A model generated the notes under the pieces. It made no database searches. It saw nothing but the letters and a program-made list of their open reading frames with translations, and was not told the DNA's origin. From positions 3,348,001 through 3,412,000 of the forward strand of contig NZ_JARRAG010000002.1 of NCBI RefSeq assembly GCF_029589435.1: a stretch of DNA of 64,000 nucleotides. Reading direction: 5' to 3'. The position numbers and the translations under genes are program-made. Shown here piece after piece: positions 1 to 64,000 of this stretch. Positions within the stretch are counted from its first letter, which is position 1. The number at the start of each line of letters is the position of its first letter. This DNA is from Paludisphaera mucosa. GTDB lineage: Bacteria > Planctomycetota > Planctomycetia > Isosphaerales > Isosphaeraceae.

Positions 1-65
1 GATGCGCGATTGCGCACGGCATGAATGCGACCCAGGACATCGATCATCCGCCGGGTCGCGACGAT

Positions 66-108
66 CTACGGTTTTCCCCGTTGACATCGACGGGTTAAAC
101 CGTAGACT
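66..108 (+). promoter_or_regulatory. blaI promoter with inverted-repeat operator
   Basis: A consensus -35 (TTGACA, 81-86) is followed 16 bases later by TAGACT (103-108). A perfect 9-base inverted repeat, CTACGGTTT at 66-74 and AAACCGTAG at 97-105, is centred on the -35 box. BlaI/MecI repressors are dimeric and bind dyads over their own promoter, so this is a natural autoregulatory operator for the gene at 170. Binding itself is inferred. Confidence 0.55.
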
Positions 109-169
109 CGTTCACGTGGTCGCGGAAACGCATGAAGTCCTCTGACGCAGGAAAGGAGTCTCCATTTCC

Positions 170-628
170 ATGGTGCGTCCCCGCGCGGAGCAGCCGACGC
201 CCGGCGAGCTGGAGGTGTTGAAGGTGCTCTGGGACCTGGCCCGGCCGACGACGGTCCGGGAGGTCCTCGAAGCCGTCAACGCCCAGGCCGAGAAGCCGAG
301 GGCCTACACGTCGGTGATGAGCCTCATGAACGTCATGGCCGACAAGGGCCTCTTAATGCGCTCGCCGCAGGGGCGGGCCTTCGTCTACGAGCCGGAGTCG
401 CCGCGCGAGCAGACCCTCAGCTCGCTCCTGGGCGAGACGCTTCGGCGGGCCTACGACGGCTCGGCGAGCCTGCTCGTCGCCCACCTGCTCGACCAGTCGT
501 CGCCGTCGGCCGAGGAACTCGACGCCATCCGCGCGCTCCTCGACCAGTACGCCTCGCGCCCCCCCTCGACGGACCCGAACGGAGGCGGACCGTGCAAGAC
601 CTCGCGACCCAGGCGGCCCACGCGCTGA
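170..628 (+). CDS. BlaI/MecI/CopY family transcriptional repressor
   Basis: A 152-residue protein whose first 80 residues read as the winged helix of BlaI/MecI repressors (TPGELEVLKVLW, then a recognition-helix stretch YTSVMSLMNVMADKGLL). The C-terminal helical part (about 85-130) would be the dimerisation region. An AAGGAG lies 11 bases before the ATG. Its 3' end overlaps by 37 bases the GTG start of a BlaR1-type M56 metallopeptidase, the usual partner: the membrane sensor cleaves the repressor on a signal, releasing the operon. In planctomycetes such pairs are common and generally not tied to beta-lactam resistance; the signal here is unknown. The last 20 residues are Pro/Arg-rich and lie partly in the overlap. 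Confidence 0.85.
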   Translation: MVRPRAEQPTPGELEVLKVLWDLARPTTVREVLEAVNAQAEKPRAYTSVMSLMNVMADKGLLMRSPQGRAFVYEPESPREQTLSSLLGETLRRAYDGSASLLVAHLLDQSSPSAEELDAIRALLDQYASRPPSTDPNGGGPCKTSRPRRPTR

Positions 629-2565
629 GCGACCTCGCCTGGCTGACTCTTCTGCACAGCGTCTGGATCGGCCTGCTCGCGGGTTCGTTCGCAACGCTGG
701 CGACCTCGTTCGGAAGGCCCGCGACGCATCGGGGCCGTCACTTGCTGTTCCTCCTCGCGCTGGCCGCCGTCGCGCTCGGCTCACCCGCCGCGGCGATCGT
801 GCAACGATCCACCCGCTCGGACGACGCCAGGCCCGCCCAGTTTCGGGCGACCGTCCTGCGGGTCGCCGCACCCACCTCGACGCCGCTCGCACCCGCCGGG
901 ACCACGACCCCGCTCGCGCCCGCTGCAGTCCCGCTCGACGGCTGGAAAGCCGGATTTCGGAGCGCCGTCGATCGGGTCGTCCCGGCCGTCGAGGCCGCGC
1001 GGCCCTACGCCGTGACCGTCTGGTCGGTCGGCGTGCTCGCGACGGGCGGGGCTCTGCTGACGGGCTCGCTAAGCCTGCGGCGGCTCCTGCGCGAGGCTCG
1101 GCCGATCGAAGCCATTCAGCCCCGCGCCCGGGCGATCGCCAGACGACTCCGGCTTCGCCGCATCCCCTCGATCGGCGTCCATTCGCGCGTCGACGAGCCC
1201 TGCCTCGCCGGCCTCTTCCGCCCCATGATCCTGCTGCCTTCGCGGTGGCTCGAAACGGCCCCTTCCGAGTCGACTTACGCCGTCCTCGCCCACGAGCTGG
1301 CCCACGCGCGTCGGTTTGACCACCTCGCGAACCTGGCCCAGCGGGCGATCGAGGCGTGCTTCTTCTTCCATCCCTGCGTCCACGGGCTGTCCCGCTCCGC
1401 CCGCCGCGCGTCCGAGCACGCCGCCGACGCCCTCGCCGCCCGCCTCACGGGCGACCCGCTGGCGCTCGCCCGCGCTCTGGAATCCGTCGCACGACTGCGC
1501 ACGACAAGACCTCGTCCCTCGAAACTCGGCCTCGCCATCGGCGGCGACCGATCGACCCTCCTACCCCGCATTCAGGAGCTGCTCGACATGAAGCCCAACC
1601 GCCCCCGCCTCGCCCTCTGGCCGCTCGCGGCCATTCCCGCGGCCTTCGTCGCCGCGATCGTCACGGCCTCCGTCGGACTCGCCCAGGAGCCCGCGTCGAA
1701 GGACGTTCCAGCCGTCCCACAGGTCGCCGCCCCTCCTCGCGTCGCTCTTCCGCCGTCGGTTCCGCGGAGCAAGATCTCCCGGGAGGAGCGTCTGCGACTG
1801 ACCAGCTCGGACCCGAGGAAACTGTCTCCCGAGGACCGGGAAAAGCTGAATTCGCTTGACCAGATCGCGTACCAGGTGCGCATCGTGAAAGTGTCGGAGA
1901 AAGCCTGGAACCGCCTGGCCAAGGACGCATTCAAGCCCGTGGAGACGTCGAACAAACGGGAAGCGTGGACTCTGGAGGCGCCCGCCCTGAAGGCGGCGCT
2001 CGATCAAATTCTCAAGGATCGCGAGACGCGCGAACTCCAGGCTCCCACCGTCACGGCCTATGAGGAGAGTCCGGTCCGCATCCAGTCGGGCGATGATGGC
2101 AGCGTCGCGTCTGGGGAGGTAATCGACAGCTACACCGTTTCGGTCGTGGAAACGTCCACGCCGAAGGCTGTGAAACCCCCCGACCTCAACGCCGTGCCAG
2201 GCGAGTTCGATGTGCAACTCAACGGGACTCGCCTGGCCGCCGGCCATCGCATCGACGCCCGCGTCTCGAATACGATCAAGCGCAGGAGCGAGCCTCCTCA
2301 GCAGGCTGTCCCTGCCGAAGCGACGACTCGGCGCCTGGTGCCGACCCAGGTCCTGGTCGACAGGAAGGTCGAGACGGGCTGCGTCGTCCCGGACGGCTCG
2401 AGTCTCATCCTGGATGCGGGACCGGCTGTGGACGTTCGGCCTGCGAACGCCGCCGGGTCGCGGAGTCGCCGCTCCTTCGTCGTGATCACGCCGCTCCACA
2501 TTCTGCTGGAGGAGGAAGAAGCCGCGGCGGCGCCCGTTCCGACGGCGCCGCCCCTGGTGAAGTAG
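592..2565 (+). CDS. M56 family (BlaR1-like) membrane metallopeptidase
   Basis: A 657-residue protein starting at GTG inside the blaI-like gene. Hydrophobic segments near residues 15-40, 50-70, 140-160 and 345-365 bracket a cytoplasmic zinc-protease domain with HELAH at residues 234-238, the M56 zinc motif. After the last membrane segment there is an extracytoplasmic Pro-rich linker and a region of about 270 residues, in the place of the BlaR1 penicillin-binding sensor but without an obvious SxxK-type active site, so it probably senses something else. Translational overlap with the repressor gene supports a two-gene signalling operon. Family assignment is firm; ligand unknown. Confidence 0.85.
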   Translation: MQDLATQAAHALSDLAWLTLLHSVWIGLLAGSFATLATSFGRPATHRGRHLLFLLALAAVALGSPAAAIVQRSTRSDDARPAQFRATVLRVAAPTSTPLAPAGTTTPLAPAAVPLDGWKAGFRSAVDRVVPAVEAARPYAVTVWSVGVLATGGALLTGSLSLRRLLREARPIEAIQPRARAIARRLRLRRIPSIGVHSRVDEPCLAGLFRPMILLPSRWLETAPSESTYAVLAHELAHARRFDHLANLAQRAIEACFFFHPCVHGLSRSARRASEHAADALAARLTGDPLALARALESVARLRTTRPRPSKLGLAIGGDRSTLLPRIQELLDMKPNRPRLALWPLAAIPAAFVAAIVTASVGLAQEPASKDVPAVPQVAAPPRVALPPSVPRSKISREERLRLTSSDPRKLSPEDREKLNSLDQIAYQVRIVKVSEKAWNRLAKDAFKPVETSNKREAWTLEAPALKAALDQILKDRETRELQAPTVTAYEESPVRIQSGDDGSVASGEVIDSYTVSVVETSTPKAVKPPDLNAVPGEFDVQLNGTRLAAGHRIDARVSNTIKRRSEPPQQAVPAEATTRRLVPTQVLVDRKVETGCVVPDGSSLILDAGPAVDVRPANAAGSRSRRSFVVITPLHILLEEEEAAAAPVPTAPPLVK

Positions 2566-2687
2566 GCCCTCGCCCCGGTTCCCGGGCCTTTCGCGCGGGC
2601 CGTCCGTTATGGTGGAATACCTCACCCTCTCCATCCAGGACGGCCGCGCGAACGAACGACCGGGAATCCGAGCCGAGGAACGCCTGC

Positions 2688-4181
2688 ATGGGAACTGAAA
2701 CAGCCGCGCCCCCGCAGCCGGTGGTCTTGCCCCGGGTGCTGGGGCCGGTCGCCGCGCTCTGCGTCGTGGTGGGGTCGGTGATCGGGTCGGGGATCTTCCT
2801 GGTGCCGGCGGGGGTCGCCAACGACGTCCCGTTCCTGGGCGGGATCATCGCCGTCTGGGTCATCGGCGGGGTCTTCACGACGGCCGGGGCGCTCACGCTG
2901 GCCGAGCTGGGGGCGATGATGCCCCAGGCCGGCGGGCCGTACGTCTACCTCCGCGAGGCCTACGGCAAGCTGCCGGCCTTCCTGTTCGGCTGGTCCGAGC
3001 TGACCGTGTCGCGCGCGGGGTCGATGGCGACGCTCGCCGCGGCCTTCTCGCGGTACTTCGTGCAGGTCGTCCACCCGCCGGCGTTCATCAGCAACGAGCA
3101 GGTCTGGCAGGCGTGCGCGGCGTGCTCGGCGATCGCGGTCGTGACGCTGATCAACATTTTGGGGACGCGGGGCGGCGGCGGGCTCCAGGTCGTCGGCACG
3201 GCGCTCAAGGTCGGCGGCGTGCTGTCGCTCATCGCCCTGCCCTTCGTCATGGGCGGCGGCAGCGTGGGCAACCTGGCGCCGGTGATGCCCACGCGCGTCG
3301 ACGCCTCGATCTTCACCGGGATCATGGCGGCGATGGTCGGCGTGCTCTGGGCGTACGACGGCTGGATGAACGTCACGCCTCTGGCCGAGGAGATCCGCGA
3401 GCCCGAGAAGAACATCCCCCGCGCGATGGTCTTCGGCATGTCGGCCCTGGTGGCGATCTACCTGGCCATGACGCTCGCCTACCACTACGTCCTGCCGATG
3501 GCCGAGATCGCCGCGGCCGACGAGCCCGAAGGGGGGATCACCAAGGCCGTCGCCGCGGTCTACTGCAAGACCCTCCTCGGCCCCTCAGGCGTCATGGCGA
3601 TCTCGATGCTCGTCATGTGCTCGACGTTCATCTCGCTCAACGGCAACGCGCTGACCGGCCCGCGCTCGTACTTCGCGATGGCCCGCGACGGCCTGCTCCC
3701 CGCGTGGTTCGACCGCGTCCACCCGCGATTCCAGACCCCGGCCAACGCGATCCTCTCACAGGCGATCTGGGCGATCGGGCTGACCGTGCTGGGGACGGTG
3801 CTGATCCTCGTCCCGCCGCCGTCGAACTCCGCGCTGCCGGGCTTCCTGACCTCGGCCTGGACCGTCCTCAACAAGACGCCGCTCTACGACATCCTGCTGA
3901 CCTACGTGATCTTCGGGGCCAACGTCTTCTATTTGCTGGCGATCACCAGCGTGTTCGTGCTGCGGCGGACTCGCCCCGAGCTGCACCGCCCTTACAAGAC
4001 GTGGGGCTATCCGATCACGCCCTTGATCTTCGTCGTCGCCTCGCTGGTCCTCCTGGGCGACATGCTCCGCAACGAGCAGAGCCGGATGCAGGCCCTCGTC
4101 GGCGGCGGCCTGATCCTGCTGGGAATCCCGGCGTACTACCTGCTGCGGCGCAAGCCGACGGCGGCCGAATCAGCCGCGTGA
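2688..4181 (+). CDS. APC superfamily amino-acid permease
   Basis: A 497-residue integral membrane protein with about 12 hydrophobic helices. The first helix carries the APC-family unwound segment GSVIGSGIF (about residues 28-36) that binds the amino-acid backbone, followed by the conserved AELGAMMPQAGGPYVYLREA stretch of L-type transporters. Length fits the family. It would move amino acids across the cytoplasmic membrane by proton coupling or exchange; substrate cannot be read from sequence. It stands alone, and its stop overlaps by 12 bases the stop of the convergent gene on the other strand. Confidence 0.88.
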   Translation: MGTETAAPPQPVVLPRVLGPVAALCVVVGSVIGSGIFLVPAGVANDVPFLGGIIAVWVIGGVFTTAGALTLAELGAMMPQAGGPYVYLREAYGKLPAFLFGWSELTVSRAGSMATLAAAFSRYFVQVVHPPAFISNEQVWQACAACSAIAVVTLINILGTRGGGGLQVVGTALKVGGVLSLIALPFVMGGGSVGNLAPVMPTRVDASIFTGIMAAMVGVLWAYDGWMNVTPLAEEIREPEKNIPRAMVFGMSALVAIYLAMTLAYHYVLPMAEIAAADEPEGGITKAVAAVYCKTLLGPSGVMAISMLVMCSTFISLNGNALTGPRSYFAMARDGLLPAWFDRVHPRFQTPANAILSQAIWAIGLTVLGTVLILVPPPSNSALPGFLTSAWTVLNKTPLYDILLTYVIFGANVFYLLAITSVFVLRRTRPELHRPYKTWGYPITPLIFVVASLVLLGDMLRNEQSRMQALVGGGLILLGIPAYYLLRRKPTAAESAA

Positions 4182-5057
4182 GGCCCGCTCCATCGCCCGG
4201 ACGGCCTCCTCGACCGGGGGCCGTTCGAGCGTCGGGAAGAGCGCGGCGAGGCGGGCCGTGTCGAGCGAGACGTCGGCCGGGCGGGGCTCGGCGAAGACGG
4301 CGTCGGCCCGGCTGTCGCCGCGGACGAGCGCGGGGTCGAGCCCCAGGCCGCGGGCGACGCGGCTCATCAGCTCGAACCGGCTGAGCCGCTCGCGGCCGCC
4401 GACGTGGAGCAGCCCCCGGAAGTCGGACGCGAGCAGGGCGACGAGGACCTCGGCCGCCGTCGCGTAGTCCAGCGGCGTGCGGAACTCGTCGTCGAAGAAC
4501 GTCTGCGGCACGCCCTCCCGCAGTCGGGCGACGGCCTGGTCGTAGAACGTCTCACGGCCGCATCGCGTCGGCCCATACAGCAGGCCGATGCGGGCGACGG
4601 CCGAGTCGGGGGCTTTCAAGGCCTCGCGCTCGGCGTCGCGCTTGGTCGCACCGTAGGCCAGGATCGGCCGGGGCTCGTCGGCCTCGGGGGTCCACGCTCG
4701 CGAGCCGTCGAAGACCATGTCGGTCGACGTGAAGACCAGGCGGCAGCCCTTTGCGATGCACCATTCGGCCACGGCGGACACGGCGTCGACGTTGACGACC
4801 CGCGCCCGCCCCGGATCGCTGCGCACCCGCGCCGCGTCGCTGATCGCGGCGGCGTGGAGGACGGCGTCGGGGGCGTCGCGATCGAGCGCGCGGCCGATCT
4901 CGGCCAGGTCGGCGAGGTCGACGGCGACGGTCGGCGAGCCATCCCACGATCCGGGCGTCGCGCCGCCCCAGGCGACGACGTCCCATCCCCGCGTTTTCAG
5001 AGGATCGCGCAAATACGCGCCGATCCGTCCCGTCGCGCCCGTCAACACGATCCGCAT
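4170..5057 (-). CDS. SDR-family sugar-nucleotide reductase (RfbD-like)
   Basis: A 295-residue extended SDR protein. The N-terminus has the NAD(P)-binding loop TGATGRIG (about residues 6-13), the middle has the active-site pair as YGATKRDAE (Tyr and Lys four apart), and the C-terminal half resembles dTDP-4-dehydrorhamnose reductase. Members of this group reduce dTDP-4-keto-6-deoxyhexoses for cell-surface sugars, or are the MAT2B-like relatives without that activity. No other rhamnose genes are nearby, so the pathway role is uncertain. Converges on the permease gene with a 12-base overlap of stops. Confidence 0.75.
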   Translation of the reverse strand: MRIVLTGATGRIGAYLRDPLKTRGWDVVAWGGATPGSWDGSPTVAVDLADLAEIGRALDRDAPDAVLHAAAISDAARVRSDPGRARVVNVDAVSAVAEWCIAKGCRLVFTSTDMVFDGSRAWTPEADEPRPILAYGATKRDAEREALKAPDSAVARIGLLYGPTRCGRETFYDQAVARLREGVPQTFFDDEFRTPLDYATAAEVLVALLASDFRGLLHVGGRERLSRFELMSRVARGLGLDPALVRGDSRADAVFAEPRPADVSLDTARLAALFPTLERPPVEEAVRAMERASRG

Positions 5058-5206
5058 GTCCGTCGCAACCTCCGGCGGTCCTGCAATCCCGGCCTCTTGC
5101 GTCGCAAGACGCGGGCGGCCTCCCGCCGATCATAGGCGACGAGATCTCTTCGGAAAACGACCAAGCGAAGACGCGCGACCCGCCCCGCCCCGGACCGCCG
5201 CGCGAC

Positions 5207-6109
5207 ATGGGAGCGGCCGAGATGGACATCCGCAACGTAGCCCTCGACGACCTGGTCCTCGATCCCAACCTGAACCTGCGCGATCGCCTGGACGACTTCA
5301 CCGTCGAGCGCTACGCCGAGGCCTGGGACCGGCTGCCGCCGATCACCGTCTACGAGGTCGACGAGCGCTGGCTGCTCGCCGACGGCTTCCACCGCCACGC
5401 CGCGGCCATCATGCTCGGCAAGCGGACGATGCCGGCCGAGATCCGCCCGGGGACGTTCAACGACGCGCTCGACTACGTCTCCAGCGTGAACCTCTTCCAC
5501 GGCCTGCCGCTGTCGCGCACCGAGCGCCGCCGGGCCGTCGAGGTGAAGCTGAAGCTCCACCACGACTGGTCGGACCGCCGCACCGCCGAGGAGCTGGGCG
5601 TCTCGCGCGAGCTGGTGGCGAAGATCCGCAAGCAGCTGATCGACGGCAACCAGATCCCCAACAACCCGGGCCGAGTCGGCGCCGACGGCAAGCTCTACAC
5701 CACGGCGGGCCTGCCCAAGGACCCCAACGAGAACCGCCCCCGCGACAACGAGGCGGGCGGGGCCTCGGCCGAGTCCGCCGAGCGCGGCCGCCGCAACATG
5801 TCGGCCGCGACGGCCCCCTGGGACGACGAGGCCCCCGCCAAGTCCGGCCCGCCGATCGCCGAGGAAGTCCACTTCGCCGGCGGCGTCGACCCCCGGATCG
5901 TCGCCATGCAGGCTCCCGTCGAGGTCGACGCGCCCACGATCGACGAGCTGCTCGGCGTCATGGCCAAGCAGATCATGGACGTCGTGGGCTGGACCCAGGC
6001 CGAGGGCTTCGTCGACAGCTACCGCTCCGCGAGCCCGAACGCCCGGGGCGTCTTCCACGCAGCCGTCATCAAGATCGCCGCCCGCGCCGACCAGCTCCGC
6101 AGGGCCTGA
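5207..6109 (+). CDS. ParB/Srx-fold domain protein
   Basis: A 300-residue protein. Residues 5-80 look like a ParB N-terminal (sulfiredoxin-like) domain, with an ADGFHRHAAA stretch in the place of the ParB GExRxxA nucleotide box. Residues 100-150 contain a helix-turn-helix (RRTAEELGVSRELVAKIRKQL). The rest is acidic, low complexity, then a helical tail. It is a stand-alone gene with no parA and no visible parS, so a chromosome-segregation role is not supported; such proteins often act as DNA-binding regulators. An in-frame ATG at 5222 is an equally good start. Confidence 0.7.
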   Translation: MGAAEMDIRNVALDDLVLDPNLNLRDRLDDFTVERYAEAWDRLPPITVYEVDERWLLADGFHRHAAAIMLGKRTMPAEIRPGTFNDALDYVSSVNLFHGLPLSRTERRRAVEVKLKLHHDWSDRRTAEELGVSRELVAKIRKQLIDGNQIPNNPGRVGADGKLYTTAGLPKDPNENRPRDNEAGGASAESAERGRRNMSAATAPWDDEAPAKSGPPIAEEVHFAGGVDPRIVAMQAPVEVDAPTIDELLGVMAKQIMDVVGWTQAEGFVDSYRSASPNARGVFHAAVIKIAARADQLRRA

Positions 6110-6133
6110 GCCGAATCGCCGCGAGACGTCGGT

Positions 6134-7297
6134 TCAGACGACCTCGCAGAGCACCCGGTCGGCGAGGAAGCGGCCCTCGTGCGTGAACCGGACGCGTCGG
6201 CCGTCGTCTTCGAGCAGGCCCTCGGCGACGAACCGGGCGAGCACGGGGCCGAACATGGCGTCGAAGTCGTAGCCCGTCCTCAGGCGGAAGTCGTCGCGGT
6301 CGACGCCGACCTGGGTGCGGCGGAGCATGAGCATGGCCGTCTCCCGAGCCCGCGCCTCGGGGTCGAGCTGCTCCTTGGGGCCGGTGGCGGCCTCGCCGGC
6401 CTCGATCCGCTTGAGGTAGGCCTGCAGGTCGCGGGTGTTGACCGTCCGGACGCCGTCGACGTACTCGGCCGCGCCCAGGCCGAGGCCCCAGTAGGCGTCG
6501 TTCGCCCAGTAGACGAGGTTGTGCCGCGACTCGTGGCCGGGCCGGGCGTAGTTCGAGATCTCGTACATGTGCAGCCCGGCCGACTCCAGGCGGTCGATCA
6601 CCAGCTCGTACATCTCGCGCTCGACGTCCTCGACCACCGGCGCGACCTCGCCGCGCTGGAGCTGCTTCCAGAGGGCCGTCCCCTTCTCGTAGACGAGCCC
6701 GTAGCACGACAGGTGCGAGGGATCGAGCGCGAGCGTCGCCTCCAGGTCGGCGCGCCAGTCGTCGAGCGTCGAGCCGGGGACGCCGAAGATCAGGTCGAGC
6801 GACCAGCGTGGGAAGCGGTCGCGGACGATCTCGACCGCCCGGCCGACCTCCTCGGGCCGGTGGTTCCGCTCCAGCGCGGTCAGCAGCTTGGGCTGGAAGG
6901 ACTGGGCCCCCAGGCTGATGCGGTCGACCCCGGCGCGGGCCAGGACGTCGGCCTTGTCGGCGTCGAGCGTGCCCGGATTGGCCTCGACGGTCCATTCGCC
7001 CCCGGGAGCCAGCGGCAGCCAGCGCCGGACCGTGGCGACGAGGCGTTCGAGGCCCGCGACGTCCAGGCGCGTGGGGGTGCCGCCGCCGATGAAGATCGTG
7101 TCGACTTCGTGGGGCTCGCCCAGCTTGGCCGCCGTCTCGCGTTCCAGGGCGTCCAGGTAGCGGTCGGCGAGGTGGTCCGCCCCGGCGAGCGAGGCGAAGT
7201 CGCAGTAGCCGCACTTGTGCGCGCAGAAGGGGACGTGGACGTACGCCGCCCTCGGCCGCAGCCAGGGCGGAGCGTCGCGCGCCGACAGGTCCTGCAT
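6134..7297 (-). CDS. hemW: HemW-like radical SAM protein
   Basis: A 387-residue radical SAM protein. C25, C29 and C32 form the CxxxCxxC cluster motif (CAHKCGYC), followed by IGGGTPT for SAM binding and the VEANPGTL and LGAQSF blocks typical of HemW and HemN relatives. It lacks the longer N-terminus of true oxygen-independent coproporphyrinogen oxidase HemN, and its length fits HemW, now regarded as a haem chaperone. Its ATG lies 14 bases downstream of the stop of the NifU-domain gene, so the two are probably co-transcribed, sensible for an Fe-S protein. Confidence 0.85.
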   Translation of the reverse strand: MQDLSARDAPPWLRPRAAYVHVPFCAHKCGYCDFASLAGADHLADRYLDALERETAAKLGEPHEVDTIFIGGGTPTRLDVAGLERLVATVRRWLPLAPGGEWTVEANPGTLDADKADVLARAGVDRISLGAQSFQPKLLTALERNHRPEEVGRAVEIVRDRFPRWSLDLIFGVPGSTLDDWRADLEATLALDPSHLSCYGLVYEKGTALWKQLQRGEVAPVVEDVEREMYELVIDRLESAGLHMYEISNYARPGHESRHNLVYWANDAYWGLGLGAAEYVDGVRTVNTRDLQAYLKRIEAGEAATGPKEQLDPEARARETAMLMLRRTQVGVDRDDFRLRTGYDFDAMFGPVLARFVAEGLLEDDGRRVRFTHEGRFLADRVLCEVV

Positions 7298-7311
7298 CGT
7301 CCCGAGGCCGA

Positions 7312-7590
7312 TCAGGGGATGGCTTCCAGGAAGCGGACCTCGGGGACCTCCGCCTTGACGGCGCGCTCGACGAGCATGGTCGTCGTGTGGACCGACGAGA
7401 CGCAGCCCTGGCAGGCGCCGAGCAGGCGGATCTGGACGATGTCGTCCTCGTCGATCCCGACGATCTCGACGTCCCCGCCCTCGGCCCGGAGCTCGGGGCG
7501 GACGTGATCGTCGACGACCTGGCGGACGCGTTCGAGTCGCGATTTGCGGACGTCGTGCGCCGAGGCGCGCGTCGGGACGGGTGAATTCAT
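7312..7590 (-). CDS. NifU C-terminal domain Fe-S scaffold protein
   Basis: A 92-residue protein that is essentially a single NifU-like domain: a helix (RVRQVVDDHVRPELRAEGGD), then strands and the cluster-binding LLGACQGC with a CxxC. Such small Nfu-type proteins carry a 4Fe-4S cluster between two subunits and deliver it to target enzymes. It directly precedes hemW, a 4Fe-4S enzyme, in one transcript. The start at MNSP fits the family length; an upstream in-frame extension is low complexity and was not used. Confidence 0.85.
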   Translation of the reverse strand: MNSPVPTRASAHDVRKSRLERVRQVVDDHVRPELRAEGGDVEIVGIDEDDIVQIRLLGACQGCVSSVHTTTMLVERAVKAEVPEVRFLEAIP

Positions 7591-7765
7591 CAGCGGGGCT
7601 CGCGCGGGTCGTGGCGTATTCAGGGAGCCGCGCCGACGCGCCCCCTCGGAATCCCTTCCTCCGCGACGGACCGACGTCGCCCGGCGGATGCCGGCCGGCC
7701 GGTCCTCGCATCGGACCTCATAAACAAGTGTAGGCCTGGGACCGACGCGAGGCGAGGGCGCGTCC

Positions 7766-8113
7766 TCAATAATCGTCGCCGTATCCGCCGCCGCCGCGGT
7801 AGCCGCCGCCCCCGCCGCCGCCGTTGCGATAACCGCCGCCGCCCCCACCGCCGCCGCCTCCGGGCGTGCGCGGGCGAGCCTCGTTGACCGTGAGGCGGCG
7901 ACCATCGTGGTCCTGGCCGTCGAGCGTCTCGATCGCGGCCTGCGCCTCGTCGTCGTTGGGCATCTCGACGAACCCGAATCCGCGGCTCCGCCCGGTCTCG
8001 CGATCGCTGAGCACCTGCGCCGAGGAGACCGCGCCGAATTGTTCGAACAGCTCCTGGAGCAGTTCGGAGGTGACTGTGTACTTCAGATTGCCGACGTAAA
8101 GCCTCTTCGCCAT
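7766..8113 (-). CDS. Glycine-rich RRM RNA-binding protein
   Basis: A 115-residue protein. Residues 1-80 are one RNA-recognition motif with both signature boxes: RNP2 as LYVGNL near residue 5 and RNP1 as RGFGFVEM near residue 44. The remaining 35 residues are almost all Gly with Tyr, Arg and Asn, the flexible tail of bacterial and plant glycine-rich RNA-binding proteins. In cyanobacteria such Rbp proteins act in cold adaptation and mRNA localisation; in planctomycetes the role is not established. A strong promoter 160 bases upstream implies a long 5' leader, a common feature of cold-shock-controlled genes. Confidence 0.9.
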   Translation of the reverse strand: MAKRLYVGNLKYTVTSELLQELFEQFGAVSSAQVLSDRETGRSRGFGFVEMPNDDEAQAAIETLDGQDHDGRRLTVNEARPRTPGGGGGGGGGGYRNGGGGGGGYRGGGGYGDDY

Positions 8114-8279
8114 CGCAATCGCCCGCTACAGGCTCTCCACCGATCGACCGAGACGTGCCAGTCTTCGCGAGTCCGGCAGTTCCCGCGAGGGGAAACCCCC
8201 GAGACGTCGCCACTCCAGATCCAGCGGCTGGCCTGTCGGCCGACCCCGGACCCGCGCCGCCGGGTCTGAAGCGTCTGGC

Positions 8280-8317
8280 AATGTATCCGGTGGGTTCGAA
8301 GGGTTCAATAAAAAAAA
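8280..8317 (-). promoter_or_regulatory. Promoter of the RRM gene with A/T tract
   Basis: Read on the minus strand: TTGAAC (8303-8308), a 17-base spacer and TACATT (8280-8285). An eight-base T run (8310-8317) sits just upstream of the -35 like an UP element. Transcription would start near 8273, giving a leader of about 160 bases before the RRM gene. The rest of the gap 8114-8442 shows no gene. Confidence 0.5.
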
Positions 8318-8442
8318 CGGCCAAGAAAACCGGCCCGGCCGCCGGCCTCGCGACGGCGGATCTTCGCGCTTGCAAGTCTCTCCATCCTCATGGACATTGA
8401 GGTGCTCACGATCGAACCTACCTCAGGCGAGGCCGATGGGCC

Positions 8443-9657
8443 ATGCGACATCTCAAGAAGACGTTCCCCGCGCGATTCGGCCTGGCGACCCTGGCGCTGG
8501 CGGTCGGCTGCACCTCGGCGATCGCCCAGGACCGGCGGCTGATCCTCCGCGGCGAGCACGGCGTCCCGCCCGAGACGCCGGTGGTCCTGGCGGCCCCCGA
8601 GGACCTGGATCCGGGGCTCTACACCCTGAAATCGACGCCCGACGCGCCGGCGGTCGACGGCGTCGTCGTCGCCGACGGGGAACGCCGGTCGTTCGTCTTC
8701 ATCGCGCCCGAGACCACCGAGCCCAGCTCCTACCAGGTCTCGCTCTCCACCCGCACGCCCAAACCCGGCGAGGGGGTCGCGTTCACGCCCGAAGGGCCGA
8801 ACCTCAAGCTCGCGGTCGACGGCCGACTGCTGGGGATCCACCACGTCGACGGCGCCTACAAACCGTTCCTCTATCCCCTGATCGGCCCCACCGGCGCGGC
8901 GATGACGCGGGCCTTCCCGATCGAGAAAGTCGCCGGCGAAGACGACGACCATCCCCACCACGAGTCCTTCTGGTTCACCCACGGCAAGGTCAACGGCTTC
9001 GACTTCTGGACGGTCAAGGAAGGCACGATCCGCGAGACCGCCCGCCAGGTCGACGCATCGGGTCCGGTCCTGGGCCGGCTCACCACCCGCGACGACTGGC
9101 TCGACCCCAAGGGTGCCAAGGTCTGCGAGGACGAACGGGTGCTGACCGTCTACGCGACCCGGGCGCTGCGGATTTTCGATTACGACGTCACCCTGAAGGC
9201 GACAGAGGGTCCCGTCGTCCTGGGCGAGACCAAGGAAGGGACCTTCGGCGTCCGGGTCGCCTCGACGATGGACGTCGACAAGAAGACCGGCGGCAAGATC
9301 CGCAACGCCGAGGGCCTCGAAGACGCCGCCGCCTGGGGCAAGCCCTCGTCGTGGGTCGACTACTCGGGACCGGTCGGCGACGAGACCGTGGGGATCGCGA
9401 TCCTCAACCACCCCCAGAGCTTCCGCTACCCGACCACGTGGCACGTCCGCACCTACGGGCTGTTCGCTGCGAATCCGTTCGGCGGGCACGACTTCGGCGT
9501 CGATGGATACGGCGAGCACAGCCTGGCGAAGGGCGAGTCGCTGAAGTTCTCGTACCGCCTGATCCTTCACAGGGGGGGCGTCGACGCGGTCGACCTCGCG
9601 CAGCGGTTCGCCCTCTACGCCGTGCCGCCCGAGGCCTCGTGGGACGCGGCCGACTGA
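8443..9657 (+). CDS. PmoA-related DUF6807 secreted protein
   Basis: A 404-residue protein with an N-terminal signal peptide (basic MRHLKK, hydrophobic core, cleavage after about residue 28). The body carries the features of the planctomycete 'PmoA family' (DUF6807): the HHVDGAYKPFLYPL stretch, the DDDHPHHESFWF motif with clustered acid and His residues, and a WVDYSGPV block. The name comes from a weak resemblance to a methane-monooxygenase-associated gene; real function is unknown, although these proteins are often next to sugar-degradation genes. The last 43 bases overlap the end of the convergent folate gene. Confidence 0.8.
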   Translation: MRHLKKTFPARFGLATLALAVGCTSAIAQDRRLILRGEHGVPPETPVVLAAPEDLDPGLYTLKSTPDAPAVDGVVVADGERRSFVFIAPETTEPSSYQVSLSTRTPKPGEGVAFTPEGPNLKLAVDGRLLGIHHVDGAYKPFLYPLIGPTGAAMTRAFPIEKVAGEDDDHPHHESFWFTHGKVNGFDFWTVKEGTIRETARQVDASGPVLGRLTTRDDWLDPKGAKVCEDERVLTVYATRALRIFDYDVTLKATEGPVVLGETKEGTFGVRVASTMDVDKKTGGKIRNAEGLEDAAAWGKPSSWVDYSGPVGDETVGIAILNHPQSFRYPTTWHVRTYGLFAANPFGGHDFGVDGYGEHSLAKGESLKFSYRLILHRGGVDAVDLAQRFALYAVPPEASWDAAD

Positions 9658-10238
9658 TCGCGGATCAGGATCCGCGTGGGCGTGACGATCCCATCCAGCG
9701 GGACGTCGTGGGGCTCCACCGGCAGGTCGTCCACGATCTGGCGGTCGAACGCCGCGGCCCAGACTTCGACGTCCTTCCGGAGCCTGGGCAGGAGCCGGTC
9801 ATAGTGCCCCGCCCCGCGGCCCAGGCGGTTGCCGAGCACGTCGAACGCCACGCCGGGGGCGAGGACCCAGTCGACCTTGCCCGGCTCGATCACGGGGGCG
9901 TCGGGACTCGGCTCGGGGATGTTCAGCATCCCGGCGCGGAGGTCCCGGACGGGGTCGCGGATCTCGTGCAAGATGAGTCCGCCCGCCCGGCGATCGACGC
10001 GTGGGCAGGCCAGCCGCTTGTCGGAGCCCAGGGCGTCCGCGAGCAGCGGGCCCGTGTCGATCTCCTCCGGGAAGGCCCGCACGTACAGCAGGACCGTCCC
10101 GGCCTTGCGGTAGGATGCGAGAGCCGAGACGCGAGCGATGAGGAGTCGCTCCTGCTCGGCCCGGGCGGCGGCGTCCAGGTTCAGGACGTGGGCGATCGTC
10201 TCGACCCGCAGGCGCTTCTTCTCGGGCGACGAAGCCAT
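9615..10238 (-). CDS. 5-formyltetrahydrofolate cyclo-ligase
   Basis: A 207-residue protein of the 5-FCL/MTHFS family (YgfA in E. coli), converting 5-formyl-THF to 5,10-methenyl-THF with ATP. Visible motifs are the N-terminal KKRLR box, the LLYVRAFPEEID strand region and the glycine-rich phosphate loop GNRLGRGAGHYDRLL (about residues 137-151). It lies immediately downstream of a structured RNA that looks like 6S RNA; in many proteobacteria this enzyme is co-transcribed with 6S RNA, which strengthens both calls. Its 3' end overlaps the DUF6807 gene by 43 bases on the opposite strand. Confidence 0.9.
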   Translation of the reverse strand: MASSPEKKRLRVETIAHVLNLDAAARAEQERLLIARVSALASYRKAGTVLLYVRAFPEEIDTGPLLADALGSDKRLACPRVDRRAGGLILHEIRDPVRDLRAGMLNIPEPSPDAPVIEPGKVDWVLAPGVAFDVLGNRLGRGAGHYDRLLPRLRKDVEVWAAAFDRQIVDDLPVEPHDVPLDGIVTPTRILIRDQSAASHEASGGTA

Positions 10239-10261
10239 GCGACCGCCTCGGGATCCCCCGG

Positions 10262-10307
10262 GAAAGAAAGCAGCCCGTGGCTCCCCATGTGATGGGGGGA
10301 CACGGGC
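10262..10307 (-). terminator. Terminator-like hairpin after candidate 6S RNA
   Basis: On the minus strand GCCCGTG (10301-10307) pairs with CACGGGC (10273-10279), and inside it CCCCAT pairs with ATGGGG around a three-base loop. The stem is followed by TGCTTTCTTT. It sits between the candidate 6S RNA and the folate gene and could end the RNA or be a processing point. Confidence 0.55.
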
Positions 10308-10496
10308 CGATGAACCTCCGCCGCAATGCCGTTGAGGCGCTTTTGAGAACCCGCAGTTCAGGTGGGAGCCGCAGACCTACGAGAAGACGAGCTTCAAGAG
10401 GCCGATATGGGATCCCTACGGGTTAAACGTTGGTTCGCCAAAAGGACCGCCTCCTGTCGAACATGGCAGAGGCTTTCGTCCGGCCGAGACCGAACA
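10305..10496 (-). ncRNA. ssrS: Candidate 6S RNA (SsrS)
   Basis: A gene-free stretch of about 190 bases that folds as a long rod on the minus strand. The outer stem CCTCTGCC/GGCGGAGG is followed by an unpaired bubble of about 11 bases on each side, then GAGGCG/CGCCTC, CTTTT/AAAAG and GAACC/GGTTC, with further pairing (GGCCGG/TCGGCC) outside. A bubble in a long duplex that mimics an open promoter is the hallmark of 6S RNA, which binds housekeeping RNA polymerase. It has its own near-consensus promoter and lies directly upstream of the 5-FCL gene, the classic 6S neighbour. Ends are estimates; no covariance search could be run. Confidence 0.55.
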
Positions 10497-10501
10497 GCCT
10501 C

Positions 10502-10530
10502 ATCCTAACCCGGGGCCGGCCCGAAATCAA
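10502..10530 (-). promoter_or_regulatory. Promoter of the candidate 6S RNA
   Basis: On the minus strand TTGATT (10525-10530) is separated by exactly 17 bases from TAGGAT (10502-10507), so transcription should begin near 10495, matching the start of the rod-shaped RNA. The UVR-motif gene just upstream ends at 10576, so this promoter serves the RNA and perhaps the folate gene. Confidence 0.55.
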
Positions 10531-10575
10531 GCGAAACCCGCCCCGTCCCTGAACGTCCGACCATGTCGTCGCAAG

Positions 10576-11349
10576 TCAGCTCGAGGCGCGACGTTCGGAG
10601 GTCTCGCCGGCCCGGAGGCGGCGGATCTGGTCGCGGATTTGGGCGGCTTCCTCGTAGCTCTCGCGGGCGACGGCGGCCTGGAGCTGGTCCTCCAGCAGGG
10701 CGAGCGGGTCGGCCGTCCGGTCGCCCTCGACGTCGGTCCGCCAGCGGAGCAGGAAGTTCAGCTCGGAGCACTCGGACTCGCGGTCATCCTGCTGGTACTC
10801 GTGGAGGAACTCGCGGATCCGCCGCACGCCGTCGTCGATCCGGTCGAGGGCCGCCCGGCGATCGTCCCGGCCGAGTTCCTTCAGGGCCAGCGCGCGGGTG
10901 AGCATCATCGTGACGTAGGGGCGGTACTGGTCGAACTCGATCTTGTCGCGATTCCGGGCGGCGTAGCGGGAGACGAACGCGAAGAGGCGGAGGTTGCGCT
11001 CGGTGTCGCGCGCGACCATGTCGTAGAGCTGCAGGTGGAAGGCGGCGAGGTAGCGGTGATAGTACTGCAACCCCTCGCGCATCAACGCCGCGCACTCGGT
11101 CGGGTCGATCGTGAAGTCTTCCTCGGCCTCGATGGCCGCCTTGCGACGGGCCTCGTGGTGGTCGAGGAGCGAGTCGACGCCGTGGGGGCGGCGGCCGTCG
11201 GGGCGGCCGTCGCATTCCATCTGGAGCACGCCCAGGTCCACACGCATCTGGATCTTGTCGCGGCCGTCGTCGCCGGGGATCCGTCGGACCTGGAGGTCGT
11301 CGGGATGGAAGTCCCAGCCCGAGAGCACTTCGCTGATGTCGAGACTCAA
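10576..11349 (-). CDS. UVR-motif protein, planctomycete conserved
   Basis: A 257-residue soluble protein. The C-terminus (about residues 215-245) is a UvrB/UvrC interaction motif, recognisable as LLEDQLQAAVARESYEEAA followed by QIRDQIRRL. The central 130 residues are helical with many Arg, Tyr and His and no motif I recognise. UVR motifs form helical hairpins used for protein-protein contact in UvrB, UvrC, ClpC and McsA-like proteins; there is no nuclease or ATPase domain here, so this is not a UvrB or UvrC. Precise function unknown. Confidence 0.65.
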   Translation of the reverse strand: MSLDISEVLSGWDFHPDDLQVRRIPGDDGRDKIQMRVDLGVLQMECDGRPDGRRPHGVDSLLDHHEARRKAAIEAEEDFTIDPTECAALMREGLQYYHRYLAAFHLQLYDMVARDTERNLRLFAFVSRYAARNRDKIEFDQYRPYVTMMLTRALALKELGRDDRRAALDRIDDGVRRIREFLHEYQQDDRESECSELNFLLRWRTDVEGDRTADPLALLEDQLQAAVARESYEEAAQIRDQIRRLRAGETSERRASS

Positions 11350-11523
11350 AGATCCTCTCCCCGCGGCGAGACCGGGCGTCCGGAGCGTCGCCGTCGCGAC
11401 GCCTTCACCGATTCCACTCTACGTCCGGAGCCCCCCCGCCGGCAACCGCGCGTGAGATCGCCCGCGGGCGTCGGCCGATGGCGACGACGCCCGCGGGCGA
11501 GGATGTTCCGGACCCGGCGAGGC

Positions 11524-12621
11524 TTACAGCTCGTTGCTGTCGTGGATCATGGGCTCGAGTTCCTTGGTGTTCCGCTCGACCGCGAGGACGACCGTCCGCT
11601 CCTCGACGCCGTCGGCGCTGGCGGCGACGGCCGGGATGATCTGCCGCGAGTCGGGCAGGCTGAAACGGACGGTGAAGGTGCCGTCGGGCCGGAGCTGGAC
11701 GGGCTCGCCCTGGAGGGTGACCTGGGCGTTGGGCTCGGTCGTGCCGTAGACGATCAGCTCGGCGTCGATCTCGAAGTGGAACCGCCGGCCCAGGCCCGGC
11801 AGGGCCCCCAGCGAGAGGTTCTGCATCGAGAGGCTCGACAGGGGCCGGCGGAGCCGCTCGTCGAACAGGTCGTTGAGGTCGACCGACGTGGAGCTGACCG
11901 ACTTGTGGGCGTTGATCGTCGAGGGGTTCTGGACCCGCTCGAACTGCTGCTGCACGCTGGCCCAGTTCTCCTCGAGGGCGTCGGTCACGCCGGCCTTGGG
12001 CGTGGTGACGATGTTGGAACGGGCCAGGACGTAGAACTTGCCCCGGCGCGAGAGGTAGCCGACGTCGATCCGGTAGGAGCGGGGCGGCTTGACGACGTCG
12101 ATGTACCAGTTGTTGACGCCGCCGTGGATCGGGATGTCGCGGACGATCCGCTCGGCGGCGTTGGTGGTGTCCTCGCTGGTGACGTCGATCAGGCGGAGGA
12201 TCGGCAGGGCGCTGTGCCATTCCTGGCCGAGGGCGGCCTGGGCGCGGGCGAGCGTCGTGCGGCTCAGCTCCCAGTGGGCGTGGAGCCAGTAGGAGTCGCG
12301 GGCCAGGACGATGATCCGGTCCTTCTGCGACGCGTGGTTCAGGGTGTGGGGCGCGGGGGCGACGGCGGAAGGGGCGCCGACCGGGCGACGCGCGGGGCCC
12401 GCGGCGTGGCCGTCCGAGGCCGCGGCGGGGCGCTTGACGTTCTTGGGCGCCCGCGGGGCGGGACGCTCCTTCTTGGCCCGCGGCGGCGTCGCCGGCCGGG
12501 TCGAGGACAGGGCTCGTATCAACTGATCCTTTCGCATCGCGTGCCATCCCGCGATGCCCCGCTCCTTGGCCATTTGCGAAAGGTGCTTCTTGTTACAGTC
12601 TTTGAGCGCGTCGACGGTCAT
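11524..12621 (-). CDS. DUF4912 protein with Rho-N/SAP-like head
   Basis: A 365-residue protein. Residues 1-45 look like a Rho-N/SAP helix-extended-helix nucleic-acid motif (LKDCNKKHLSQMAKERGI and a LIRAL helix). A basic Ala/Pro-rich linker follows, then a DUF4912 domain (about residues 105-230) with the signature RDSYWLHAHWEL and an NNWYIDV block. The last third is a beta-rich region with many Glu and Asn. DUF4912 proteins are widespread and uncharacterised. I chose the ATG at 12621 because the Rho-N head starts there; upstream in-frame sequence runs into a separate small transcription unit. Confidence 0.75.
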   Translation of the reverse strand: MTVDALKDCNKKHLSQMAKERGIAGWHAMRKDQLIRALSSTRPATPPRAKKERPAPRAPKNVKRPAAASDGHAAGPARRPVGAPSAVAPAPHTLNHASQKDRIIVLARDSYWLHAHWELSRTTLARAQAALGQEWHSALPILRLIDVTSEDTTNAAERIVRDIPIHGGVNNWYIDVVKPPRSYRIDVGYLSRRGKFYVLARSNIVTTPKAGVTDALEENWASVQQQFERVQNPSTINAHKSVSSTSVDLNDLFDERLRRPLSSLSMQNLSLGALPGLGRRFHFEIDAELIVYGTTEPNAQVTLQGEPVQLRPDGTFTVRFSLPDSRQIIPAVAASADGVEERTVVLAVERNTKELEPMIHDSNEL

Positions 12622-12795
12622 ACGGAACCACTCCAACACCACGGTCGCGCCGGCCGCGTCCGTGACGGATGACGGGTAGCAGGATTCTTCCGTGAGTGGA
12701 CCGATCCGGAAAACTCCCTGTGTCCCGGATGAGGCTAGTCGACTGCAAGACGCAACAGGCCGGGGCGGTCGCGGGGAGGCGAGGGAGCGGCGGGC

Positions 12796-12833
12796 AAAAA
12801 AAAACGGCCGTCGACCCGTGCGGGTCGAGACCG
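12796..12833 (-). terminator. Strong intrinsic terminator of a small transcript
   Basis: On the minus strand a hairpin of about 11 base pairs (12805-12817 with 12822-12833, loop of four) is followed by nine T residues (12796-12804). It lies upstream of the DUF4912 gene and ends the short transcript that starts near 12951; it may also act as an attenuator for DUF4912. Confidence 0.75.
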
Positions 12834-12839
12834 TTGCGC

Positions 12840-12878
12840 TCAGCCGGGATCGCCTCGTCCTTGCCACTGCGACGTCAT
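12840..12878 (-). CDS. Possible 12-residue leader peptide
   Basis: On the minus strand an ATG at 12878 is preceded by GAGGGGG with 7-base spacing, an excellent ribosome-binding site, and encodes MTSQWQGRGDPG before a TGA that abuts the terminator stem. A consensus-like promoter lies about 80 bases upstream. The unit (promoter, SD, mini-ORF, terminator, then a longer gene) has the layout of an attenuation leader, though the peptide has only one Trp and no obvious run of one amino acid. It could instead be a stand-alone small RNA or microprotein. Confidence 0.35.
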   Translation of the reverse strand: MTSQWQGRGDPG

Positions 12879-12957
12879 CGCTGATCCCCCTCGAAAGAGA
12901 GCCGGGGAGAGCGGGCAACTTGCGTTACGCCGACCCTTTGGGTGCTCGTCGCTATCG

Positions 12958-12987
12958 GGGATACCACATTGACACAAACCCTGTCAA
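12958..12987 (-). promoter_or_regulatory. Promoter of the small minus-strand transcript
   Basis: On the minus strand TTGACA (12982-12987) is separated by 18 bases from TATCCC (12958-12963). The -35 is one arm of a dyad, ATTGACA at 12968-12974 and TGTCAAT at 12982-12988, whose other arm is a second TTGACA facing the ATP synthase operon, so one regulator site could govern both directions. A good plus-strand -10 was not found. Confidence 0.5.
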
Positions 12988-13295
12988 TTCCGATTTCGCG
13001 GCGGCCCCCGCGGCCCCGCCGCTTATTTAGCACAGGCCGCCGCGTCGGCGCCGCCGGCCCCCCGGGGGGGCTCGCCGCGGGGGCCGGCGGACTTTGTGAA
13101 AAATTTCGCGAACCGGCTCCCGGGAGGTTGACAGCGGCCTCGGCGGATTGCTTAATGGAACGGGCGTGCGACGTCCCGTCTCGACGGCGTCTTCGGATCA
13201 TGCCCCGCGTCGGCCCTGGGCCGACCGGGCGCCGGGTTCGGGGTGCGTCCGAGGACCGGGCGCCGAGGCCCGGATTCGACGACCCGGAGGCGGCC

Positions 13296-13574
13296 GTGAC
13301 CCGCGACCAAGACTCGCGATCGTCCGTCTCGCAGGGCCTCGAATGGGGGACTCGCGTCACGACGATCGGCCTCGAATTCGCCCTCCCCGCCGTCCTGGGC
13401 CACGGCCTGGACCGGTGGCTGGGCTCCGCCCCCTGGCTCACGGTCGGCGGCGCGTTCCTGGGGCTGGCGATCGGCATGCTGCACATATTCCGGCTGCCGG
13501 GCGAGCTCGCCCGGGCCGAAGAGCGGCGTCGCCCCCCGCGTTCGGGCGGGGACGCGGGACGAGCTGACGCATAA
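13296..13574 (+). CDS. atpI: AtpI/AtpZ-like ATP synthase accessory protein
   Basis: A 92-residue protein with two hydrophobic helices and a Gly/Asp-containing turn (HGLDRWLGSAPWLTVGGAFL), the pattern of AtpI-type proteins that help assemble the c-ring or handle Mg2+ for it. The GTG start is chosen because GGAGG lies 5 bases upstream; longer in-frame readings are Arg-rich and not family-like. It is the first gene of the ATP synthase operon, 60 bases before atpB. Confidence 0.75.
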   Translation: MTRDQDSRSSVSQGLEWGTRVTTIGLEFALPAVLGHGLDRWLGSAPWLTVGGAFLGLAIGMLHIFRLPGELARAEERRRPPRSGGDAGRADA

Positions 13575-13634
13575 ATTCCGGCCGACGTCGCGGGACGTCG
13601 CCCGGGCCGACCCTTGAAGAGCGTTCCCCCCCCC

Positions 13635-14435
13635 ATGGCAGCACACGACCCCCTGAGCCACGTCGTCGACCACACGACCCTGGAACTCCCCTGGCCGCCG
13701 CCGGCCTGGGAGTGGACGATCCAGCTCCCCTACCCGCTGACGCGCTTCATGGTGATGGAGCTGATCGCGGCGGTCCTGGCGGTCCTGGTCCTGGTCCCGG
13801 TGGTCCGGCACATCCGCCGCAACGCCGTCACCCGGGGCGGCTTCGCCAACGCGGTCGAGGCCGTCCTGCTGTACATCCGCGACGACGTCGCGCGGCCGGC
13901 GATCGGCGGCCACGGGGCGGACAAGTTCCTCCCCTTCCTCTGGACGGCCTTCTTCTTCGTCCTGTTCAACAACCTGCTGGGGATGATCCCCGGGTTCGCC
14001 TCGCCCACGGGCAACATCAACGTCACGGCGATGCTCGCCGTCATGACGCTGGGGGTCGTGGTCGCCGCGGGCGTCCGGGAGATGGGGGTGGCGGGCTTCT
14101 TCACCGGCCTGGTCCCCCACATCGACGTCCCCTGGCCCATGAACTACTTCCTGTGGCCCTTGATGTTCATGATCGAGCTGGTGGGCCTCCTGATCAAGCA
14201 CATCGTGCTGGCCGTGCGACTCTTCGCGAACATGTTCGCGGGCCACGTGGTGCTGGCGGTGATCCTGGGGTTCATCCTGGTCGCCAAGGGGCCGCTGTTC
14301 TACCTCGTCATGCCGGCCAGCATCGCGGGCGTGGTCGCGCTCAGCCTGCTGGAGCTGTTCGTGGCGTTCCTGCAAGCGTACATCTTCACGTTCCTCTCCG
14401 CGCTCTTCATCGGCTCGGCGGTGCACCCGCACTGA
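13635..14435 (+). CDS. atpB: F1Fo ATP synthase subunit a
   Basis: A 266-residue membrane protein with five or six helices. It carries the essential Arg of subunit a in VRLFANMFAGH (near residue 200), which faces the c-ring carboxylate, and the LFNNLLGMIPG block of the family. It provides the proton half-channels of Fo. The ATG at 13635 gives the usual length; a TTG 21 bases upstream is possible but has no advantage. Second gene of the operon. Confidence 0.95.
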   Translation: MAAHDPLSHVVDHTTLELPWPPPAWEWTIQLPYPLTRFMVMELIAAVLAVLVLVPVVRHIRRNAVTRGGFANAVEAVLLYIRDDVARPAIGGHGADKFLPFLWTAFFFVLFNNLLGMIPGFASPTGNINVTAMLAVMTLGVVVAAGVREMGVAGFFTGLVPHIDVPWPMNYFLWPLMFMIELVGLLIKHIVLAVRLFANMFAGHVVLAVILGFILVAKGPLFYLVMPASIAGVVALSLLELFVAFLQAYIFTFLSALFIGSAVHPH

Positions 14436-14645
14436 CGCCCGTCGAAGGCTGGGAGGGAACCGTCCCCGGCGCGCGTCGCGGCCGCCCGCGGGACCCCGAG
14501 ATCGATCGGTCCGCGAAGTCCGTCGAAGGAAACACCGGCGAGGGGGGCGTCCGACGCCGAACCCCCGCCGGGGCGAGGCGTTGGGAAGCCTCGCGACGTC
14601 CCCCTGCTCGTCGCAGTCGTCACCATCTAGTCACCCGAGGGTTCG

Positions 14646-14957
14646 ATGAAACTGATCAAGTCCGGTCTCTTCGCTTTGGCCTTGCTGCTCGTGAGCCAGG
14701 GGGCCGTCCTCGCCCAGGCGCCCGCCGTCGCGGTCCCCACGGGCCCCGTCGTGGCCCCGGTCGACCTCAAGCCGATCGGCGCCGGCCTCATCATCATCGG
14801 CGCCGGCCTGGGCATCGGCATCCTCGCCCGCTCGGCCGTCGAGAGCATGGCCCGCCAGCCCGAGATGGCCGGCAGCATCCAGACGGCCATGATCATCGCC
14901 GCGGCCCTCATCGAAGGCGTCACGTTCTTCGCCCTGCTGCTGCAGCTCATCGCCTGA
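14646..14957 (+). CDS. atpE: F1Fo ATP synthase subunit c
   Basis: A 103-residue proteolipid, longer than the usual 75-85 because it begins with a signal-peptide-like stretch (MKLIKSGLFALALLLVSQG and an Ala/Pro segment) before the two c-subunit helices. The glycine-rich first helix (GAGLGIGILA) and the ion-binding Glu of the second (AALIEGVTFF) are present. No Gln/Thr ligands of sodium-type rings are evident, so proton coupling is likely. The 210 bases between atpB and atpE contain no gene. Confidence 0.95.
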   Translation: MKLIKSGLFALALLLVSQGAVLAQAPAVAVPTGPVVAPVDLKPIGAGLIIIGAGLGIGILARSAVESMARQPEMAGSIQTAMIIAAALIEGVTFFALLLQLIA

Positions 14958-15090
14958 CCGACGCCGGCCCCGACCGATCCGGCCCGGCCGGCGCCCGAAC
15001 CGGGGCGCCGGCGGGCCCGGAGCCCCGCGGTCCCGCCCGACGATCGGCCGATTCGATCCCGCTCCGCTCCGCAAACGCGAGAACCAATCC

Positions 15091-15813
15091 ATGCTCCGCT
15101 TCCTGAAGTCCGCCCTGGGGTCCGGACTCGTCGCGCTGGCCACGGCGGCCCTCCTCGCCCCCACCGCCGCGCGGGGGGCCGAGGAGCCCCCGGCCGCGCA
15201 CCCGGCCCCCGCGGCCGCCGCGCACGTCGACCCGGCCCCCGCCGCCGCCCACGGCCCCACGGCGGCCGAGGCGCACGGCGAGGGCGAGCACGCCAAGGCC
15301 AACCCGATGGAGCCCCAGCCCGGGCTGGCCATCTGGACGCTGGCCGTCTTCTTCTGCCTGATGGTCGTCCTCGGCCGGTTCGCCTGGAAGCCGCTGATCG
15401 AGGCCCTGCACCATCGCGAGGAGCACCTCGAGCACACCCTGGTCCAGACCGAGAAGGCCCGCAACGACGCCGAGCAGCTCCTCGCCGAGCACCGCCGGCT
15501 GATCGCCGAGGCCGACGACAAGGTCCGCGACATGCTCTACCAGGGCCAGCGCGGGGCCGAGGCCCGCGCCGCCACGCTCCTCCGCCAGGCCCAGGCCGAC
15601 GCCGACGCCGCCCGCGACCGCGCCCAGCGCGAGATCGCCGCGGCCCGCGACCAGGCCCTCGCCGAGATCTGGACCCGCACCGCCGACGTCGCCGTGACGG
15701 TCGCCGGCCGCGTCCTGTCCAAGCAGATCGGCGACGACGACCGTCGCCGCCTGCTCGACGAGGCCATCCGCGAGCTGCCCGAGGGCTTGCAGGCCGGGGG
15801 CGCCAAGGCATGA
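15091..15813 (+). CDS. atpF: F1Fo ATP synthase subunit b
   Basis: A 240-residue peripheral-stalk subunit, longer than the usual 156-170. It starts with a cleavable-looking signal (about residues 1-30), then a His/Ala/Pro-rich segment (30-75), one membrane helix (about 80-98) and a long charged coiled coil. The TGA overlaps the ATG of atpH by four bases. A signal peptide followed by a low-complexity periplasmic segment is unusual for subunit b and parallels the extension of atpE. Confidence 0.93.
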   Translation: MLRFLKSALGSGLVALATAALLAPTAARGAEEPPAAHPAPAAAAHVDPAPAAAHGPTAAEAHGEGEHAKANPMEPQPGLAIWTLAVFFCLMVVLGRFAWKPLIEALHHREEHLEHTLVQTEKARNDAEQLLAEHRRLIAEADDKVRDMLYQGQRGAEARAATLLRQAQADADAARDRAQREIAAARDQALAEIWTRTADVAVTVAGRVLSKQIGDDDRRRLLDEAIRELPEGLQAGGAKA

Positions 15814-16445
15814 CGACCCAATCCCCCCCCGAGCGGCCCCGCCGGCCGCTCGGCGACGACGACGCCCAGGCCGCCCGCGCCTACGCCGGGGCCCTCCTGG
15901 GCGCCGCCGGCGCGGGCGACGGCCCCGCCGCGGCGATCGCCGACCTGGACGCGATCCGCGACGAGATCCTCGACCCCAACCCCCGGTTCGCCGCGGTCCT
16001 GGCCAGCCCGCAGGTCGCGACGGCCGAGAAGGACCGGATCCTCCGGGAGCTGCTCGACGGCCGCGTGTCGGACGTCGCGCTCCGGTTCCTCCGCGTGCTC
16101 AACCGCCACGGCCGGCTCGGGCTGATCGCCGGCGTCGCCGACGAGGCCCGTCGCCAGCTCGACCGCAAGCAGGGCCGCGTGGCGGTCCGGGTCCGGACCG
16201 CCGCCCCGCTCGACGAGGGCCAGATGGAGGCCCTCCGCGCCAAGGTGGCCCGCCTGACCTCCGGGACGCCCGTGCTCACCGTCGTCACCGATCCCGACCT
16301 CATCGGCGGCCTCGTCGTCCAGATCGGCGACGTGGTCCTCGACGCCTCGGTGCGGAACCGTCTTGAACAGATACGCCAGCGGCTGATCGAAGGAAAGACG
16401 CATGAAATTCAGAAGCGAAGAGATCAGTTCAGTCATTCAGCGTGA
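15810..16445 (+). CDS. atpH: F1Fo ATP synthase subunit delta
   Basis: A 211-residue OSCP/delta subunit linking the stalk to the top of F1. The N-terminal helical bundle follows a short Pro/Arg-rich extension, and the C-terminal part has the conserved [20 protein letters not shown] strand with the terminal [15 protein letters not shown] helix. Start overlaps atpF (ATGA). Its 3' end overlaps the first 44 bases of atpA, a long overlap implying tight translational coupling. Confidence 0.93.
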
Positions 16446-18108
16446 GATCGAGCAGTTCGCCCCCGAGGTCACCCGGACGGAAGTCGGCACCGTGCTGGAG
16501 GTCGGCGACGGCATCGCGCGCGTCCACGGCCTCTCCGGCGTCATGGCCGGCGAGATGGTCGCATTCAAGAACGGCTCCAAGGGGATTGCGCTCAACCTGG
16601 AAGAGGCGTCGGTCGGCGTCATCGTCCTGGGCGAGTACACCGAGATCGAGGAGGGGGACGAGGTCGTCGCGACCGGCCAGCTCCTGCGGGTCCCCGTCGG
16701 CGAGGCTCTGATCGGCCGCGTCGTCGACCCGCTCGGCAACCCGCTCGACGAGGGGGGCCCGATCGTCACCAGCCTGAGCCGCGCCATCGAGTCGCCGGCC
16801 GCCGGCATCGCCGAGCGCCAGCCCGTCGACGAGCCGCTGCAGACGGGCATCAAGGCCATCGACGCCATGATCCCGATCGGCCGCGGCCAGCGCCAGCTCA
16901 TCATCGGCGACCGCAAGACGGGCAAGACGGCCATCGCGATCGACACGATCCTCAACCAGAAGGGGACCGGGGTCATCTGCGTGTACGTGGCGATCGCCCA
17001 GAAGGAGTCGACGACGGCCAGCCTGGTCGACGTCCTCCGCCGCCACGGCGCCATGGACTACACGATCGTCGTCGCCTCGGGCGCCAGCGACCCGGCCCCG
17101 CTGCAGTACATCGCCCCGTACGCCGGCTGCGCCATGGCCGAGTACTTCATGTACGAGCAGGGCAAGCCGACCCTCTGCATCTACGACGACCTCTCGAAGC
17201 AGGCCGTCGCCTACCGCGAGGTCTCGCTCCTGCTCCGCCGCCCTCCCGGCCGCGAGGCCTACCCGGGCGACATCTTCTACGCCCACTCCCGCCTCCTGGA
17301 GCGGTCGGCCAAGCTGGCGAACCGCTACGTCATCGTCCCCGAGGCGACCAAGCCCGAGGCCGTGACCGAGGAGTCGGGCGTCGACAAGAAGGTCTACGTC
17401 GGCGTCCCCGGCGCCGAAGAGGCCGCGCACGCCCTCAAGGAGAAGTTCGCCCAGGGTCACAAGGTCGTCAAGACCCCGACCTCGGGGGGCTCGATGACGG
17501 CCCTGCCGATCATCGAGACGCTGGAAGGCGAGGTCTCGGCCTACATCCCCACGAACGTGATCTCGATCACGGACGGCCAGATCTACCTCCAGCCCGACCT
17601 CTTCTTCGCGGGCGTCCGGCCGGCCATCGACGTCGGCATCAGCGTCTCGCGGGTGGGCGGCAAGGCCCAGATCGCCGCCATCCGCAAGGTGGCCGGCAGC
17701 TTGCGCCTCGACCTGGCGGCCTTCCGCGAGCTGGAGGCCTTCGCCCAGCTCGGCACCGACCTGGACAAGGCGACGCAGGCCCAGCTCGACCGCGGCTACC
17801 GCATGGTCGAGCTGCTCAAGCAGCCCCAGTACCGGCCGCTCTCGGCCATCGACCAGGTCATGAGCATCTACGCCGGCTCGACCGGCGCCCTCGACGACGT
17901 CCCGGCGCGCGAGGTCCAGCGGTTCGAGCGGGAGTTCCTCGAATTCCTGCACGCCCAGCGGGCCAAGCTGGTCGAGGACCTGACCCGCGAGAAGAAGATG
18001 ACCGACGCGATCACGGCCGACCTCAAGGCGGCCCTCAAGGACTTCAAGGCCGGGTTCAAGTACGCCGGCCAGGCCGCCCCCGCGGCCGCCGTCGCCGCCA
18101 AGTCCTGA
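16402..18108 (+). CDS. atpA: F1Fo ATP synthase subunit alpha
   Basis: A 568-residue subunit, about 55 longer than usual. The P-loop is GDRKTGKT (about residues 170-177) and the alpha signature SxxR-type region [14 protein letters not shown] is intact. Compared with E. coli there is an insertion of roughly 45 residues (about 310-357) between [14 protein letters not shown] and [10 protein letters not shown], that is after a conserved helix of the nucleotide-binding domain. The C-terminus is Ala-rich. Forms the non-catalytic sites of F1. Start overlaps atpH. Confidence 0.96.
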
Positions 18109-18211
18109 CCCGACCCCGGCGACCGAGCTTTCCGAACGAGGCCCCGACGCCCCCCCGGCCCAGCCGGCGCGGCGTCGGGGCCCGCCCGAGCGAATCCCGA
18201 GAGACCTCAAA

Positions 18212-20618
<2,407 letters not shown>

Positions 20619-20659
20619 ACGAGGAACGGTCCCAGCCCGCCAGCGGAGCCTGCAACGAC

Positions 20660-21103
20660 ATGGCCAGCATCACCGAAACCACCGAGCCGGCGCGGACGGG
20701 GCTCCTCTCGGGCCTCCTCCAGTGCCAGGTGGTCACGCCCGAGAAGACCGTCTTCGCCAAGACCGTGGACTTCGTCGCCCTGCCCCTCTTCGACGGCGAG
20801 CTCGGCGTCCTCCCCGGCCGCGCCCCGCTGCTCGGCCGCCTGGGATACGGCGAGCTGCGCATCAAGGTCGGCGGCGCGGTCGAGTCGTACTTCGTCGACG
20901 GCGGCTTCGCCCAGGTCCGCGACGACGTCGTCACCGTCCTGACCAACCGCGCCCTGGCCGCCTCGAAGATCGAGATGAACGGCACCGCCGCCAAGCTCGA
21001 CGAGGCCCTCCGCCGGCCGGCCGTCACCGACGCCGAGATCGCCGAGAAGGAAAAGACCGTCGCCCAGTACCGCGCGATGATCCACGTCAGCAACAAGGCC
21101 TGA
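20660..21103 (+). CDS. atpC: F1Fo ATP synthase subunit epsilon
   Basis: A 147-residue protein. Residues 20-105 are the beta-sandwich of subunit epsilon (VVTPEKTVFAKTVDFVALPL and GELGVLPGRAPLL), followed by a short helical region as in inhibitory C-terminal hairpins. It couples the shaft to the c-ring. The N-terminal 18 residues are an unstructured extension. Last gene of the operon; a perfect-stem terminator follows 24 bases later. Confidence 0.95.
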   Translation: MASITETTEPARTGLLSGLLQCQVVTPEKTVFAKTVDFVALPLFDGELGVLPGRAPLLGRLGYGELRIKVGGAVESYFVDGGFAQVRDDVVTVLTNRALAASKIEMNGTAAKLDEALRRPAVTDAEIAEKEKTVAQYRAMIHVSNKA

Positions 21104-21126
21104 CGCCGCCTCGCAAGCCCACCGAT

Positions 21127-21173
21127 CGGGACCGGACGATCGCCTCGTCGATCCGTCCGGTCCCGATTTTGCT
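21127..21173 (+). terminator. Terminator of the ATP synthase operon
   Basis: A perfect 12-base-pair stem (21127-21138 with 21154-21165) containing a further four-pair inner stem is followed by ATTTTGCTT. It lies directly after atpC and before the next gene's AGGAG, so it ends the operon transcript. Confidence 0.85.
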
Positions 21174-21243
21174 TATCCGTCCCCTTCGACCCTCCCCTCC
21201 CCCAGCCCCGGCCGGACGCCGGGGCCCGCCCAGGAGAACCGCC

Positions 21244-21606
21244 GTGAGCGACCACGACCACGAACACGTACACGACGAGAACTGCGACCACGATCACGAC
21301 GACGACATGGTCGAGATCGTCTACATGGCCCGCGAAGACGTCCTCGAGAAGCTCGGGATCTCCTCCGAGGAGTTCGCCGAGGCGCTCGACAAGGCCATCG
21401 ACGGCCTCGAACAGCTCGCCATGCGCGACGACGTGACCGACGAGGAGATCCCCGCCATGGAGGACCTCGCCATGACCATCAAGGGCCAGGAGTACCGCCT
21501 CGGCGACCTCGCCGAGATCTCCTTCGAGGGCGATGACGACGAGGACGACGAAGAAGAGATGGAAGACGAAGAAGCCGAGGGGATCGAGGAAGTTCAGGAG
21601 GATTGA
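21244..21606 (+). CDS. Small acidic protein with His-rich head
   Basis: A 120-residue protein starting at GTG with AGGAG seven bases upstream. Residues 3-22 are a His/Asp cluster (DHDHEHVHDENCDHDHDDD), a likely metal-binding stretch. The middle is helical (about 25-85) and the last 30 residues are almost entirely Asp and Glu. No known domain. It follows the ATP synthase terminator on the same strand but looks separately expressed. Function unknown; a metal buffer or chaperone-like role would be a guess. Confidence 0.65.
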   Translation: MSDHDHEHVHDENCDHDHDDDMVEIVYMAREDVLEKLGISSEEFAEALDKAIDGLEQLAMRDDVTDEEIPAMEDLAMTIKGQEYRLGDLAEISFEGDDDEDDEEEMEDEEAEGIEEVQED

Positions 21607-22085
21607 CTGCGGTCGATCTTATTGCCGGCTTTACATCGGGTTTGCCGCCGACGTCCCGGCTGCTCGGTCCTACGCAAGCTCCTCGCCCATGGTTTTTTGC
21701 GTCCATACTGGACGCCCCGCGCTGGGTTTAGAAGCGCATCTCGACTCGCCGTCGACGAGTCGCGAGGCTCGGGAGTCCGAATTCGAGGCGAGTGGTTCGA
21801 CCTTCTGAAATAAGAAGATCGGGCGTCCCCTGCCACCCTTCCTCAACCTTGCTCGAGAACGGCGGATCTCGGTGGGTCCTGGAGAGCCGGTGGATGGGCG
21901 GGGGCTCCGTCCGTCGCTTTCCAGCGTCCCGTTCCGTCCTGGGGCTCATCGACCACCCCTCCGGCCACGTCCACCCTCCGGCGGGCCCAGGGGCCGTCGC
22001 GCTCCTTGCAAAATCCCTACCGGCCGAATGAACCGCGCGAGGGGTTCGCCCGACTCCTTGATCGATGCTGTTCAAGGGGGTGGGG
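21607..22085 (+). other. Gap without a gene
   Basis: I see no convincing coding sequence in these 479 bases on either strand: the short open frames lack ribosome-binding sites and family likeness. A seven-pair hairpin (CGACTCG/CGAGTCG) lies near 21742-21762. The promoter of the sigma-factor gene is presumably here but no clear -35/-10 pair was recognised. Confidence 0.5.
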
Positions 22086-22634
22086 ATGGACCACGAGCGC
22101 GAGGAAATCGAGCTTGAGCTGCTGGTGATCCGTTGCCAGCGCGGGGAGCGAGCGGCGTTCGACGAGCTGATCCGAGGCTGGGAGCGAAGGCTCTTCGTCT
22201 ACATCCGGAAGCTCGTCTCGGACGAGGAGGAGGCCTGGCAGCTCCTCCAGGAGATCTGGCTCCAGGTCTTGCGGGGGATCACCTCGCTTCGCCAGCCGCG
22301 ATTCTTCCCGGTCTGGGTCTATCAGGTCGCGCGGAACACGGTGATGTCGCATTATCGCCGCGAGTACTCCCGCGCCGTCTCGCTTCAGGCCGACGTGCCG
22401 GTTCGCGGCGACGACTTCGACGGCTTCGACGACGCCGAGTCGGTGCATGCCGGGCTGTCGAGGCTGGCGATGCCGGACCGCGAGGTCCTGACCCTGTACT
22501 TCCTGAACGATCTCAGCATCGCCGAGACGGCCGAGGTGCTCGGGATCCCCCCGGGCACGGTCAAGTCTCGTCTGTACAGGGCCAAGCGGGCGTTGAGAGA
22601 CGTCCTCGGCCCCGAAGGAGGCTGTCATGGCTGA
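22086..22634 (+). CDS. ECF-type sigma-70 family RNA polymerase sigma factor
   Basis: A protein of about 182 residues with sigma region 2 (RAAFDELIRGWERRLFVYIRK and the FFPVWVYQVARN segment for -10 recognition) and region 4 (LYFLNDLSIAETAEVLGIP then GTVKSRLYRAKRAL). There is no region 1.1 or region 3, as in group 4 sigma factors. I chose the ATG at 22086, which follows a GGGGTGGGG ribosome-binding stretch; an ATG at 22065 lacks one. It overlaps by eight bases a membrane protein gene that may be its anti-sigma partner. Confidence 0.87.
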   Translation: MDHEREEIELELLVIRCQRGERAAFDELIRGWERRLFVYIRKLVSDEEEAWQLLQEIWLQVLRGITSLRQPRFFPVWVYQVARNTVMSHYRREYSRAVSLQADVPVRGDDFDGFDDAESVHAGLSRLAMPDREVLTLYFLNDLSIAETAEVLGIPPGTVKSRLYRAKRALRDVLGPEGGCHG

Positions 22635-23220
22635 TCGGAAAGACGTCCCGCTCCCCGGGTTCCTCGACTTCGACGCCCAGGATTCCGAACTGCAGCGACG
22701 CCATCGAGCGATCCTCGACGCTCGCCTCGGATCGGCCTGGCCCCTGGGGAGGAAGGCCCGCTATCTGATCGTCGCGACCTCGGGCCTGATCGGATTCTTC
22801 GTCGCCGGATCGCTTAGCCTAACCGAGCCCGCCTCGACCCCGCCGGCGATTCGAGGACTCCTCGGGCTCTTCGCCCTCTTCAGTCTAGGGTGGACGCTCT
22901 TCGCCGCCTGGACGCTCGCCCGCCGCCGAGGGGGATTCGCGGGCGAGAGATTGGCGGCCGCGCGGATCGCCCTGGGGTTCACGCTCTTCGCGGTGGCGGG
23001 ACTGGGGCTTGCGGCGACCTCGCTGGGCAAGGAGGCGGCCGCCGCTCCCATGATCGGCGTCGGTTTAGGATTCCTCGTGCTCGCCGCCGTCGGCGCGACC
23101 AACGCCCGCATCGAGGAGGCCGAACTCGCGATCCGGGAACAGCTCCTGCGCCTCGAAGCCCGGATCGTCCGGTCCGAGCCGGCGGCATCACGCGCCCAGC
23201 CGCCGTTTCCCGAGACCTGA
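22627..23220 (+). CDS. Four-helix membrane protein, possible anti-sigma partner
   Basis: A 197-residue protein with a polar head of about 50 residues, four hydrophobic helices (about 52-72, 83-103, 120-140, 148-165) and a charged helical tail. It overlaps the sigma-factor gene by eight bases, so the two are translationally coupled. Membrane proteins encoded right behind ECF sigma factors usually hold them inactive, but no zinc-type anti-sigma motif (HxxxCxxC) is present, so that role is inference from position only. Confidence 0.6.
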   Translation: MADRKDVPLPGFLDFDAQDSELQRRHRAILDARLGSAWPLGRKARYLIVATSGLIGFFVAGSLSLTEPASTPPAIRGLLGLFALFSLGWTLFAAWTLARRRGGFAGERLAAARIALGFTLFAVAGLGLAATSLGKEAAAAPMIGVGLGFLVLAAVGATNARIEEAELAIREQLLRLEARIVRSEPAASRAQPPFPET

Positions 23221-23469
23221 TCGAGGGAGGTCCACCCGAAGGATCGGCGCGGAGGGCGAGTCACCTCGACCGCCGCCCGCTCGCTCCGCGACCCCCGGGC
23301 GGATCATTGCCCGCACGTACCCACGTCACTGATCCTTGCGCGATTTTCATTATTTTCGTCCAAGAGTCTGGTCTGGCCGCCGAAGGTTTCGTAGATTCGG
23401 GCTTCCAACTCTTACGGGCTTCGGACACGCACCAACCTCTCCATGCGTGCGAAGCCGCCTGACAAATCG

Positions 23470-23706
23470 ATGGTTCCAGGAGTCCACGTCTTGAAGAACT
23501 CCGTGCTTCGCGACGGCGGGAGGGCGTTCGGCCTCGGTCTGCTCGCCTTCGCGACAGGCTTCGGCATGGGCTGCGACAGCTCGAAGCAGGGCGGCACCCA
23601 GGTCCAGGTCAGCGACGAGGACAGGGCCCTGGTCAACGCCAGGAAAGAGTCGTACGCGGCCCGCGCGAAGGAGAAGGCGGCGGCCCGCACGACGAAGAAG
23701 CACTGA
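23470..23706 (+). CDS. Small lipoprotein next to DUF1559 gene
   Basis: A 78-residue protein. A basic head, a hydrophobic core ([12 protein letters not shown]) and GMGC form a lipobox, so the mature part is a lipid-anchored peptide of about 45 charged residues ending in a Lys/Arg/Ala-rich tail. Short lipoproteins of this kind are typical next to DUF1559 genes in planctomycetes, as here (100 bases upstream). Function unknown. The start could also be an ATG at 23443 or a TTG within the reading frame. Confidence 0.6.
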
Positions 23707-23806
23707 TCGGCCCGCCCCCTCGGCCTCGTCGCTCCGAGGCCCCCCTCGTCAAAATCCTCCTCTCATCGCAATTCGTCTCGCCACCCGTCTCAGGGAGGTC
23801 TCCCTC

Positions 23807-24907
23807 ATGAATCCCCGCAAGGGCTTCACGCTCATCGAGCTGCTCGTGGTGATCGCGATCATCGCGGTCCTGATCGCCCTGCTCCTGCCCGCCGTCCAGT
23901 CGGCGCGCGAGGCGGCCCGGCGCATCCAGTGCACCAACAATCTCAAGCAGCTGGGGCTGGGCGTCCACAACTACATCTCGGCCACAGGCGCCTTCCCGCC
24001 CGGCATCGTCACGACGGTCGCCTACCCCGGCACGGCCGATCCGGGCCAGCTTTCGACCTGGACGGCCTGGAGCCCGCAGTCGTTGCTGCTGTCTTACATC
24101 GAGCAGGGGCCGCTCTATAATGCGGCGAACTTCAACTGGAACTGTTGCTACGACACCGTCGCCGACTCGATCAATTCGACGGTCTACCTGAACCGGATCG
24201 CCGCGTTCCTCTGCCCGTCGGACGGCGTCGTCGGCCAGCAGAACATCAACAGCTACTACGGCAGCATCGGCACCTCGACCCAGCAGTACCCCTCCGACGG
24301 CAACACCTCGGGCGTGTTCCTGCTTTACAACAGCAGCAATCGGACGTCGTCCGTGACCCTCGCGGCGCTCACCGACGGCACCTCGAACACGATCGCGTTC
24401 GGCGAAGGGCTCGCGGGCGACTACGCCAAGACCACCAGCTATCGCGGCAACGGCATGTCCGGCGCCAATCAGATCCTGGCCGCCGAGGTCCTCGACGCGC
24501 GGTCGGCCCCCACGTTCGTCGTCCAGGAACTCCAGGCCTGCAACACGTTCTGGGCCACCCCCGCGATGGCGACCTGCGTCGGGGTCGGGGGCTGCGACCA
24601 GGCGGGGATGAAGCAGTACATGGGCCAGACCTGGGCGCTCGGCGAGCGGGGCTTCACCCTGTTCAACACGGTCGTCCCGCCCAACTCGAAGCAGTATCCC
24701 TGGCACAGCTGCCGGACGACGACCTGCCTGGAGTGCGCGATGGAAGGTTCGAGCTACATCAACGCCAGCAGCAACCACCCCGGCGGCGCCAACTTCGCGC
24801 TCAGCGACGGCAGCGTCCGGTTCATCAAGGACTCGATCGACATGTCCGTCTACCAGGCCCTGGGGACACGGAACGGCGGGGAGGTGATCAGCTCCGACTC
24901 GTATTGA
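23807..24907 (+). CDS. DUF1559 protein with prepilin-type N-terminus
   Basis: A 366-residue protein with a type IV prepilin leader: [20 protein letters not shown] directly after a short basic head, where prepilin peptidase cuts after Gly and methylates the new N-terminus. The [17 protein letters not shown] segment and the C-terminal [19 protein letters not shown] motif define the planctomycete DUF1559 (SBP_bac_10) family, present in hundreds of copies per genome and thought to be pilin-like or surface proteins. GGGAGG before the ATG is a good ribosome site. Cysteines in the second half may form disulfides. Confidence 0.93.
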
Positions 24908-24948
24908 GCGGAGACTGTTGAAGGTCGACCGGCGGGGTCGAAGGACGT

Positions 24949-25118
24949 CTTCCCCCCTCGCGGGGGAAGGCAGCCCCCCCAGGGGTCGGATGAGCGGGAC
25001 GACGAGCGCAAGGACCGTCGGAATTCGCGATCCGGCCGGATGTTACGCCGACAATCAAGTCGCGCGTCCTCCACCTCATCCGGCCCTTCGGTCCACCTTC
25101 CCCCGCGAGGGGGGAAGG
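24949..25118. repeat. MITE-like palindromic repeat
   Basis: A 170-base unit with perfect 22-base terminal inverted repeats (24949-24970 and 25097-25118, the type CTTCCCCCCTCGCGGGGGAA), each itself nearly palindromic. Inside the ends, CGGATGAG and CTCATCCG form a second dyad. It fills the intergenic space after the DUF1559 gene. This kind of unit is often multicopy in bacterial genomes; only one copy is in this window. It could also act as a bidirectional terminator. Confidence 0.6.
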
Positions 25119-25151
25119 CATGAAACCCTTCTTACTCGTTCATCGGCCGGT

Positions 25152-25946
25152 TCACGCGAGGTCGGACTCCGCCTCCGGCCTCGCGCCGCCTCCCGAAGTC
25201 GTGACGACGGCCGCCCCCAGGGCGGTCAGCACGGCCACGAGCACCTGGGCCAGGATCCGCGGCGGGCCCCCGCCCGGGAGGGGGAGGTCCGACTTGCCGG
25301 ACGGGAAGGCCAGGGCGGCGGCGATCTCGTAGACGATCGTGGCGATCAGGGCGCCGACGAGCCCCCCGGCCAGGGCCTTCGCCGCGCCGCGACTCCGGAG
25401 CCCGAGGCCGAGCCCGAAGGCCAGGCCGACGAGGGCCCCGACGAGCACCCAGATCGCGCCATGCGCCAGCAGCGGGACGATCAGGTCGTCGGCTTGCGAG
25501 TCCCGCCCGCGGAAGAAGATCGGCGTCGCGATCGAGGCCGTCGCGCCCCCCGCGACGAGGCCCAGCACGCCGCCCGCGACGGCCGCCCCGACGGCCCGCC
25601 TCCGCGACCCCGTCGCGAGCCCCCCCGCGGCCCCCAGGGCCAGGCCGAGCAGACCGCCCATCGTCGCGTAGACGGCCCGGGCGCTGCCGACCCGCGCGGC
25701 CTCCAGCCTGGCCGCATCCTCCGGGGTCTGGACGATCTTGAGCTTGGGGAAGAGCCGGTCGCGATAGCCGGCCACGACCCGCTCGCCGACCAGGCTCGAC
25801 GCCCCGCCCGCGATCAGCCCCGCCACCAGCGCCAGGGCGACGATCTTGCCGTTTCCGCCGCCACGTGGGGCGACGTCCGTCCGGTCCGCCTTCGCCTGCG
25901 CAAGGGGCTCGCGCGCCCCCTCGTCCTCGGGAGGGCGGGAATTCAT
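25152..25946 (-). CDS. Gly/Ala-rich multi-helix membrane protein
   Basis: A 264-residue protein with a polar head of about 35 residues, then roughly six Gly/Ala-rich hydrophobic helices separated by short charged loops. A periplasmic or cytoplasmic loop near residues 60-85 contains KIVQTPEDAARLEAARVGSA. No domain recognised. The ATG at 25946 gives the shorter, family-plausible form; an upstream in-frame ATG adds 19 unlikely residues. Isolated on the minus strand; function unknown. Confidence 0.6.
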   Translation of the reverse strand: MNSRPPEDEGAREPLAQAKADRTDVAPRGGGNGKIVALALVAGLIAGGASSLVGERVVAGYRDRLFPKLKIVQTPEDAARLEAARVGSARAVYATMGGLLGLALGAAGGLATGSRRRAVGAAVAGGVLGLVAGGATASIATPIFFRGRDSQADDLIVPLLAHGAIWVLVGALVGLAFGLGLGLRSRGAAKALAGGLVGALIATIVYEIAAALAFPSGKSDLPLPGGGPPRILAQVLVAVLTALGAAVVTTSGGGARPEAESDLA

Positions 25947-26066
25947 GCTCAGCACCTCTGATGTCCTCGAAAGGAGTCGTGACGGCCGGGAGGGCCCCTC
26001 CATTAAGAATCATAAAGGCGAAATTCTCAACGCCGTTTTCGAGGACGAATCCTCGGTCGGCCGGAA

Positions 26067-27071
26067 TCAGCCAGGCGCAGCGATCGAAGTCTCCGGCGAC
26101 CGCCGAGCGAAGAATCCCGGCCGCCGGGCCATCGGCCGCTCGATCCAGCGAGCGCCGGTCCAGCCGTGGTGGGTCACGGCGACGTCGCCGCCGTCGAGGA
26201 CGATTTCGAGGAAGCCGGGCGGGTCGTCCCCGCGCCTGTCCAGCAGCAGGGGGGCGCCGGCGTTGAGGCACACCTCGTCCGGAAGGGCCGGCGGCGTGAA
26301 CGCCCAGGCGTGGTGGACGTGGCCGCAGCAATACAGGTGCGGGCCGATCGTCGCCAGCCACGCGGTCAGCTCGTCCGCGTTTTCGAGGCGCTTCCAGGCC
26401 AGTTCCTCCTCAAGGCCGGGAGGGGCGGCGATCGGGTAGTGGCAGGCGACCACGAGACGGTCGACGTCGGCCCGGTTGGCCTCCCAAAGCTCACGGGCGG
26501 CGGCGAGCTGGGCGGCGGGCAGACGTCCCCGGGCCGAGAGGTGGGGCCTGGAAGGATCGAGGGCCAGGACGGCCGTCCGATCGGCGACGAATCGGAGCCA
26601 GGGGAACGTCTCCCCGCCCAGGAACGGGCCGAACGACCGCTCGAATCGGCGGCCGCGGGCGGAGCCCCGGGTGTAGCGGTCGTGGTTGCCGGGGACGACC
26701 GTCGCGCGCTCGGGAGATCGCAAAAGCGGTCGCAGGGCCTCGAACGCCAGGGCGAATTCCTCGGCCAGCGCGGTGGTGGTCAAGTCGCCCGTGATCAGGA
26801 CGTGGTCGGGGGCCAGCGACTCGACCCGTTCGACGACCTGCCGCAGCCGCTCCATCCGGAACCGCCGCGCCCGGCCCAGCAGCAGGGCCGCCATGCCGAC
26901 GGCCCGCTTGTTCATCAGCCGGAGCGGGTTGAACTCGTACTTCCAGACGTGGACGTCGGACAGGTGGACGAGCCGAAAGCCGGGCAAGGCGGGAGTCCAG
27001 CGACGGAGGGGGTAGGAAAGCGGTCGGCCCCGAACGTCACCCGTTCCAGCCGACCCAACCGACCAGCACAT
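26067..27071 (-). CDS. Calcineurin-like metallophosphoesterase
   Basis: A 334-residue protein with all five phosphoesterase blocks: LSDVHV (about 37-42), ITGDLTTTA, VPGNHDRY, ACHYPI and CGHVHHAW, supplying the His, Asp and Asn ligands of a two-metal centre. The family hydrolyses phosphodiesters or phosphomonoesters, substrate unknown. The first 28 residues overlap the end of the CPBP-protease gene by 35 bases, suggesting translational coupling in a two-gene operon. No better start codon exists in frame. Confidence 0.85.
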   Translation of the reverse strand: MCWSVGSAGTGDVRGRPLSYPLRRWTPALPGFRLVHLSDVHVWKYEFNPLRLMNKRAVGMAALLLGRARRFRMERLRQVVERVESLAPDHVLITGDLTTTALAEEFALAFEALRPLLRSPERATVVPGNHDRYTRGSARGRRFERSFGPFLGGETFPWLRFVADRTAVLALDPSRPHLSARGRLPAAQLAAARELWEANRADVDRLVVACHYPIAAPPGLEEELAWKRLENADELTAWLATIGPHLYCCGHVHHAWAFTPPALPDEVCLNAGAPLLLDRRGDDPPGFLEIVLDGGDVAVTHHGWTGARWIERPMARRPGFFARRSPETSIAAPG

Positions 27072-27882
27072 CGTACGCCGTGTGCGCCCCGACCGCGATG
27101 CCGAAGCCGCGCAGGATGAAGACCCAGGCGAAGAAGACGCCGGCCATCCAGCGGAAGATGAAGGCGAACCAGGTGAACGCCTCGCCCGGGTTGCCGGCGT
27201 GGTGGGCCAGCGAGAACAGGAGCGCCGAGCCGCTCACCGCCAGGGCGCTCGCGAGGACCTGGGGGGTCTGGAGCAGGCGGAGCGCGTAGAAGATCGCCGG
27301 CACCAGGAGCAGCCGGAAGAGGGCCTCCTCGTACACCCCCGCGCCCAGGTAGCCGACGAGCTGCGCCGCGGCGGCCTCGGCCGAGCCGGGCGCGACCTGC
27401 AAGAGCGCGGCGGGGGGCGGGGTCCGCTCCATCAGGTCGAAGCCCAGGTCCACCAGCCGGCTCACCCCCACCAGAGCCACGGCCAGCACCAGGCTCTCGA
27501 TCACCATCCCGGCCACGACCACCGGCGAGAACTTCCAGCCCTTGGGCTGGAGCGCCTGCCAGCCCAGCAAGACGAGGAAGAGCGAGAGCGGCAGCAGCCA
27601 GTGGTCGGTGAGCCCGACCGTCGCCAGGCTCTGGCGGATCCAGGCGTCGGCCCCGGTCCGCAAGGCCTGCGCCGAGCCTCCCCCCAGCCAGACCACCCCG
27701 AACTCGTAGGCCAGGACGATGGGCGCGACCAGGACGAGCGAGGGGAGCGGCTTGCGGGTCGTCGCCCAGTAGCTCGGCGGCGGGTCGATCGGCTCGACGA
27801 AGACCAGCCGGCGCAGCCCCCGCTGACGCGAACCGGCCTTCTCGATGCGCTGGAGATCCGAACGGTCCCTGGCGGACTTCAA
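27037..27882 (-). CDS. CPBP family intramembrane metalloprotease
   Basis: A 281-residue membrane protein with the CPBP (CAAX protease and bacteriocin-processing) motifs: the EEALFR glutamates (about residues 182-187), a conserved His in FSLAHHAGN, and a last block GIAVGAHTAYDVLVG. I chose a TTG start at 27882 because AGGAGGG lies five bases upstream; the ATG at 28131 would add about 80 residues with no helix or motif. In the family, the two-Glu motif with two His binds zinc in the membrane. Overlaps the phosphoesterase gene by 35 bases. Confidence 0.8.
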   Translation of the reverse strand: MKSARDRSDLQRIEKAGSRQRGLRRLVFVEPIDPPPSYWATTRKPLPSLVLVAPIVLAYEFGVVWLGGGSAQALRTGADAWIRQSLATVGLTDHWLLPLSLFLVLLGWQALQPKGWKFSPVVVAGMVIESLVLAVALVGVSRLVDLGFDLMERTPPPAALLQVAPGSAEAAAAQLVGYLGAGVYEEALFRLLLVPAIFYALRLLQTPQVLASALAVSGSALLFSLAHHAGNPGEAFTWFAFIFRWMAGVFFAWVFILRGFGIAVGAHTAYDVLVGWVGWNG

Positions 27883-28009
27883 CTCGTCCCTCCTCTCCGG
27901 GCGCGCCGGCGCGGCCGGCCGGGTCGTCGGCGGTCGGGCGTGGATTACGGGTCGTTCGGATGAGTCGTATTGTTCGAAGCGGCCGAAGAATACGAAATCG
28001 CCGTCCGTC

Positions 28010-28038
28010 TTGTGGGTGCAGCGGCAGGCGGCTACGAT
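28010..28038 (+). promoter_or_regulatory. Possible promoter of the cytochrome cluster
   Basis: TTGTGG (28010-28015) and TACGAT (28033-28038) are 17 bases apart on the plus strand in the 403-base gap between divergent genes (27883-28285). This would give a leader of about 240 bases before the dihaem cytochrome. Apart from this I see no gene in the gap. Confidence 0.3.
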
Positions 28039-28285
28039 TACCTTACCATACGGACGAGGCGTCAGCTTGACGGCGACGTGGGCCGGCCCGAAAAAGCACC
28101 ACTCACGGCCCCCGCCCATCGCCCGAAGCATGACCCTGAGGTCGCCAGCCGCGGCGGAGACGCCGGCGTCGAGCCGGACCGCTCCCGACCGGCCGTCGAC
28201 GTCGCAGAATCCCGGGCCGGAACCCGATCGCCCCCCGCCGCTTCGCCCCCGCGACGAGGTCCGGCTTGCCCCTGGAGATGTTCGC

Positions 28286-29545
28286 GTGATCGTGCGACGG
28301 CGCCTCGTGCTCGGCCTCGGCCTCTCGACCCTGATGACGCTGGCGGCCGGCTGCTCGGACGCCGATCTGACCGGACCGATCGTCTACGAGGAGCAGCCGG
28401 CCCTGACCCGCGAGGTCGAGGGCAAGGCCCACCTCGCCGGCAAGCCCAAGATCCAGGCCAAGGCCCGCAAGGCGCTGGAGAAGCTCTACGGCCCCGCGCC
28501 CAAGGAGATCCACGTCCCCGAGGGCGCGCCGCTGACGAAGGACGAATCGGGCCGGCTCGGCATGCTGCTGGCCAACTTCGAGCAGACGCCCGAGGGCCCG
28601 AAGAAGCTGGACCACGCCGGCGGCTACGGCCTCTACCGCCGCCACTGCCTGCACTGCCACGGCGTCACCGGCGCGGGCGACGGTCCGACGGCCCCATTCG
28701 TCTTCCCGCCCCCTCGCGACTTCCGCCGCGGCCTGTTCAAGTTCACCTCCACCCCCAACGGCGCGCGGCCCGACCGCGACGACCTGCGGCGGTCGATCCG
28801 CGACGGCCTGCACGGCACCTCGATGCCGGCGTTCGAGGCCCTGCTGACCGCCGCCGAGATGGAGCAGGTCGTCGACTACGTCACCTTCCTGAGCCTCCGC
28901 GGCGAGACCGAGCTGGCCCTGATCGAAGAGGGCTTCATCGGCGACGACGAGGACGAGGACGCCCTGGGCGACGACGTCGTGGCCGAGCTGGTGCAAGGGG
29001 TCTTCGGCAAGTGGGAAGACGCCCGCGACGCCGTGGTGAACCCGCCCTCGCCCCGCACGCCCCCCTCGCCCGAGAGCGTCGGCCGGGGCCGCGACCTGTT
29101 CCTGGGCCGGACCAAGGAGAAGCTCGAATGCGCCGGCTGCCACGGCGCGAAGGGGCTGGGCGACGGGCCCAGCTTCGTCGAGGTGGGCGTGTTCAACCGC
29201 GTCGTCTTCGGCGGCGACCCCAGCAAGATGCCCGAGCGGGTGGCCAAGCTCGACGACAAGACCCGCGAGCTGTGGAAGCAGAAGCTCGACGAGTGGGGCA
29301 ACCCGCTGCGGCCGGCCAACCTGACCCGCGCGGTGTACAAGGGGGGGCGGCGGCCCATCGACCTCTACTGGCGGATCGCCAAGGGGATCACCGGCGCCCA
29401 GATGCCCGCCCACTACCCCGGGATCGACCAGGCGCAGATCTGGGACCTGGTGAACTTCGTGCTCGCCCTGCCCTACCAGCCCGAGCTGCTCGACGAGCCG
29501 TCGACGGCGGGCGTGACGGCCGAAGCCCCGGCGGTCCGACGATGA
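28286..29545 (+). CDS. Dihaem cytochrome c lipoprotein
   Basis: A 419-residue protein starting at GTG with GGAG nine bases upstream. It begins with a lipoprotein signal (LSTLMTLAAGC). Two c-type haem sites are present, CLHCH (about residue 119) and CAGCH (about 284), each followed by a Met-containing region that could supply the sixth ligand. Each half resembles a cytochrome c domain of class I. It lies 143 bases upstream of cytochrome oxidase subunit II and probably passes electrons to the oxidase from the quinol side. An acidic linker (GDDEDEDALGDD) joins the domains. Confidence 0.85.
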   Translation: MIVRRRLVLGLGLSTLMTLAAGCSDADLTGPIVYEEQPALTREVEGKAHLAGKPKIQAKARKALEKLYGPAPKEIHVPEGAPLTKDESGRLGMLLANFEQTPEGPKKLDHAGGYGLYRRHCLHCHGVTGAGDGPTAPFVFPPPRDFRRGLFKFTSTPNGARPDRDDLRRSIRDGLHGTSMPAFEALLTAAEMEQVVDYVTFLSLRGETELALIEEGFIGDDEDEDALGDDVVAELVQGVFGKWEDARDAVVNPPSPRTPPSPESVGRGRDLFLGRTKEKLECAGCHGAKGLGDGPSFVEVGVFNRVVFGGDPSKMPERVAKLDDKTRELWKQKLDEWGNPLRPANLTRAVYKGGRRPIDLYWRIAKGITGAQMPAHYPGIDQAQIWDLVNFVLALPYQPELLDEPSTAGVTAEAPAVRR

Positions 29546-29688
29546 CCGGGGCGCCGCGAGGAGACCGGCTTCGACGCCGAGGCCGCCGTTCGGATATCCT
29601 GTGACCGTGTAAGAACCTCCGGCCCGGGTCGCCCGCCTTTTCCCCGCGGCGACCGGGGACGCCGGACCGTGCGTGGGAGCCTCATTTT

Positions 29689-30518
29689 TTGCGATACTGG
29701 AGCCTGATCTTCGCCCTCGCGGCCGCGTTCAGCGTCGGGGCCTTCGCCTACGCGCCGTTCTCGGCCGACTGGTGGCTCCCCAACCCGGCCGGCGAGCCCC
29801 GCCACGTCGTCTCGACGTTCGGCCGGGAGATCGACGCGCTGTTCGTCATCATCCTCTGGCTGACCGGGGCGGTGTTCGTGGGCACCCACGCGGCCCTGAT
29901 CTGGGCCCAGTTCCGCTACGCCGACCGCGTCGACGCCGACGGCAAGCCGGCCCGGCCCGCCCAGTACTTCCACGGCAGCCAGCGGCTCGAGGTCGTCTGG
30001 ACCATCATCCCGGCCGGCATCCTCGTCTTCCTGGCGCTCTACCAGATGGACACCTGGGCGAACATCAAGTTCCGTTCGGCCGCCCCCCGGACGCCCGTGC
30101 TCGCCGAGCTGACCGGCCGCCAGTTCCAGTGGATGATGAAGTATCCCGGCCCCGACGGCCGGCTCAACACGCCCGACGACCTCTTCACGGTGAACGACCT
30201 GCACTTCGTGAAGGACCGGACGGCCCTCATCCACCTGAAGTCGGCCGACGTGATCCACTCGTTCTTCCTCCCCCAGATGCGGATCAAGCAGGACGCGGTC
30301 CCCGGGATGACCATCCCGGTCTGGTTCGACTGCGACCGCGCGGGCCGCTACGAGCTGGCCTGCGCCGAGCTCTGCGGCTGGGGCCATTACAAGATGCGCG
30401 GCGACGTCGTGGTCCACGAGACCGAGCGGGAATTCCAGGAGTGGCAGGCGGCCAAGCTCGCCGAGCAGGGCCGCAGCCAGCTCGCGACCGCCCCGGGCGA
30501 CCCGGGAGGGGATGAGAA

Positions 30519-30522
<4 letters not shown>
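29689..30522 (+). CDS. ctaC: Cytochrome c oxidase subunit II
   Basis: A 277-residue subunit with two membrane helices in the N-terminal 105 residues and a C-terminal cupredoxin domain. The CuA site is complete: His in DVIHSFF and CAELCGWGHYKM, giving two Cys, one His, one Met and the bridging backbone. There is no C-terminal cytochrome c domain, so electrons come from a separate cytochrome such as the neighbouring dihaem protein. The start is a TTG without a clear ribosome site. Its TGA overlaps the ATG of subunit I by four bases. Confidence 0.93.
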
Positions 30523-32360
<1,838 letters not shown>

Positions 32361-32451
32361 GCCGCGACCCGGCCCGATCCCGACCGTCCCCGGCCTCGAT
32401 CCCCCGAAAGACTCCCCAACGGCGACGCCCGCGGTCGCCAGGCCCGATCCC

Positions 32452-33450
32452 ATGACGAACCCGAACCCGAACCCGGATCTCGATCCCGACCGCGTCCCGG
32501 CCTACCGCCGCGCCCCGCACTGGGCGGCGGTGCTGGCGGCGGTCTTCACGCTGCCCCTGCTGATCCTCGGCGGCCTGGTCACCACGTACCGGGTCGGGAT
32601 GGCCGTCCCCGACTGGCCGACGACGTTCGGCATGAACATGTTCCTGTACAACTTCTGGAACGCCGCCGTCGGCGTCCAGCTCGAGCACGGCCACCGGCTC
32701 TACGGCTCGGCGGTCGGGCTGACGATGATCGCCCTGTGCGTCTGGTTCTTCCTGTTCGAGAAGCGAGGCTGGATGAAGGCCCTGGGCGTGACCGCCCTGG
32801 TCGTGGTGATCATCCAGGGCCTCATGGGCGGGTTCCGCGTGACGTTGAACTCGACCCCGCTGGCCGCGCTCCACGGCTGCCTGGGCCAGGCCTTCTTCGC
32901 CATGACCGTCGCCCTGGCGACGTTCACCGGCCGCGACTGGCTGAGCGACGCGAAGCCCGCCCCCGACTCGAAGGGGATCCGCGGCCTGGCGCTGCTGACC
33001 CTGGCCCTCGTCTTCGCCCAGATCGGCCTCGGCGCCTGGGTCCGCCACTTCAGCGGGACGGCCGCGGCCGTCTTCCACGGGGTCGTCGGCACGGCGATCC
33101 TCGGGATCGCGGCCCACCTGTTCGTGACGATCAAGAAGAGCGACCCGCCCCGGCCCTCGCTGAAGTCGGCCGCCCGCGTGCAGGAGGTCTTGGCGGGCCT
33201 GCAGATCTTGCTCGGCGTGGCCTCGTTCGTCATGCTGTGGCCGTTCGACGGCATGCCGCGCGTGGTGGGCTTCTACCAGGCCGTCGTCCGGACCGTCCAC
33301 CAGACCAACGGGGCCGTGCTGCTGGCCGCCTCGGTGGTGACCGTCCTGCGGGCCTACCGGCACCTCGGCCCGGCCTCGCTCCGCGAAGCGTCTTCGTCCT
33401 CGTCCCCCTCGTCCTCGGCCGTTCCGGCCGATCTGGAGGTCGTCGCTTGA
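32452..33450 (+). CDS. ctaA: Haem A synthase (COX15/CtaA)
   Basis: A 332-residue eight-helix membrane protein of the COX15/CtaA family, which oxidises the haem O methyl group to the formyl of haem A. Visible are the conserved His residues in LEHGHRLYGS (helix 2), ALHGCLGQAFF (helix 4), AVFHGVVG and TVHQTNGAVLL, which bind haem in the two half-bundles. The N-terminus has Asn/Pro repeats (NPNPNPDLDPD), the C-terminus a Ser tract. Between oxidase I and ctaB, as expected. Confidence 0.92.
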   Translation: MTNPNPNPDLDPDRVPAYRRAPHWAAVLAAVFTLPLLILGGLVTTYRVGMAVPDWPTTFGMNMFLYNFWNAAVGVQLEHGHRLYGSAVGLTMIALCVWFFLFEKRGWMKALGVTALVVVIIQGLMGGFRVTLNSTPLAALHGCLGQAFFAMTVALATFTGRDWLSDAKPAPDSKGIRGLALLTLALVFAQIGLGAWVRHFSGTAAAVFHGVVGTAILGIAAHLFVTIKKSDPPRPSLKSAARVQEVLAGLQILLGVASFVMLWPFDGMPRVVGFYQAVVRTVHQTNGAVLLAASVVTVLRAYRHLGPASLREASSSSSPSSSAVPADLEVVA

Positions 33451-34385
33451 AATCCGCCGCCTCGTTGGGCCAGACGGCCCTCGCCGCCGCCCCCCCCGCC
33501 GACGTCGTCGACCTGGACGCCGTGGGCGGCCGGACGTCGGCCTACCTGTCGCTGACCAAGCCCCGCATCGTCCTGCTCGTGGTGATCACGGTGGGCGTTG
33601 GGTTCCTGCTGGGGGCCCGCGGCAGCGCCCATCCGACGACCCTGGCCGCGACCCTGATCGGCTCCGCCCTGGTGGCCGGCGGCGCAAGCGCGTTGAACAT
33701 GTACCTGGAACGCGCCCGAGACGCCCGGATGCGGCGCACCCGGCGGCGGGCCCTGCCCAGCGGCCGACTCGCGCCGATCGAGGCGGCCGCGTTCGGCGTG
33801 GCGTTGGGCGTCGTCGGGACGCTCATCCTGCTGGCGGGCGCGAACGCCATGGCCGCCGGCGTGGCGTTGACGACCCTGATCCTCTACGTCTGCGTCTACA
33901 CGCCCCTGAAGACGATGACGACGCTGAACACAGCCGTGGGCGCGATCCCCGGCGCCCTGCCCGCCGTCATCGGCTGGACGGCGGCCACCGGCACGCTGAG
34001 CGTCGAGGCCTGGACGCTCTTCCTGATCGTCTTTCTCTGGCAGTTCCCGCACTTCCTGGCGATCGCCTGGATCTACCGCGAGGATTACGCCAAGGGGGGC
34101 ATGCGGATGCTGCCCGAGTTCGACCCCCAGGGGGTCGTCACGGGCCGGCAGGCGACGCTCTACGCCCTGGCGCTGGTGCCCGCGGGGCTGCTGCCGACCG
34201 TCGTGGGCCTGGCCGGGCCGACCTACTTCTTCGGCGCCCTGGCGTTCGGCCTCTTCTACCTCACGGCCGCCGCCCGCTTCTGGGCCGACGTCAACGACGC
34301 GACCGCCCGGCGGCTGCTGCGGGCGTCGTTCCTGTACCTGCCGGCCGTCCTGCTCCTGCTCGTGCTCAACCCCCTGCCCGCCTGA
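33447..34385 (+). CDS. ctaB: Protohaem IX farnesyltransferase (haem O synthase)
   Basis: A 312-residue UbiA-type prenyltransferase with about eight helices. The allylic-substrate Asp/Asn motif is NMYLERARDARMRRT, with a second motif DYAKGGMRMLPEFDP, both characteristic of CtaB/COX10. The start is TTG, overlapping the ctaA stop, with TGGAGG seven bases upstream. It adds farnesyl to haem B to make haem O, the substrate of the upstream ctaA product. Confidence 0.93.
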   Translation: MKSAASLGQTALAAAPPADVVDLDAVGGRTSAYLSLTKPRIVLLVVITVGVGFLLGARGSAHPTTLAATLIGSALVAGGASALNMYLERARDARMRRTRRRALPSGRLAPIEAAAFGVALGVVGTLILLAGANAMAAGVALTTLILYVCVYTPLKTMTTLNTAVGAIPGALPAVIGWTAATGTLSVEAWTLFLIVFLWQFPHFLAIAWIYREDYAKGGMRMLPEFDPQGVVTGRQATLYALALVPAGLLPTVVGLAGPTYFFGALAFGLFYLTAAARFWADVNDATARRLLRASFLYLPAVLLLLVLNPLPA

Positions 34386-34409
34386 CCGCGACCCGAGGTT
34401 CCCCCCACG

Positions 34410-35363
34410 ATGGCCCCAGCGGACGCCCCGACGCCCCCCGCCGCCCCGCACGCGGGCCGGGAGCACGCCCACCACTCGGCCGAGGCGGCCCCCGCGCCGG
34501 CGACGCCCGGCAAGGTCGCCATGTGGCTCTTCCTGGCGACCGAGATCATGTTCTTCACGGGCCTGATCGGCTCGTACATCGTCTGCCGGGGCGGGAGCCC
34601 GCCGACCGCCTACAGCAACCTCTTCCCCCCGACGACCCCGCTGGAGCGGCTCCGCGACGCCCGCGGCGTGGTCGTCGAATCGCCGGGCGGCGACCCGGCG
34701 AAGGTCGAGGCGGCGATCGCGAAGGCCACCGGCCGGGGCGAGGAAGCCGTCGCCCAGATCCTCGCGTCCGCCCCCCACGGCGTCGTCAACGGCCTCCCCG
34801 CGAAGGCGGCGGACGCCCTGGCCGAGACGCTCGGGACGCTCGGCGCGAGAGCGCAGGTCATCTCGCTGAAGACGTCGAGCTGGCCCAAGCCCTACGACCC
34901 CCTGGTCAACCCCCTGAGCATCGACCTGACGACGATCAACACGTTCATCCTCATCTGCTCGTCGGCCACGATGGTCCTCGCGGTCTCGGCGATCCAGCGG
35001 GGGCGGAAGGCGCGCTGCTCGCTCTTCCTGCTGGCCACGGTGGTGCTCGGCGGGATCTTCCTGGGCGTTCAGGTCTTCGAGTACCACGAGCTGCTCGAAG
35101 GCCGGACCTACCCGCCCGGGATCAGCCCCACGGGGCACTTCCGGCCCGGCGTCAGCCTCTTCGCGTCGTGCTTCTTCACCGTGACCGGCTTCCACGGCCT
35201 GCACGTCGCGGCCGGCGTCGTGACGCTCGCCCTGCTCTTCCTGGCCTCGCTCACCGGGCGCTTCTCGGCCCGGAACTTCGCGGCGGTCGAGTACGTCGGC
35301 CTCTACTGGCACTTCGTCGACGTCGTGTGGATCCTGCTGTTCACGATCGTCTACCTCGTTTGA
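34410..35363 (+). CDS. ctaE: Cytochrome c oxidase subunit III with L7/L12-like insert
   Basis: A 317-residue subunit III: helix 1 (KVAMWLFLATEIMFFTGLIG), then after an insertion the remaining helices including FFTVTGFHGLHVAAG and YWHFVDVVWILLF, the family hallmarks. Between the first and second helices, residues about 86-151 form a segment that resembles the C-terminal domain of ribosomal protein L7/L12: an AI-KATGRGEEAV helix, an ILASAPHGV turn, then ADALAETLGTLGARAQV. This insert is not a usual part of subunit III. The His-rich N-terminus is typical of this cluster. Subunit III is not catalytic but stabilises oxidase I. Confidence 0.9.
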   Translation: MAPADAPTPPAAPHAGREHAHHSAEAAPAPATPGKVAMWLFLATEIMFFTGLIGSYIVCRGGSPPTAYSNLFPPTTPLERLRDARGVVVESPGGDPAKVEAAIAKATGRGEEAVAQILASAPHGVVNGLPAKAADALAETLGTLGARAQVISLKTSSWPKPYDPLVNPLSIDLTTINTFILICSSATMVLAVSAIQRGRKARCSLFLLATVVLGGIFLGVQVFEYHELLEGRTYPPGISPTGHFRPGVSLFASCFFTVTGFHGLHVAAGVVTLALLFLASLTGRFSARNFAAVEYVGLYWHFVDVVWILLFTIVYLV

Positions 35364-35401
35364 CCCTTTGGGCCGCACGCCCTCGCCTCGAGGACCGATC
35401 C

Positions 35402-35821
35402 ATGACCGAGCCCAACGACGCGACCCCGACCCTCCCGGTCGTCCCCTCGACGCCCGCCCAGGTGGACGCCGCGGCCGACGTCGAGTCGCACGCCCCCTAC
35501 ATGAAGGTGCTGCTCGGCCTGCTCGTGCTGACGATCCTGGAATACGGCTTCGCCCGCGTCTTCAAGGACTCTTCGGGCCCCCTGATCTTCGGCCTGGTGC
35601 TGCTGGCCTCGGTGAAGGCGGCGCTGGTGGCCTGGTACTTCATGCACCTGAAGTTCGAGCGGCTCTGGGTGTTCCTGGTGATCGCGCCGGCGTTCGTGCT
35701 GGCCCTGATCCTCACCGCGCTGCTCTTCCCGGATTTCGTCATGCGGACCGAGCCGCTCGACGAGCCCGAGCCCACCGCGACGGCCGCCTCGTCGGGCGGG
35801 GCGACGCCCGGCGCGGTATGA
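35402..35821 (+). CDS. ctaF: Cytochrome c oxidase subunit IV family protein
   Basis: A 139-residue protein with three hydrophobic helices (about 35-52, 58-78, 88-108) and the caa3-type motif AALVAWYFMHLKFERLW. It is the small fourth subunit of bacterial aa3/caa3 oxidases, needed for stability. The N-terminal 30 and C-terminal 30 residues are polar Pro/Thr-rich extensions. Directly after subunit III in the operon. Confidence 0.87.
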   Translation: MTEPNDATPTLPVVPSTPAQVDAAADVESHAPYMKVLLGLLVLTILEYGFARVFKDSSGPLIFGLVLLASVKAALVAWYFMHLKFERLWVFLVIAPAFVLALILTALLFPDFVMRTEPLDEPEPTATAASSGGATPGAV

Positions 35822-35933
35822 TGACGCCTCCGACCTCCGCTCCCGGGCGGGCCGTCCCGCCTCCTTCCTTCCCTCGACGTCCCCCCCGCGCCCCGGGCCC
35901 TCCCCGCGGCCGCCGGGGGTCAGGTGGTGATCC

Positions 35934-37088
35934 GTGGAATCGGGATATCGACGCGGCGTGCTGATCGTCGTCACGGCCATCATCCTCTCGGGCGGCCTCT
36001 GCGCCGCGTGGATCCGCACCGGCGGCCCGCCCGCGCCGGCGGGCCAGGACCTCGGCCCGGGGGCGACCCCGCTGGGATCGTTCTCGCTCGGCGAGCGCTC
36101 GGGACGGGCCGTGACCGACGCGACCCTGGCCGACCGGGTCTGGATCGGCTCGTTCATCTTCACCCGCTGCAAGCTCTCGTGCCCGCGGATCACGAGCGTC
36201 ATGAAGAGCCTGCAGGAGCGGCTGGCGGGCACGGACGTCCAGCTCGTCAGCATCTCGGTCGACCCCGAGCACGACACGCCCGAAGTGCTCCGCGACTACG
36301 CCGACCGGTTCGGCGCGGACCCTTTCCGCTGGTGGTTCCTGACCGGTCCCCGCGACGCCATCCTGGCGATGATCCACGACAAGTTCCACCTGACCGCCAT
36401 GACCAACCCCGCGCCGGCGGCCGACGGCAGCGACGAGGCCGTCATCCACAGCGACCGCCTCGCGCTCGTCGATCGCGGCAAGGTGCTGGGCCTGTTCGAG
36501 TCCCAGGACGCTCAGGCCCTCGACAATTTGGTCGCCCGGGCCCGCCGGCTGGCCTCGCCCCGCTGGGTCCGCGCCCTGCCGGCGGTGAACGCGACCCTCA
36601 ACGGCCTCTGCACCATCCTGCTGCTGGCCGGCTGGCTCGCCATCCGCCGCCCGGGGAGCCCCGCGGTCGTCGCGGTCGCCGAGGGCGACGCCCTGGCCCA
36701 GCCGACGGCCCCCTCGCGACTGGCCTCCCTGCTCGGCGACCCGGCCACGCGCGGCCACCTGCTGGCGATGGGGATGGCCGTGCTGACCTCGGCCGTGTTC
36801 CTGGGCTGCTACCTGCTCTACCACTACCTCGCCGGCAGCATGCGGTTCCCGGGCGGCGGCGGGCTCCGCTGGCTCTACCTGACGATCCTGACCTCGCACA
36901 CCCTGCTGGCGACCTTCTTCGTCGTCCCCCTCGTCGTCCTGACCCTGCTGAGGGCCCTGCGGGGCGACTTCGCCCGGCACGTCCGCGTGGCGCGGGTCGC
37001 GTTCCCCATCTGGATGTACGTCTCGATCACCGGGGTCGTGATCTACCTGATGCTCTACCAGCTCCCGCTGGCGACCGCCGCCCCCTGA
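35934..37088 (+). CDS. SCO1/SenC and DUF420 fusion, copper assembly
   Basis: A 384-residue membrane protein. After an N-terminal anchor, residues 40-195 are a SCO1/SenC thioredoxin-like domain with the copper site CKLSC and a distal His (HSDRLALVD). Residues 215-384 hold four or five helices that match DUF420 (CtaM-like), including HYLAGSMRFPGGGGLRW and LYLTILTSHTLLA. SCO1 builds the CuA centre of subunit II; CtaM is required for haem-copper oxidase assembly in Gram-positives. The GTG start has a weak AGGTGG upstream. The gene closes the oxidase cluster. Confidence 0.87.
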   Translation: MESGYRRGVLIVVTAIILSGGLCAAWIRTGGPPAPAGQDLGPGATPLGSFSLGERSGRAVTDATLADRVWIGSFIFTRCKLSCPRITSVMKSLQERLAGTDVQLVSISVDPEHDTPEVLRDYADRFGADPFRWWFLTGPRDAILAMIHDKFHLTAMTNPAPAADGSDEAVIHSDRLALVDRGKVLGLFESQDAQALDNLVARARRLASPRWVRALPAVNATLNGLCTILLLAGWLAIRRPGSPAVVAVAEGDALAQPTAPSRLASLLGDPATRGHLLAMGMAVLTSAVFLGCYLLYHYLAGSMRFPGGGGLRWLYLTILTSHTLLATFFVVPLVVLTLLRALRGDFARHVRVARVAFPIWMYVSITGVVIYLMLYQLPLATAAP

Positions 37089-37152
37089 ACCGGCCCGCGC
37101 TTGACACAAGTCCAGGGCCCGGGCCGTACTCCATCCACGCACCAAAGAGCGC

Positions 37153-37182
37153 TTGACGGGAAGGATCCGGCGATGGGACAAT
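37153..37182 (+). promoter_or_regulatory. Possible promoter of the giant surface-protein gene
   Basis: TTGACG (37153-37158) and GACAAT (37177-37182) lie 18 bases apart in the 310-base gap 37089-37398, giving a leader of about 210 bases. Another TTGACA is at 37101-37106 but lacks a good -10. No gene is visible in the gap. Confidence 0.3.
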
Positions 37183-37398
37183 CGGACAGAAGTCGTTAGG
37201 TCGTCGCGGCCGGCGGGGAGATGTCGATTCCGGGAAACATCTCGGTCGGAAGCGATCTTTTCGACGCCGGCTTCGTAACATAGTCCTAAGAAACTGGGCC
37301 GAGTCGCGTCGAACCACCGTGCCGGCTCGTCGTCCGGCCGGGTTCTCGGGCCCCGAAGGCCGCGCCCGCCCCCCTGACAACTTTCAGAATCGACCTCC

Positions 37399-40300
37399 AT
37401 GCGTCTCACGCTCCCTCTGCGACGCGGTTGGGGACGTCCTCCCGGGCGCCGGGCGGGGACGCCGCGGCTGGAGTACGTCGAACGCCGGGTCCTGCTCTCG
37501 ACGTTCACGGTCGAGACGGCGGCCGACGACGGCCCCGGGTCGCTGCGCTGGGCGATCACGCAGGCGAACGCCGACCTCGACGCGGGGCCCAGCTCGATCC
37601 GGTTCGCCATCCCGGGCTCCGGCCTGCAGACGATCCGGCTGCAGTCGCCGCTCGCCCCGATCACGCGCCCGGTGCTGATCGAGGGCCGGTCGCAGCCGGG
37701 TTACACCGGGACGCCCCTGATCCGCCTCGACGGCTCCTCGGCGCAGTCGAGCGGCTCGTACGGGCTGGTCGTCGCGGGGGGCGGCAGCCTGGTCGCCGGC
37801 CTGGCGGTCACCGGCTTCTCGGGCGCGGGGATCCTGCTGACCGGGCCCGGCGGCGACTTCGTCGAGTCCAGCTACGTCGGGCTCGTCCCCGGGATCCCGG
37901 GGGCCGCGGCGAACGGCGAAGGGATCGTGGTCCTGGGCTCCTCGAACAACACGATCGGCGGGCCCGCCGGCCAGGGGAACGTGATCTCGGGCAATCGGGG
38001 CGCGGGCGTCCGGGTCGCGATCGTCACGCCGGGCGACTCGACGGGCAACGCCATCACCGGCAATTTGATCGGGACCGACGGGGCCGGCGTCTTGGCCGTC
38101 GGCAACGGCCAGGACGGCGTCGTGTTCGCGGGCGCGAGCTACGGCCGGATCACGGGGAACGTCGTCTCGGGCAACTTCGGGAATGGGATCACGCTGAACG
38201 GTCGCGCGACCGGGCACGTGATCCTGGGCAACGTCGTCGGGCTGACGGCCGACGGCCAGGCCGCGCTGGGGAACAACCGCGACGGGATCCTGGTCGACGA
38301 CGCCCCCGGGAACGTGATCGGCGGGCTGGTCGCGGACGAGGCCAACCAGATCTCCGCCAATCGCGGCAGCGGCGTCCGGGCCCGCAACGACTCCGCGGGG
38401 CTGCAGGTCCTGGGGAACCAGATCGGCGTCGACGCGACCGCGACGCGGCCGTTCGGCAACCAGGGCGACGGCCTGACGCTGGGCTCGAGCGGCGTGAAGG
38501 TCGGCGGCGAGGACTCCGGCGCCGGCAACGTGATCGCCTACAACGGCGTCGGCACGACGGGCGCCGGGGTGCAGCTGGTCGGCCTGGTGAGCGGCGACAC
38601 GATCCTCTCGAACCGGATCTTCAAGAACGCCGGGCTGGGGATCAACCTCAACAACGGCCCGACGCCGAACCACACCCCGGGCCAGTTCATCGGCCCCAAC
38701 GGCTGGGCGAATTACCCGATCCTGACCTCGGCCGTCACCGACGGCCTCGTGACCTCCTCCGCGGGGAGCCTGACCGGGATGCCCCTGCAGAGTTACACGA
38801 TCCAGTTCTTCTGGACCGACGCCCCCGACCGATCGGGCTTCGGCGAGGGCGAGCGGCTCCTGGGCTCGACCGAGACGTCGGCCGGCGACGACGGCCGGGC
38901 GAGCTTCGCGATCCCGATCCCGTCCTCGACCGACGGCGGGTTCCTGTCGGCCACGGCGACCGACGCGGCGGGGAACACCTCGGAGTTCTCGCAGGCCATC
39001 CTGATCCGGCCGTACACCGACCTGGACGTCGCCCTGACGGCGGATCCGACGCTCGCCCCCCAGGGCTCGGCGGTCACGTTCCGGGCCACCGTGACCAACC
39101 GCGGCCACCTCACCGCGTCGAACGTCTCGCTGGCGGCCCAGCTCCCCGCGACGGCGGCCGTCCTCTCGTCGACGGGGGTCGGGGGCGTCATGTCCGCCGA
39201 GGCGGCCGGGAGCTTCCGCCTCGCGGTCGGGTCGCTGGCCCCCGGGGCGTCGGCCGTGCTGGTCGTCGCCCTGCAGCCCCCTGCCGGCTTCAGCGGCGAC
39301 TTCACGGGCACGGCGACCGCGACGACCGCCGAGCCCGACTCCCACCCGGGCGACGAATCGGCCGTCGCGACGGCCCGGCTCACGCCCGTCGTCGACGTCG
39401 CGGTCGCGCTGGCGAGCGGCCCCTCGACGGCCCTCCGGGGCGACTCGCTCGTCTACGTCCTCTCCGCGTCGAACGCCGGGCCGGGGACTGCGACCGGCGT
39501 GGTCCTCACCTTCCCGATCGGGCCGGGGGCGTCGTACGTGGCCGCGACCGGCGACCAGGGGGCCGGGAGGATCGACGGCGGCCGCCTGATCATCGACCTG
39601 GGCTCGCTGGGCCCCGGCGCGACGGCGACGTTCGTCATCACCTTGCGGGCCGACGCCGTCGGCGTCTTCGCGTCCACGGCGAGCCTGGCGACCGACGAGT
39701 ATCAGGCCGACGCCGCGAACGACGCCGTGAGCTTCTCGACCGAGATCCTGGGCCAGGCCGACCTCGCGGTCGCCATGCAGGCCCCTCCCCTCGCGGCCGA
39801 CGACCACGACCTGGTCTACGCCGTCGTCGTCGCCAACAACGGCCCCGACGCGGCTCGCAACGTCGTCCTGCTCGACCTCATCCCGGCCCTGTCGACCTTC
39901 GACGCAGCCTGGTTCGACGGCGGCTCGACGAGCTTCGCCGACGGCATCGTCACCGCCCGGCTCGACGCGCTCGACGCCGGGGCCGCGGCGACCCTCTGGA
40001 TCCGCGTCCGGCCGACGGCCGCCGCCGGCGCGACCCTGACGAACGCCGCGCGGGCGTCGAGCGACGAGCCGGACTCCGACCCGAGCGACAACGCCGACTG
40101 GCGCCGGACCGAAGTCCGCCCCGTCGCCGACCTCGGCGCGACGATCGCCCCCGACTCGCCGACGGTTGTCCAGGGCCAGGCCGCGACGTTCCGAATCCGC
40201 GTCAGCAACCAGGGCCCGTCGCCCGAGCCCGACGCCCTGCTGACGGTCCCCCTGCCCGACTGGGCCGTCCTGGCCTCGGCCGTCGCCACCCAGGGAGGCC

Positions 40301-42303
40301 CGGCGACGGTCGCGAACGGCGTCGTCGGGTTCCGGCTGGGGACGCTCGCCGTCGGCGGCTGGGCGGAGGCGACGATCGCGCTGACGGCCCGGCCCACGGC
40401 CGCCGGCCCGCTCATCCTGACCGCGAACGTCCAGGGCTGGGACATCGACTTCAACCCGGCCGACGACACGGCGAGCGCCGTCGTGACGGGCCTGCCGGCG
40501 GCCGACCTCGCGGTCTACGTCACCCCTCCCCCCCTGGTCCACGAGCGGTCGACGTTCCAGTACACGCTCACGGCGGCCAACCTCTCGCCCCTGGCGACGG
40601 GCGGCGTCCAGCTCGCCGCGCCCCTCCCGGCGGGGGTCGAGTTCGTCTCGGCGGTCGCCAGCCAGGGCGCCGCGCCCGTCCTGGACTCCGGCCGCGTGGT
40701 CGCCAACCTGGGGGACCTCGCCGGGTCGTCGACGGCCGCGATGACCATCACGGTCCGGCCGACGTCGCCCGCCGGGACGGCCCTGCTGCTCTCGGGCGTC
40801 GCGACGAGCGACCTCCCCGACCCGGCGTCCGGCAACGACGTCGGCCGCTACGCCGTGTACGTCGCGCCGGCCGTCGACCTCATGGTGCGGCTTCAGACTT
40901 TGCAGCCCTCCGTCGAGCTGGGCGGGGACGTCACCTGGGTCGCCCAGGTCTGGAATTCCAGCCCCACGACGGCCACGGGCGTCGACCTGAGCATCCCCTT
41001 CGAGGCTTGCGGGATCTTCGTCGGGTCGGCGACGACCCAGGGCTCGGTGCAGGCGTCCGCCAGCCTGATCACGGCGGCCCTCGGGACGATCGGGCCCTGG
41101 GGGAACGCGACGGTCGCCTTCGTCCTGCGCCCCCAGGCCGTCGGCCCCGCGGTCCTGACCGTTTTGGCCGCCGCCGACCAGTTCGACTCCGGCCCCGACG
41201 ACGACCGATCGACGGCCGCCCTCAACGTCCTGGAGCCGCCCGGGACGCTCCAGTTCGCCGTCCCCGCGGTCGCCGTCCCCGAGACGGCGGGTTTCGCCTA
41301 CGTCCCGGTCCAGCGCGTCGGCGGCGCGCGGGGGACCGTCACGGTCCGCTACCGCACGACGACCGGGACCGCCTCGCCGGGCGTCGATTACGTGCCGGTC
41401 TCCGGGGTCCTGACGTTCCAGCCCGGCCAGACGCTCGCGACGATCGCGGTCCCCGTCCTCGCCTACCCCCACAACCGGGGCGACGAGTCGGTCGCGATCG
41501 TCCTGGAAGGGGCGACCGACGGGGCCGTCCTCGGCGGCCTGGCGACGGCGTCGGTCACGATCCAGGACGTCGACCCCGACTACGTCCCGCCCGCCGTGGG
41601 CCGCGTCCGGCTGCTGGGCGACCCGAACTCCATCGGCGGCCTGTCCATCGCCTTCAGCGAGCCCCTCGACCGCGCCGCCGCGCTCGACGGCGCGGCGTAC
41701 ACGCTGTACGACCTGGGCCCCAACGGCGTCTTCGGCGACGGCGACGACGCGCCGATCGCCTACCTGGCCCCGGGCTACGACCCGGCGACCCAGACCGTCT
41801 ACCTGACCCCCGCGGCCCCGATGGCCCTGGGCCGGCAGTACGCCATCGTCGTCCGGGGCGCGGGGCCGGCGGGGCTCGTCGACCTCGCGGGCAACCCGCT
41901 GGGCGGCGGGGTCGATTTCGTCGGCCTCTTCGCGCGGGGGACGACGTTGAACTACACCGACTCCAACGGCGACGCGGTGTCGCTCCAGGTCAAGAGCGGC
42001 GGCTTCATGGACCTGATCCGCGGCCCCTCGGGCGACGCCCGGCTGCTGACGCTGCAGGGGGCCGTCCCGGGCAAGACCACGCTCTCGGGCAGCGTTTCGA
42101 AGCCGAGGGGCCGGGGCGACGGCGTGACGCCCATCGACGCGATCGAGGGCCTGGGCTCGTTCGGCGACGTCCGCGTCAGCCTGAAGAGCCCGCCGTTCAT
42201 CTCGAGCAGCCTGCCGGCCACCCCCGCCCGCGGCGGCCGCCCGCCCGTCGCGGCCCAGGGCCGGGCCGTCGCCCTCGCGCGGCGGATCCCCGGCGTGAAA
42301 TGA
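37399..42303 (+). CDS. Giant secreted protein: beta-helix, six DUF11-type repeats, Calx-beta
   Basis: A 1,634-residue extracellular protein. The N-terminus (LEYVERRVLLS, about residues 25-35) matches the planctomycete signature on many large secreted proteins. Residues about 40-430 are a right-handed parallel beta-helix with short repeats (VISGN, GNVI). From about 540 to 1,277 there are six repeats of roughly 115 residues of the DUF11/CARDB type, each starting near DLxVxL. Residues about 1,279-1,392 are a Calx-beta domain and the rest resembles an Ig-like SbsA module. No enzyme motif; probably adhesion or envelope structure. Confidence 0.85.
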   Translation: MRLTLPLRRGWGRPPGRRAGTPRLEYVERRVLLSTFTVETAADDGPGSLRWAITQANADLDAGPSSIRFAIPGSGLQTIRLQSPLAPITRPVLIEGRSQPGYTGTPLIRLDGSSAQSSGSYGLVVAGGGSLVAGLAVTGFSGAGILLTGPGGDFVESSYVGLVPGIPGAAANGEGIVVLGSSNNTIGGPAGQGNVISGNRGAGVRVAIVTPGDSTGNAITGNLIGTDGAGVLAVGNGQDGVVFAGASYGRITGNVVSGNFGNGITLNGRATGHVILGNVVGLTADGQAALGNNRDGILVDDAPGNVIGGLVADEANQISANRGSGVRARNDSAGLQVLGNQIGVDATATRPFGNQGDGLTLGSSGVKVGGEDSGAGNVIAYNGVGTTGAGVQLVGLVSGDTILSNRIFKNAGLGINLNNGPTPNHTPGQFIGPNGWANYPILTSAVTDGLVTSSAGSLTGMPLQSYTIQFFWTDAPDRSGFGEGERLLGSTETSAGDDGRASFAIPIPSSTDGGFLSATATDAAGNTSEFSQAILIRPYTDLDVALTADPTLAPQGSAVTFRATVTNRGHLTASNVSLAAQLPATAAVLSSTGVGGVMSAEAAGSFRLAVGSLAPGASAVLVVALQPPAGFSGDFTGTATATTAEPDSHPGDESAVATARLTPVVDVAVALASGPSTALRGDSLVYVLSASNAGPGTATGVVLTFPIGPGASYVAATGDQGAGRIDGGRLIIDLGSLGPGATATFVITLRADAVGVFASTASLATDEYQADAANDAVSFSTEILGQADLAVAMQAPPLAADDHDLVYAVVVANNGPDAARNVVLLDLIPALSTFDAAWFDGGSTSFADGIVTARLDALDAGAAATLWIRVRPTAAAGATLTNAARASSDEPDSDPSDNADWRRTEVRPVADLGATIAPDSPTVVQGQAATFRIRVSNQGPSPEPDALLTVPLPDWAVLASAVATQGGPATVANGVVGFRLGTLAVGGWAEATIALTARPTAAGPLILTANVQGWDIDFNPADDTASAVVTGLPAADLAVYVTPPPLVHERSTFQYTLTAANLSPLATGGVQLAAPLPAGVEFVSAVASQGAAPVLDSGRVVANLGDLAGSSTAAMTITVRPTSPAGTALLLSGVATSDLPDPASGNDVGRYAVYVAPAVDLMVRLQTLQPSVELGGDVTWVAQVWNSSPTTATGVDLSIPFEACGIFVGSATTQGSVQASASLITAALGTIGPWGNATVAFVLRPQAVGPAVLTVLAAADQFDSGPDDDRSTAALNVLEPPGTLQFAVPAVAVPETAGFAYVPVQRVGGARGTVTVRYRTTTGTASPGVDYVPVSGVLTFQPGQTLATIAVPVLAYPHNRGDESVAIVLEGATDGAVLGGLATASVTIQDVDPDYVPPAVGRVRLLGDPNSIGGLSIAFSEPLDRAAALDGAAYTLYDLGPNGVFGDGDDAPIAYLAPGYDPATQTVYLTPAAPMALGRQYAIVVRGAGPAGLVDLAGNPLGGGVDFVGLFARGTTLNYTDSNGDAVSLQVKSGGFMDLIRGPSGDARLLTLQGAVPGKTTLSGSVSKPRGRGDGVTPIDAIEGLGSFGDVRVSLKSPPFISSSLPATPARGGRPPVAAQGRAVALARRIPGVK

Positions 42304-42410
42304 CCGCGACGGCCGACGCCGCGGCTTGCCCGTCGCGGCGGAAGCCCCTACAGTGTCGTTAGGACGCCTCGCGTCCCACGACCCCGCCCCGCCCGCCGGA
42401 GATCCCGCCC

Positions 42411-42659
42411 ATGCCGTCGCCGAATCGCCTCCGAGCCTGGGCGCTCGCGACCGCCCTGCTCGTCCCGGCCCCGGCCCCGGCCCTGGCCTGCCCGAACTGC
42501 AAGGAGGCGCTCGCCGACCAGCCGGCCGACGCGGCCCGCCTGGCCGACGGCTTCAGCTGGAGCATCCTCGTGATGCTGGGCGTCCCCTTCAGCCTCCTGA
42601 GCGTCGGCGGCCTGGCCGTCCGCAGGGCCGTGAAGCTGGGCATCCTCCCCGAGATGTGA
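42411..42659 (+). CDS. Small exported protein with CPNC motif
   Basis: An 82-residue protein with a signal-like head (about residues 1-27), then CPNCKEAL, a short polar stretch and one hydrophobic helix (about 49-68). The paired Cys could bind copper or haem or form a redox site. It might be a small accessory of the oxidase cluster upstream, but it is separated from it by the giant gene, so that is only a guess. No family recognised with confidence. Confidence 0.6.
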   Translation: MPSPNRLRAWALATALLVPAPAPALACPNCKEALADQPADAARLADGFSWSILVMLGVPFSLLSVGGLAVRRAVKLGILPEM

Positions 42660-42671
42660 GCGCGTGCCGCC

Positions 42672-43610
42672 TCAGGCGGGCCGGAGCTTCCCCGCGGGCG
42701 TGTTCTGGGCCAGGTCGTCGATCATGTCGAGCACGGCCTGCTCGACGGCGCGCTGCCAGTCGGTCCCGAACCTGTCGCGAAAGGTCGGCTTCTTGTAGGC
42801 GAAGGTCACGCCCCGCGAGTTGTTGACCAGCGCCCCCTGCCCGTTGGCGTCGAAGCCCGCGGCGATGTCCTTCGCCTCGCCCCCCTGGGCGCCGTAGCCG
42901 GGGACGAGGAAGAGGACGCCCGGCAGCGCCTCGCGAAGCTCGGCCAGCTCCGACGGGTAGGTCGCGCCCACGACCGCGCCGAGGAGGTTGTAACCCTCCT
43001 TGCCGTCGCGGCCCTTGCCCCAGGCCTTGAGCCGGTTCGCGACGTGGCGATAGACGGGCAGGCCGTCGCAGACGAGGTCCTGGAACTCCCGGGCCGAGGC
43101 GTTGCTCGTGCGCACCAGGACGAACACCCCCTTGTGCTCGCGGGCCGCGATCTTCACGAACGGGTCGACCCCGTCGCTCCCCAGGTAGGGGTTGATCGTC
43201 ATCGCGTCGGCGTGCCACGACGGCTCGAACGAGCCCCCCACCGGCTCCTTGCCGAGATACGCCCGCGCGTAGGCGTCGGCCGTCGAGCCGATGTCGTTGC
43301 GCTTGCCGTCGAAGATCACCAGCACGTCGCGCTCGCGGGCGTGCTCGACCGTCGCGTGCAGCGCGCCCAGCCCCTCGGGGCCGTAGGCCTCGTAGAAGGC
43401 CGACTGGAACTTGATCAAGGGCGCGAGCGGGGCGACCACGTCCACGATCTCGCATCCGAACGTCCGCAGGGCGTCCGCCACCCCGGTCCGGGTCCCCGGG
43501 AAACGGTCGAGGAACCCCGTCGGCAACTCCTCCGGACGGGGGTCGATCCCCACCACCACCGGGTTCCCCTTGCGCCGCACCGCCTGTACCACGCGATCCG
43601 CGAATTCCAC
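42672..43610 (-). CDS. pyrF: Orotidine-5'-phosphate decarboxylase
   Basis: A 312-residue OMP decarboxylase of the longer subfamily 2 type. The catalytic Lys-Asp charge network is in FDGKRNDIGSTADAYA (about residues 97-112), and the substrate phosphate loop is in the LVPGYGAQGGEAKDIAAGF segment, with VNNSRGV near the end. It makes UMP in pyrimidine synthesis. It lies convergent with the small Cys protein gene, 12 bases apart. Confidence 0.92.
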   Translation of the reverse strand: MEFADRVVQAVRRKGNPVVVGIDPRPEELPTGFLDRFPGTRTGVADALRTFGCEIVDVVAPLAPLIKFQSAFYEAYGPEGLGALHATVEHARERDVLVIFDGKRNDIGSTADAYARAYLGKEPVGGSFEPSWHADAMTINPYLGSDGVDPFVKIAAREHKGVFVLVRTSNASAREFQDLVCDGLPVYRHVANRLKAWGKGRDGKEGYNLLGAVVGATYPSELAELREALPGVLFLVPGYGAQGGEAKDIAAGFDANGQGALVNNSRGVTFAYKKPTFRDRFGTDWQRAVEQAVLDMIDDLAQNTPAGKLRPA

Positions 43611-43718
43611 GCGACGCCCCCTCTCCTCGATTGACAGATACTCCCGATACCCTACAATAAAGCCCGTCGATGGGAAACACGCCGCGGGCGACCGCGGTCG
43701 CTTTTTCCATCCGACGAT

Positions 43719-43793
43719 CGGGCCGTAGCGCAGCTTGGCTAGCGCGCTAGCTTGGGGTGCTAGAGGTCAGGGGTTCAAATCCCCTCGGCCCGA
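43719..43793 (+). tRNA. tRNA-Pro (GGG)
   Basis: A complete cloverleaf of 75 bases. The acceptor stem CGGGCCG/CGGCCCG (43719-43725 with 43786-43792), D stem GCGC/GCGC, anticodon stem CTAGC/GCTAG with loop TTGGGGT (43752-43758) and anticodon GGG at 43754-43756, and T arm AGGGG/CCCCT with TTCAAAT are all perfect. Discriminator A at 43793; CCA is not encoded. It reads CCC codons. Its 3' half is the target of the integrated element; the insertion restores the full tRNA sequence. Confidence 0.97.
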
Positions 43794-43795
43794 CT
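43751..43795 (+). repeat. Left attachment site (attL), 45-base direct repeat
   Basis: This sequence covers the anticodon loop to the 3' end of tRNA-Pro plus two bases and is identical to 60249-60293. Sequence outside the repeat differs at both ends, so the limits are sharp. Tyrosine integrases commonly use tRNA 3' halves as attB. Confidence 0.92.
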
Positions 43796-43798
43796 AAC

Positions 43799-43836
43799 GG
43801 GGCCCGGCGACGCAAATCGTCGGGCCCCTTGCCTTT
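43799..43836 (+). terminator. Terminator just inside attL
   Basis: A 12-pair stem (43799-43810 with 43817-43828, loop of six) is followed by TTGCCTTT. It belongs to the element and would end transcripts of the tRNA gene at this edge. The original chromosomal terminator is beyond attR (60311). Confidence 0.75.
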
Positions 43837-43947
43837 CCGCTCTCGCCGACATCTCCCCGATGTACCTTCCGAGGGTTCGGAAGCGCGGCGTTTCCTCCAC
43901 GCGAACCGGGTGGAATCTACCCGCTTGGCGAAACAGGAGACCCCGCC

Positions 43948-45018
43948 ATGCCGAAGCTCGGCTGCAAGCCCCCCGCCTATCGCAGGCACAAGGCCACCGG
44001 ACGCGCCCGCGTCCGTTATCAAGGCAAGGACCATTACCTCCCCGGGAAGTTCGGCAGCCCCGAATCCCGCCAGGCCTATGCACGCTTCATCGCCGGCCTG
44101 GCGTCGAGCGATTCGACGGTCGACCTCTCCCCGTCGCCCTCGGCCCTCTCGTTGACCATCAGCGAGTTGATCCTCCGTTACGCCGACCACGCCGAGGGCT
44201 ATTACCGGAAGAACGGCGAGCCGACCGGCGAACACGACGTCGTCAGGTACGCGCTTAGGCCCTTGGAGCAGCTGTACGGCCTCACGCTGGCGGTCGAGTT
44301 CGGCCCCAAGCGGCTCGCCCTGGTACGCGATGAGATGATCCGCCGCGGCGGCAGCCGTCGCTACATCAACGCCGCGGTCGGCCGCATCCGCCGCGTCTTC
44401 CGCTGGGCCGTCGCGCAAGAGATGACCCCCGGGACCATCGTCGCCAACCTCGCAGCCCTCTCCCCCCTGCAGAAGGGGCGGTCCGCGGCGAGGGAGAAAC
44501 CGGCCGTCGCCGCGGTGTCCGACGCGAGGGTCGATGCGGCCCTCCCCTTCCTTTCGCCGAGGTTCGCCGCCGTGGTCCGCCTCATGCGGCTGACCGGGAT
44601 GAGGCCCGGAGAGGCCCTCTCCATGCGGGTCGAGGAGGTCGACCGTACCGACCCGGGATGTTGGTCCTACCGGCCCGGCTCGCACAAGACGGAGCATCGC
44701 GACAAGGATCGGGTCGTCTTCGTCGGCCCCCGGGCGCGGGAGGCCTTGCTGCCCTGGATCGTCGCGGCCGGGACGGGCCCCGTCTTCCCGAGCCGGATCG
44801 AGAATTTCCGACGGGCGATCCGCAACGCCTGCGCCAAGGCCGGCGTCCCGTCGTTCGCTCCTAATCAGCTGAGACACGCGTTCGCCACCGAGGTCCGGGC
44901 CCGGCTGGGGTTGGAAGCCGCGCAAGTCGCCTTGGGGCATTCCGCGGCCGACGTCACCCAGGTCTATGCGGAGCGGGACCTGTCCAAGGCCCGATCGACG
45001 GCATTGGCGGTCGGCTGA
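43948..45018 (+). CDS. int: Tyrosine recombinase / phage integrase
   Basis: A 356-residue integrase. The N-terminal part has an Arg/Tyr-rich DNA-binding head followed by a SAM-like core-binding domain, and the catalytic domain (about 185-350) has the Arg of box I (RLTGMRPGEAL), a Lys in the beta-hairpin region and PNQLRHAFATEV in box II, then LGHSAAD and the nucleophile Tyr340 (VTQVYAERDL). The first His of the usual HxxR is Asn here (PNQLR). It adjoins attL, as expected for a tRNA-targeting integrase. Confidence 0.93.
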   Translation: MPKLGCKPPAYRRHKATGRARVRYQGKDHYLPGKFGSPESRQAYARFIAGLASSDSTVDLSPSPSALSLTISELILRYADHAEGYYRKNGEPTGEHDVVRYALRPLEQLYGLTLAVEFGPKRLALVRDEMIRRGGSRRYINAAVGRIRRVFRWAVAQEMTPGTIVANLAALSPLQKGRSAAREKPAVAAVSDARVDAALPFLSPRFAAVVRLMRLTGMRPGEALSMRVEEVDRTDPGCWSYRPGSHKTEHRDKDRVVFVGPRAREALLPWIVAAGTGPVFPSRIENFRRAIRNACAKAGVPSFAPNQLRHAFATEVRARLGLEAAQVALGHSAADVTQVYAERDLSKARSTALAVG

Positions 45019-45127
45019 CGGTAGCGTATGATCACTATGTCCGCCTGATCAGCGGATCGATCGGCGGGCCGCCCGGGGCCGTGTTCCTCCCCGGGCGGCC
45101 GCGCCGCCCCGAGAAAGGAACACACTC

Positions 45128-45781
45128 ATGAAAGATCTCCCCTACGAAGTCGCGCCCTGCCCCAACTGCGGCATCCCCGTCTGGCCCTACAGCCTCACCT
45201 GCTACTCCTGCAATTGCGTCAAGTGGGTGTTGATGCTGCGATACCGCGAACCCGACGGGGCCGTGTGTTCGATCGAGCATGACTCGGTGAGCTACTTCAC
45301 CATCGACTTCGACGACGACGGCGACGGCGACGGCCCCCGCTACACCATCGACTCGGAAAGCGACATCCCCTGGACGCTTTTCGATCCGGGGTTCCGCGTC
45401 CCGGACGAGGTCGTCATCAGGGTCAGGACTGGTTTTTCCAGGCCTCTCTACAGGTGCCCCTATGGGGAACGCGCGGTAACCCGCCTGGGGTTCTTCTATC
45501 GGAACATGTGGTGTCCGAGCGAAGAGATCGACGCAGAGGACTTCCCGGCCCATCGGCCCGCTTTGCATGAGGTCGAGTGTCGCTTGATCGGCGACCCTTC
45601 CGGCCCGGGGGCCGCTGGTTCTCTAAGTCCCGGCGTCATCTCCGATGTCGAGTCGTCGACTCGCCTCGCTCCCGGATCGGTCGACTACGAAAGTCTGGCG
45701 ACGGGATTGCGAAAGACGCGGAAGGGCACAAGTGCGCTGCTTATCGAGTTCATGGCCGACAAGTCTGATGCGTCGGTCTAA
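45128..45781 (+). CDS. Hypothetical protein with Cys-rich head
   Basis: A 217-residue protein. Residues 11-29 have CPNCG and CYSCNC, which could form a zinc ribbon. An Asp-rich stretch (FDDDGDGDGP) lies near residue 60, and the rest has no motif I recognise. It lies between integrase and the replication operon, with a good start after a GAAAGGA site. Possibly a transcription regulator or DNA-binding accessory by position, but no function can be assigned. Confidence 0.55.
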   Translation: MKDLPYEVAPCPNCGIPVWPYSLTCYSCNCVKWVLMLRYREPDGAVCSIEHDSVSYFTIDFDDDGDGDGPRYTIDSESDIPWTLFDPGFRVPDEVVIRVRTGFSRPLYRCPYGERAVTRLGFFYRNMWCPSEEIDAEDFPAHRPALHEVECRLIGDPSGPGAAGSLSPGVISDVESSTRLAPGSVDYESLATGLRKTRKGTSALLIEFMADKSDASV

Positions 45782-45944
45782 GACGTCGCCTTCTCCGTAC
45801 ACTGTAGCGGGGAAACCTCCGAATCAGCGATCCGGAAGAACATAACGCGGACCAACGAAGCTGTGATGCACATGGGCGGGCGAGTTTCGTTTCGTCTCGC
45901 TTCCGGACGCGTCTACCGCGAGATTTCCCCCGAGTAGGACGGAA

Positions 45945-45983
45945 GTCCACTTCCCGTCCACTTCCCGTCCACTTCCCGTCCAC
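45945..45983 (+). repeat. Three and a half 11-base direct repeats before the replication operon
   Basis: The 11-base unit GTCCACTTCCC occurs at 45945, 45956 and 45967, with a partial fourth copy (GTCCAC) at 45978. A TATAGT that could be a -10 box is at 45994-45999, so the repeats occupy the -35 region of the replication operon. They could be regulator sites or replication iterons. Confidence 0.7.
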
Positions 45984-46042
45984 TGTTCATGGGTATAGTT
46001 TCTCGGAAGCGATTCACGTTCAACCGTGATCCGAGGGATATC

Positions 46043-46222
46043 ATGCCTGAACATGACGATCTGATTCCGCGTCCCCCCGCCGTTCGAGAGCGGTTGGCCC
46101 AGGTGAGCCGGGAGGCCGCGCGACTCAGGCGGCTCCTGCGCCTTTCGGAGTCAGCCGCCCGCGACCGTTGCGAGACGGCGTCTCGAAGTTCCGCCCTCCC
46201 CGCGGGCCGGGAGGTGCGATGA
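46043..46222 (+). CDS. Small protein, first gene of the replication operon
   Basis: A 59-residue protein, basic and helical (RERLAQVSREAARLRRLLRL). I chose the ATG at 46043, with GAGGG six bases upstream, over the ATG at 45989, which would sit on the promoter-like TATAGT. Its TGA overlaps the ATG of the next gene. No domain recognised. Confidence 0.5.
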   Translation: MPEHDDLIPRPPAVRERLAQVSREAARLRRLLRLSESAARDRCETASRSSALPAGREVR

Positions 46223-46524
46223 CCTCCCTCGAATACATCGGGCCCGCGGCGGCGGGCCGGCTGTTCCCCTCCGCGCACGGACGGGGTTTGAGCCCCCAAG
46301 CCGTCATGCGGGCGATCCTCGACGGATCGAAGTCGATCCGGCCGGGTACCTCGCGCATAAAACTCCGGGCGGTTCGTTCGCCCGCGGGGTGGCTGACCAC
46401 CGAGTCTTGGATTCGGGAGTTCATCGAGGCGCTGACCGCCGATCGGGTGGACGCGCCTCCGACGCAGTCGGTCGAGGCGCGCGGGCTGAGAGCCCGGGCG
46501 TTGCTCCGGGCGAAGGGCTGGTAA
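46219..46524 (+). CDS. DUF1580-like small helix-turn-helix protein
   Basis: A 101-residue protein translationally coupled (ATGA) to the gene before it. The pattern of a helical stretch (LSPQAVMRAILDGSKSI), a basic strand (SRIKLRAVRSPAGWLTT) and a closing helix (WIREFIEAL) resembles the planctomycete DUF1580 and excisionase-like winged-helix proteins that often sit in phage-like elements. It could be the excisionase or a repressor. Similarity is judged by eye. Confidence 0.5.
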   Translation: MTSLEYIGPAAAGRLFPSAHGRGLSPQAVMRAILDGSKSIRPGTSRIKLRAVRSPAGWLTTESWIREFIEALTADRVDAPPTQSVEARGLRARALLRAKGW

Positions 46525-46566
46525 GACGACGTGGTCTCCGACCGCCGCTCCACGAAAGAGGCCCCG

Positions 46567-46674
46567 ATGTCGGCGGTTTCAACCAGCGGCGAGATCCACC
46601 TGGCAAGCCAGCAAGGCGAGCCGACCGCGGAATTAGCAGCGGTCATCGAGAACGAGAAAGGGGGACGCCGATGA
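46567..46674 (+). CDS. 35-residue coupled small ORF
   Basis: ATG at 46567 after GAAAGAGG, ending with a TGA that overlaps the ATG of the primase-helicase gene by four bases. Encodes a polar peptide with no recognised motif. The neat SD and the stop-start overlap suggest it is translated, at least to feed ribosomes into the next gene. Confidence 0.4.
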   Translation: MSAVSTSGEIHLASQQGEPTAELAAVIENEKGGRR

Positions 46675-47627
46675 GCGTCGTCCTGCCGGAGATCCGCCTC
46701 CCCGGATGCGAACCAGGCGCTGGCCATATCACGCAGCCGGAATCCGCCGATCGCCCTTACGTATGGAGCGGGCCGCGGCTCGAACTGTCACTCACCGTCA
46801 CCGCGGCTCGCGGTGACTTCGACCGCGATGAAGCGGCGAGAGCGATGGGGGTTCTGTGGCTCCCTGGCTATCGCTACGCGTTCCAATCGCTCCCGTCGGC
46901 TCAATGGACGGTCGCTCGTTCCGACGACGTCTCCGGGTCGCTGGGAGCCTTGGAGGGGCTATGCAACGGGACGGGGACGTATCTCACCCTGAATCCGTTC
47001 CGCCAAGGATTCACCCGGCCCGACAACGGCGGTTTCCGATCCCAGGATATCGAGCGGAGGGTTTGGTTCCTTGTCGACGTCGACCCCCACCGGGGGAAGG
47101 GCGAGGAAAAGAAGGTCAACGCGACCGACGCCGAAAAGGCCGCGGTCTTTGAAGTCCTCGGCGCGACGATGGAACACGCCGAACGCCTGGGGTGGCCCGC
47201 GCCGATCCTGATCGACTCGGGCAACGGCGGTCATCTGTACTGGCGGGTCGATCTCCCGAACAACGCGTTCGGTCAACAGACGCTCCGGAGCATCATCAAG
47301 GGTTGGAAAGCGATTCTCGACACCAAGGCCGCATCGATCGACCCGGGGGTACATGATGCGAAGCGGATAGCCAAGCTACCGGGGACATGGGCGAGGAAGG
47401 GGCCGCATTCAGTCGAACGCCCCCACCGGATGTCCAAGATCCTCGTTCTCCCGGACGTCGTCCCCGTACCCCTCGAATTGCTCCGAGCGTCGGCCGGGCT
47501 GAATCCGACGGCGGTCTCCGTCCCCAGCGTCCCCGGGAACACCTCTCCCTCGCCCGGAGCGGGGTCGCTGTCGCTCCCCTTGACGGTTTCCCCTCCGGGA
47601 GCCGGAGGCTACGCAGAAGCCGCTTTA

Positions 47628-48663
47628 GAGCGGTTTCCTGTTGATTGTGGCGGTTGACGCGGTTATCCCAAGATGGCTATGGAGGGCCACCCGGGATGAA
47701 AGCCTACTCGACCGACCTCCGCGAGCGGGTGGTCGCGGCGTGCGACGCCGGCGACGCCACCCGCGAGCAGGTCGCCGCCCGCTTCTCGGTGAGCGTCGCG
47801 TGGATCCGCAAGCTGATCCGCCAGCGTCGCGAGACCGGCTCGATCGCCCCCAAGCCTCGCGGCGGCGGGCGGGCGCCGGCCTTCGACGCCGACGCCGCCC
47901 TGCGGCTCCGAGAGGCGGTCCGGGCCGACGACGACGCCACGCTGCAGCAGTTGGCCCGCGCCGCCGGCGTGGCGTGCTGCAGCTCGGCCGTGCACCGGGC
48001 GCTCGTCCGCCTGGGGATCACTCGCAAAAAAAGTCGCGGCGGGCGGCCGAGCAGGACCGCCCCGGGCTGAAGGCCGAGCGTGCCGCCTGGCGCGACGAGT
48101 TCGCGACGCTCGACCCGACCCGGCTGGTCTTCGTCGACGAGACGGGCTCGAGCACGGCGATGGATCGGACGCACGGCCGCTCGCCCAGCGGCGTGCGCGT
48201 CGACGGCCCGGTCCCGCACGGCCACTGGAAGGTCGTCACGCTCACGGCGGCCGTCCGGCTGGGGGGCGTCGGGGCCTGCCTGGCGTTCGACGGGGCGACA
48301 GACTCGGCCGCCTTCGAGACCTACGTCGAGCGATGCTTGGCGCCGACGCTGAGGCCCGGAGACGTCGTGATCCTCGACAACCTGTCATGCCACAAGACGG
48401 CCGAGGCGGCCCGTCTCATCGCCGCCGCCGGGGCCGAACTGCGGTTCCTGCCGCCGTACAGCCCCGACCTCAACCCGATCGAGCGGATGTTCTCGAAGGT
48501 CAAGGCCTGGCTCCGATCGGCCAAGGCCCGGACGATCGGCGGCCTGATCGAGGCGATGGGCGACGCCCTGCGGGCCGTCCGTCCCGCCGACGTGCTGGGC
48601 TGGTTCCGCCATAGCGGATATCAGCCCCGCCGATCAAGCGATACACCCGACGAGAAACCGCTC
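47628..48663 (+). mobile_element. IS630-family insertion sequence
   Basis: A 1,036-base insertion with ends GAGCGGTTTC on the left and its reverse complement GAAACCGCTC on the right, in a longer imperfect inverted repeat, flanked by a duplicated TA (47626-47627 and 48664-48665). A two-frame transposase fills it. TA target duplication and the Tc1/mariner-like DDE domain are diagnostic of IS630. It interrupts the element's replication gene. Confidence 0.93.
47696..48070 (+). CDS. IS630 transposase, N-terminal frame (OrfA)
   Basis: A 124-residue open frame carrying the paired helix-turn-helix domain (TREQVAARFSVSVAWIRKLI and LQQLARAAGVACCSSAVHRAL) that binds the IS ends. The frame continues past an A7 tract (48026-48032) where a -1 slip would join it to the catalytic frame. 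The ATG at 47696 starts with MKAYSTDLRERVV, typical of the family. Confidence 0.85.
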   Translation: MKAYSTDLRERVVAACDAGDATREQVAARFSVSVAWIRKLIRQRRETGSIAPKPRGGGRAPAFDADAALRLREAVRADDDATLQQLARAAGVACCSSAVHRALVRLGITRKKSRGGRPSRTAPG

Positions 48664-48666
48664 TAG
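48028..48666 (+). CDS. IS630 transposase, catalytic DDE frame (OrfB)
   Basis: The -1 frame relative to OrfA. It has no start codon at its beginning and so would be made as an OrfA-OrfB fusion by slippage at the A7 tract. It carries the DDE triad: Asp in VFVDETGS, Asp in VVILDNLSCHK, and Glu in PPYSPDLNPIERMFSKVK. The stop TAG (48664-48666) is made from the duplicated TA plus a flanking host G, so the last codon of the IS itself is Leu. Confidence 0.88.
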   Translation, partial: KKSRRAAEQDRPGLKAERAAWRDEFATLDPTRLVFVDETGSSTAMDRTHGRSPSGVRVDGPVPHGHWKVVTLTAAVRLGGVGACLAFDGATDSAAFETYVERCLAPTLRPGDVVILDNLSCHKTAEAARLIAAAGAELRFLPPYSPDLNPIERMFSKVKAWLRSAKARTIGGLIEAMGDALRAVRPADVLGWFRHSGYQPRRSSDTPDEKPL

Positions 48667-50010
48667 AGCGGGAGGTCGGAAAGGTCGCCGTCGCGGTTCA
48701 GGATCGAAACACCCAGCTATATGAATCTGCGTTGAAACTCGGGGGGTACGTCGGCGCGGGCTTGCTCCGGGAGGATGAGGTACGCTCCAAACTCGCCTCC
48801 GCGGCAAAGGCTTGCGGCCTTGGGACCGACGGAGACCCCGGGGAGGGCGAACGGGCGATCACGAACGGCATCGAGATCGGCAAGGCTACGCCGAAAACCA
48901 TCCCCGGACCCAATGGGCGAGCCAACGGGCATCACCCCGCCGTTCCCGTCCATCCGAACGGGACGCCAGCGGTCTCCGGGCCTCTCACAAAGAAGGCCGG
49001 AGACTTTGAAACACGACCCGTCGAGTGGCTCTGGCCGAACCGAATACCTAAACGGAAGCTGACGACGGCTGCGGGCTCGGGCGGGCTCGGCAAGTCCTTC
49101 GTGTTCTGCGACCTGGCGGCGCGGGTCAGCGTCGGCGGGGAGATCCCCGGCATGGGAGGCGAGTGCTTCGAGGTCGGCAACGTCCTCATCATCAACTGCG
49201 AGGACGACCCGGAGGATACGACCGTCCCCCGGTTGATGGAGGCGGGCGCGGACCTGAGACGGATCTGGATCCTCCGGCCCGAACATCTCGGCCGATTCAC
49301 CCTCGCCGAAGTCGACATGATCAAGCGCGTCGTCGCTGAAGAGATGGGCGGCTCGGTCGCCCTCGTCATCATCGACCCGGCGACGGCTTTCGTCGGCAAG
49401 GCGGACGACCACAAGAACGCCCAACTCCAAGCCCTCTTGGGGCCGCTCCGCACGGCGGCCTGGGAGATCGCCGCAGCGATAATCCTCGTCACCCACATCA
49501 ACAAGGCCTCCGGCGGCGGGAACGTCGAAGCGGCCATGCGGGTCGTCGGCGGGGTCGCCTGGGTGAACGCGGTCCGGGCCGCCCTGATCTTCGTCAAAGA
49601 TCCCGACGACCCCGCCAAGCGGCTGATGATCCCCTTTAAGAACAACAACGGCCCGGAACAGAAGGGGCTGGCGTACCGGGTCGCCCCGACGGAAGCGCTG
49701 GCCCGGATCGAGTGGGAGGGGGAGGTCGACACCACCGCCGACGAGGCGATGGGCGGGAGCGCGTCCAAGCCCGGGCCGAAGTCACGCCTGACCGACGAGC
49801 AAATCGACGCGATCGTCGGGAGACTCTTCGAGGGGCGGAATCAGGTGCCTAGTTCCGAGGGAACGAAGTTCCTCCGAGATCAAGGCGTGCCCTTCGACAA
49901 GATCAAGAGCACACGCAATCGGCTCGGCATAAGGGCCAAACAGCTAGCCAGCGGCTGGGTTTGGATCGCTTCCTATGGGCTGCGGAACGCCCCTCCCGCC
50001 CCTATCTAAT

Positions 50011-50252
50011 CATCTGACCCATCTGACCCTTCTGCCCACTTAACTCCTTTCGGGACAACACACATGTCAGGCGATGAATCCGACTTCGAAACTCATCTCC
50101 TGACCTGCAACCCATCTTCTGGCCCCCCGCCCCTTGTCCATCAGAAGATGAGTTCCAGGTCAGAAGATGAGATAGGACAACCAATTCATCCTCTCTTATA
50201 TGGATTGGTATTAAAGGACTTAAGTGGGCAGAAGGGTCAGATGGGTCAGATG
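50011..50252. repeat. 242-base imperfect palindrome, candidate replication origin
   Basis: Forty bases at 50011-50050 and 50213-50252 are inverted copies with one mismatch, and an inner pair (50092-50121 with 50142-50171) matches 27 of 30. The outer arm contains a tandem CATCTGACCCATCTGACC. The palindrome starts one base after the helicase stop and precedes the small-terminase gene, where phage-like satellites often keep an origin. Any open frame inside (from 50064) is likely spurious. Confidence 0.8.
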
Positions 50253-50305
50253 ATGAATTATTCCCTTCGCGTGCGAGGGGTCCCCGCACTCAGGAGCACA
50301 AGGCC

Positions 50306-50539
50306 ATGAAGTCTCAGCCGCGCGACCTATTCAAACACCGAGGCTCGGAGCGTTCCGCCCGGCGATCGGGAACCCAGGACCACGGCCCGGTCATAGTTCC
50401 TCGCCTCCGCGCCGGGCAAGGCTACGAACTTCGGCACTCCCACGACCCGGCATGCCGTCGTCCCCAGGGAGGCTTGTGCAGCTGTCGGAAGGGGCCGGAC
50501 GTCGAGCTACGACCTTTGGTCGATCCCTTGGAGAACTGA
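50306..50539 (+). CDS. Small basic protein with two Cys
   Basis: A 77-residue protein rich in Arg and His with CSCRKGP near the end. It lies between the palindrome and the small terminase. The start has only a weak ribosome site (AAGG). It may be real, as phage-like modules often have such small genes here, but support is weak. Confidence 0.35.
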   Translation: MKSQPRDLFKHRGSERSARRSGTQDHGPVIVPRLRAGQGYELRHSHDPACRRPQGGLCSCRKGPDVELRPLVDPLEN

Positions 50540-50553
50540 CCTACGTCAGACGC

Positions 50554-50714
50554 GCATGCATGCATAAGCAACCGTCGTAGGTGTAGACGTGCATGCATGC
50601 ACTGGATACCCATAGGGGGGTGTTTACTTGTAGACCCTTTAGCCCCTATGCGGACGTGTCATCTCGCGCTAACGCTGCCCAAATTCACCGATTTTTTCAT
50701 CCGATTGCATGCAT
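50554..50714 (+). repeat. GCATGCATGCA repeats before the small terminase gene
   Basis: GCATGCATGCA occurs at 50554-50564 and 50591-50601, and GCATGCAT at 50707-50714. CCTACG (50540-50545) and CGTAGG (50576-50581) form a dyad around the first copy. This lies in the 190-base untranslated region upstream of the terminase start at 50732 and may bind a regulator or a packaging protein. Confidence 0.5.
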
Positions 50715-50731
50715 TTAGAGGGGAGGTAGCG

Positions 50732-51238
50732 ATGGCGAAACGGGGTCGGAAGCCTGCGCCGAACATCCTCAAAATCCAGGCTGGGGTGCGGCGGGACAGG
50801 ATCAATCCCGACACCCCGCCGGTGATCCCCGGCCTGGCGGAACCGCCCGTGCCGCTGAGCGCCGCGGCGCGTGCCGAATGGGACAGGATTTTGCCCCTGC
50901 TCAACGAATCCGGCCTGGTGAGCCTGACGGACGGCGTGGCGCTGGCGATCTACTGCGTAGCCTACGGCCGTTGGGTCGAGGCGGAAGGCCACATGACGCG
51001 GGAGGGACGCGTCCTGACCGACGCGAAGGGCGTCCCCCGCGTCTCGCCATGGTTCAAGATTGCAAGGGATGCGAGCGACGACCTCCGGCGGATGGCCAGC
51101 GAATTCGGGCTGACGCCGTCCTCCCGATCGTCGCTCCGGGTCCCGAAACAGCCCGGCAAACCCAACTCGCTGGAAGCGTTCATCGAGGGTTGCAACCGAT
51201 CGAGAAAACGGCGCGACGGCCCGAAAGACGGGGCTTGA
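50732..51238 (+). CDS. terS: Phage terminase small subunit, P27 family
   Basis: A 168-residue protein of the P27-type TerS family. The MAKRGRKPAPNILKIQ head with RGRKP is typical, followed by the central helical segment (LSAAARAEWDRILPLLNESG) and DGVALAIYC. TerS recognises the pac or cos site of DNA and hands it to a large subunit, which is not present in this element. GGGGAGG lies upstream of the ATG. Together with the capsid gene it shows that this element engages phage packaging. Confidence 0.85.
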   Translation: MAKRGRKPAPNILKIQAGVRRDRINPDTPPVIPGLAEPPVPLSAAARAEWDRILPLLNESGLVSLTDGVALAIYCVAYGRWVEAEGHMTREGRVLTDAKGVPRVSPWFKIARDASDDLRRMASEFGLTPSSRSSLRVPKQPGKPNSLEAFIEGCNRSRKRRDGPKDGA

Positions 51239-51411
51239 TTCGCCCCCCCCAGGGAGCCTTGGATCAGGTCCTCAGTCCCATAAACGAAAATTGATCAAAC
51301 GAGGGCCGGATTCAACCGGCCCGGCGAAGCAACGCCGCGATGTCGCGGCTCCTCAGGTCCCGTCGAACTCGGCGGGATGCCTCTAATGCATCGAAGAAGG
51401 AACTCTTGTCC

Positions 51412-52536
51412 ATGGCATATCGCAACGACCCGCTCCCTCATGAGGACGAAAGCAACACGCACGGAAGACACGGCTACTCCTTGCTTCGGGCCATCAACGC
51501 CGTCTCCAACCCGTATCGCAAAGAACCCCCGGGCTCTCCGCCGCCGGGGCTCGAGGGGGAGACCCACAAGGAACTGGAGAAGCGACACCCCGGGGTCAAT
51601 TTCAAGGGGTTCCTGATCCCGACCTTCCCCGGCGAATCCCGGGCCTTGACCACTTCGTCCGGCTCGGGAGCGATCGGGACGCACGTCCCGGATTTGGCCA
51701 TCCTGGACGTCCTACGGGCGAGGTCGGTGCTCGGGAGCCTCGGGGCGCAGGTCTTGAAGCTTCCTCCGGACGCGAAGGGCAACACCTGGCTTCCCAGGCG
51801 GGCGACCGCCGCATCCGTCGGCTGGATCGCGGAGGGTGGTGCGGCCCCGGTCGCGTCCCCGACGACTGACGCCGTCCAGTTCACGCCCAAGACGGTTTCC
51901 TCGACGGTCTCCGTGACCCGGAAGCTTCTCAAATCCGCTTGGGAGGCGGAGCACGAGTTGCGCATCATCGCCGACATGGTCGCGTCGTTCGCCGTCGAAG
52001 TCGACCGGATGGGCATCGTCGGGACCGGCGGCGGGAACACGCCGACCGGCCTCCTTTACACGGCCGGGATCAACGTCGTGCCGCTCGGGGCGAACGGGGC
52101 CGCCCCCAACCGGGCGGCGCTGGTCGAGTTGGAGAGGCTCGTCGGGATCGCCAACGGGGACGCCGCGGTCGACGTCGCGCTCGGCTGGTTCGCCAGCCCG
52201 AACGCTCGCGCCAAGCTGAGGCTCACCGACGGATCCGCCGCCGGCTCGGGCGCGTGGTTGTGGTCGGATGACGATCGCATCCTCGGCAAGCCCGCCGTCG
52301 CGAGCAACAACGCGCCGTCGACCCTCACGAAGGGGTCCGGAACGAACCTCTCCGCGATCGGGTACGGAAACTTCCGGGACGTCGTCGTAAACCTGTTCGG
52401 GCCCGTCGACGTGGTGATCGACCCCCACAAGCAGGTCACGGATGGAGTCGTCAAGGTGTCTGCGTTCCTCGACGTCGACGTTCAGCTTCTGCACGCGCCG
52501 AGCTTCGGGGCGATCCTCGACGCATTGACTGCTTGA
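51412..52536 (+). CDS. HK97-family phage major capsid protein
   Basis: A 374-residue protein. The N-terminal 75 residues are polar, then comes the HK97-fold core: LPRRATAASVGWIAEGGAAP, a Thr-rich P-domain segment (VQFTPKTVSSTVSVTRKLL), the spine-helix region and the C-terminal SAFLDVDVQLLHAPSFGAIL. The N-terminal section may act as scaffold. There is no separate protease or scaffold gene. Start at the ATG after a CTTGTCC region; a preceding in-frame ATG is 24 codons upstream. It forms the icosahedral shell. Confidence 0.85.
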   Translation: MAYRNDPLPHEDESNTHGRHGYSLLRAINAVSNPYRKEPPGSPPPGLEGETHKELEKRHPGVNFKGFLIPTFPGESRALTTSSGSGAIGTHVPDLAILDVLRARSVLGSLGAQVLKLPPDAKGNTWLPRRATAASVGWIAEGGAAPVASPTTDAVQFTPKTVSSTVSVTRKLLKSAWEAEHELRIIADMVASFAVEVDRMGIVGTGGGNTPTGLLYTAGINVVPLGANGAAPNRAALVELERLVGIANGDAAVDVALGWFASPNARAKLRLTDGSAAGSGAWLWSDDDRILGKPAVASNNAPSTLTKGSGTNLSAIGYGNFRDVVVNLFGPVDVVIDPHKQVTDGVVKVSAFLDVDVQLLHAPSFGAILDALTA

Positions 52537-52547
52537 TTCACCGTTCC

Positions 52548-52571
52548 GCCCATCGACGTCGATGGGCTTTC
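52548..52571 (+). terminator. Terminator after the capsid gene
   Basis: A perfect 20-base palindrome (GCCCATCGAC/GTCGATGGGC, 52548-52567) is followed by TTTCCGTTT. It begins ten bases after the capsid stop. Confidence 0.55.
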
Positions 52572-52608
52572 CGTTTCCTGAAACCGTCTCATCAATGGGA
52601 GTGCATCA

Positions 52609-53133
52609 ATGTCAAAGGTTGAAGAGAAGTCCGAAGTCGTCGAAGCGTCTGCGTCCGACACCACCCCGGAGAGCGCCCGGGGCCCCTTGGTCAAGGCGAC
52701 GGCGATCGCTCACGGCCTGATCGGATCGCGGGTCGTCGCCCCGCGCGAGGTCGTGGAGGCTCCCGAATGCGACGTCGTCGAAGCCATGGTCCGCGGCGTG
52801 GCCGAACCGGACGGCGTGCCGCTTTCCGGCCGCGGCCGGGCCTACCTGGCGAGCCGGTGCAGGGAGCCGTACACCCCGCCCGTCCCGCCGGTCATCGACC
52901 TTGTACCGATCGTGAAGATGAAGGCCCGGCAAGACAACGCCATGTTCGGGAGTTTCGTGCTGTCCAAGGGGGGGGTCGTCGACGTTCCGGAGGATGAGGC
53001 CGCCTGGCACGTCATCAGGTCGGATCGGGAGCGTTCGCTGGACCTCGCCCCCGGAGCGGCTTTCTCGCCGCGTGGGATGCGGTTCCTGGAGAAGCTCAGG
53101 AATGAATCCGAGCGGGTGTACGCCACCTATTGA
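52609..53133 (+). CDS. Hypothetical phage-module protein
   Basis: A 174-residue protein with an acidic head (about 25 residues), a helical middle and a C-terminal stretch FGSFVLSKGGVVDVPEDEAAWHVI of the kind found in small phage head or connector proteins. It lies just after the capsid. No family is recognised. Confidence 0.6.
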   Translation: MSKVEEKSEVVEASASDTTPESARGPLVKATAIAHGLIGSRVVAPREVVEAPECDVVEAMVRGVAEPDGVPLSGRGRAYLASRCREPYTPPVPPVIDLVPIVKMKARQDNAMFGSFVLSKGGVVDVPEDEAAWHVIRSDRERSLDLAPGAAFSPRGMRFLEKLRNESERVYATY

Positions 53134-53192
53134 CCCCGGGAACCGCGCCTGGGGGATCATCCGCCCGCCCACATGAAATGGAGGATCGTGAT

Positions 53193-53423
53193 ATGAGCAA
53201 ATCGAACGATATCGAGGTCAAAGTTCTGAAGGGGGGCGTCCTCGCCGACCGGAAGGCCGGCGGACGGGGTCGCCTGCCCCGCGGCGCGACCTTGCGAGTC
53301 CCGCCGACGGTGGCGGCCTTCCTGTCCGAATGGGGCGTCTGCGAGCGTCTCGACGGGGCCCAGGGCCCGGACGTCCGCTCCCCCGGGTCCAACCGGAGGA
53401 TCGAGACCCGTCCCGCAAGGTGA
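53193..53423 (+). CDS. Small phage-module protein, beta-rich
   Basis: A 76-residue protein with VKVLKGGVLADRKAGGRGRL and VPPTVAAFLSEWGVCERL. The 'V-L-GG-h-h-G-x-h' pattern is shared with small phage morphogenesis proteins and with the C-terminus of the gene before. GGAGG lies upstream. Role in the particle is likely but not proven. Confidence 0.55.
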   Translation: MSKSNDIEVKVLKGGVLADRKAGGRGRLPRGATLRVPPTVAAFLSEWGVCERLDGAQGPDVRSPGSNRRIETRPAR

Positions 53424-53520
53424 CGGGCCGAGCGTCGACCCCGCTGTCAGCCGCGAGTGGACGGGTCGTCGGCGAAGCGTGAGGACAATGAAACCGCGGC
53501 CCGAGATTCTCCCACCCCTC

Positions 53521-53557
53521 AGCCCGCTTCCGGATTCATCGCCGGAGGCGGGCTTTC
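53521..53557 (+). terminator. Terminator-like hairpin in the late module
   Basis: A 13-pair stem with two G-T pairs (AGCCCGCTTCCGG and CCGGAGGCGGGCT) around an eight-base loop, followed by TTCTCG. The next gene's AGGAG lies shortly after. May act as a partial terminator or an RNase stop. Confidence 0.45.
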
Positions 53558-53581
53558 TCGATCGACCCCAGGAGTTCCGAG

Positions 53582-53923
53582 ATGCGCCAGGAGAGAACCA
53601 TCCGCTCATGCGTCCGGAAGAGCAAGGCCGAACTGGATGACCGCATCGTCGGCAGGTTCATGGCGGGGGCCGACATCGCCGACATCGCCGGGCGGGAGTA
53701 TTGCCGGTCCGCCTTCGTCCGAAAGACTCTGACGAACGCGGGGGTCCTCTCCGGCCTGTCCCGCCTCCCGGACCTGTGGCGGGAGGTCATAGCGTCCCGC
53801 TACGGCGTCGAAGGCCGGGCCCAGGGGTTGGACGCTCTCTCCCGACGGCTCGGGATCGCGACCGAGGAAATCCGGCGGATCGAGGCCGACGCCCTAGCGA
53901 GGTTGAGAGAGGTTATGGGCTGA
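53582..53923 (+). CDS. Small sigma region-4-like regulator
   Basis: A 113-residue protein with two helix-turn-helix segments; the second half (LWREVIASRYGVEGRAQGLD then LSRRLGIATEEIRRIEADALAR) resembles sigma-70 region 4. It has no region 2, so it is not a full sigma factor. Late-gene activators of phage and satellites (RinA, LtrC-like) have this type of domain, and its place in the packaging module fits that role. GGAG lies upstream. Confidence 0.55.
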   Translation: MRQERTIRSCVRKSKAELDDRIVGRFMAGADIADIAGREYCRSAFVRKTLTNAGVLSGLSRLPDLWREVIASRYGVEGRAQGLDALSRRLGIATEEIRRIEADALARLREVMG

Positions 53924-54063
53924 GCTGAGACCCACGTCGCCCGCGGTGAGGTTGCTTGCAGGCGCTGAACCAGCGCGGTACGCTTCAAGACAATCTGATC
54001 CTCAGCGGTCCAATTATGCCGCGAGATCCCGGTTGCGTGATTGTCTAGGTCGGGGGCCATAGC

Positions 54064-56133
54064 ATGCCAGTGATGACAGAGCCGCTCAAGTTCAAGGTTG
54101 CCCCGCACATTGTTGAAGACTTGGGACTCAACCTCTACACGACGCTGGCCAGAGTGCTCGTTGAATTCGTAGCCAACGCGTACGACGCCGACTCGCCGTC
54201 AGTCAATTTGGACTTCAATGTCACCGATATCAAACAGGCGAGAGAGGTGCTCAGAAAGGAGTACGAATTAGAGCAAGCCAAGATGCCTCCGGGCAAAACG
54301 ATTCCTCCCCTCGAAACGCGAGTTCTTCCAGATGACGTGCGGATAATTATAGATGACAACGGCCATGGCATGTCCCGCAGTGATCTAAATAACAAGTTTC
54401 TGTTTGCGGGGAGGCGGAGACGGAGGGAAGAGCCTGAGATGAATGGGCGAAGCCCCAAAGGTCGGCCTCTAATGGGACGAAAGGGGCTTGGCAAACTCGC
54501 CGGTTTTGGTGTCGCAAAAGTAGTCGAGGTTATATCTCGCAAAGAGGGTGAACGCCACGCCACTCACATAACTCTTGACTACGATGATATTGTCGCCATG
54601 CTGAATGTCCACGAGATTAATATTAAGGAGCAAAAGCTCAAGGACGGAGGCGGTATTGCCCCATGTGGCACACGGATCATCTTGTCCCGATTGCTATACG
54701 ATCCGCTCAAGAGCCGAGAGACCACTATTCAAAGCGAGATTTCAGAGTATTTTGACCTTATTGATCCAGCAGACTTTAAGATCATGATGAACAAGGTTCA
54801 AGTGAAGCCCGCTCCTCGGGAGCTTGTCTATGCCTGGCCCGATCCGGAGCTACGGCCGATCGGTGATTTCGTGGAGAAGTTCCTGGACAGAGAGGGCGGA
54901 GGTCAGATTCGCTTTACTTATCGAGTTCGATTCACGGGGAAGGATCAATCGCTCGAAGCCTCAAAGCGGGGGGTTCGTGTGTATGCGCGCAAGCGGCTGG
55001 CTTCAGCACCGTCGCTGCTCGGAATGGATACGAATATGCATGGTTTTCGAATGACTGATTATATGGATGGCGTGGTTCACGCGGACTTCATAGACGATGA
55101 GCTTGCCGACTATATATCCACCGACCGAGAATCGCTCAGGTGGGAGTCGCCCTTGTTATCTCAGATGTACGATTTTCTCAGCTCGGTGATGAAGGAGGCG
55201 TGCAAGCAATATCAAAAAAAGCGCGACAACGAAGCTCCTAAGATCGTTGAAAACGATCCATTTACAAATTCAGAGCTTGAGAAATACGACTTCTCTTCCA
55301 GAGATCGCAAGTTAGCGCTTCGATTCGCTACACTTCTTGAAAAGGCATGCAAGCGGAGCGTGGACGACCCGGCCTATCAAGACACCCTCCCACAGCTAAT
55401 CAAGGGTATTGGCCATGGCATGATCTTGACGGCGATTTCTCAACTGTCGAATCTCGATTTGCCTGATCTTGGAAAACTCGTCAGCGAATTGGTACGACTT
55501 GCGAAGGATGAACTCGATCAATTCGTAGGCACGGTCAAAGCCCGCCTGAGAGGCATTGATGCCTTGAAGAAAATCATAGAGCATCCGGACTTCAAGGCAA
55601 AGCGGAATGAAAAACAGATACAGCAGTTATTCGAAAACTGCACCTGGCTGGTAGACCCTACGTACACTCAATTTCTGCTTGCCGCCGACGTGTCGTTAAA
55701 CACAGTTTACAAGCGATTGGCACAAGATCTTAAGATAGGTTCGTACGCAGACCCAGAAGACAAGAAGGAACCAGACCTTGTTTTTCTTCTGGGCAATGAA
55801 TCTCTTCATAAAATTGTTATCGTAGAGCTAAAGGCGTCCAATGTGCCGCTAGAGGCTGACCATCTGGTGCAACTTGAATACTATATGACCCGCACTCAAG
55901 AGTGGCTTGACGAGCACAATCGCGCTGCATATACGGTCTTCGGACATCTCATAGGCACGAAGCCGACCCCGAATTCGAGAGCCTACGGCGCAGTGGGCCT
56001 CCGAGGACGGATCAGCAATGCCGGGCCTGACACCCGTTGGAAGGTTCGCGATTTTCTTGATGTTCTGAATGACACTCAATCGGCTCACCAAGATATGCTA
56101 AATGTCCAAGAAGCTTTAGATAAGGCTCCTTGA
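54064..56133 (+). CDS. GHKL-ATPase restriction protein (HgiDII/BbrUII-like)
   Basis: A 689-residue protein, clearly lower in GC than the rest of the window. The N-terminal domain is a GHKL ATPase: EFVANAYDAD (about 33-42), DDNGHGM from D97, and GRKGLGKLAGFG. The middle is helical. The C-terminus has a PD-(D/E)XK nuclease core, D571 in PDLVF, E588 and K590 in VELKA. Such proteins are annotated as HgiDII/BbrUII-type restriction enzymes, an unusual ATP-binding kind. It converges with the methylase gene, stops 11 bases apart. Specificity unknown; HgiDII itself cuts GTCGAC. Confidence 0.8.
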   Translation: MPVMTEPLKFKVAPHIVEDLGLNLYTTLARVLVEFVANAYDADSPSVNLDFNVTDIKQAREVLRKEYELEQAKMPPGKTIPPLETRVLPDDVRIIIDDNGHGMSRSDLNNKFLFAGRRRRREEPEMNGRSPKGRPLMGRKGLGKLAGFGVAKVVEVISRKEGERHATHITLDYDDIVAMLNVHEINIKEQKLKDGGGIAPCGTRIILSRLLYDPLKSRETTIQSEISEYFDLIDPADFKIMMNKVQVKPAPRELVYAWPDPELRPIGDFVEKFLDREGGGQIRFTYRVRFTGKDQSLEASKRGVRVYARKRLASAPSLLGMDTNMHGFRMTDYMDGVVHADFIDDELADYISTDRESLRWESPLLSQMYDFLSSVMKEACKQYQKKRDNEAPKIVENDPFTNSELEKYDFSSRDRKLALRFATLLEKACKRSVDDPAYQDTLPQLIKGIGHGMILTAISQLSNLDLPDLGKLVSELVRLAKDELDQFVGTVKARLRGIDALKKIIEHPDFKAKRNEKQIQQLFENCTWLVDPTYTQFLLAADVSLNTVYKRLAQDLKIGSYADPEDKKEPDLVFLLGNESLHKIVIVELKASNVPLEADHLVQLEYYMTRTQEWLDEHNRAAYTVFGHLIGTKPTPNSRAYGAVGLRGRISNAGPDTRWKVRDFLDVLNDTQSAHQDMLNVQEALDKAP

Positions 56134-56143
56134 ACGTCTAGCG

Positions 56144-57145
56144 TCAAAGCGTTTCTCTGACTGAGCGTGCCACGATTCTGCCCAACTTGGGCGGCACACC
56201 GTTGCCGATTTGCCTGGCGACCTGATAGGGGGTTCCGACGAACGTCCAATCATCAGGAATCGTCTGAAGGCGCGCCGCCTCCCTAAGCGTCATGACGCGA
56301 TCCTGCTCAGGATGAATGTACCGGCCCTTCGACGCGTTTAGGAGCGCCGTCCTGAGCGTGTTCGATGGTTCGTCCCAGTGCATTCTCCCCCAAACGTCCG
56401 TCGCCTGGACCCGAGTCGTCCACCAGGACTTGGGTGCGAGATGCGGGGCCCTGTTGAGTACGTCCCGCTTGTCTCCACCCGGAGGGATCACCTTCATCCG
56501 CGCCAGAGCGATCGGGCTCGGACATGGGGCTACGTGGCCATCACGGCCGGTGGGTTCGCTTGGTAGGCCTTCCCAAGCTTGGCGGACCGTCGAAGGTCTG
56601 AACCCACCGGCGGAGGGGATTGTGGGCAGTCCGATGCGTGAGGCGAATGCAAAGCATCGGCGTCGAATCTGGGGGAGACCGTAATCAGCGGCATTGAGGA
56701 CGTGGGTCTCGACGTCGTACCCCAGTCCTTCTAGATAGTTTCGAAGCTCCGACCAGTAGATCGACTCCAAGAACTTCGGGACGTTCTCGACGACCACGAT
56801 CTTTGGAGAGAGAGCCTTGGCCCAACGGCCAATTTCCAAGCTCAGCTTGTTTCTCGGGTCGTGTGCGTGACGTTTCCCGAGTGTCGAGAATCCCTGGCAC
56901 GGCGGCCCGGCCACCAGTACGTCGCACGCGCCGACGGCCTCGATTTCCTGAACATCGCCAACCCGAATGTGGGGGCCAAGATTCCTCTTGTATGTCTCTG
57001 CCGCGATGACGTTCTGTTCGACGGCAAGCGAGAAGCGAAACCCCTCGGCCGCGAATGCGGAACTGAGTAGACCCGCCCCCGCAAACAACTCTACGGCCGT
57101 AGGCCTCCCGGCCAGCTTTCTCATGGCGTCCGCCGTTTCCGTCAT
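56144..57145 (-). CDS. DNA (cytosine-5) methyltransferase
   Basis: A 333-residue C5 methylase. Motif I is ELFAGAGLLSSAF (about residues 19-31), motif IV with the catalytic Cys is GPPCQGFSTLGKRHA, motif VI is ENVPKFLE, motif VIII is QIRRRCFAFA and motif X is RQIGNGVPPKLGR. Complete motifs suggest activity. It faces the restriction gene and would protect host DNA. The target recognition region is short. Its own promoter is upstream at 57202-57230. Confidence 0.95.
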   Translation of the reverse strand: MTETADAMRKLAGRPTAVELFAGAGLLSSAFAAEGFRFSLAVEQNVIAAETYKRNLGPHIRVGDVQEIEAVGACDVLVAGPPCQGFSTLGKRHAHDPRNKLSLEIGRWAKALSPKIVVVENVPKFLESIYWSELRNYLEGLGYDVETHVLNAADYGLPQIRRRCFAFASRIGLPTIPSAGGFRPSTVRQAWEGLPSEPTGRDGHVAPCPSPIALARMKVIPPGGDKRDVLNRAPHLAPKSWWTTRVQATDVWGRMHWDEPSNTLRTALLNASKGRYIHPEQDRVMTLREAARLQTIPDDWTFVGTPYQVARQIGNGVPPKLGRIVARSVRETL

Positions 57146-57201
57146 GATGACATCCCGCCCGCGAGAGTGCGACTCCTTCGCACTCTGGACGAGATCGCCA
57201 T

Positions 57202-57230
57202 TCGATAGCCGTAACCAGCGGTTCGGTCAA
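57202..57230 (-). promoter_or_regulatory. Promoter of the methyltransferase gene
   Basis: On the minus strand TTGACC (57225-57230) is 17 bases from TATCGA (57202-57207), giving a leader of about 50 bases before the methylase. Having its own promoter lets the methylase be made before the restriction enzyme. Confidence 0.5.
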
Positions 57231-57543
57231 CGCCGACAGGTTACGAAGGGTCGCTGGCATCTGCTCGTCTGAACACTACGACCCACTATCTTAGGTCGTG
57301 CCATGTGCAGAAGGAACAGAATTCCCTAAAGCGCCTGATCTAGCTTTATTGCCCCAAACAAGACGTGTCATGGAAACACGGCTCTTGCCTGGGTGATCGG
57401 CGCTGCCGCGGGCCATCGACGGACTTGGGCTCTCACGACACCGGTCGACGGGGAGTCGCTCAGGGTCTCAGGCGGAGCTTCCTGACCCGGATCGTCTGAT
57501 GGGCAGGGAGGTCTGGGGGCGGAGCCATCATCCGCTTCCGATT
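57231..57543. other. Gap without a gene
   Basis: No convincing gene in these 313 bases. The middle (57290-57370) is more AT-rich than its surroundings. ACGACC and GGTCGT (about 57277-57299) form a small hairpin. It separates the restriction-modification unit from the diguanylate cyclase gene. Confidence 0.4.
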
Positions 57544-58527
57544 TCAGTCCGAATGCCTCGCTTGGTCGCGGCCCGCCGCCTTGGCCTCGTAGAGTGCCCG
57601 GTCGGCCCGCTCGACGAGCGCGTCCGCGGGATCGACGCGACCCGGCGTCATCGTGGCGCAGCCTATGCTCAGCGTCACCAACGGGCCGGCCCCTGGCGCG
57701 CCGTGCGGCAGCCCCCTGAGATGGAGTCGCCCGCGGACCGCCTCCGCAATGGTCATGGCCCCCGGCCGCCCCGTCTCGGGAAGGACGATCGCGAATTCCT
57801 CCCCGCCGTAGCGGGCGACGAGATCCCCCGGCCGGACGGCCGACTCCCCGAGCGCCCCGGCGATCTCGCGGAGGCAATGGTCGCCCTCTTGGTGTCCGCG
57901 GGAGTCGTTGTACTTTTTGAAGTGGTCGACGTCGACGAGGAGCAGGGAGAGCGGGGTCGCCGACCGGGCGTGCCGCTCCCATTCCAGCGCCAGGGTCCGG
58001 TCGAAGCGTCGGCGGTTGGCCACGCCGGTCAGGCCGTCCGTGGTCGCCAGGACCTCCAGCAGGCGGTTGGCCTCCTGGAGGGCTTGCTCGGCGACCTTCC
58101 GCTGCGTGACGTCGTCGTGCGTGACGACGACGAAGACCTCCGCGCCGACCGCGAACCGCGTCGCCCGGACGACGAACCAGTGACGCTCCGTCGGGGAATG
58201 GCAGGGGTATTCCATCTGGAAACTCGGCGTCCGGCCCCGGCCGACGTCGCGGATCCCCCGGGCGGTCAGCGTCGCCTGCTCCGCGCAGTCGCCCTCAGCG
58301 GCGTCGCATACGTCCAGGTAGTTCGCCCCGGGCCCGCAGTGGCTCTCCGCAAGGCCGTTGCCGGCGGCGAACGCGTTCCACGCGGCGTTCACGGCGACGA
58401 TGGTGCCGTCGGGCCGCAGGACCGCCATGTGCGAGAGGAGCGAGTCGAGGGTGCGTTGGAAGAAGTCCGTGACGCCGGCCCGGGCCGGTCGGCTCTTCCC
58501 GCCCGCCGCGGTCGAGTGTGTCGCCAT
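57544..58527 (-). CDS. PAS-GGDEF diguanylate cyclase
   Basis: A 327-residue soluble protein. Residues 20-145 form a PAS domain (VLRPDGTIVAVNAAWNAFAA) with four Cys in a short loop, and residues 160-320 form a GGDEF domain, with the active site GGEEF at about 245-249, and DVDHFKKYND before it, matching the metal-binding Asp. It makes cyclic-di-GMP from GTP, sensing something through PAS. It is unusual cargo for a phage-related element. It has no inhibitory RxxD site visible before the active site. Confidence 0.88.
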   Translation of the reverse strand: MATHSTAAGGKSRPARAGVTDFFQRTLDSLLSHMAVLRPDGTIVAVNAAWNAFAAGNGLAESHCGPGANYLDVCDAAEGDCAEQATLTARGIRDVGRGRTPSFQMEYPCHSPTERHWFVVRATRFAVGAEVFVVVTHDDVTQRKVAEQALQEANRLLEVLATTDGLTGVANRRRFDRTLALEWERHARSATPLSLLLVDVDHFKKYNDSRGHQEGDHCLREIAGALGESAVRPGDLVARYGGEEFAIVLPETGRPGAMTIAEAVRGRLHLRGLPHGAPGAGPLVTLSIGCATMTPGRVDPADALVERADRALYEAKAAGRDQARHSD

Positions 58528-58637
58528 CGCTGGAACGCCCTTTAGGCGAGGATGATTCTTTGGACGCTAACGACCAGAAGTCTAGTTCACGACTTCGCCG
58601 TCACGCGGGAACTTCCCTCGCCGGGCCTCGACGAGCC

Positions 58638-58862
58638 TCACCGCGGCGGCGCGTCCTCGCCCCCCTTCGGCCGACGCGTCGACTTGGACCTTAAGTGATC
58701 CTCGACCAGGCCGCGGACGAGTGCGGCCATGCTCATGTCCCTCTTCGCAGCCTCGATCCTGAGTTGCTTGTGGGTCTCGGCGGGGAGTTCCAGCCGCACG
58801 GCCTTCAATTCGGTCCCGGTGGCGTTCACAGGCTTTCCCTCCGGCGACTTCTTGCGAGGCAT
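58638..58862 (-). CDS. Ribbon-helix-helix (CopG-like) protein
   Basis: A 74-residue protein with an RHH core: strand AVRLELP followed by helices THKQLRIEAAKRDMSM and AALVRGLVEDHL. Such proteins dimerise to bind DNA dyads and often repress their own and adjacent promoters or act as antitoxins. The ATG at 58862 gives a MPRKKS basic head; longer forms run into the operator region. It is divergent from the gene at 59059 and the CGGTGTC dyad lies between them. Confidence 0.75.
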   Translation of the reverse strand: MPRKKSPEGKPVNATGTELKAVRLELPAETHKQLRIEAAKRDMSMAALVRGLVEDHLRSKSTRRPKGGEDAPPR

Positions 58863-58947
58863 CGTGGCATCCCCCGGGAAACGGTGTCCGGGGTGATGAT
58901 ACCAGTACGCTCGCACACCGTACACGAAGTCTACGTCGCTTGCGGTT

Positions 58948-58998
58948 CGGTGTCTATACCGATATGGTGTTGACACCGTGCTGGTGTACCCATATCAT
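58948..58998 (+). promoter_or_regulatory. Promoter and dyad operator for the divergent pair
   Basis: TTGACA (58970-58975), a 17-base spacer and TATCAT (58993-58998) form a near-consensus promoter facing the gene at 59059. The dyad CGGTGTC (58948-58954) and GACACCG (58972-58978) overlaps the -35, and other CGGTGT copies lie nearby (about 58885), so the ribbon-helix-helix protein is a candidate repressor of both directions. Confidence 0.65.
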
Positions 58999-59058
58999 GC
59001 TGAAGTCGACGCAAGCCGACGCCGATCCTTCCATCGACACCACCGGAGCCCACCACCG

Positions 59059-59373
59059 ATGACGAACCTGATTAGGAACCCGCCGACGATCCAGAGCGAG
59101 GGAGCGGCCTGGAACGCCCTCCGTAAGGCCTCCCAGGCGGGCGAGGCGCTCGTGATGGACGCCTGCCGGTTCCTGGGACGTCAGGACGGCCGGGACGCCC
59201 TGTCGACCCGCCTGACGCGCTACGGCCGCGACTGGATGGCCGAGAACCCCGAGTGGCGGGAGCGGGACGTACGCAACGGCCTGGGGACCTTGCGCCGGCA
59301 AGCGGGCCGGGAATTGACCGAGGCCGAGCGGACGGCGTTCGCGGTCGCCATGCTCGACGAGTTTGGACGCTGA
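59059..59373 (+). CDS. Hypothetical protein under the divergent promoter
   Basis: A 104-residue helical protein, charged, with no recognised motif. It is the first gene behind the strong promoter and is divergent from the RHH gene, a layout like a toxin or regulator partner, but no toxin family is recognised. GC-rich codon use is like the host. Confidence 0.5.
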   Translation: MTNLIRNPPTIQSEGAAWNALRKASQAGEALVMDACRFLGRQDGRDALSTRLTRYGRDWMAENPEWRERDVRNGLGTLRRQAGRELTEAERTAFAVAMLDEFGR

Positions 59374-59458
59374 GGAAGTGAGAGGGGCCGGGCGAGTGGT
59401 GGAACACTCCCCGGCCCGGTTCGATGCCCCATGTCTCGACAACAGGAGATCTGCACCA

Positions 59459-59833
59459 ATGATACGCACTCGCATCGCATCGGGCAAAGCGCCCGCCCCT
59501 GGAGAATCCGTCCTCCGCGCCGCCCTGGCCGAGTATCGCGAGCGGCGGGACGGCGGAGCCCTCCCCTCCGACCTGGCGAAGGCCGGAGAGATCCTCTACG
59601 CCGCGATCCACCTCGCACGCGGGGGCGTCGCGTGGGAATCCCTCGCCGAACCGACGGCGGCCGAGATCGACGGGGCGTTGATCATCGTCGACCCCGACGA
59701 CGACATCACGGCGGTCCGACGCATCCACGTCGTCGAGTCGGCGAACGTCATCAGATTCCGGCCGACGGTCCCCACTTCCGCGACCACTCCGAAGGCGAGC
59801 CGTGGACGGCGGAAAACGACCGTCGACGCCTGA
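59459..59833 (+). CDS. Hypothetical protein, last gene of the element
   Basis: A 124-residue protein. The head is Arg-rich, the middle helical, and the segment ALIIVDPDDDITAVRRIHVV is Asp-rich. GGAG precedes the ATG at a spacing of 10. No domain recognised. It is the last gene before attR; 415 bases of non-coding sequence follow. Confidence 0.5.
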   Translation: MIRTRIASGKAPAPGESVLRAALAEYRERRDGGALPSDLAKAGEILYAAIHLARGGVAWESLAEPTAAEIDGALIIVDPDDDITAVRRIHVVESANVIRFRPTVPTSATTPKASRGRRKTTVDA

Positions 59834-60124
59834 TCGCGGCCCGGCAAATCCAGGCGGACGAGCGGGCCTCCGGGGGTCGATTCCCGGAGGCCCTCGGTCT
59901 CGTTCGGATAGCAGTCACCGGCACTATGGACGGGCCGACGCCTGAAGTCAAACGAGGTGGCGCGCCGCGTCTCCCGACGTTTCGTTCCATCAACAAACGT
60001 GAATTCCAACGGACGTTCTTTGACAATACGGCGGTCGGAGACCAGTCGTCCGGGGCGGGCGCGGGGGTCGTACCCCGCCCGCTTCGGATGATCCCTAGCG
60101 ACGTCGAAAATGGGCGGGTAGCTT

Positions 60125-60165
60125 ACCCGTTTCGGCCGAAAACACCCCCGAAAGCGGGTATTTTT
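60125..60165 (+). terminator. Terminator near the right end of the element
   Basis: An 11-pair stem (60125-60135 with 60148-60159) followed by ATTTTT. It ends the rightward transcripts before attR. The rest of the gap 59834-60248 shows no gene. Confidence 0.6.
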
Positions 60166-60248
60166 CGCGTTGCAAGGCCCTCCCTCGATCGGGTATAAGG
60201 CATGCGCGTGGAGGGATTTGCGCCGAGGGGACGGAGCGGCGGGCGGTT

Positions 60249-60293
60249 CTTGGGGTGCTAGAGGTCAGGGGTTCAAATCCCCTCGGCCCGACT
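60249..60293 (+). repeat. Right attachment site (attR), 45-base direct repeat
   Basis: An exact copy of 43751-43795, that is the tRNA-Pro 3' half, left behind as the remnant tRNA fragment on the right edge of the element. It is not a complete tRNA. Sequence to its right is the original chromosome after tRNA-Pro. Confidence 0.92.
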
Positions 60294-60310
60294 GAACAGC
60301 GACAATCGGA

Positions 60311-60358
60311 GCCCGGGAAGGACCTGCGTCATGCGGTCCGACCCGGGCTTCGGTCGTT
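60311..60358 (+). terminator. Original terminator of the tRNA-Pro gene
   Basis: GCCCGGG (60311-60317) pairs with CCCGGGC (60342-60348) and inside it GGACC pairs with GGTCC; TTCGGTCGTTT follows. Before insertion this lay about 20 bases after the tRNA, so it was probably its terminator, now displaced by the element. Confidence 0.65.
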
Positions 60359-60418
60359 TCCACCCCGTCGCCCCGACCGGTATTTTTTGGCATACCGGCA
60401 GGACTCGCTCCCAAATGC

Positions 60419-62965
60419 TCAGGGGACGAGCTGGTAGGTCACGAAGGCGATCTTGCGGCCATCGGGGGACCAGCAGGGGACGTTGAGGGTCCCCTGGCCG
60501 CCGAAGAAGCGGCCCAGCACGTCGATCTTGTCGCCTTCGAGCGTCAGCTTGCGCAGGGTGACGTCCTTGTCCTCGGGATGGCCGACCACGTCCTTCTCGA
60601 ACGAGAGGAAGACGAGGCTGCGGCCGTCGGGCGAGGGGTGGGGGAACCAGTTGTTGAAGTCGTCGTCGGTGACGGGCTCCTGCCCGGATCCGTCGACGTT
60701 CATCCGCCAGATCTGCATCCGCCCGGAACGCTCGGAGTTGAAATAGATGCGGCGGCCGTCGGGCGCGTACTCGGGGCCGTCGTCCAGGCCCTTCGCGGTC
60801 GTGAGCCGCGTCTCCGGGCCGCCGGCCGCGGGGATGGTGTAGATGTCGAACTCGCCGCCGCGCTGGGCGCAGTAGGCGAGCGTCCGGCCGTCGGGCGACC
60901 AGCCGTGCCAGTAGGACGGGCCTTCGGGCGTGACGAGTTGGGGCGTCCCGCCGGCGACCGGCAGCGTGTAGATCCGCGACTTGTGGTCCCCCTGCGAATG
61001 GTCGCTGATGACCAGCGTCGCCCCGTCGGGCGAGACGCCGTGGTCGTTGTTGCAGCGCGTGGCGAAGCCCGTGTCGATCGGCCGCGGCTCGCCGCCGGTC
61101 GCGGGGATGGCGAGGATCCGGCCGCCGCTGTTGACGATCAGGGTCTTGCCGTCGTGCAGCCAGTTGGGGGCCTCGAACCGCATCGCCGCCACGTGCACGA
61201 CGCGACGGTCCGTCGAGGCCATCGACTGCGTCTCCAGCGTGCTGTAGAGGACGGGCTTCGCCGAGGCCGCCGGCAGCGGCGCGGTCAACTCCACGTTCGT
61301 GAAGACCGCTTTCTCGGTCACGTCCTTGTTGTGCGAGCAGACGCCCAGGCCGACGTAGAATGGCTCCGCGAACGTGATCCGCTCCGCCGCGCCGGAGAAC
61401 TTCGGGTCCTCGCCCTCGGCCCCCACGAACATCGTCACGTACTTGCCCCGCTTCACGAGTTTTAGGCGACGCGGGCCCGAGACGTTGGCCTGGACCTCGT
61501 GGGTGGCGGCCCCCTTCGCCTCCCGGAATTGCAGCGACGTCAGGCCGTCGCCGTGCACCACGACGTCGGCGTAGGCCGAGTCGGCGTCCAGGCTCTGGCG
61601 GATCATGAGGCAGGCTTTGCGGTGGGGGTCGGTCCCCGCGCCCAGGAACGCGACGTCGGCCGACATCGCCAGGTCCCCCGACGCGGGCTTCCAGACGAAG
61701 TGGAAGGCGTCGGTGGCGAGCCACATGTTCGCGCCGCTGCCGGCCACGGTGTAGGTCGATTTGGCCCCGTCGAAGTCGACGGCCCCGGGATGGAGCACCT
61801 CGCCCACGTCCCCGTGGCCCTCGAACATCCCGACCGCCCCGGCGGCGGGCGCGGGCGCGGCCGGCGCGGGCGGATCGGCCGGGGGCGTGCCGGCGAGGGT
61901 CTGTTTGACCCATCTGCCGAACCAGGGCGTCGGGGTGTACTTCCAGTCCGAGATGAGGCAGGGGCCGGCGGCGGGGTGCAGGTCCCAGGCGGTCCAGTTC
62001 CACTCGTGGCCTTCGAGCGCATGGAGGACCTTCCGCACCCATTGCTCGCCGCTCAGGCCCGCCCCGCCCTTCGGGTCGCTGCCGAACTCGCTGACGATCA
62101 CGGGGAGCGTCTTCGTCGCCGCCTCCATCTTCGCCACCCAGCGTTCGACGGTGTCGCCCTTGAAGGGATACGCGTGGTTGGCGTAGACCACGCCGTTCCC
62201 GTCGGGGTCGGCGAGCGGCCCTTCCTTCAGGATGCCGCCCAGGTCATAGGACCAGTCCAGGCCGCCGGCAATGACGACGTTCTTCGCGCCCGTCGCGCGT
62301 ACCGTATCCAGGAGTTCCTGCATGCCGACGGCCTCATAGGTCGTCGCCTGGCCCGTCTTCCCGTCCTTCTCCGTCACCTGGCCGCCGCGCCGCCAGACCT
62401 GCCAGCTCACGGTGTGGGGCTCGTTGTACAGGTCGAAGATCACGGCCGGATGGTCCTTGTAGGCGGCGGCGACCTCCTTCCAGAACGCCACGCTGTTGCG
62501 GTCGGGCATGACGTGCTGGCCGATCCGCCGGCCCCACTCGCCCGCGTCCGACCAGTGCAGGTCGAGGATGACGTACCGCCCCTGCCCGGAGCACGCGTCG
62601 ACGACCTTCTTCACGAAATCGCGATAGGCCCGGCCCTCGTCCTTCTGCTCGGGGGCCTTGCCGAACCAGCGGTCCTGGGCCAGCGGCAGGCGGACGTGGT
62701 CGACGCGCCAGTCGCGGATCGCGGCGTCCACCGTGTCCAGGACGTGGCCCTCGCCGTCGCTCGTCCATTCCAGGCTGGCGACGTTGACCCCGCGCAGCCG
62801 CACCCGCTCGTTGCGGCTGTCGACGATGTGCGTCTTTTCGACCCTCAGGGGGAGCGGGGGGCCGTGCGGCTCCGCGGCCGGGAGCGTCACGTCGCAGGCG
62901 ACCCACGCCGCGAGGATGAACCAGGCCCCGGCCCACCGGCCTCCGATCAACCGACTTCGAACCAT
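60419..62965 (-). CDS. GH5 glycosidase fused to a TolB-type propeller
   Basis: An 848-residue secreted protein. After a signal peptide (about residues 1-31), residues 40-345 form a glycoside hydrolase family 5 barrel with acid/base Glu182 (DLYNEPHT) and nucleophile Glu293 (VIVSEFGSD). A Pro/Ala linker leads to a concanavalin-like DUF1349-type domain (about 375-570), then a six-bladed TolB/PD40 propeller with repeated SPDGxxL-type units (about 590-848). It would cut beta-glucan or mannan outside the cell. The propeller is an uncommon partner for GH5. Convergent with the tRNA and element. Confidence 0.85.
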
Positions 62966-63297
62966 GACAGCCCTCCCCAGCGTGAACCCCGCCGCCTCGA
63001 AACGATCGCGGGATCACCTCAGGGTAATCCGCCCCCCCGCCGCCCGCCACGAGTCGCCGGGCCGGCAGGACAGGGATCATGTTCGCCGGACGACCGATCT
63101 CAAGGGGAGAATTCCTGGCTGCGCAGCTTCGCAATCCAGCCTCATTTAGCCTCTCACCATGTGGCCATAGGAATTCTGAGGATTTTTTCACGAAGCCCCG
63201 ACCCCTCCCTGCATCAGCACCGTAGGGAAGAGCGTGGGACGGGAGACGGAGCTCGATCCGGCCCCTCCCCGGGCCTTCAACACGAAGGAGACCAGCG
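62966..63297. other. Gap between divergent genes, with an AGAATTCCT dyad
   Basis: In this 332-base gap AGAATTCCT (63108-63116) and AGGAATTCT (63169-63177) are a perfect inverted pair 52 bases apart, the only clear structure. No gene seen. It lies between the glycosidase gene and the Gly-rich protein gene, which read in opposite directions away from it. Confidence 0.4.
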
Positions 63298-63819
63298 ATG
63301 AACTTCCTGAGTCGATTCGTCCCGAGAGCGGCGGCGGTGGCGGTCCTGGCGATGGCCTGCTCGGCCTCGCCGGTGTTCGCGGGACATGGCGGCGGCGGTG
63401 GGCATGGCGGCGGCGGCCATGTCGGCGGCGGGCACATGGGAGGTGGTCCGCACGGCGGCGGCGGCGGCGGCGTCTATCACGGCGGCGGCGGGTATCACGG
63501 CGGCGGCGGCGGGTATGTCCACCACGGCGGCTACGGCGGCGGGTATGGAGGAGGATTCTACGGGCCGTTCGGCGGCGTCGGGCTGCTCGGCTACGGCCTC
63601 TACGGCGGCGGATACGGCTACGGCGGAGGGTACGGCTACGGTGGGGCACCGACCTATTACTCCAGCGGCTACTCCTCGGCGCCGACGACGGTTGCGGCAC
63701 CGGTCGCCGACGCTCCCTATCTGACGAACCAGACGTACGAGCCGGGTGACGGCTATCGTTACCCGCTCTACTACAACCCGGCGACCGGCGGCTACTTCTA
63801 CTACCCGATCGCTCGCTGA
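63298..63819 (+). CDS. Secreted Gly/His/Tyr-rich protein
   Basis: A 173-residue protein with a signal peptide (about residues 1-28, ending in SPVFA) and a mature part made first of Gly/His repeats (GGGHGGGG-like, about 30-78), then Gly/Tyr repeats (GGYGGGYGGG, GGYGYGG, about 78-120), and a last Tyr-rich segment. No enzyme motif. Similar low-complexity proteins make surface coats or bind metals through His. GAAGGAGA lies upstream of the ATG. Its three-base repeats make it prone to length change. Confidence 0.8.
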   Translation: MNFLSRFVPRAAAVAVLAMACSASPVFAGHGGGGGHGGGGHVGGGHMGGGPHGGGGGGVYHGGGGYHGGGGGYVHHGGYGGGYGGGFYGPFGGVGLLGYGLYGGGYGYGGGYGYGGAPTYYSSGYSSAPTTVAAPVADAPYLTNQTYEPGDGYRYPLYYNPATGGYFYYPIAR

Positions 63820-64000
63820 GGGTTGGATGAGGGATCGCGTTTCTTGGCGTCGTCAGGGCCGAGACTCGGCGGGTCGTATGCGGCCCCGCCGAGGTCCCGG
63901 CCCGGGATTCGACGTGACCGAGGAGGTCGACGCCCAAGGAGGGACCGTTCCCGAAGTTCGTCCATACCGCCGAACAACGGCCGTCCCCGTCGCGGGGGAT

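Follow-up and report, generated by a model that had tools for sequence, protein, structure and literature searches.

Haem-copper oxidases have strongly conserved core subunits and, to our knowledge, it is rare for a folded domain to be inserted into the transmembrane ones. In the five-helix form of subunit III (COX3, family PF00510; for example Escherichia coli CyoC and the actinobacterial CtaE) the N-terminus is inside and the C-terminus outside, as known for CyoC, which puts the loop between helices 1 and 2 outside. The C-terminal domain (CTD) of the ribosomal stalk protein L7/L12 (bL12, family PF00542) is a small, stable domain whose ends, judging from the topology of the fold, should lie close together. 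Its positively charged face meets translation GTPases (PMC3677378), and E. coli ribosomes become less active when K65 is changed to A or E (PMC6110070). A paper that discusses COX3 architecture (PMC4013037) mentions no L12-CTD within this subunit in its accessible portion. Likewise, no description of an L12-CTD inside COX3 was found among the titles and abstract beginnings of the open-licence PubMed Central literature, although domain databases may already show the PF00510–PF00542 pair for some of the relatives described below.

We analysed a stretch of 64,000 nucleotides (the window) from the planctomycete Paludisphaera mucosa (Isosphaeraceae). Its ctaE gene (34410–35363, forward strand) starts with ATG, ends with the stop codon at 35361–35363 and encodes 317 amino acids. 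PF00510 matched residues 164–316 (E 5.5e-22; 79.3 bits against a cut-off of 23.8), and the CtaE, CyoC and QoxC family profiles matched the ORF as well, each below its own curated cut-off. The assignment to COX3 is based on the PF00510 match together with the conserved C-terminal helices, on the COX3 structures that occupied ranks 1–43 in a Foldseek search with the full model, and on the position of the gene in a cox operon. In the AlphaFold model transmembrane helix 1 comprises residues 33–62 (34506–34595), and helices 2–5 comprise residues 171–196, 200–230, 250–281 and 291–316. Helix 1 is followed by the L7/L12 CTD-like domain (residues 84–152, 34659–34865), which was recognised by profile, AlphaFold and fold searches, by an exit linker to helix 2 of low model confidence that contains WPKPYD (residues 153–170, 34866–34919), and by the COX3 core with helices 2–5 (residues 171–317, 34920–35360), as delimited by PF00510 and the model; all these features are on the forward strand. 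The W-x-x-P-Y/F motif of the linker is common to insert-free relatives. With described five-helix COX3 proteins the protein shares the five transmembrane helices, the YWHFVDVVW signature and the location in a cox operon. However, 94 residues lie between the helix 1 motif and WPxPY, compared with 27–32 in the eight insert-free relatives measured, and the extra loop residues hold a predicted folded domain.

The genes around ctaE are all on the forward strand. Upstream are a di-haem c-type cytochrome with two CxxCH motifs (28334–29545, start codon uncertain), which has Cytochrome_CBB3 and Cytochrom_C matches and, by eye, a lipoprotein-like start; cox2 (CtaC, 29689–30522) and cox1 (CtaD, 30519–32360), both named by eye from their sequences; and the putative genes for haem A synthase (ctaA, 32452–33450) and haem O synthase (ctaB, 33447–34385, start approximate), assigned from sequence and position. 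Downstream follow a small ORF (35405–35821) that, read by eye, codes for a putative membrane protein like subunit IV, and a single ORF in which profile matches show a fusion of SCO1/SenC and DUF420 (35934–37088). The window has the order cox2-cox1-ctaA-ctaB-ctaE, and 35 stretches of relatives show it too within the limits of each stretch, with cox2 likewise in its place. The insert-bearing CtaE would be a subunit of a stand-alone aa3-type oxidase. An ORF of 1634 amino acids with repeated blocks (37399–42303) is located downstream of the oxidase cluster.

The original prediction, made by eye, was that residues 86–151, between helices 1 and 2, resemble the L7/L12 CTD. Profile, fold and family evidence bear this out, and residues ~84–152 are confirmed as a homologue of the bacterial L7/L12 CTD. 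The insert of the window alone had no Pfam match, even at E 10, and BLASTP gave no alignment with the bL12 of the same genome, which is encoded elsewhere (G000:C2:4005885-4006085). With phmmer against the PDB, residues 86–150 were colinear with positions 9–73 of 1ctf (the E. coli L7/L12 CTD) at an E-value of 0.17. When a profile of 22 inserts of the family was compared with all PDB sequences, the E. coli L7/L12 CTD came first (E 1.1e-14, 64 positions aligned without a gap), followed by other bL12s. Alignment of the insert profile with 29 planctomycete bL12 CTDs by hhalign gave a probability of 98.3 and an E-value of 1.4e-14 over 65 columns. Against 29 bL12 CTDs, 30 column-shuffled profiles reached at most 15.0 bits and the real profile 59.0. 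PF00542 was matched by 16 of the 22 inserts at E <= 10 (best 2.5e-12).

In a separate PF00542 search of 40 genomes (25 of Isosphaeraceae, of which 17 are insert-bearing), the family was detected inside ctaE at E <= 0.001 in seven of the 17 insert-bearing genomes. Five of these exceeded the curated cut-off (G015 with 46.5 bits, G009, G018, G019, and G002 with 25.9 bits, at the cut-off) and two were under it (G021 and G008). At locus L087, PF00510 and PF00542 were both over their cut-offs in one protein (PF00542 42.9 bits, cut-off 25.9). The profile check put forward with the original prediction thus failed for the insert of the window on its own and succeeded for several of its relatives. Membership of the window's own insert in PF00542 follows from the profile matches of the relatives; the single sequence would not prove it. 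Because of the family profile, the PF00542 matches within the family and the shuffle control, the likeness exceeds what is expected by chance. The insert and the bL12 CTD have in common the domain family, the fold, a gap-free alignment of 64–65 columns and the hydrophobic core, but the insert has neither the N-terminal dimerisation domain nor the hinge of bL12 and is part of a membrane protein, with COX3 helix 1 before it and helix 2 after it.

AlphaFold modelled the full CtaE with a mean pLDDT of 77.4 (alignment of 25 sequences) and the insert alone with a mean pLDDT of 72.9, a moderate confidence (two sequences); both alignments contained only one other insert-bearing sequence. In the full model the insert consists of a strand (84–91), two helices (96–107 and 111–119), a strand (124–130), a helix (131–143) and a strand (147–152), which is the order of the L12 CTD, and the order E-H-H-E-H-E was obtained for the insert alone. 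The insert is therefore predicted still to fold as a beta-alpha-alpha-beta-alpha-beta L12 CTD. Behind the COX3 structures, the Foldseek search with the full model gave L7/L12 at ranks 44–49 (E 0.02–0.16) and then ClpS (TM 0.59); for chains with the L12 CTD alone the TM by target was 0.72–0.76. With the insert alone ranks 1–8 were all L12 (E 0.004–0.04, TM by target up to 0.75), and there was no match at E <= 0.001. Structure prediction and fold searches, in which L12 came out on top for the insert, were thus in line with the profile results.

Extending the comparison to other planctomycete ctaE genes, as had also been proposed, CtaE could be read in 42 of 45 Isosphaeraceae genomes. The family name was assigned through G003, which has the genus code of the window's genome and whose DNA at this locus is identical to L001 from Paludisphaera soli, a species classified in Isosphaeraceae (Planctomycetota). 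The insert was present in 29 of these genes and missing from 13; counted by genus, 13 carried it and 8 did not (21 genera). The remaining three genomes are G011, in which no close CtaE was found, G439, in which the fragment begins inside the insert (L220), and G442. The insert profile matched 29 of 47 CtaE rows and none of the 18 insert-free rows, which include five outgroup rows from other families. In 22 genomes from other families of the class, the matches listed covered no part of residues 86–151, and among 80 loci from many phyla the profile matched only that of Paludisphaera soli (L001). A scan of 392 genomes of the phylum, in which up to 14 initial candidates were scored in each genome, gave matches to the insert profile in 366; among the matches listed, CtaE inserts were seen in G000 (the genome of the window) and G018, the others being mostly short bL12 frames. 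A second search of the 25 genomes with extra insert-profile matches gave 54 rows, and no COX3 was seen among the ORFs read from these. In these limited searches the insert was thus not seen in the COX3 of other families.

Some of the sequences had further peculiarities. The ctaE genes of G031 and G014 (L101 and L102) contain an additional insertion of ~36 residues, rich in charged ones, which separates helices 1 and 2 of the L12-like domain itself. In G444 (L219) CtaE is ~95 residues longer than in its relative G443; the extra segment, beside the L12-like insert, is partly hydrophobic and precedes a conserved SGHFRP stretch. A COX3 is also encoded on a contig titled Bifidobacterium breve MAG (L003), a title that looks doubtful.

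A tree of the CtaE core and Cox1 was made from 28 sequences with the insert, 12 without it and 5 outgroup sequences; G034, G023 and G439 were omitted on account of contig ends. The insert required four state changes on this tree (mean of 13.8 after shuffling), of which the starred branches force only one. Some outgroup branches were very long and 11 of the 45 rows covered less than half of the columns; this tree does not fix the gains and losses of the insert. On the domain tree the insert group required two changes, both of them forced by starred branches. The reason is that L258, which has a very long branch, was placed within the group; this placement is taken as a probable artefact. As to the donor of the insert, BLASTP against the genome's own bL12 was empty, and the columns of the domain tree are too few to identify it. 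Most simply, a copy of the bL12 CTD would have entered the loop between helices 1 and 2 of CtaE once, in an ancestor of the Isosphaeraceae, and would later have been lost in some genera. Whereas homology, place and distribution of the insert are established by the comparisons above, this number and order of events is what we infer from them.

The residues of 29 inserts were compared with those of 30 bL12 CTDs, 29 from planctomycetes and one from E. coli. The inserts are related, so that the counts do not represent independent events. At 16 chosen core positions the residue was non-polar (A, V, I, L, M, F, G, C, T, W or Y) in at least 26 of the 29 inserts, and G114, L110 and G62 were identical to bL12 in 28, 28 and 26 inserts, respectively. 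The surface was different. Positions K65, K70, R73, K81 and K84 were basic in all 30 bL12s; in the 29 inserts they were basic in 4, 3, 13, 1 and 3 and acidic in 4, 14, 4, 22 and 15, respectively. Identity to bL12 was 0/29 at K65, K70, L80 and K81, 3/29 at K84 and 11/29 at R73. The mean net charge of helices 4–5 was +2.0 in bL12 and -3.3 in the inserts, being positive in 30/30 bL12s and negative in 27/29 inserts. A histidine in the turn after helix 5 (His123 in the window) was present in 23 of the inserts, missing from six, and found in none of the 30 bL12s. The basic helix 4–5 face with which bL12 meets translation GTPases has therefore been lost in the CtaE inserts and is mostly acidic instead, so a stalk function like that on the ribosome is unlikely for the insert, which, with the factor-face residues gone, does not offer a translation-type docking face. 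Judged from these residues, it must probably do something else or be tolerated. In the window itself the whole loop is neutral and helices 4–5 carry a charge of only -1, so that an acidic docking face would be weak in this genome.

The original prediction had left open whether the domain is in the cytoplasm or the periplasm. The known topology of five-helix COX3 indicates that the insert is probably on the periplasmic side, to which the loop charges add weak support, and the cytoplasmic option is disfavoured. CtaE loops 2 and 4 contain three and two basic residues and no acidic ones, as expected for cytoplasmic loops; outer loop 3 is likewise basic (two basic, no acidic residues), and the loop charges therefore tell little about topology.

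Selection was estimated for five members of the genus (Nei-Gojobori dN/dS, 10 pairs). The ratio was 0.42–0.92 for the insert, 0.13–0.20 for the COX3 core and 0.24–1.34 for the N-terminal tail. For the insert it was below 1 in all 10 pairs, showing weak purifying selection; the domain evolves fast, its fold being kept under weak constraint. Few surface positions of the insert are conserved.

The genome of the window contains a second COX3 (C3:137811-138005) with a short loop and no insert. It is located ~7.4 kb from a gene for NrfD (C3:145386-146357; stretch L269, G000:C3:136500-147500), which we take to be a marker of alternative complex III (ACIII). An Nrf-like cluster beside a COX operon has been described for Planctomycetes, among others (PMC4013037). 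In total, NrfD was found in 41 of the 45 Isosphaeraceae genomes. Docking of the insert to ACIII was rejected: NrfD is also present in insert-free genomes (G006, G007 and others), and the COX3s read in L269 and in the NrfD stretch of G028 have a short loop. A motif search revealed no COX3 in NrfD stretches L271 and L272, and the insert profile had no match in any of the four NrfD stretches fetched. Three genomes without NrfD (G027, G010 and G036) lack the insert and a fourth (G442) leaves residues 84–154 unaligned, all within one genus. Since a bc-type cytochrome b is present in 44 of the 45 genomes, it does not separate the two groups.

Changes linked to the insert were sought by comparing sequences with and without it, for Cox2 (20 and 7 sequences), Cox1 (21 and 7) and the CtaE core (29 and 13). 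The strict column scan of the CtaE core gave no indel column and no fixed difference. For Cox1 and Cox2 it gave no clear linked change, the flagged columns being gap-rich; the flagged column that has a residue in the window, Cox1 column 155, is a gap in six of the seven insert-free rows.

What, then, is the insert, and what could it do? That it is an ordinary loop with a chance likeness to L7/L12 would fit the lack of a Pfam match and the phmmer E-value of 0.17 obtained with the window sequence. This was rejected in view of the profile E-value of 1.1e-14, the shuffle control, the PF00542 matches of relatives over the cut-off and the predicted fold, and has next to no probability left; the original prediction held on this point. 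Nor is it at all likely that the insert is a ClpS-type member of the fold shared by ClpS and L12, recruiting peptides or proteases. ClpS adaptors have a similar order of secondary structure elements and similar fold scores: VIA with the insert alone gave a Z of 9.6 for L7/L12 and of 8.8 for ClpS (7d34), a difference within 1 Z that counts as tied by the rule of the tool, and the TM by target in Foldseek was 0.48–0.65 among the ClpS rows listed, against 0.61–0.75 for the bacterial L12 CTD chains at ranks 2–8 (two longer chains left out). With fold scores this close, L12 was chosen because the sequence searches match L12 and not ClpS; no ClpS chain was present among the 56 PDB chains matched by the 22-insert profile at E <= 10, and ClpS was absent from the 19 families matched by the 22 inserts. 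A cytoplasmic loop whose domain has continued to recruit ribosomes or translation GTPases, perhaps so that the oxidase is inserted co-translationally, is also highly improbable given the topology of COX3, which has the loop outside, the residues lost at K65, K70, L80 and K81 and mostly at K84 and R73, and a helix 4–5 face of opposite sign in 27/29 inserts. Translation GTPases being the known partners of the L12 CTD (PMC3677378) is the point in its favour.

Two readings carry nearly all the weight. We see an even chance that the insert is an autonomous, plug-in surface domain on the outer face, weakly holding or orienting a periplasmic partner. The loop would face the periplasm, and the domain would lie next to the side at which electrons enter the oxidase; the basic face that binds translation GTPases has been turned into a mostly acidic one, and the acidic, often histidine-bearing surface thus added could weakly hold or orient the partner. 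Candidates are a donor cytochrome c, a copper or haem delivery factor and a neighbouring complex, and these may differ between genera. The docking module of the original prediction did not, as such, emerge from the analysis: its surface is poorly conserved and evolves fast, 8 of the 21 genera do without it and clear linked changes were not found. The docking reading is weakened in particular by the lack of surface conservation and by a dN/dS much like that of the N-terminal tail, both pointing to weak constraint; the 13 of 42 CtaE genes without an insert suggest that the oxidase works without it. A somewhat less than even chance is given to passive insertion, in which an L12-CTD homologue without a task sits in a tolerant outer loop and its core is kept only because the domain has to fold and must not aggregate. 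The dN/dS values of insert and COX3 core, the few conserved surface positions, the absence from 8 of 21 genera, the lack of clear linked changes in Cox1, Cox2 and the CtaE core, and the long mid-domain insertion tolerated in G031 and G014 all agree with this. On the other hand, 13 genera have kept the insert in frame and its core undamaged, and the charge inversion (27/29) and the recurrent histidine in the turn look directed, though the 29 inserts share ancestry.

L12-CTDs were also encountered in other planctomycete proteins, from other families of the phylum; these have the same domain as CtaE but different host proteins. Of ten non-ribosomal proteins scanned, eight had PF00542 over the cut-off, the exceptions being L251 and L261. 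Among those over the cut-off were a TMEM43-like protein (L238:895-2472, reverse strand), a ResB-CcsA cytochrome c assembly protein with the domain between its ResB and CcsA parts (L250:3-3083, forward), a PD40 protein (L221:577-2172, reverse), a DUF4340 protein (L246:1492-3195, reverse), an MshEN protein (L249:781-1995, forward) and two small proteins with a lipoprotein-like start (L223:1492-2064 and L264:1791-2345, both reverse). In the rhomboid protein at L261:1103-2611 (forward strand), the part that follows the rhomboid domain weakly resembled an L12-CTD (insert profile E 7e-5), and PF00542 was not matched. Several of the non-ribosomal L12-CTDs lie beside membrane parts or parts that are apparently exported, as judged by eye from the protein starts. 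The domain tree, which is of low resolution, took in 15 of the 26 other-protein domains read and placed 14 of the 15 outside the cluster of CtaE inserts. Quite possibly, if a little short of probably, the L7/L12 CTD is a recurrent, insertable outer-face module in Planctomycetota that was captured independently and acquired a new, mostly acidic recognition surface in CtaE. Its hosts, named just as tentatively, would be CtaE, ResB-CcsA, TMEM43-like, PD40 and DUF4340 proteins and small lipoproteins.

A stalk domain in this position, which is probably on the outside of the membrane, would show that a fold which binds translation factors can be exported and reused. Natural controls are at hand: some related genera carry the insert and others lack it, and the same genome has a second COX3 that is free of it. 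Binding of a partner by the domain would mean that the planctomycete respiratory chain has a contact so far unknown; a domain that does nothing would be a clean example of how a central enzyme can tolerate the insertion of a domain. Should the module indeed be recurrent, the ribosomal stalk domain would have been reused in Planctomycetota for the contacts of membrane-bound and exported machines.
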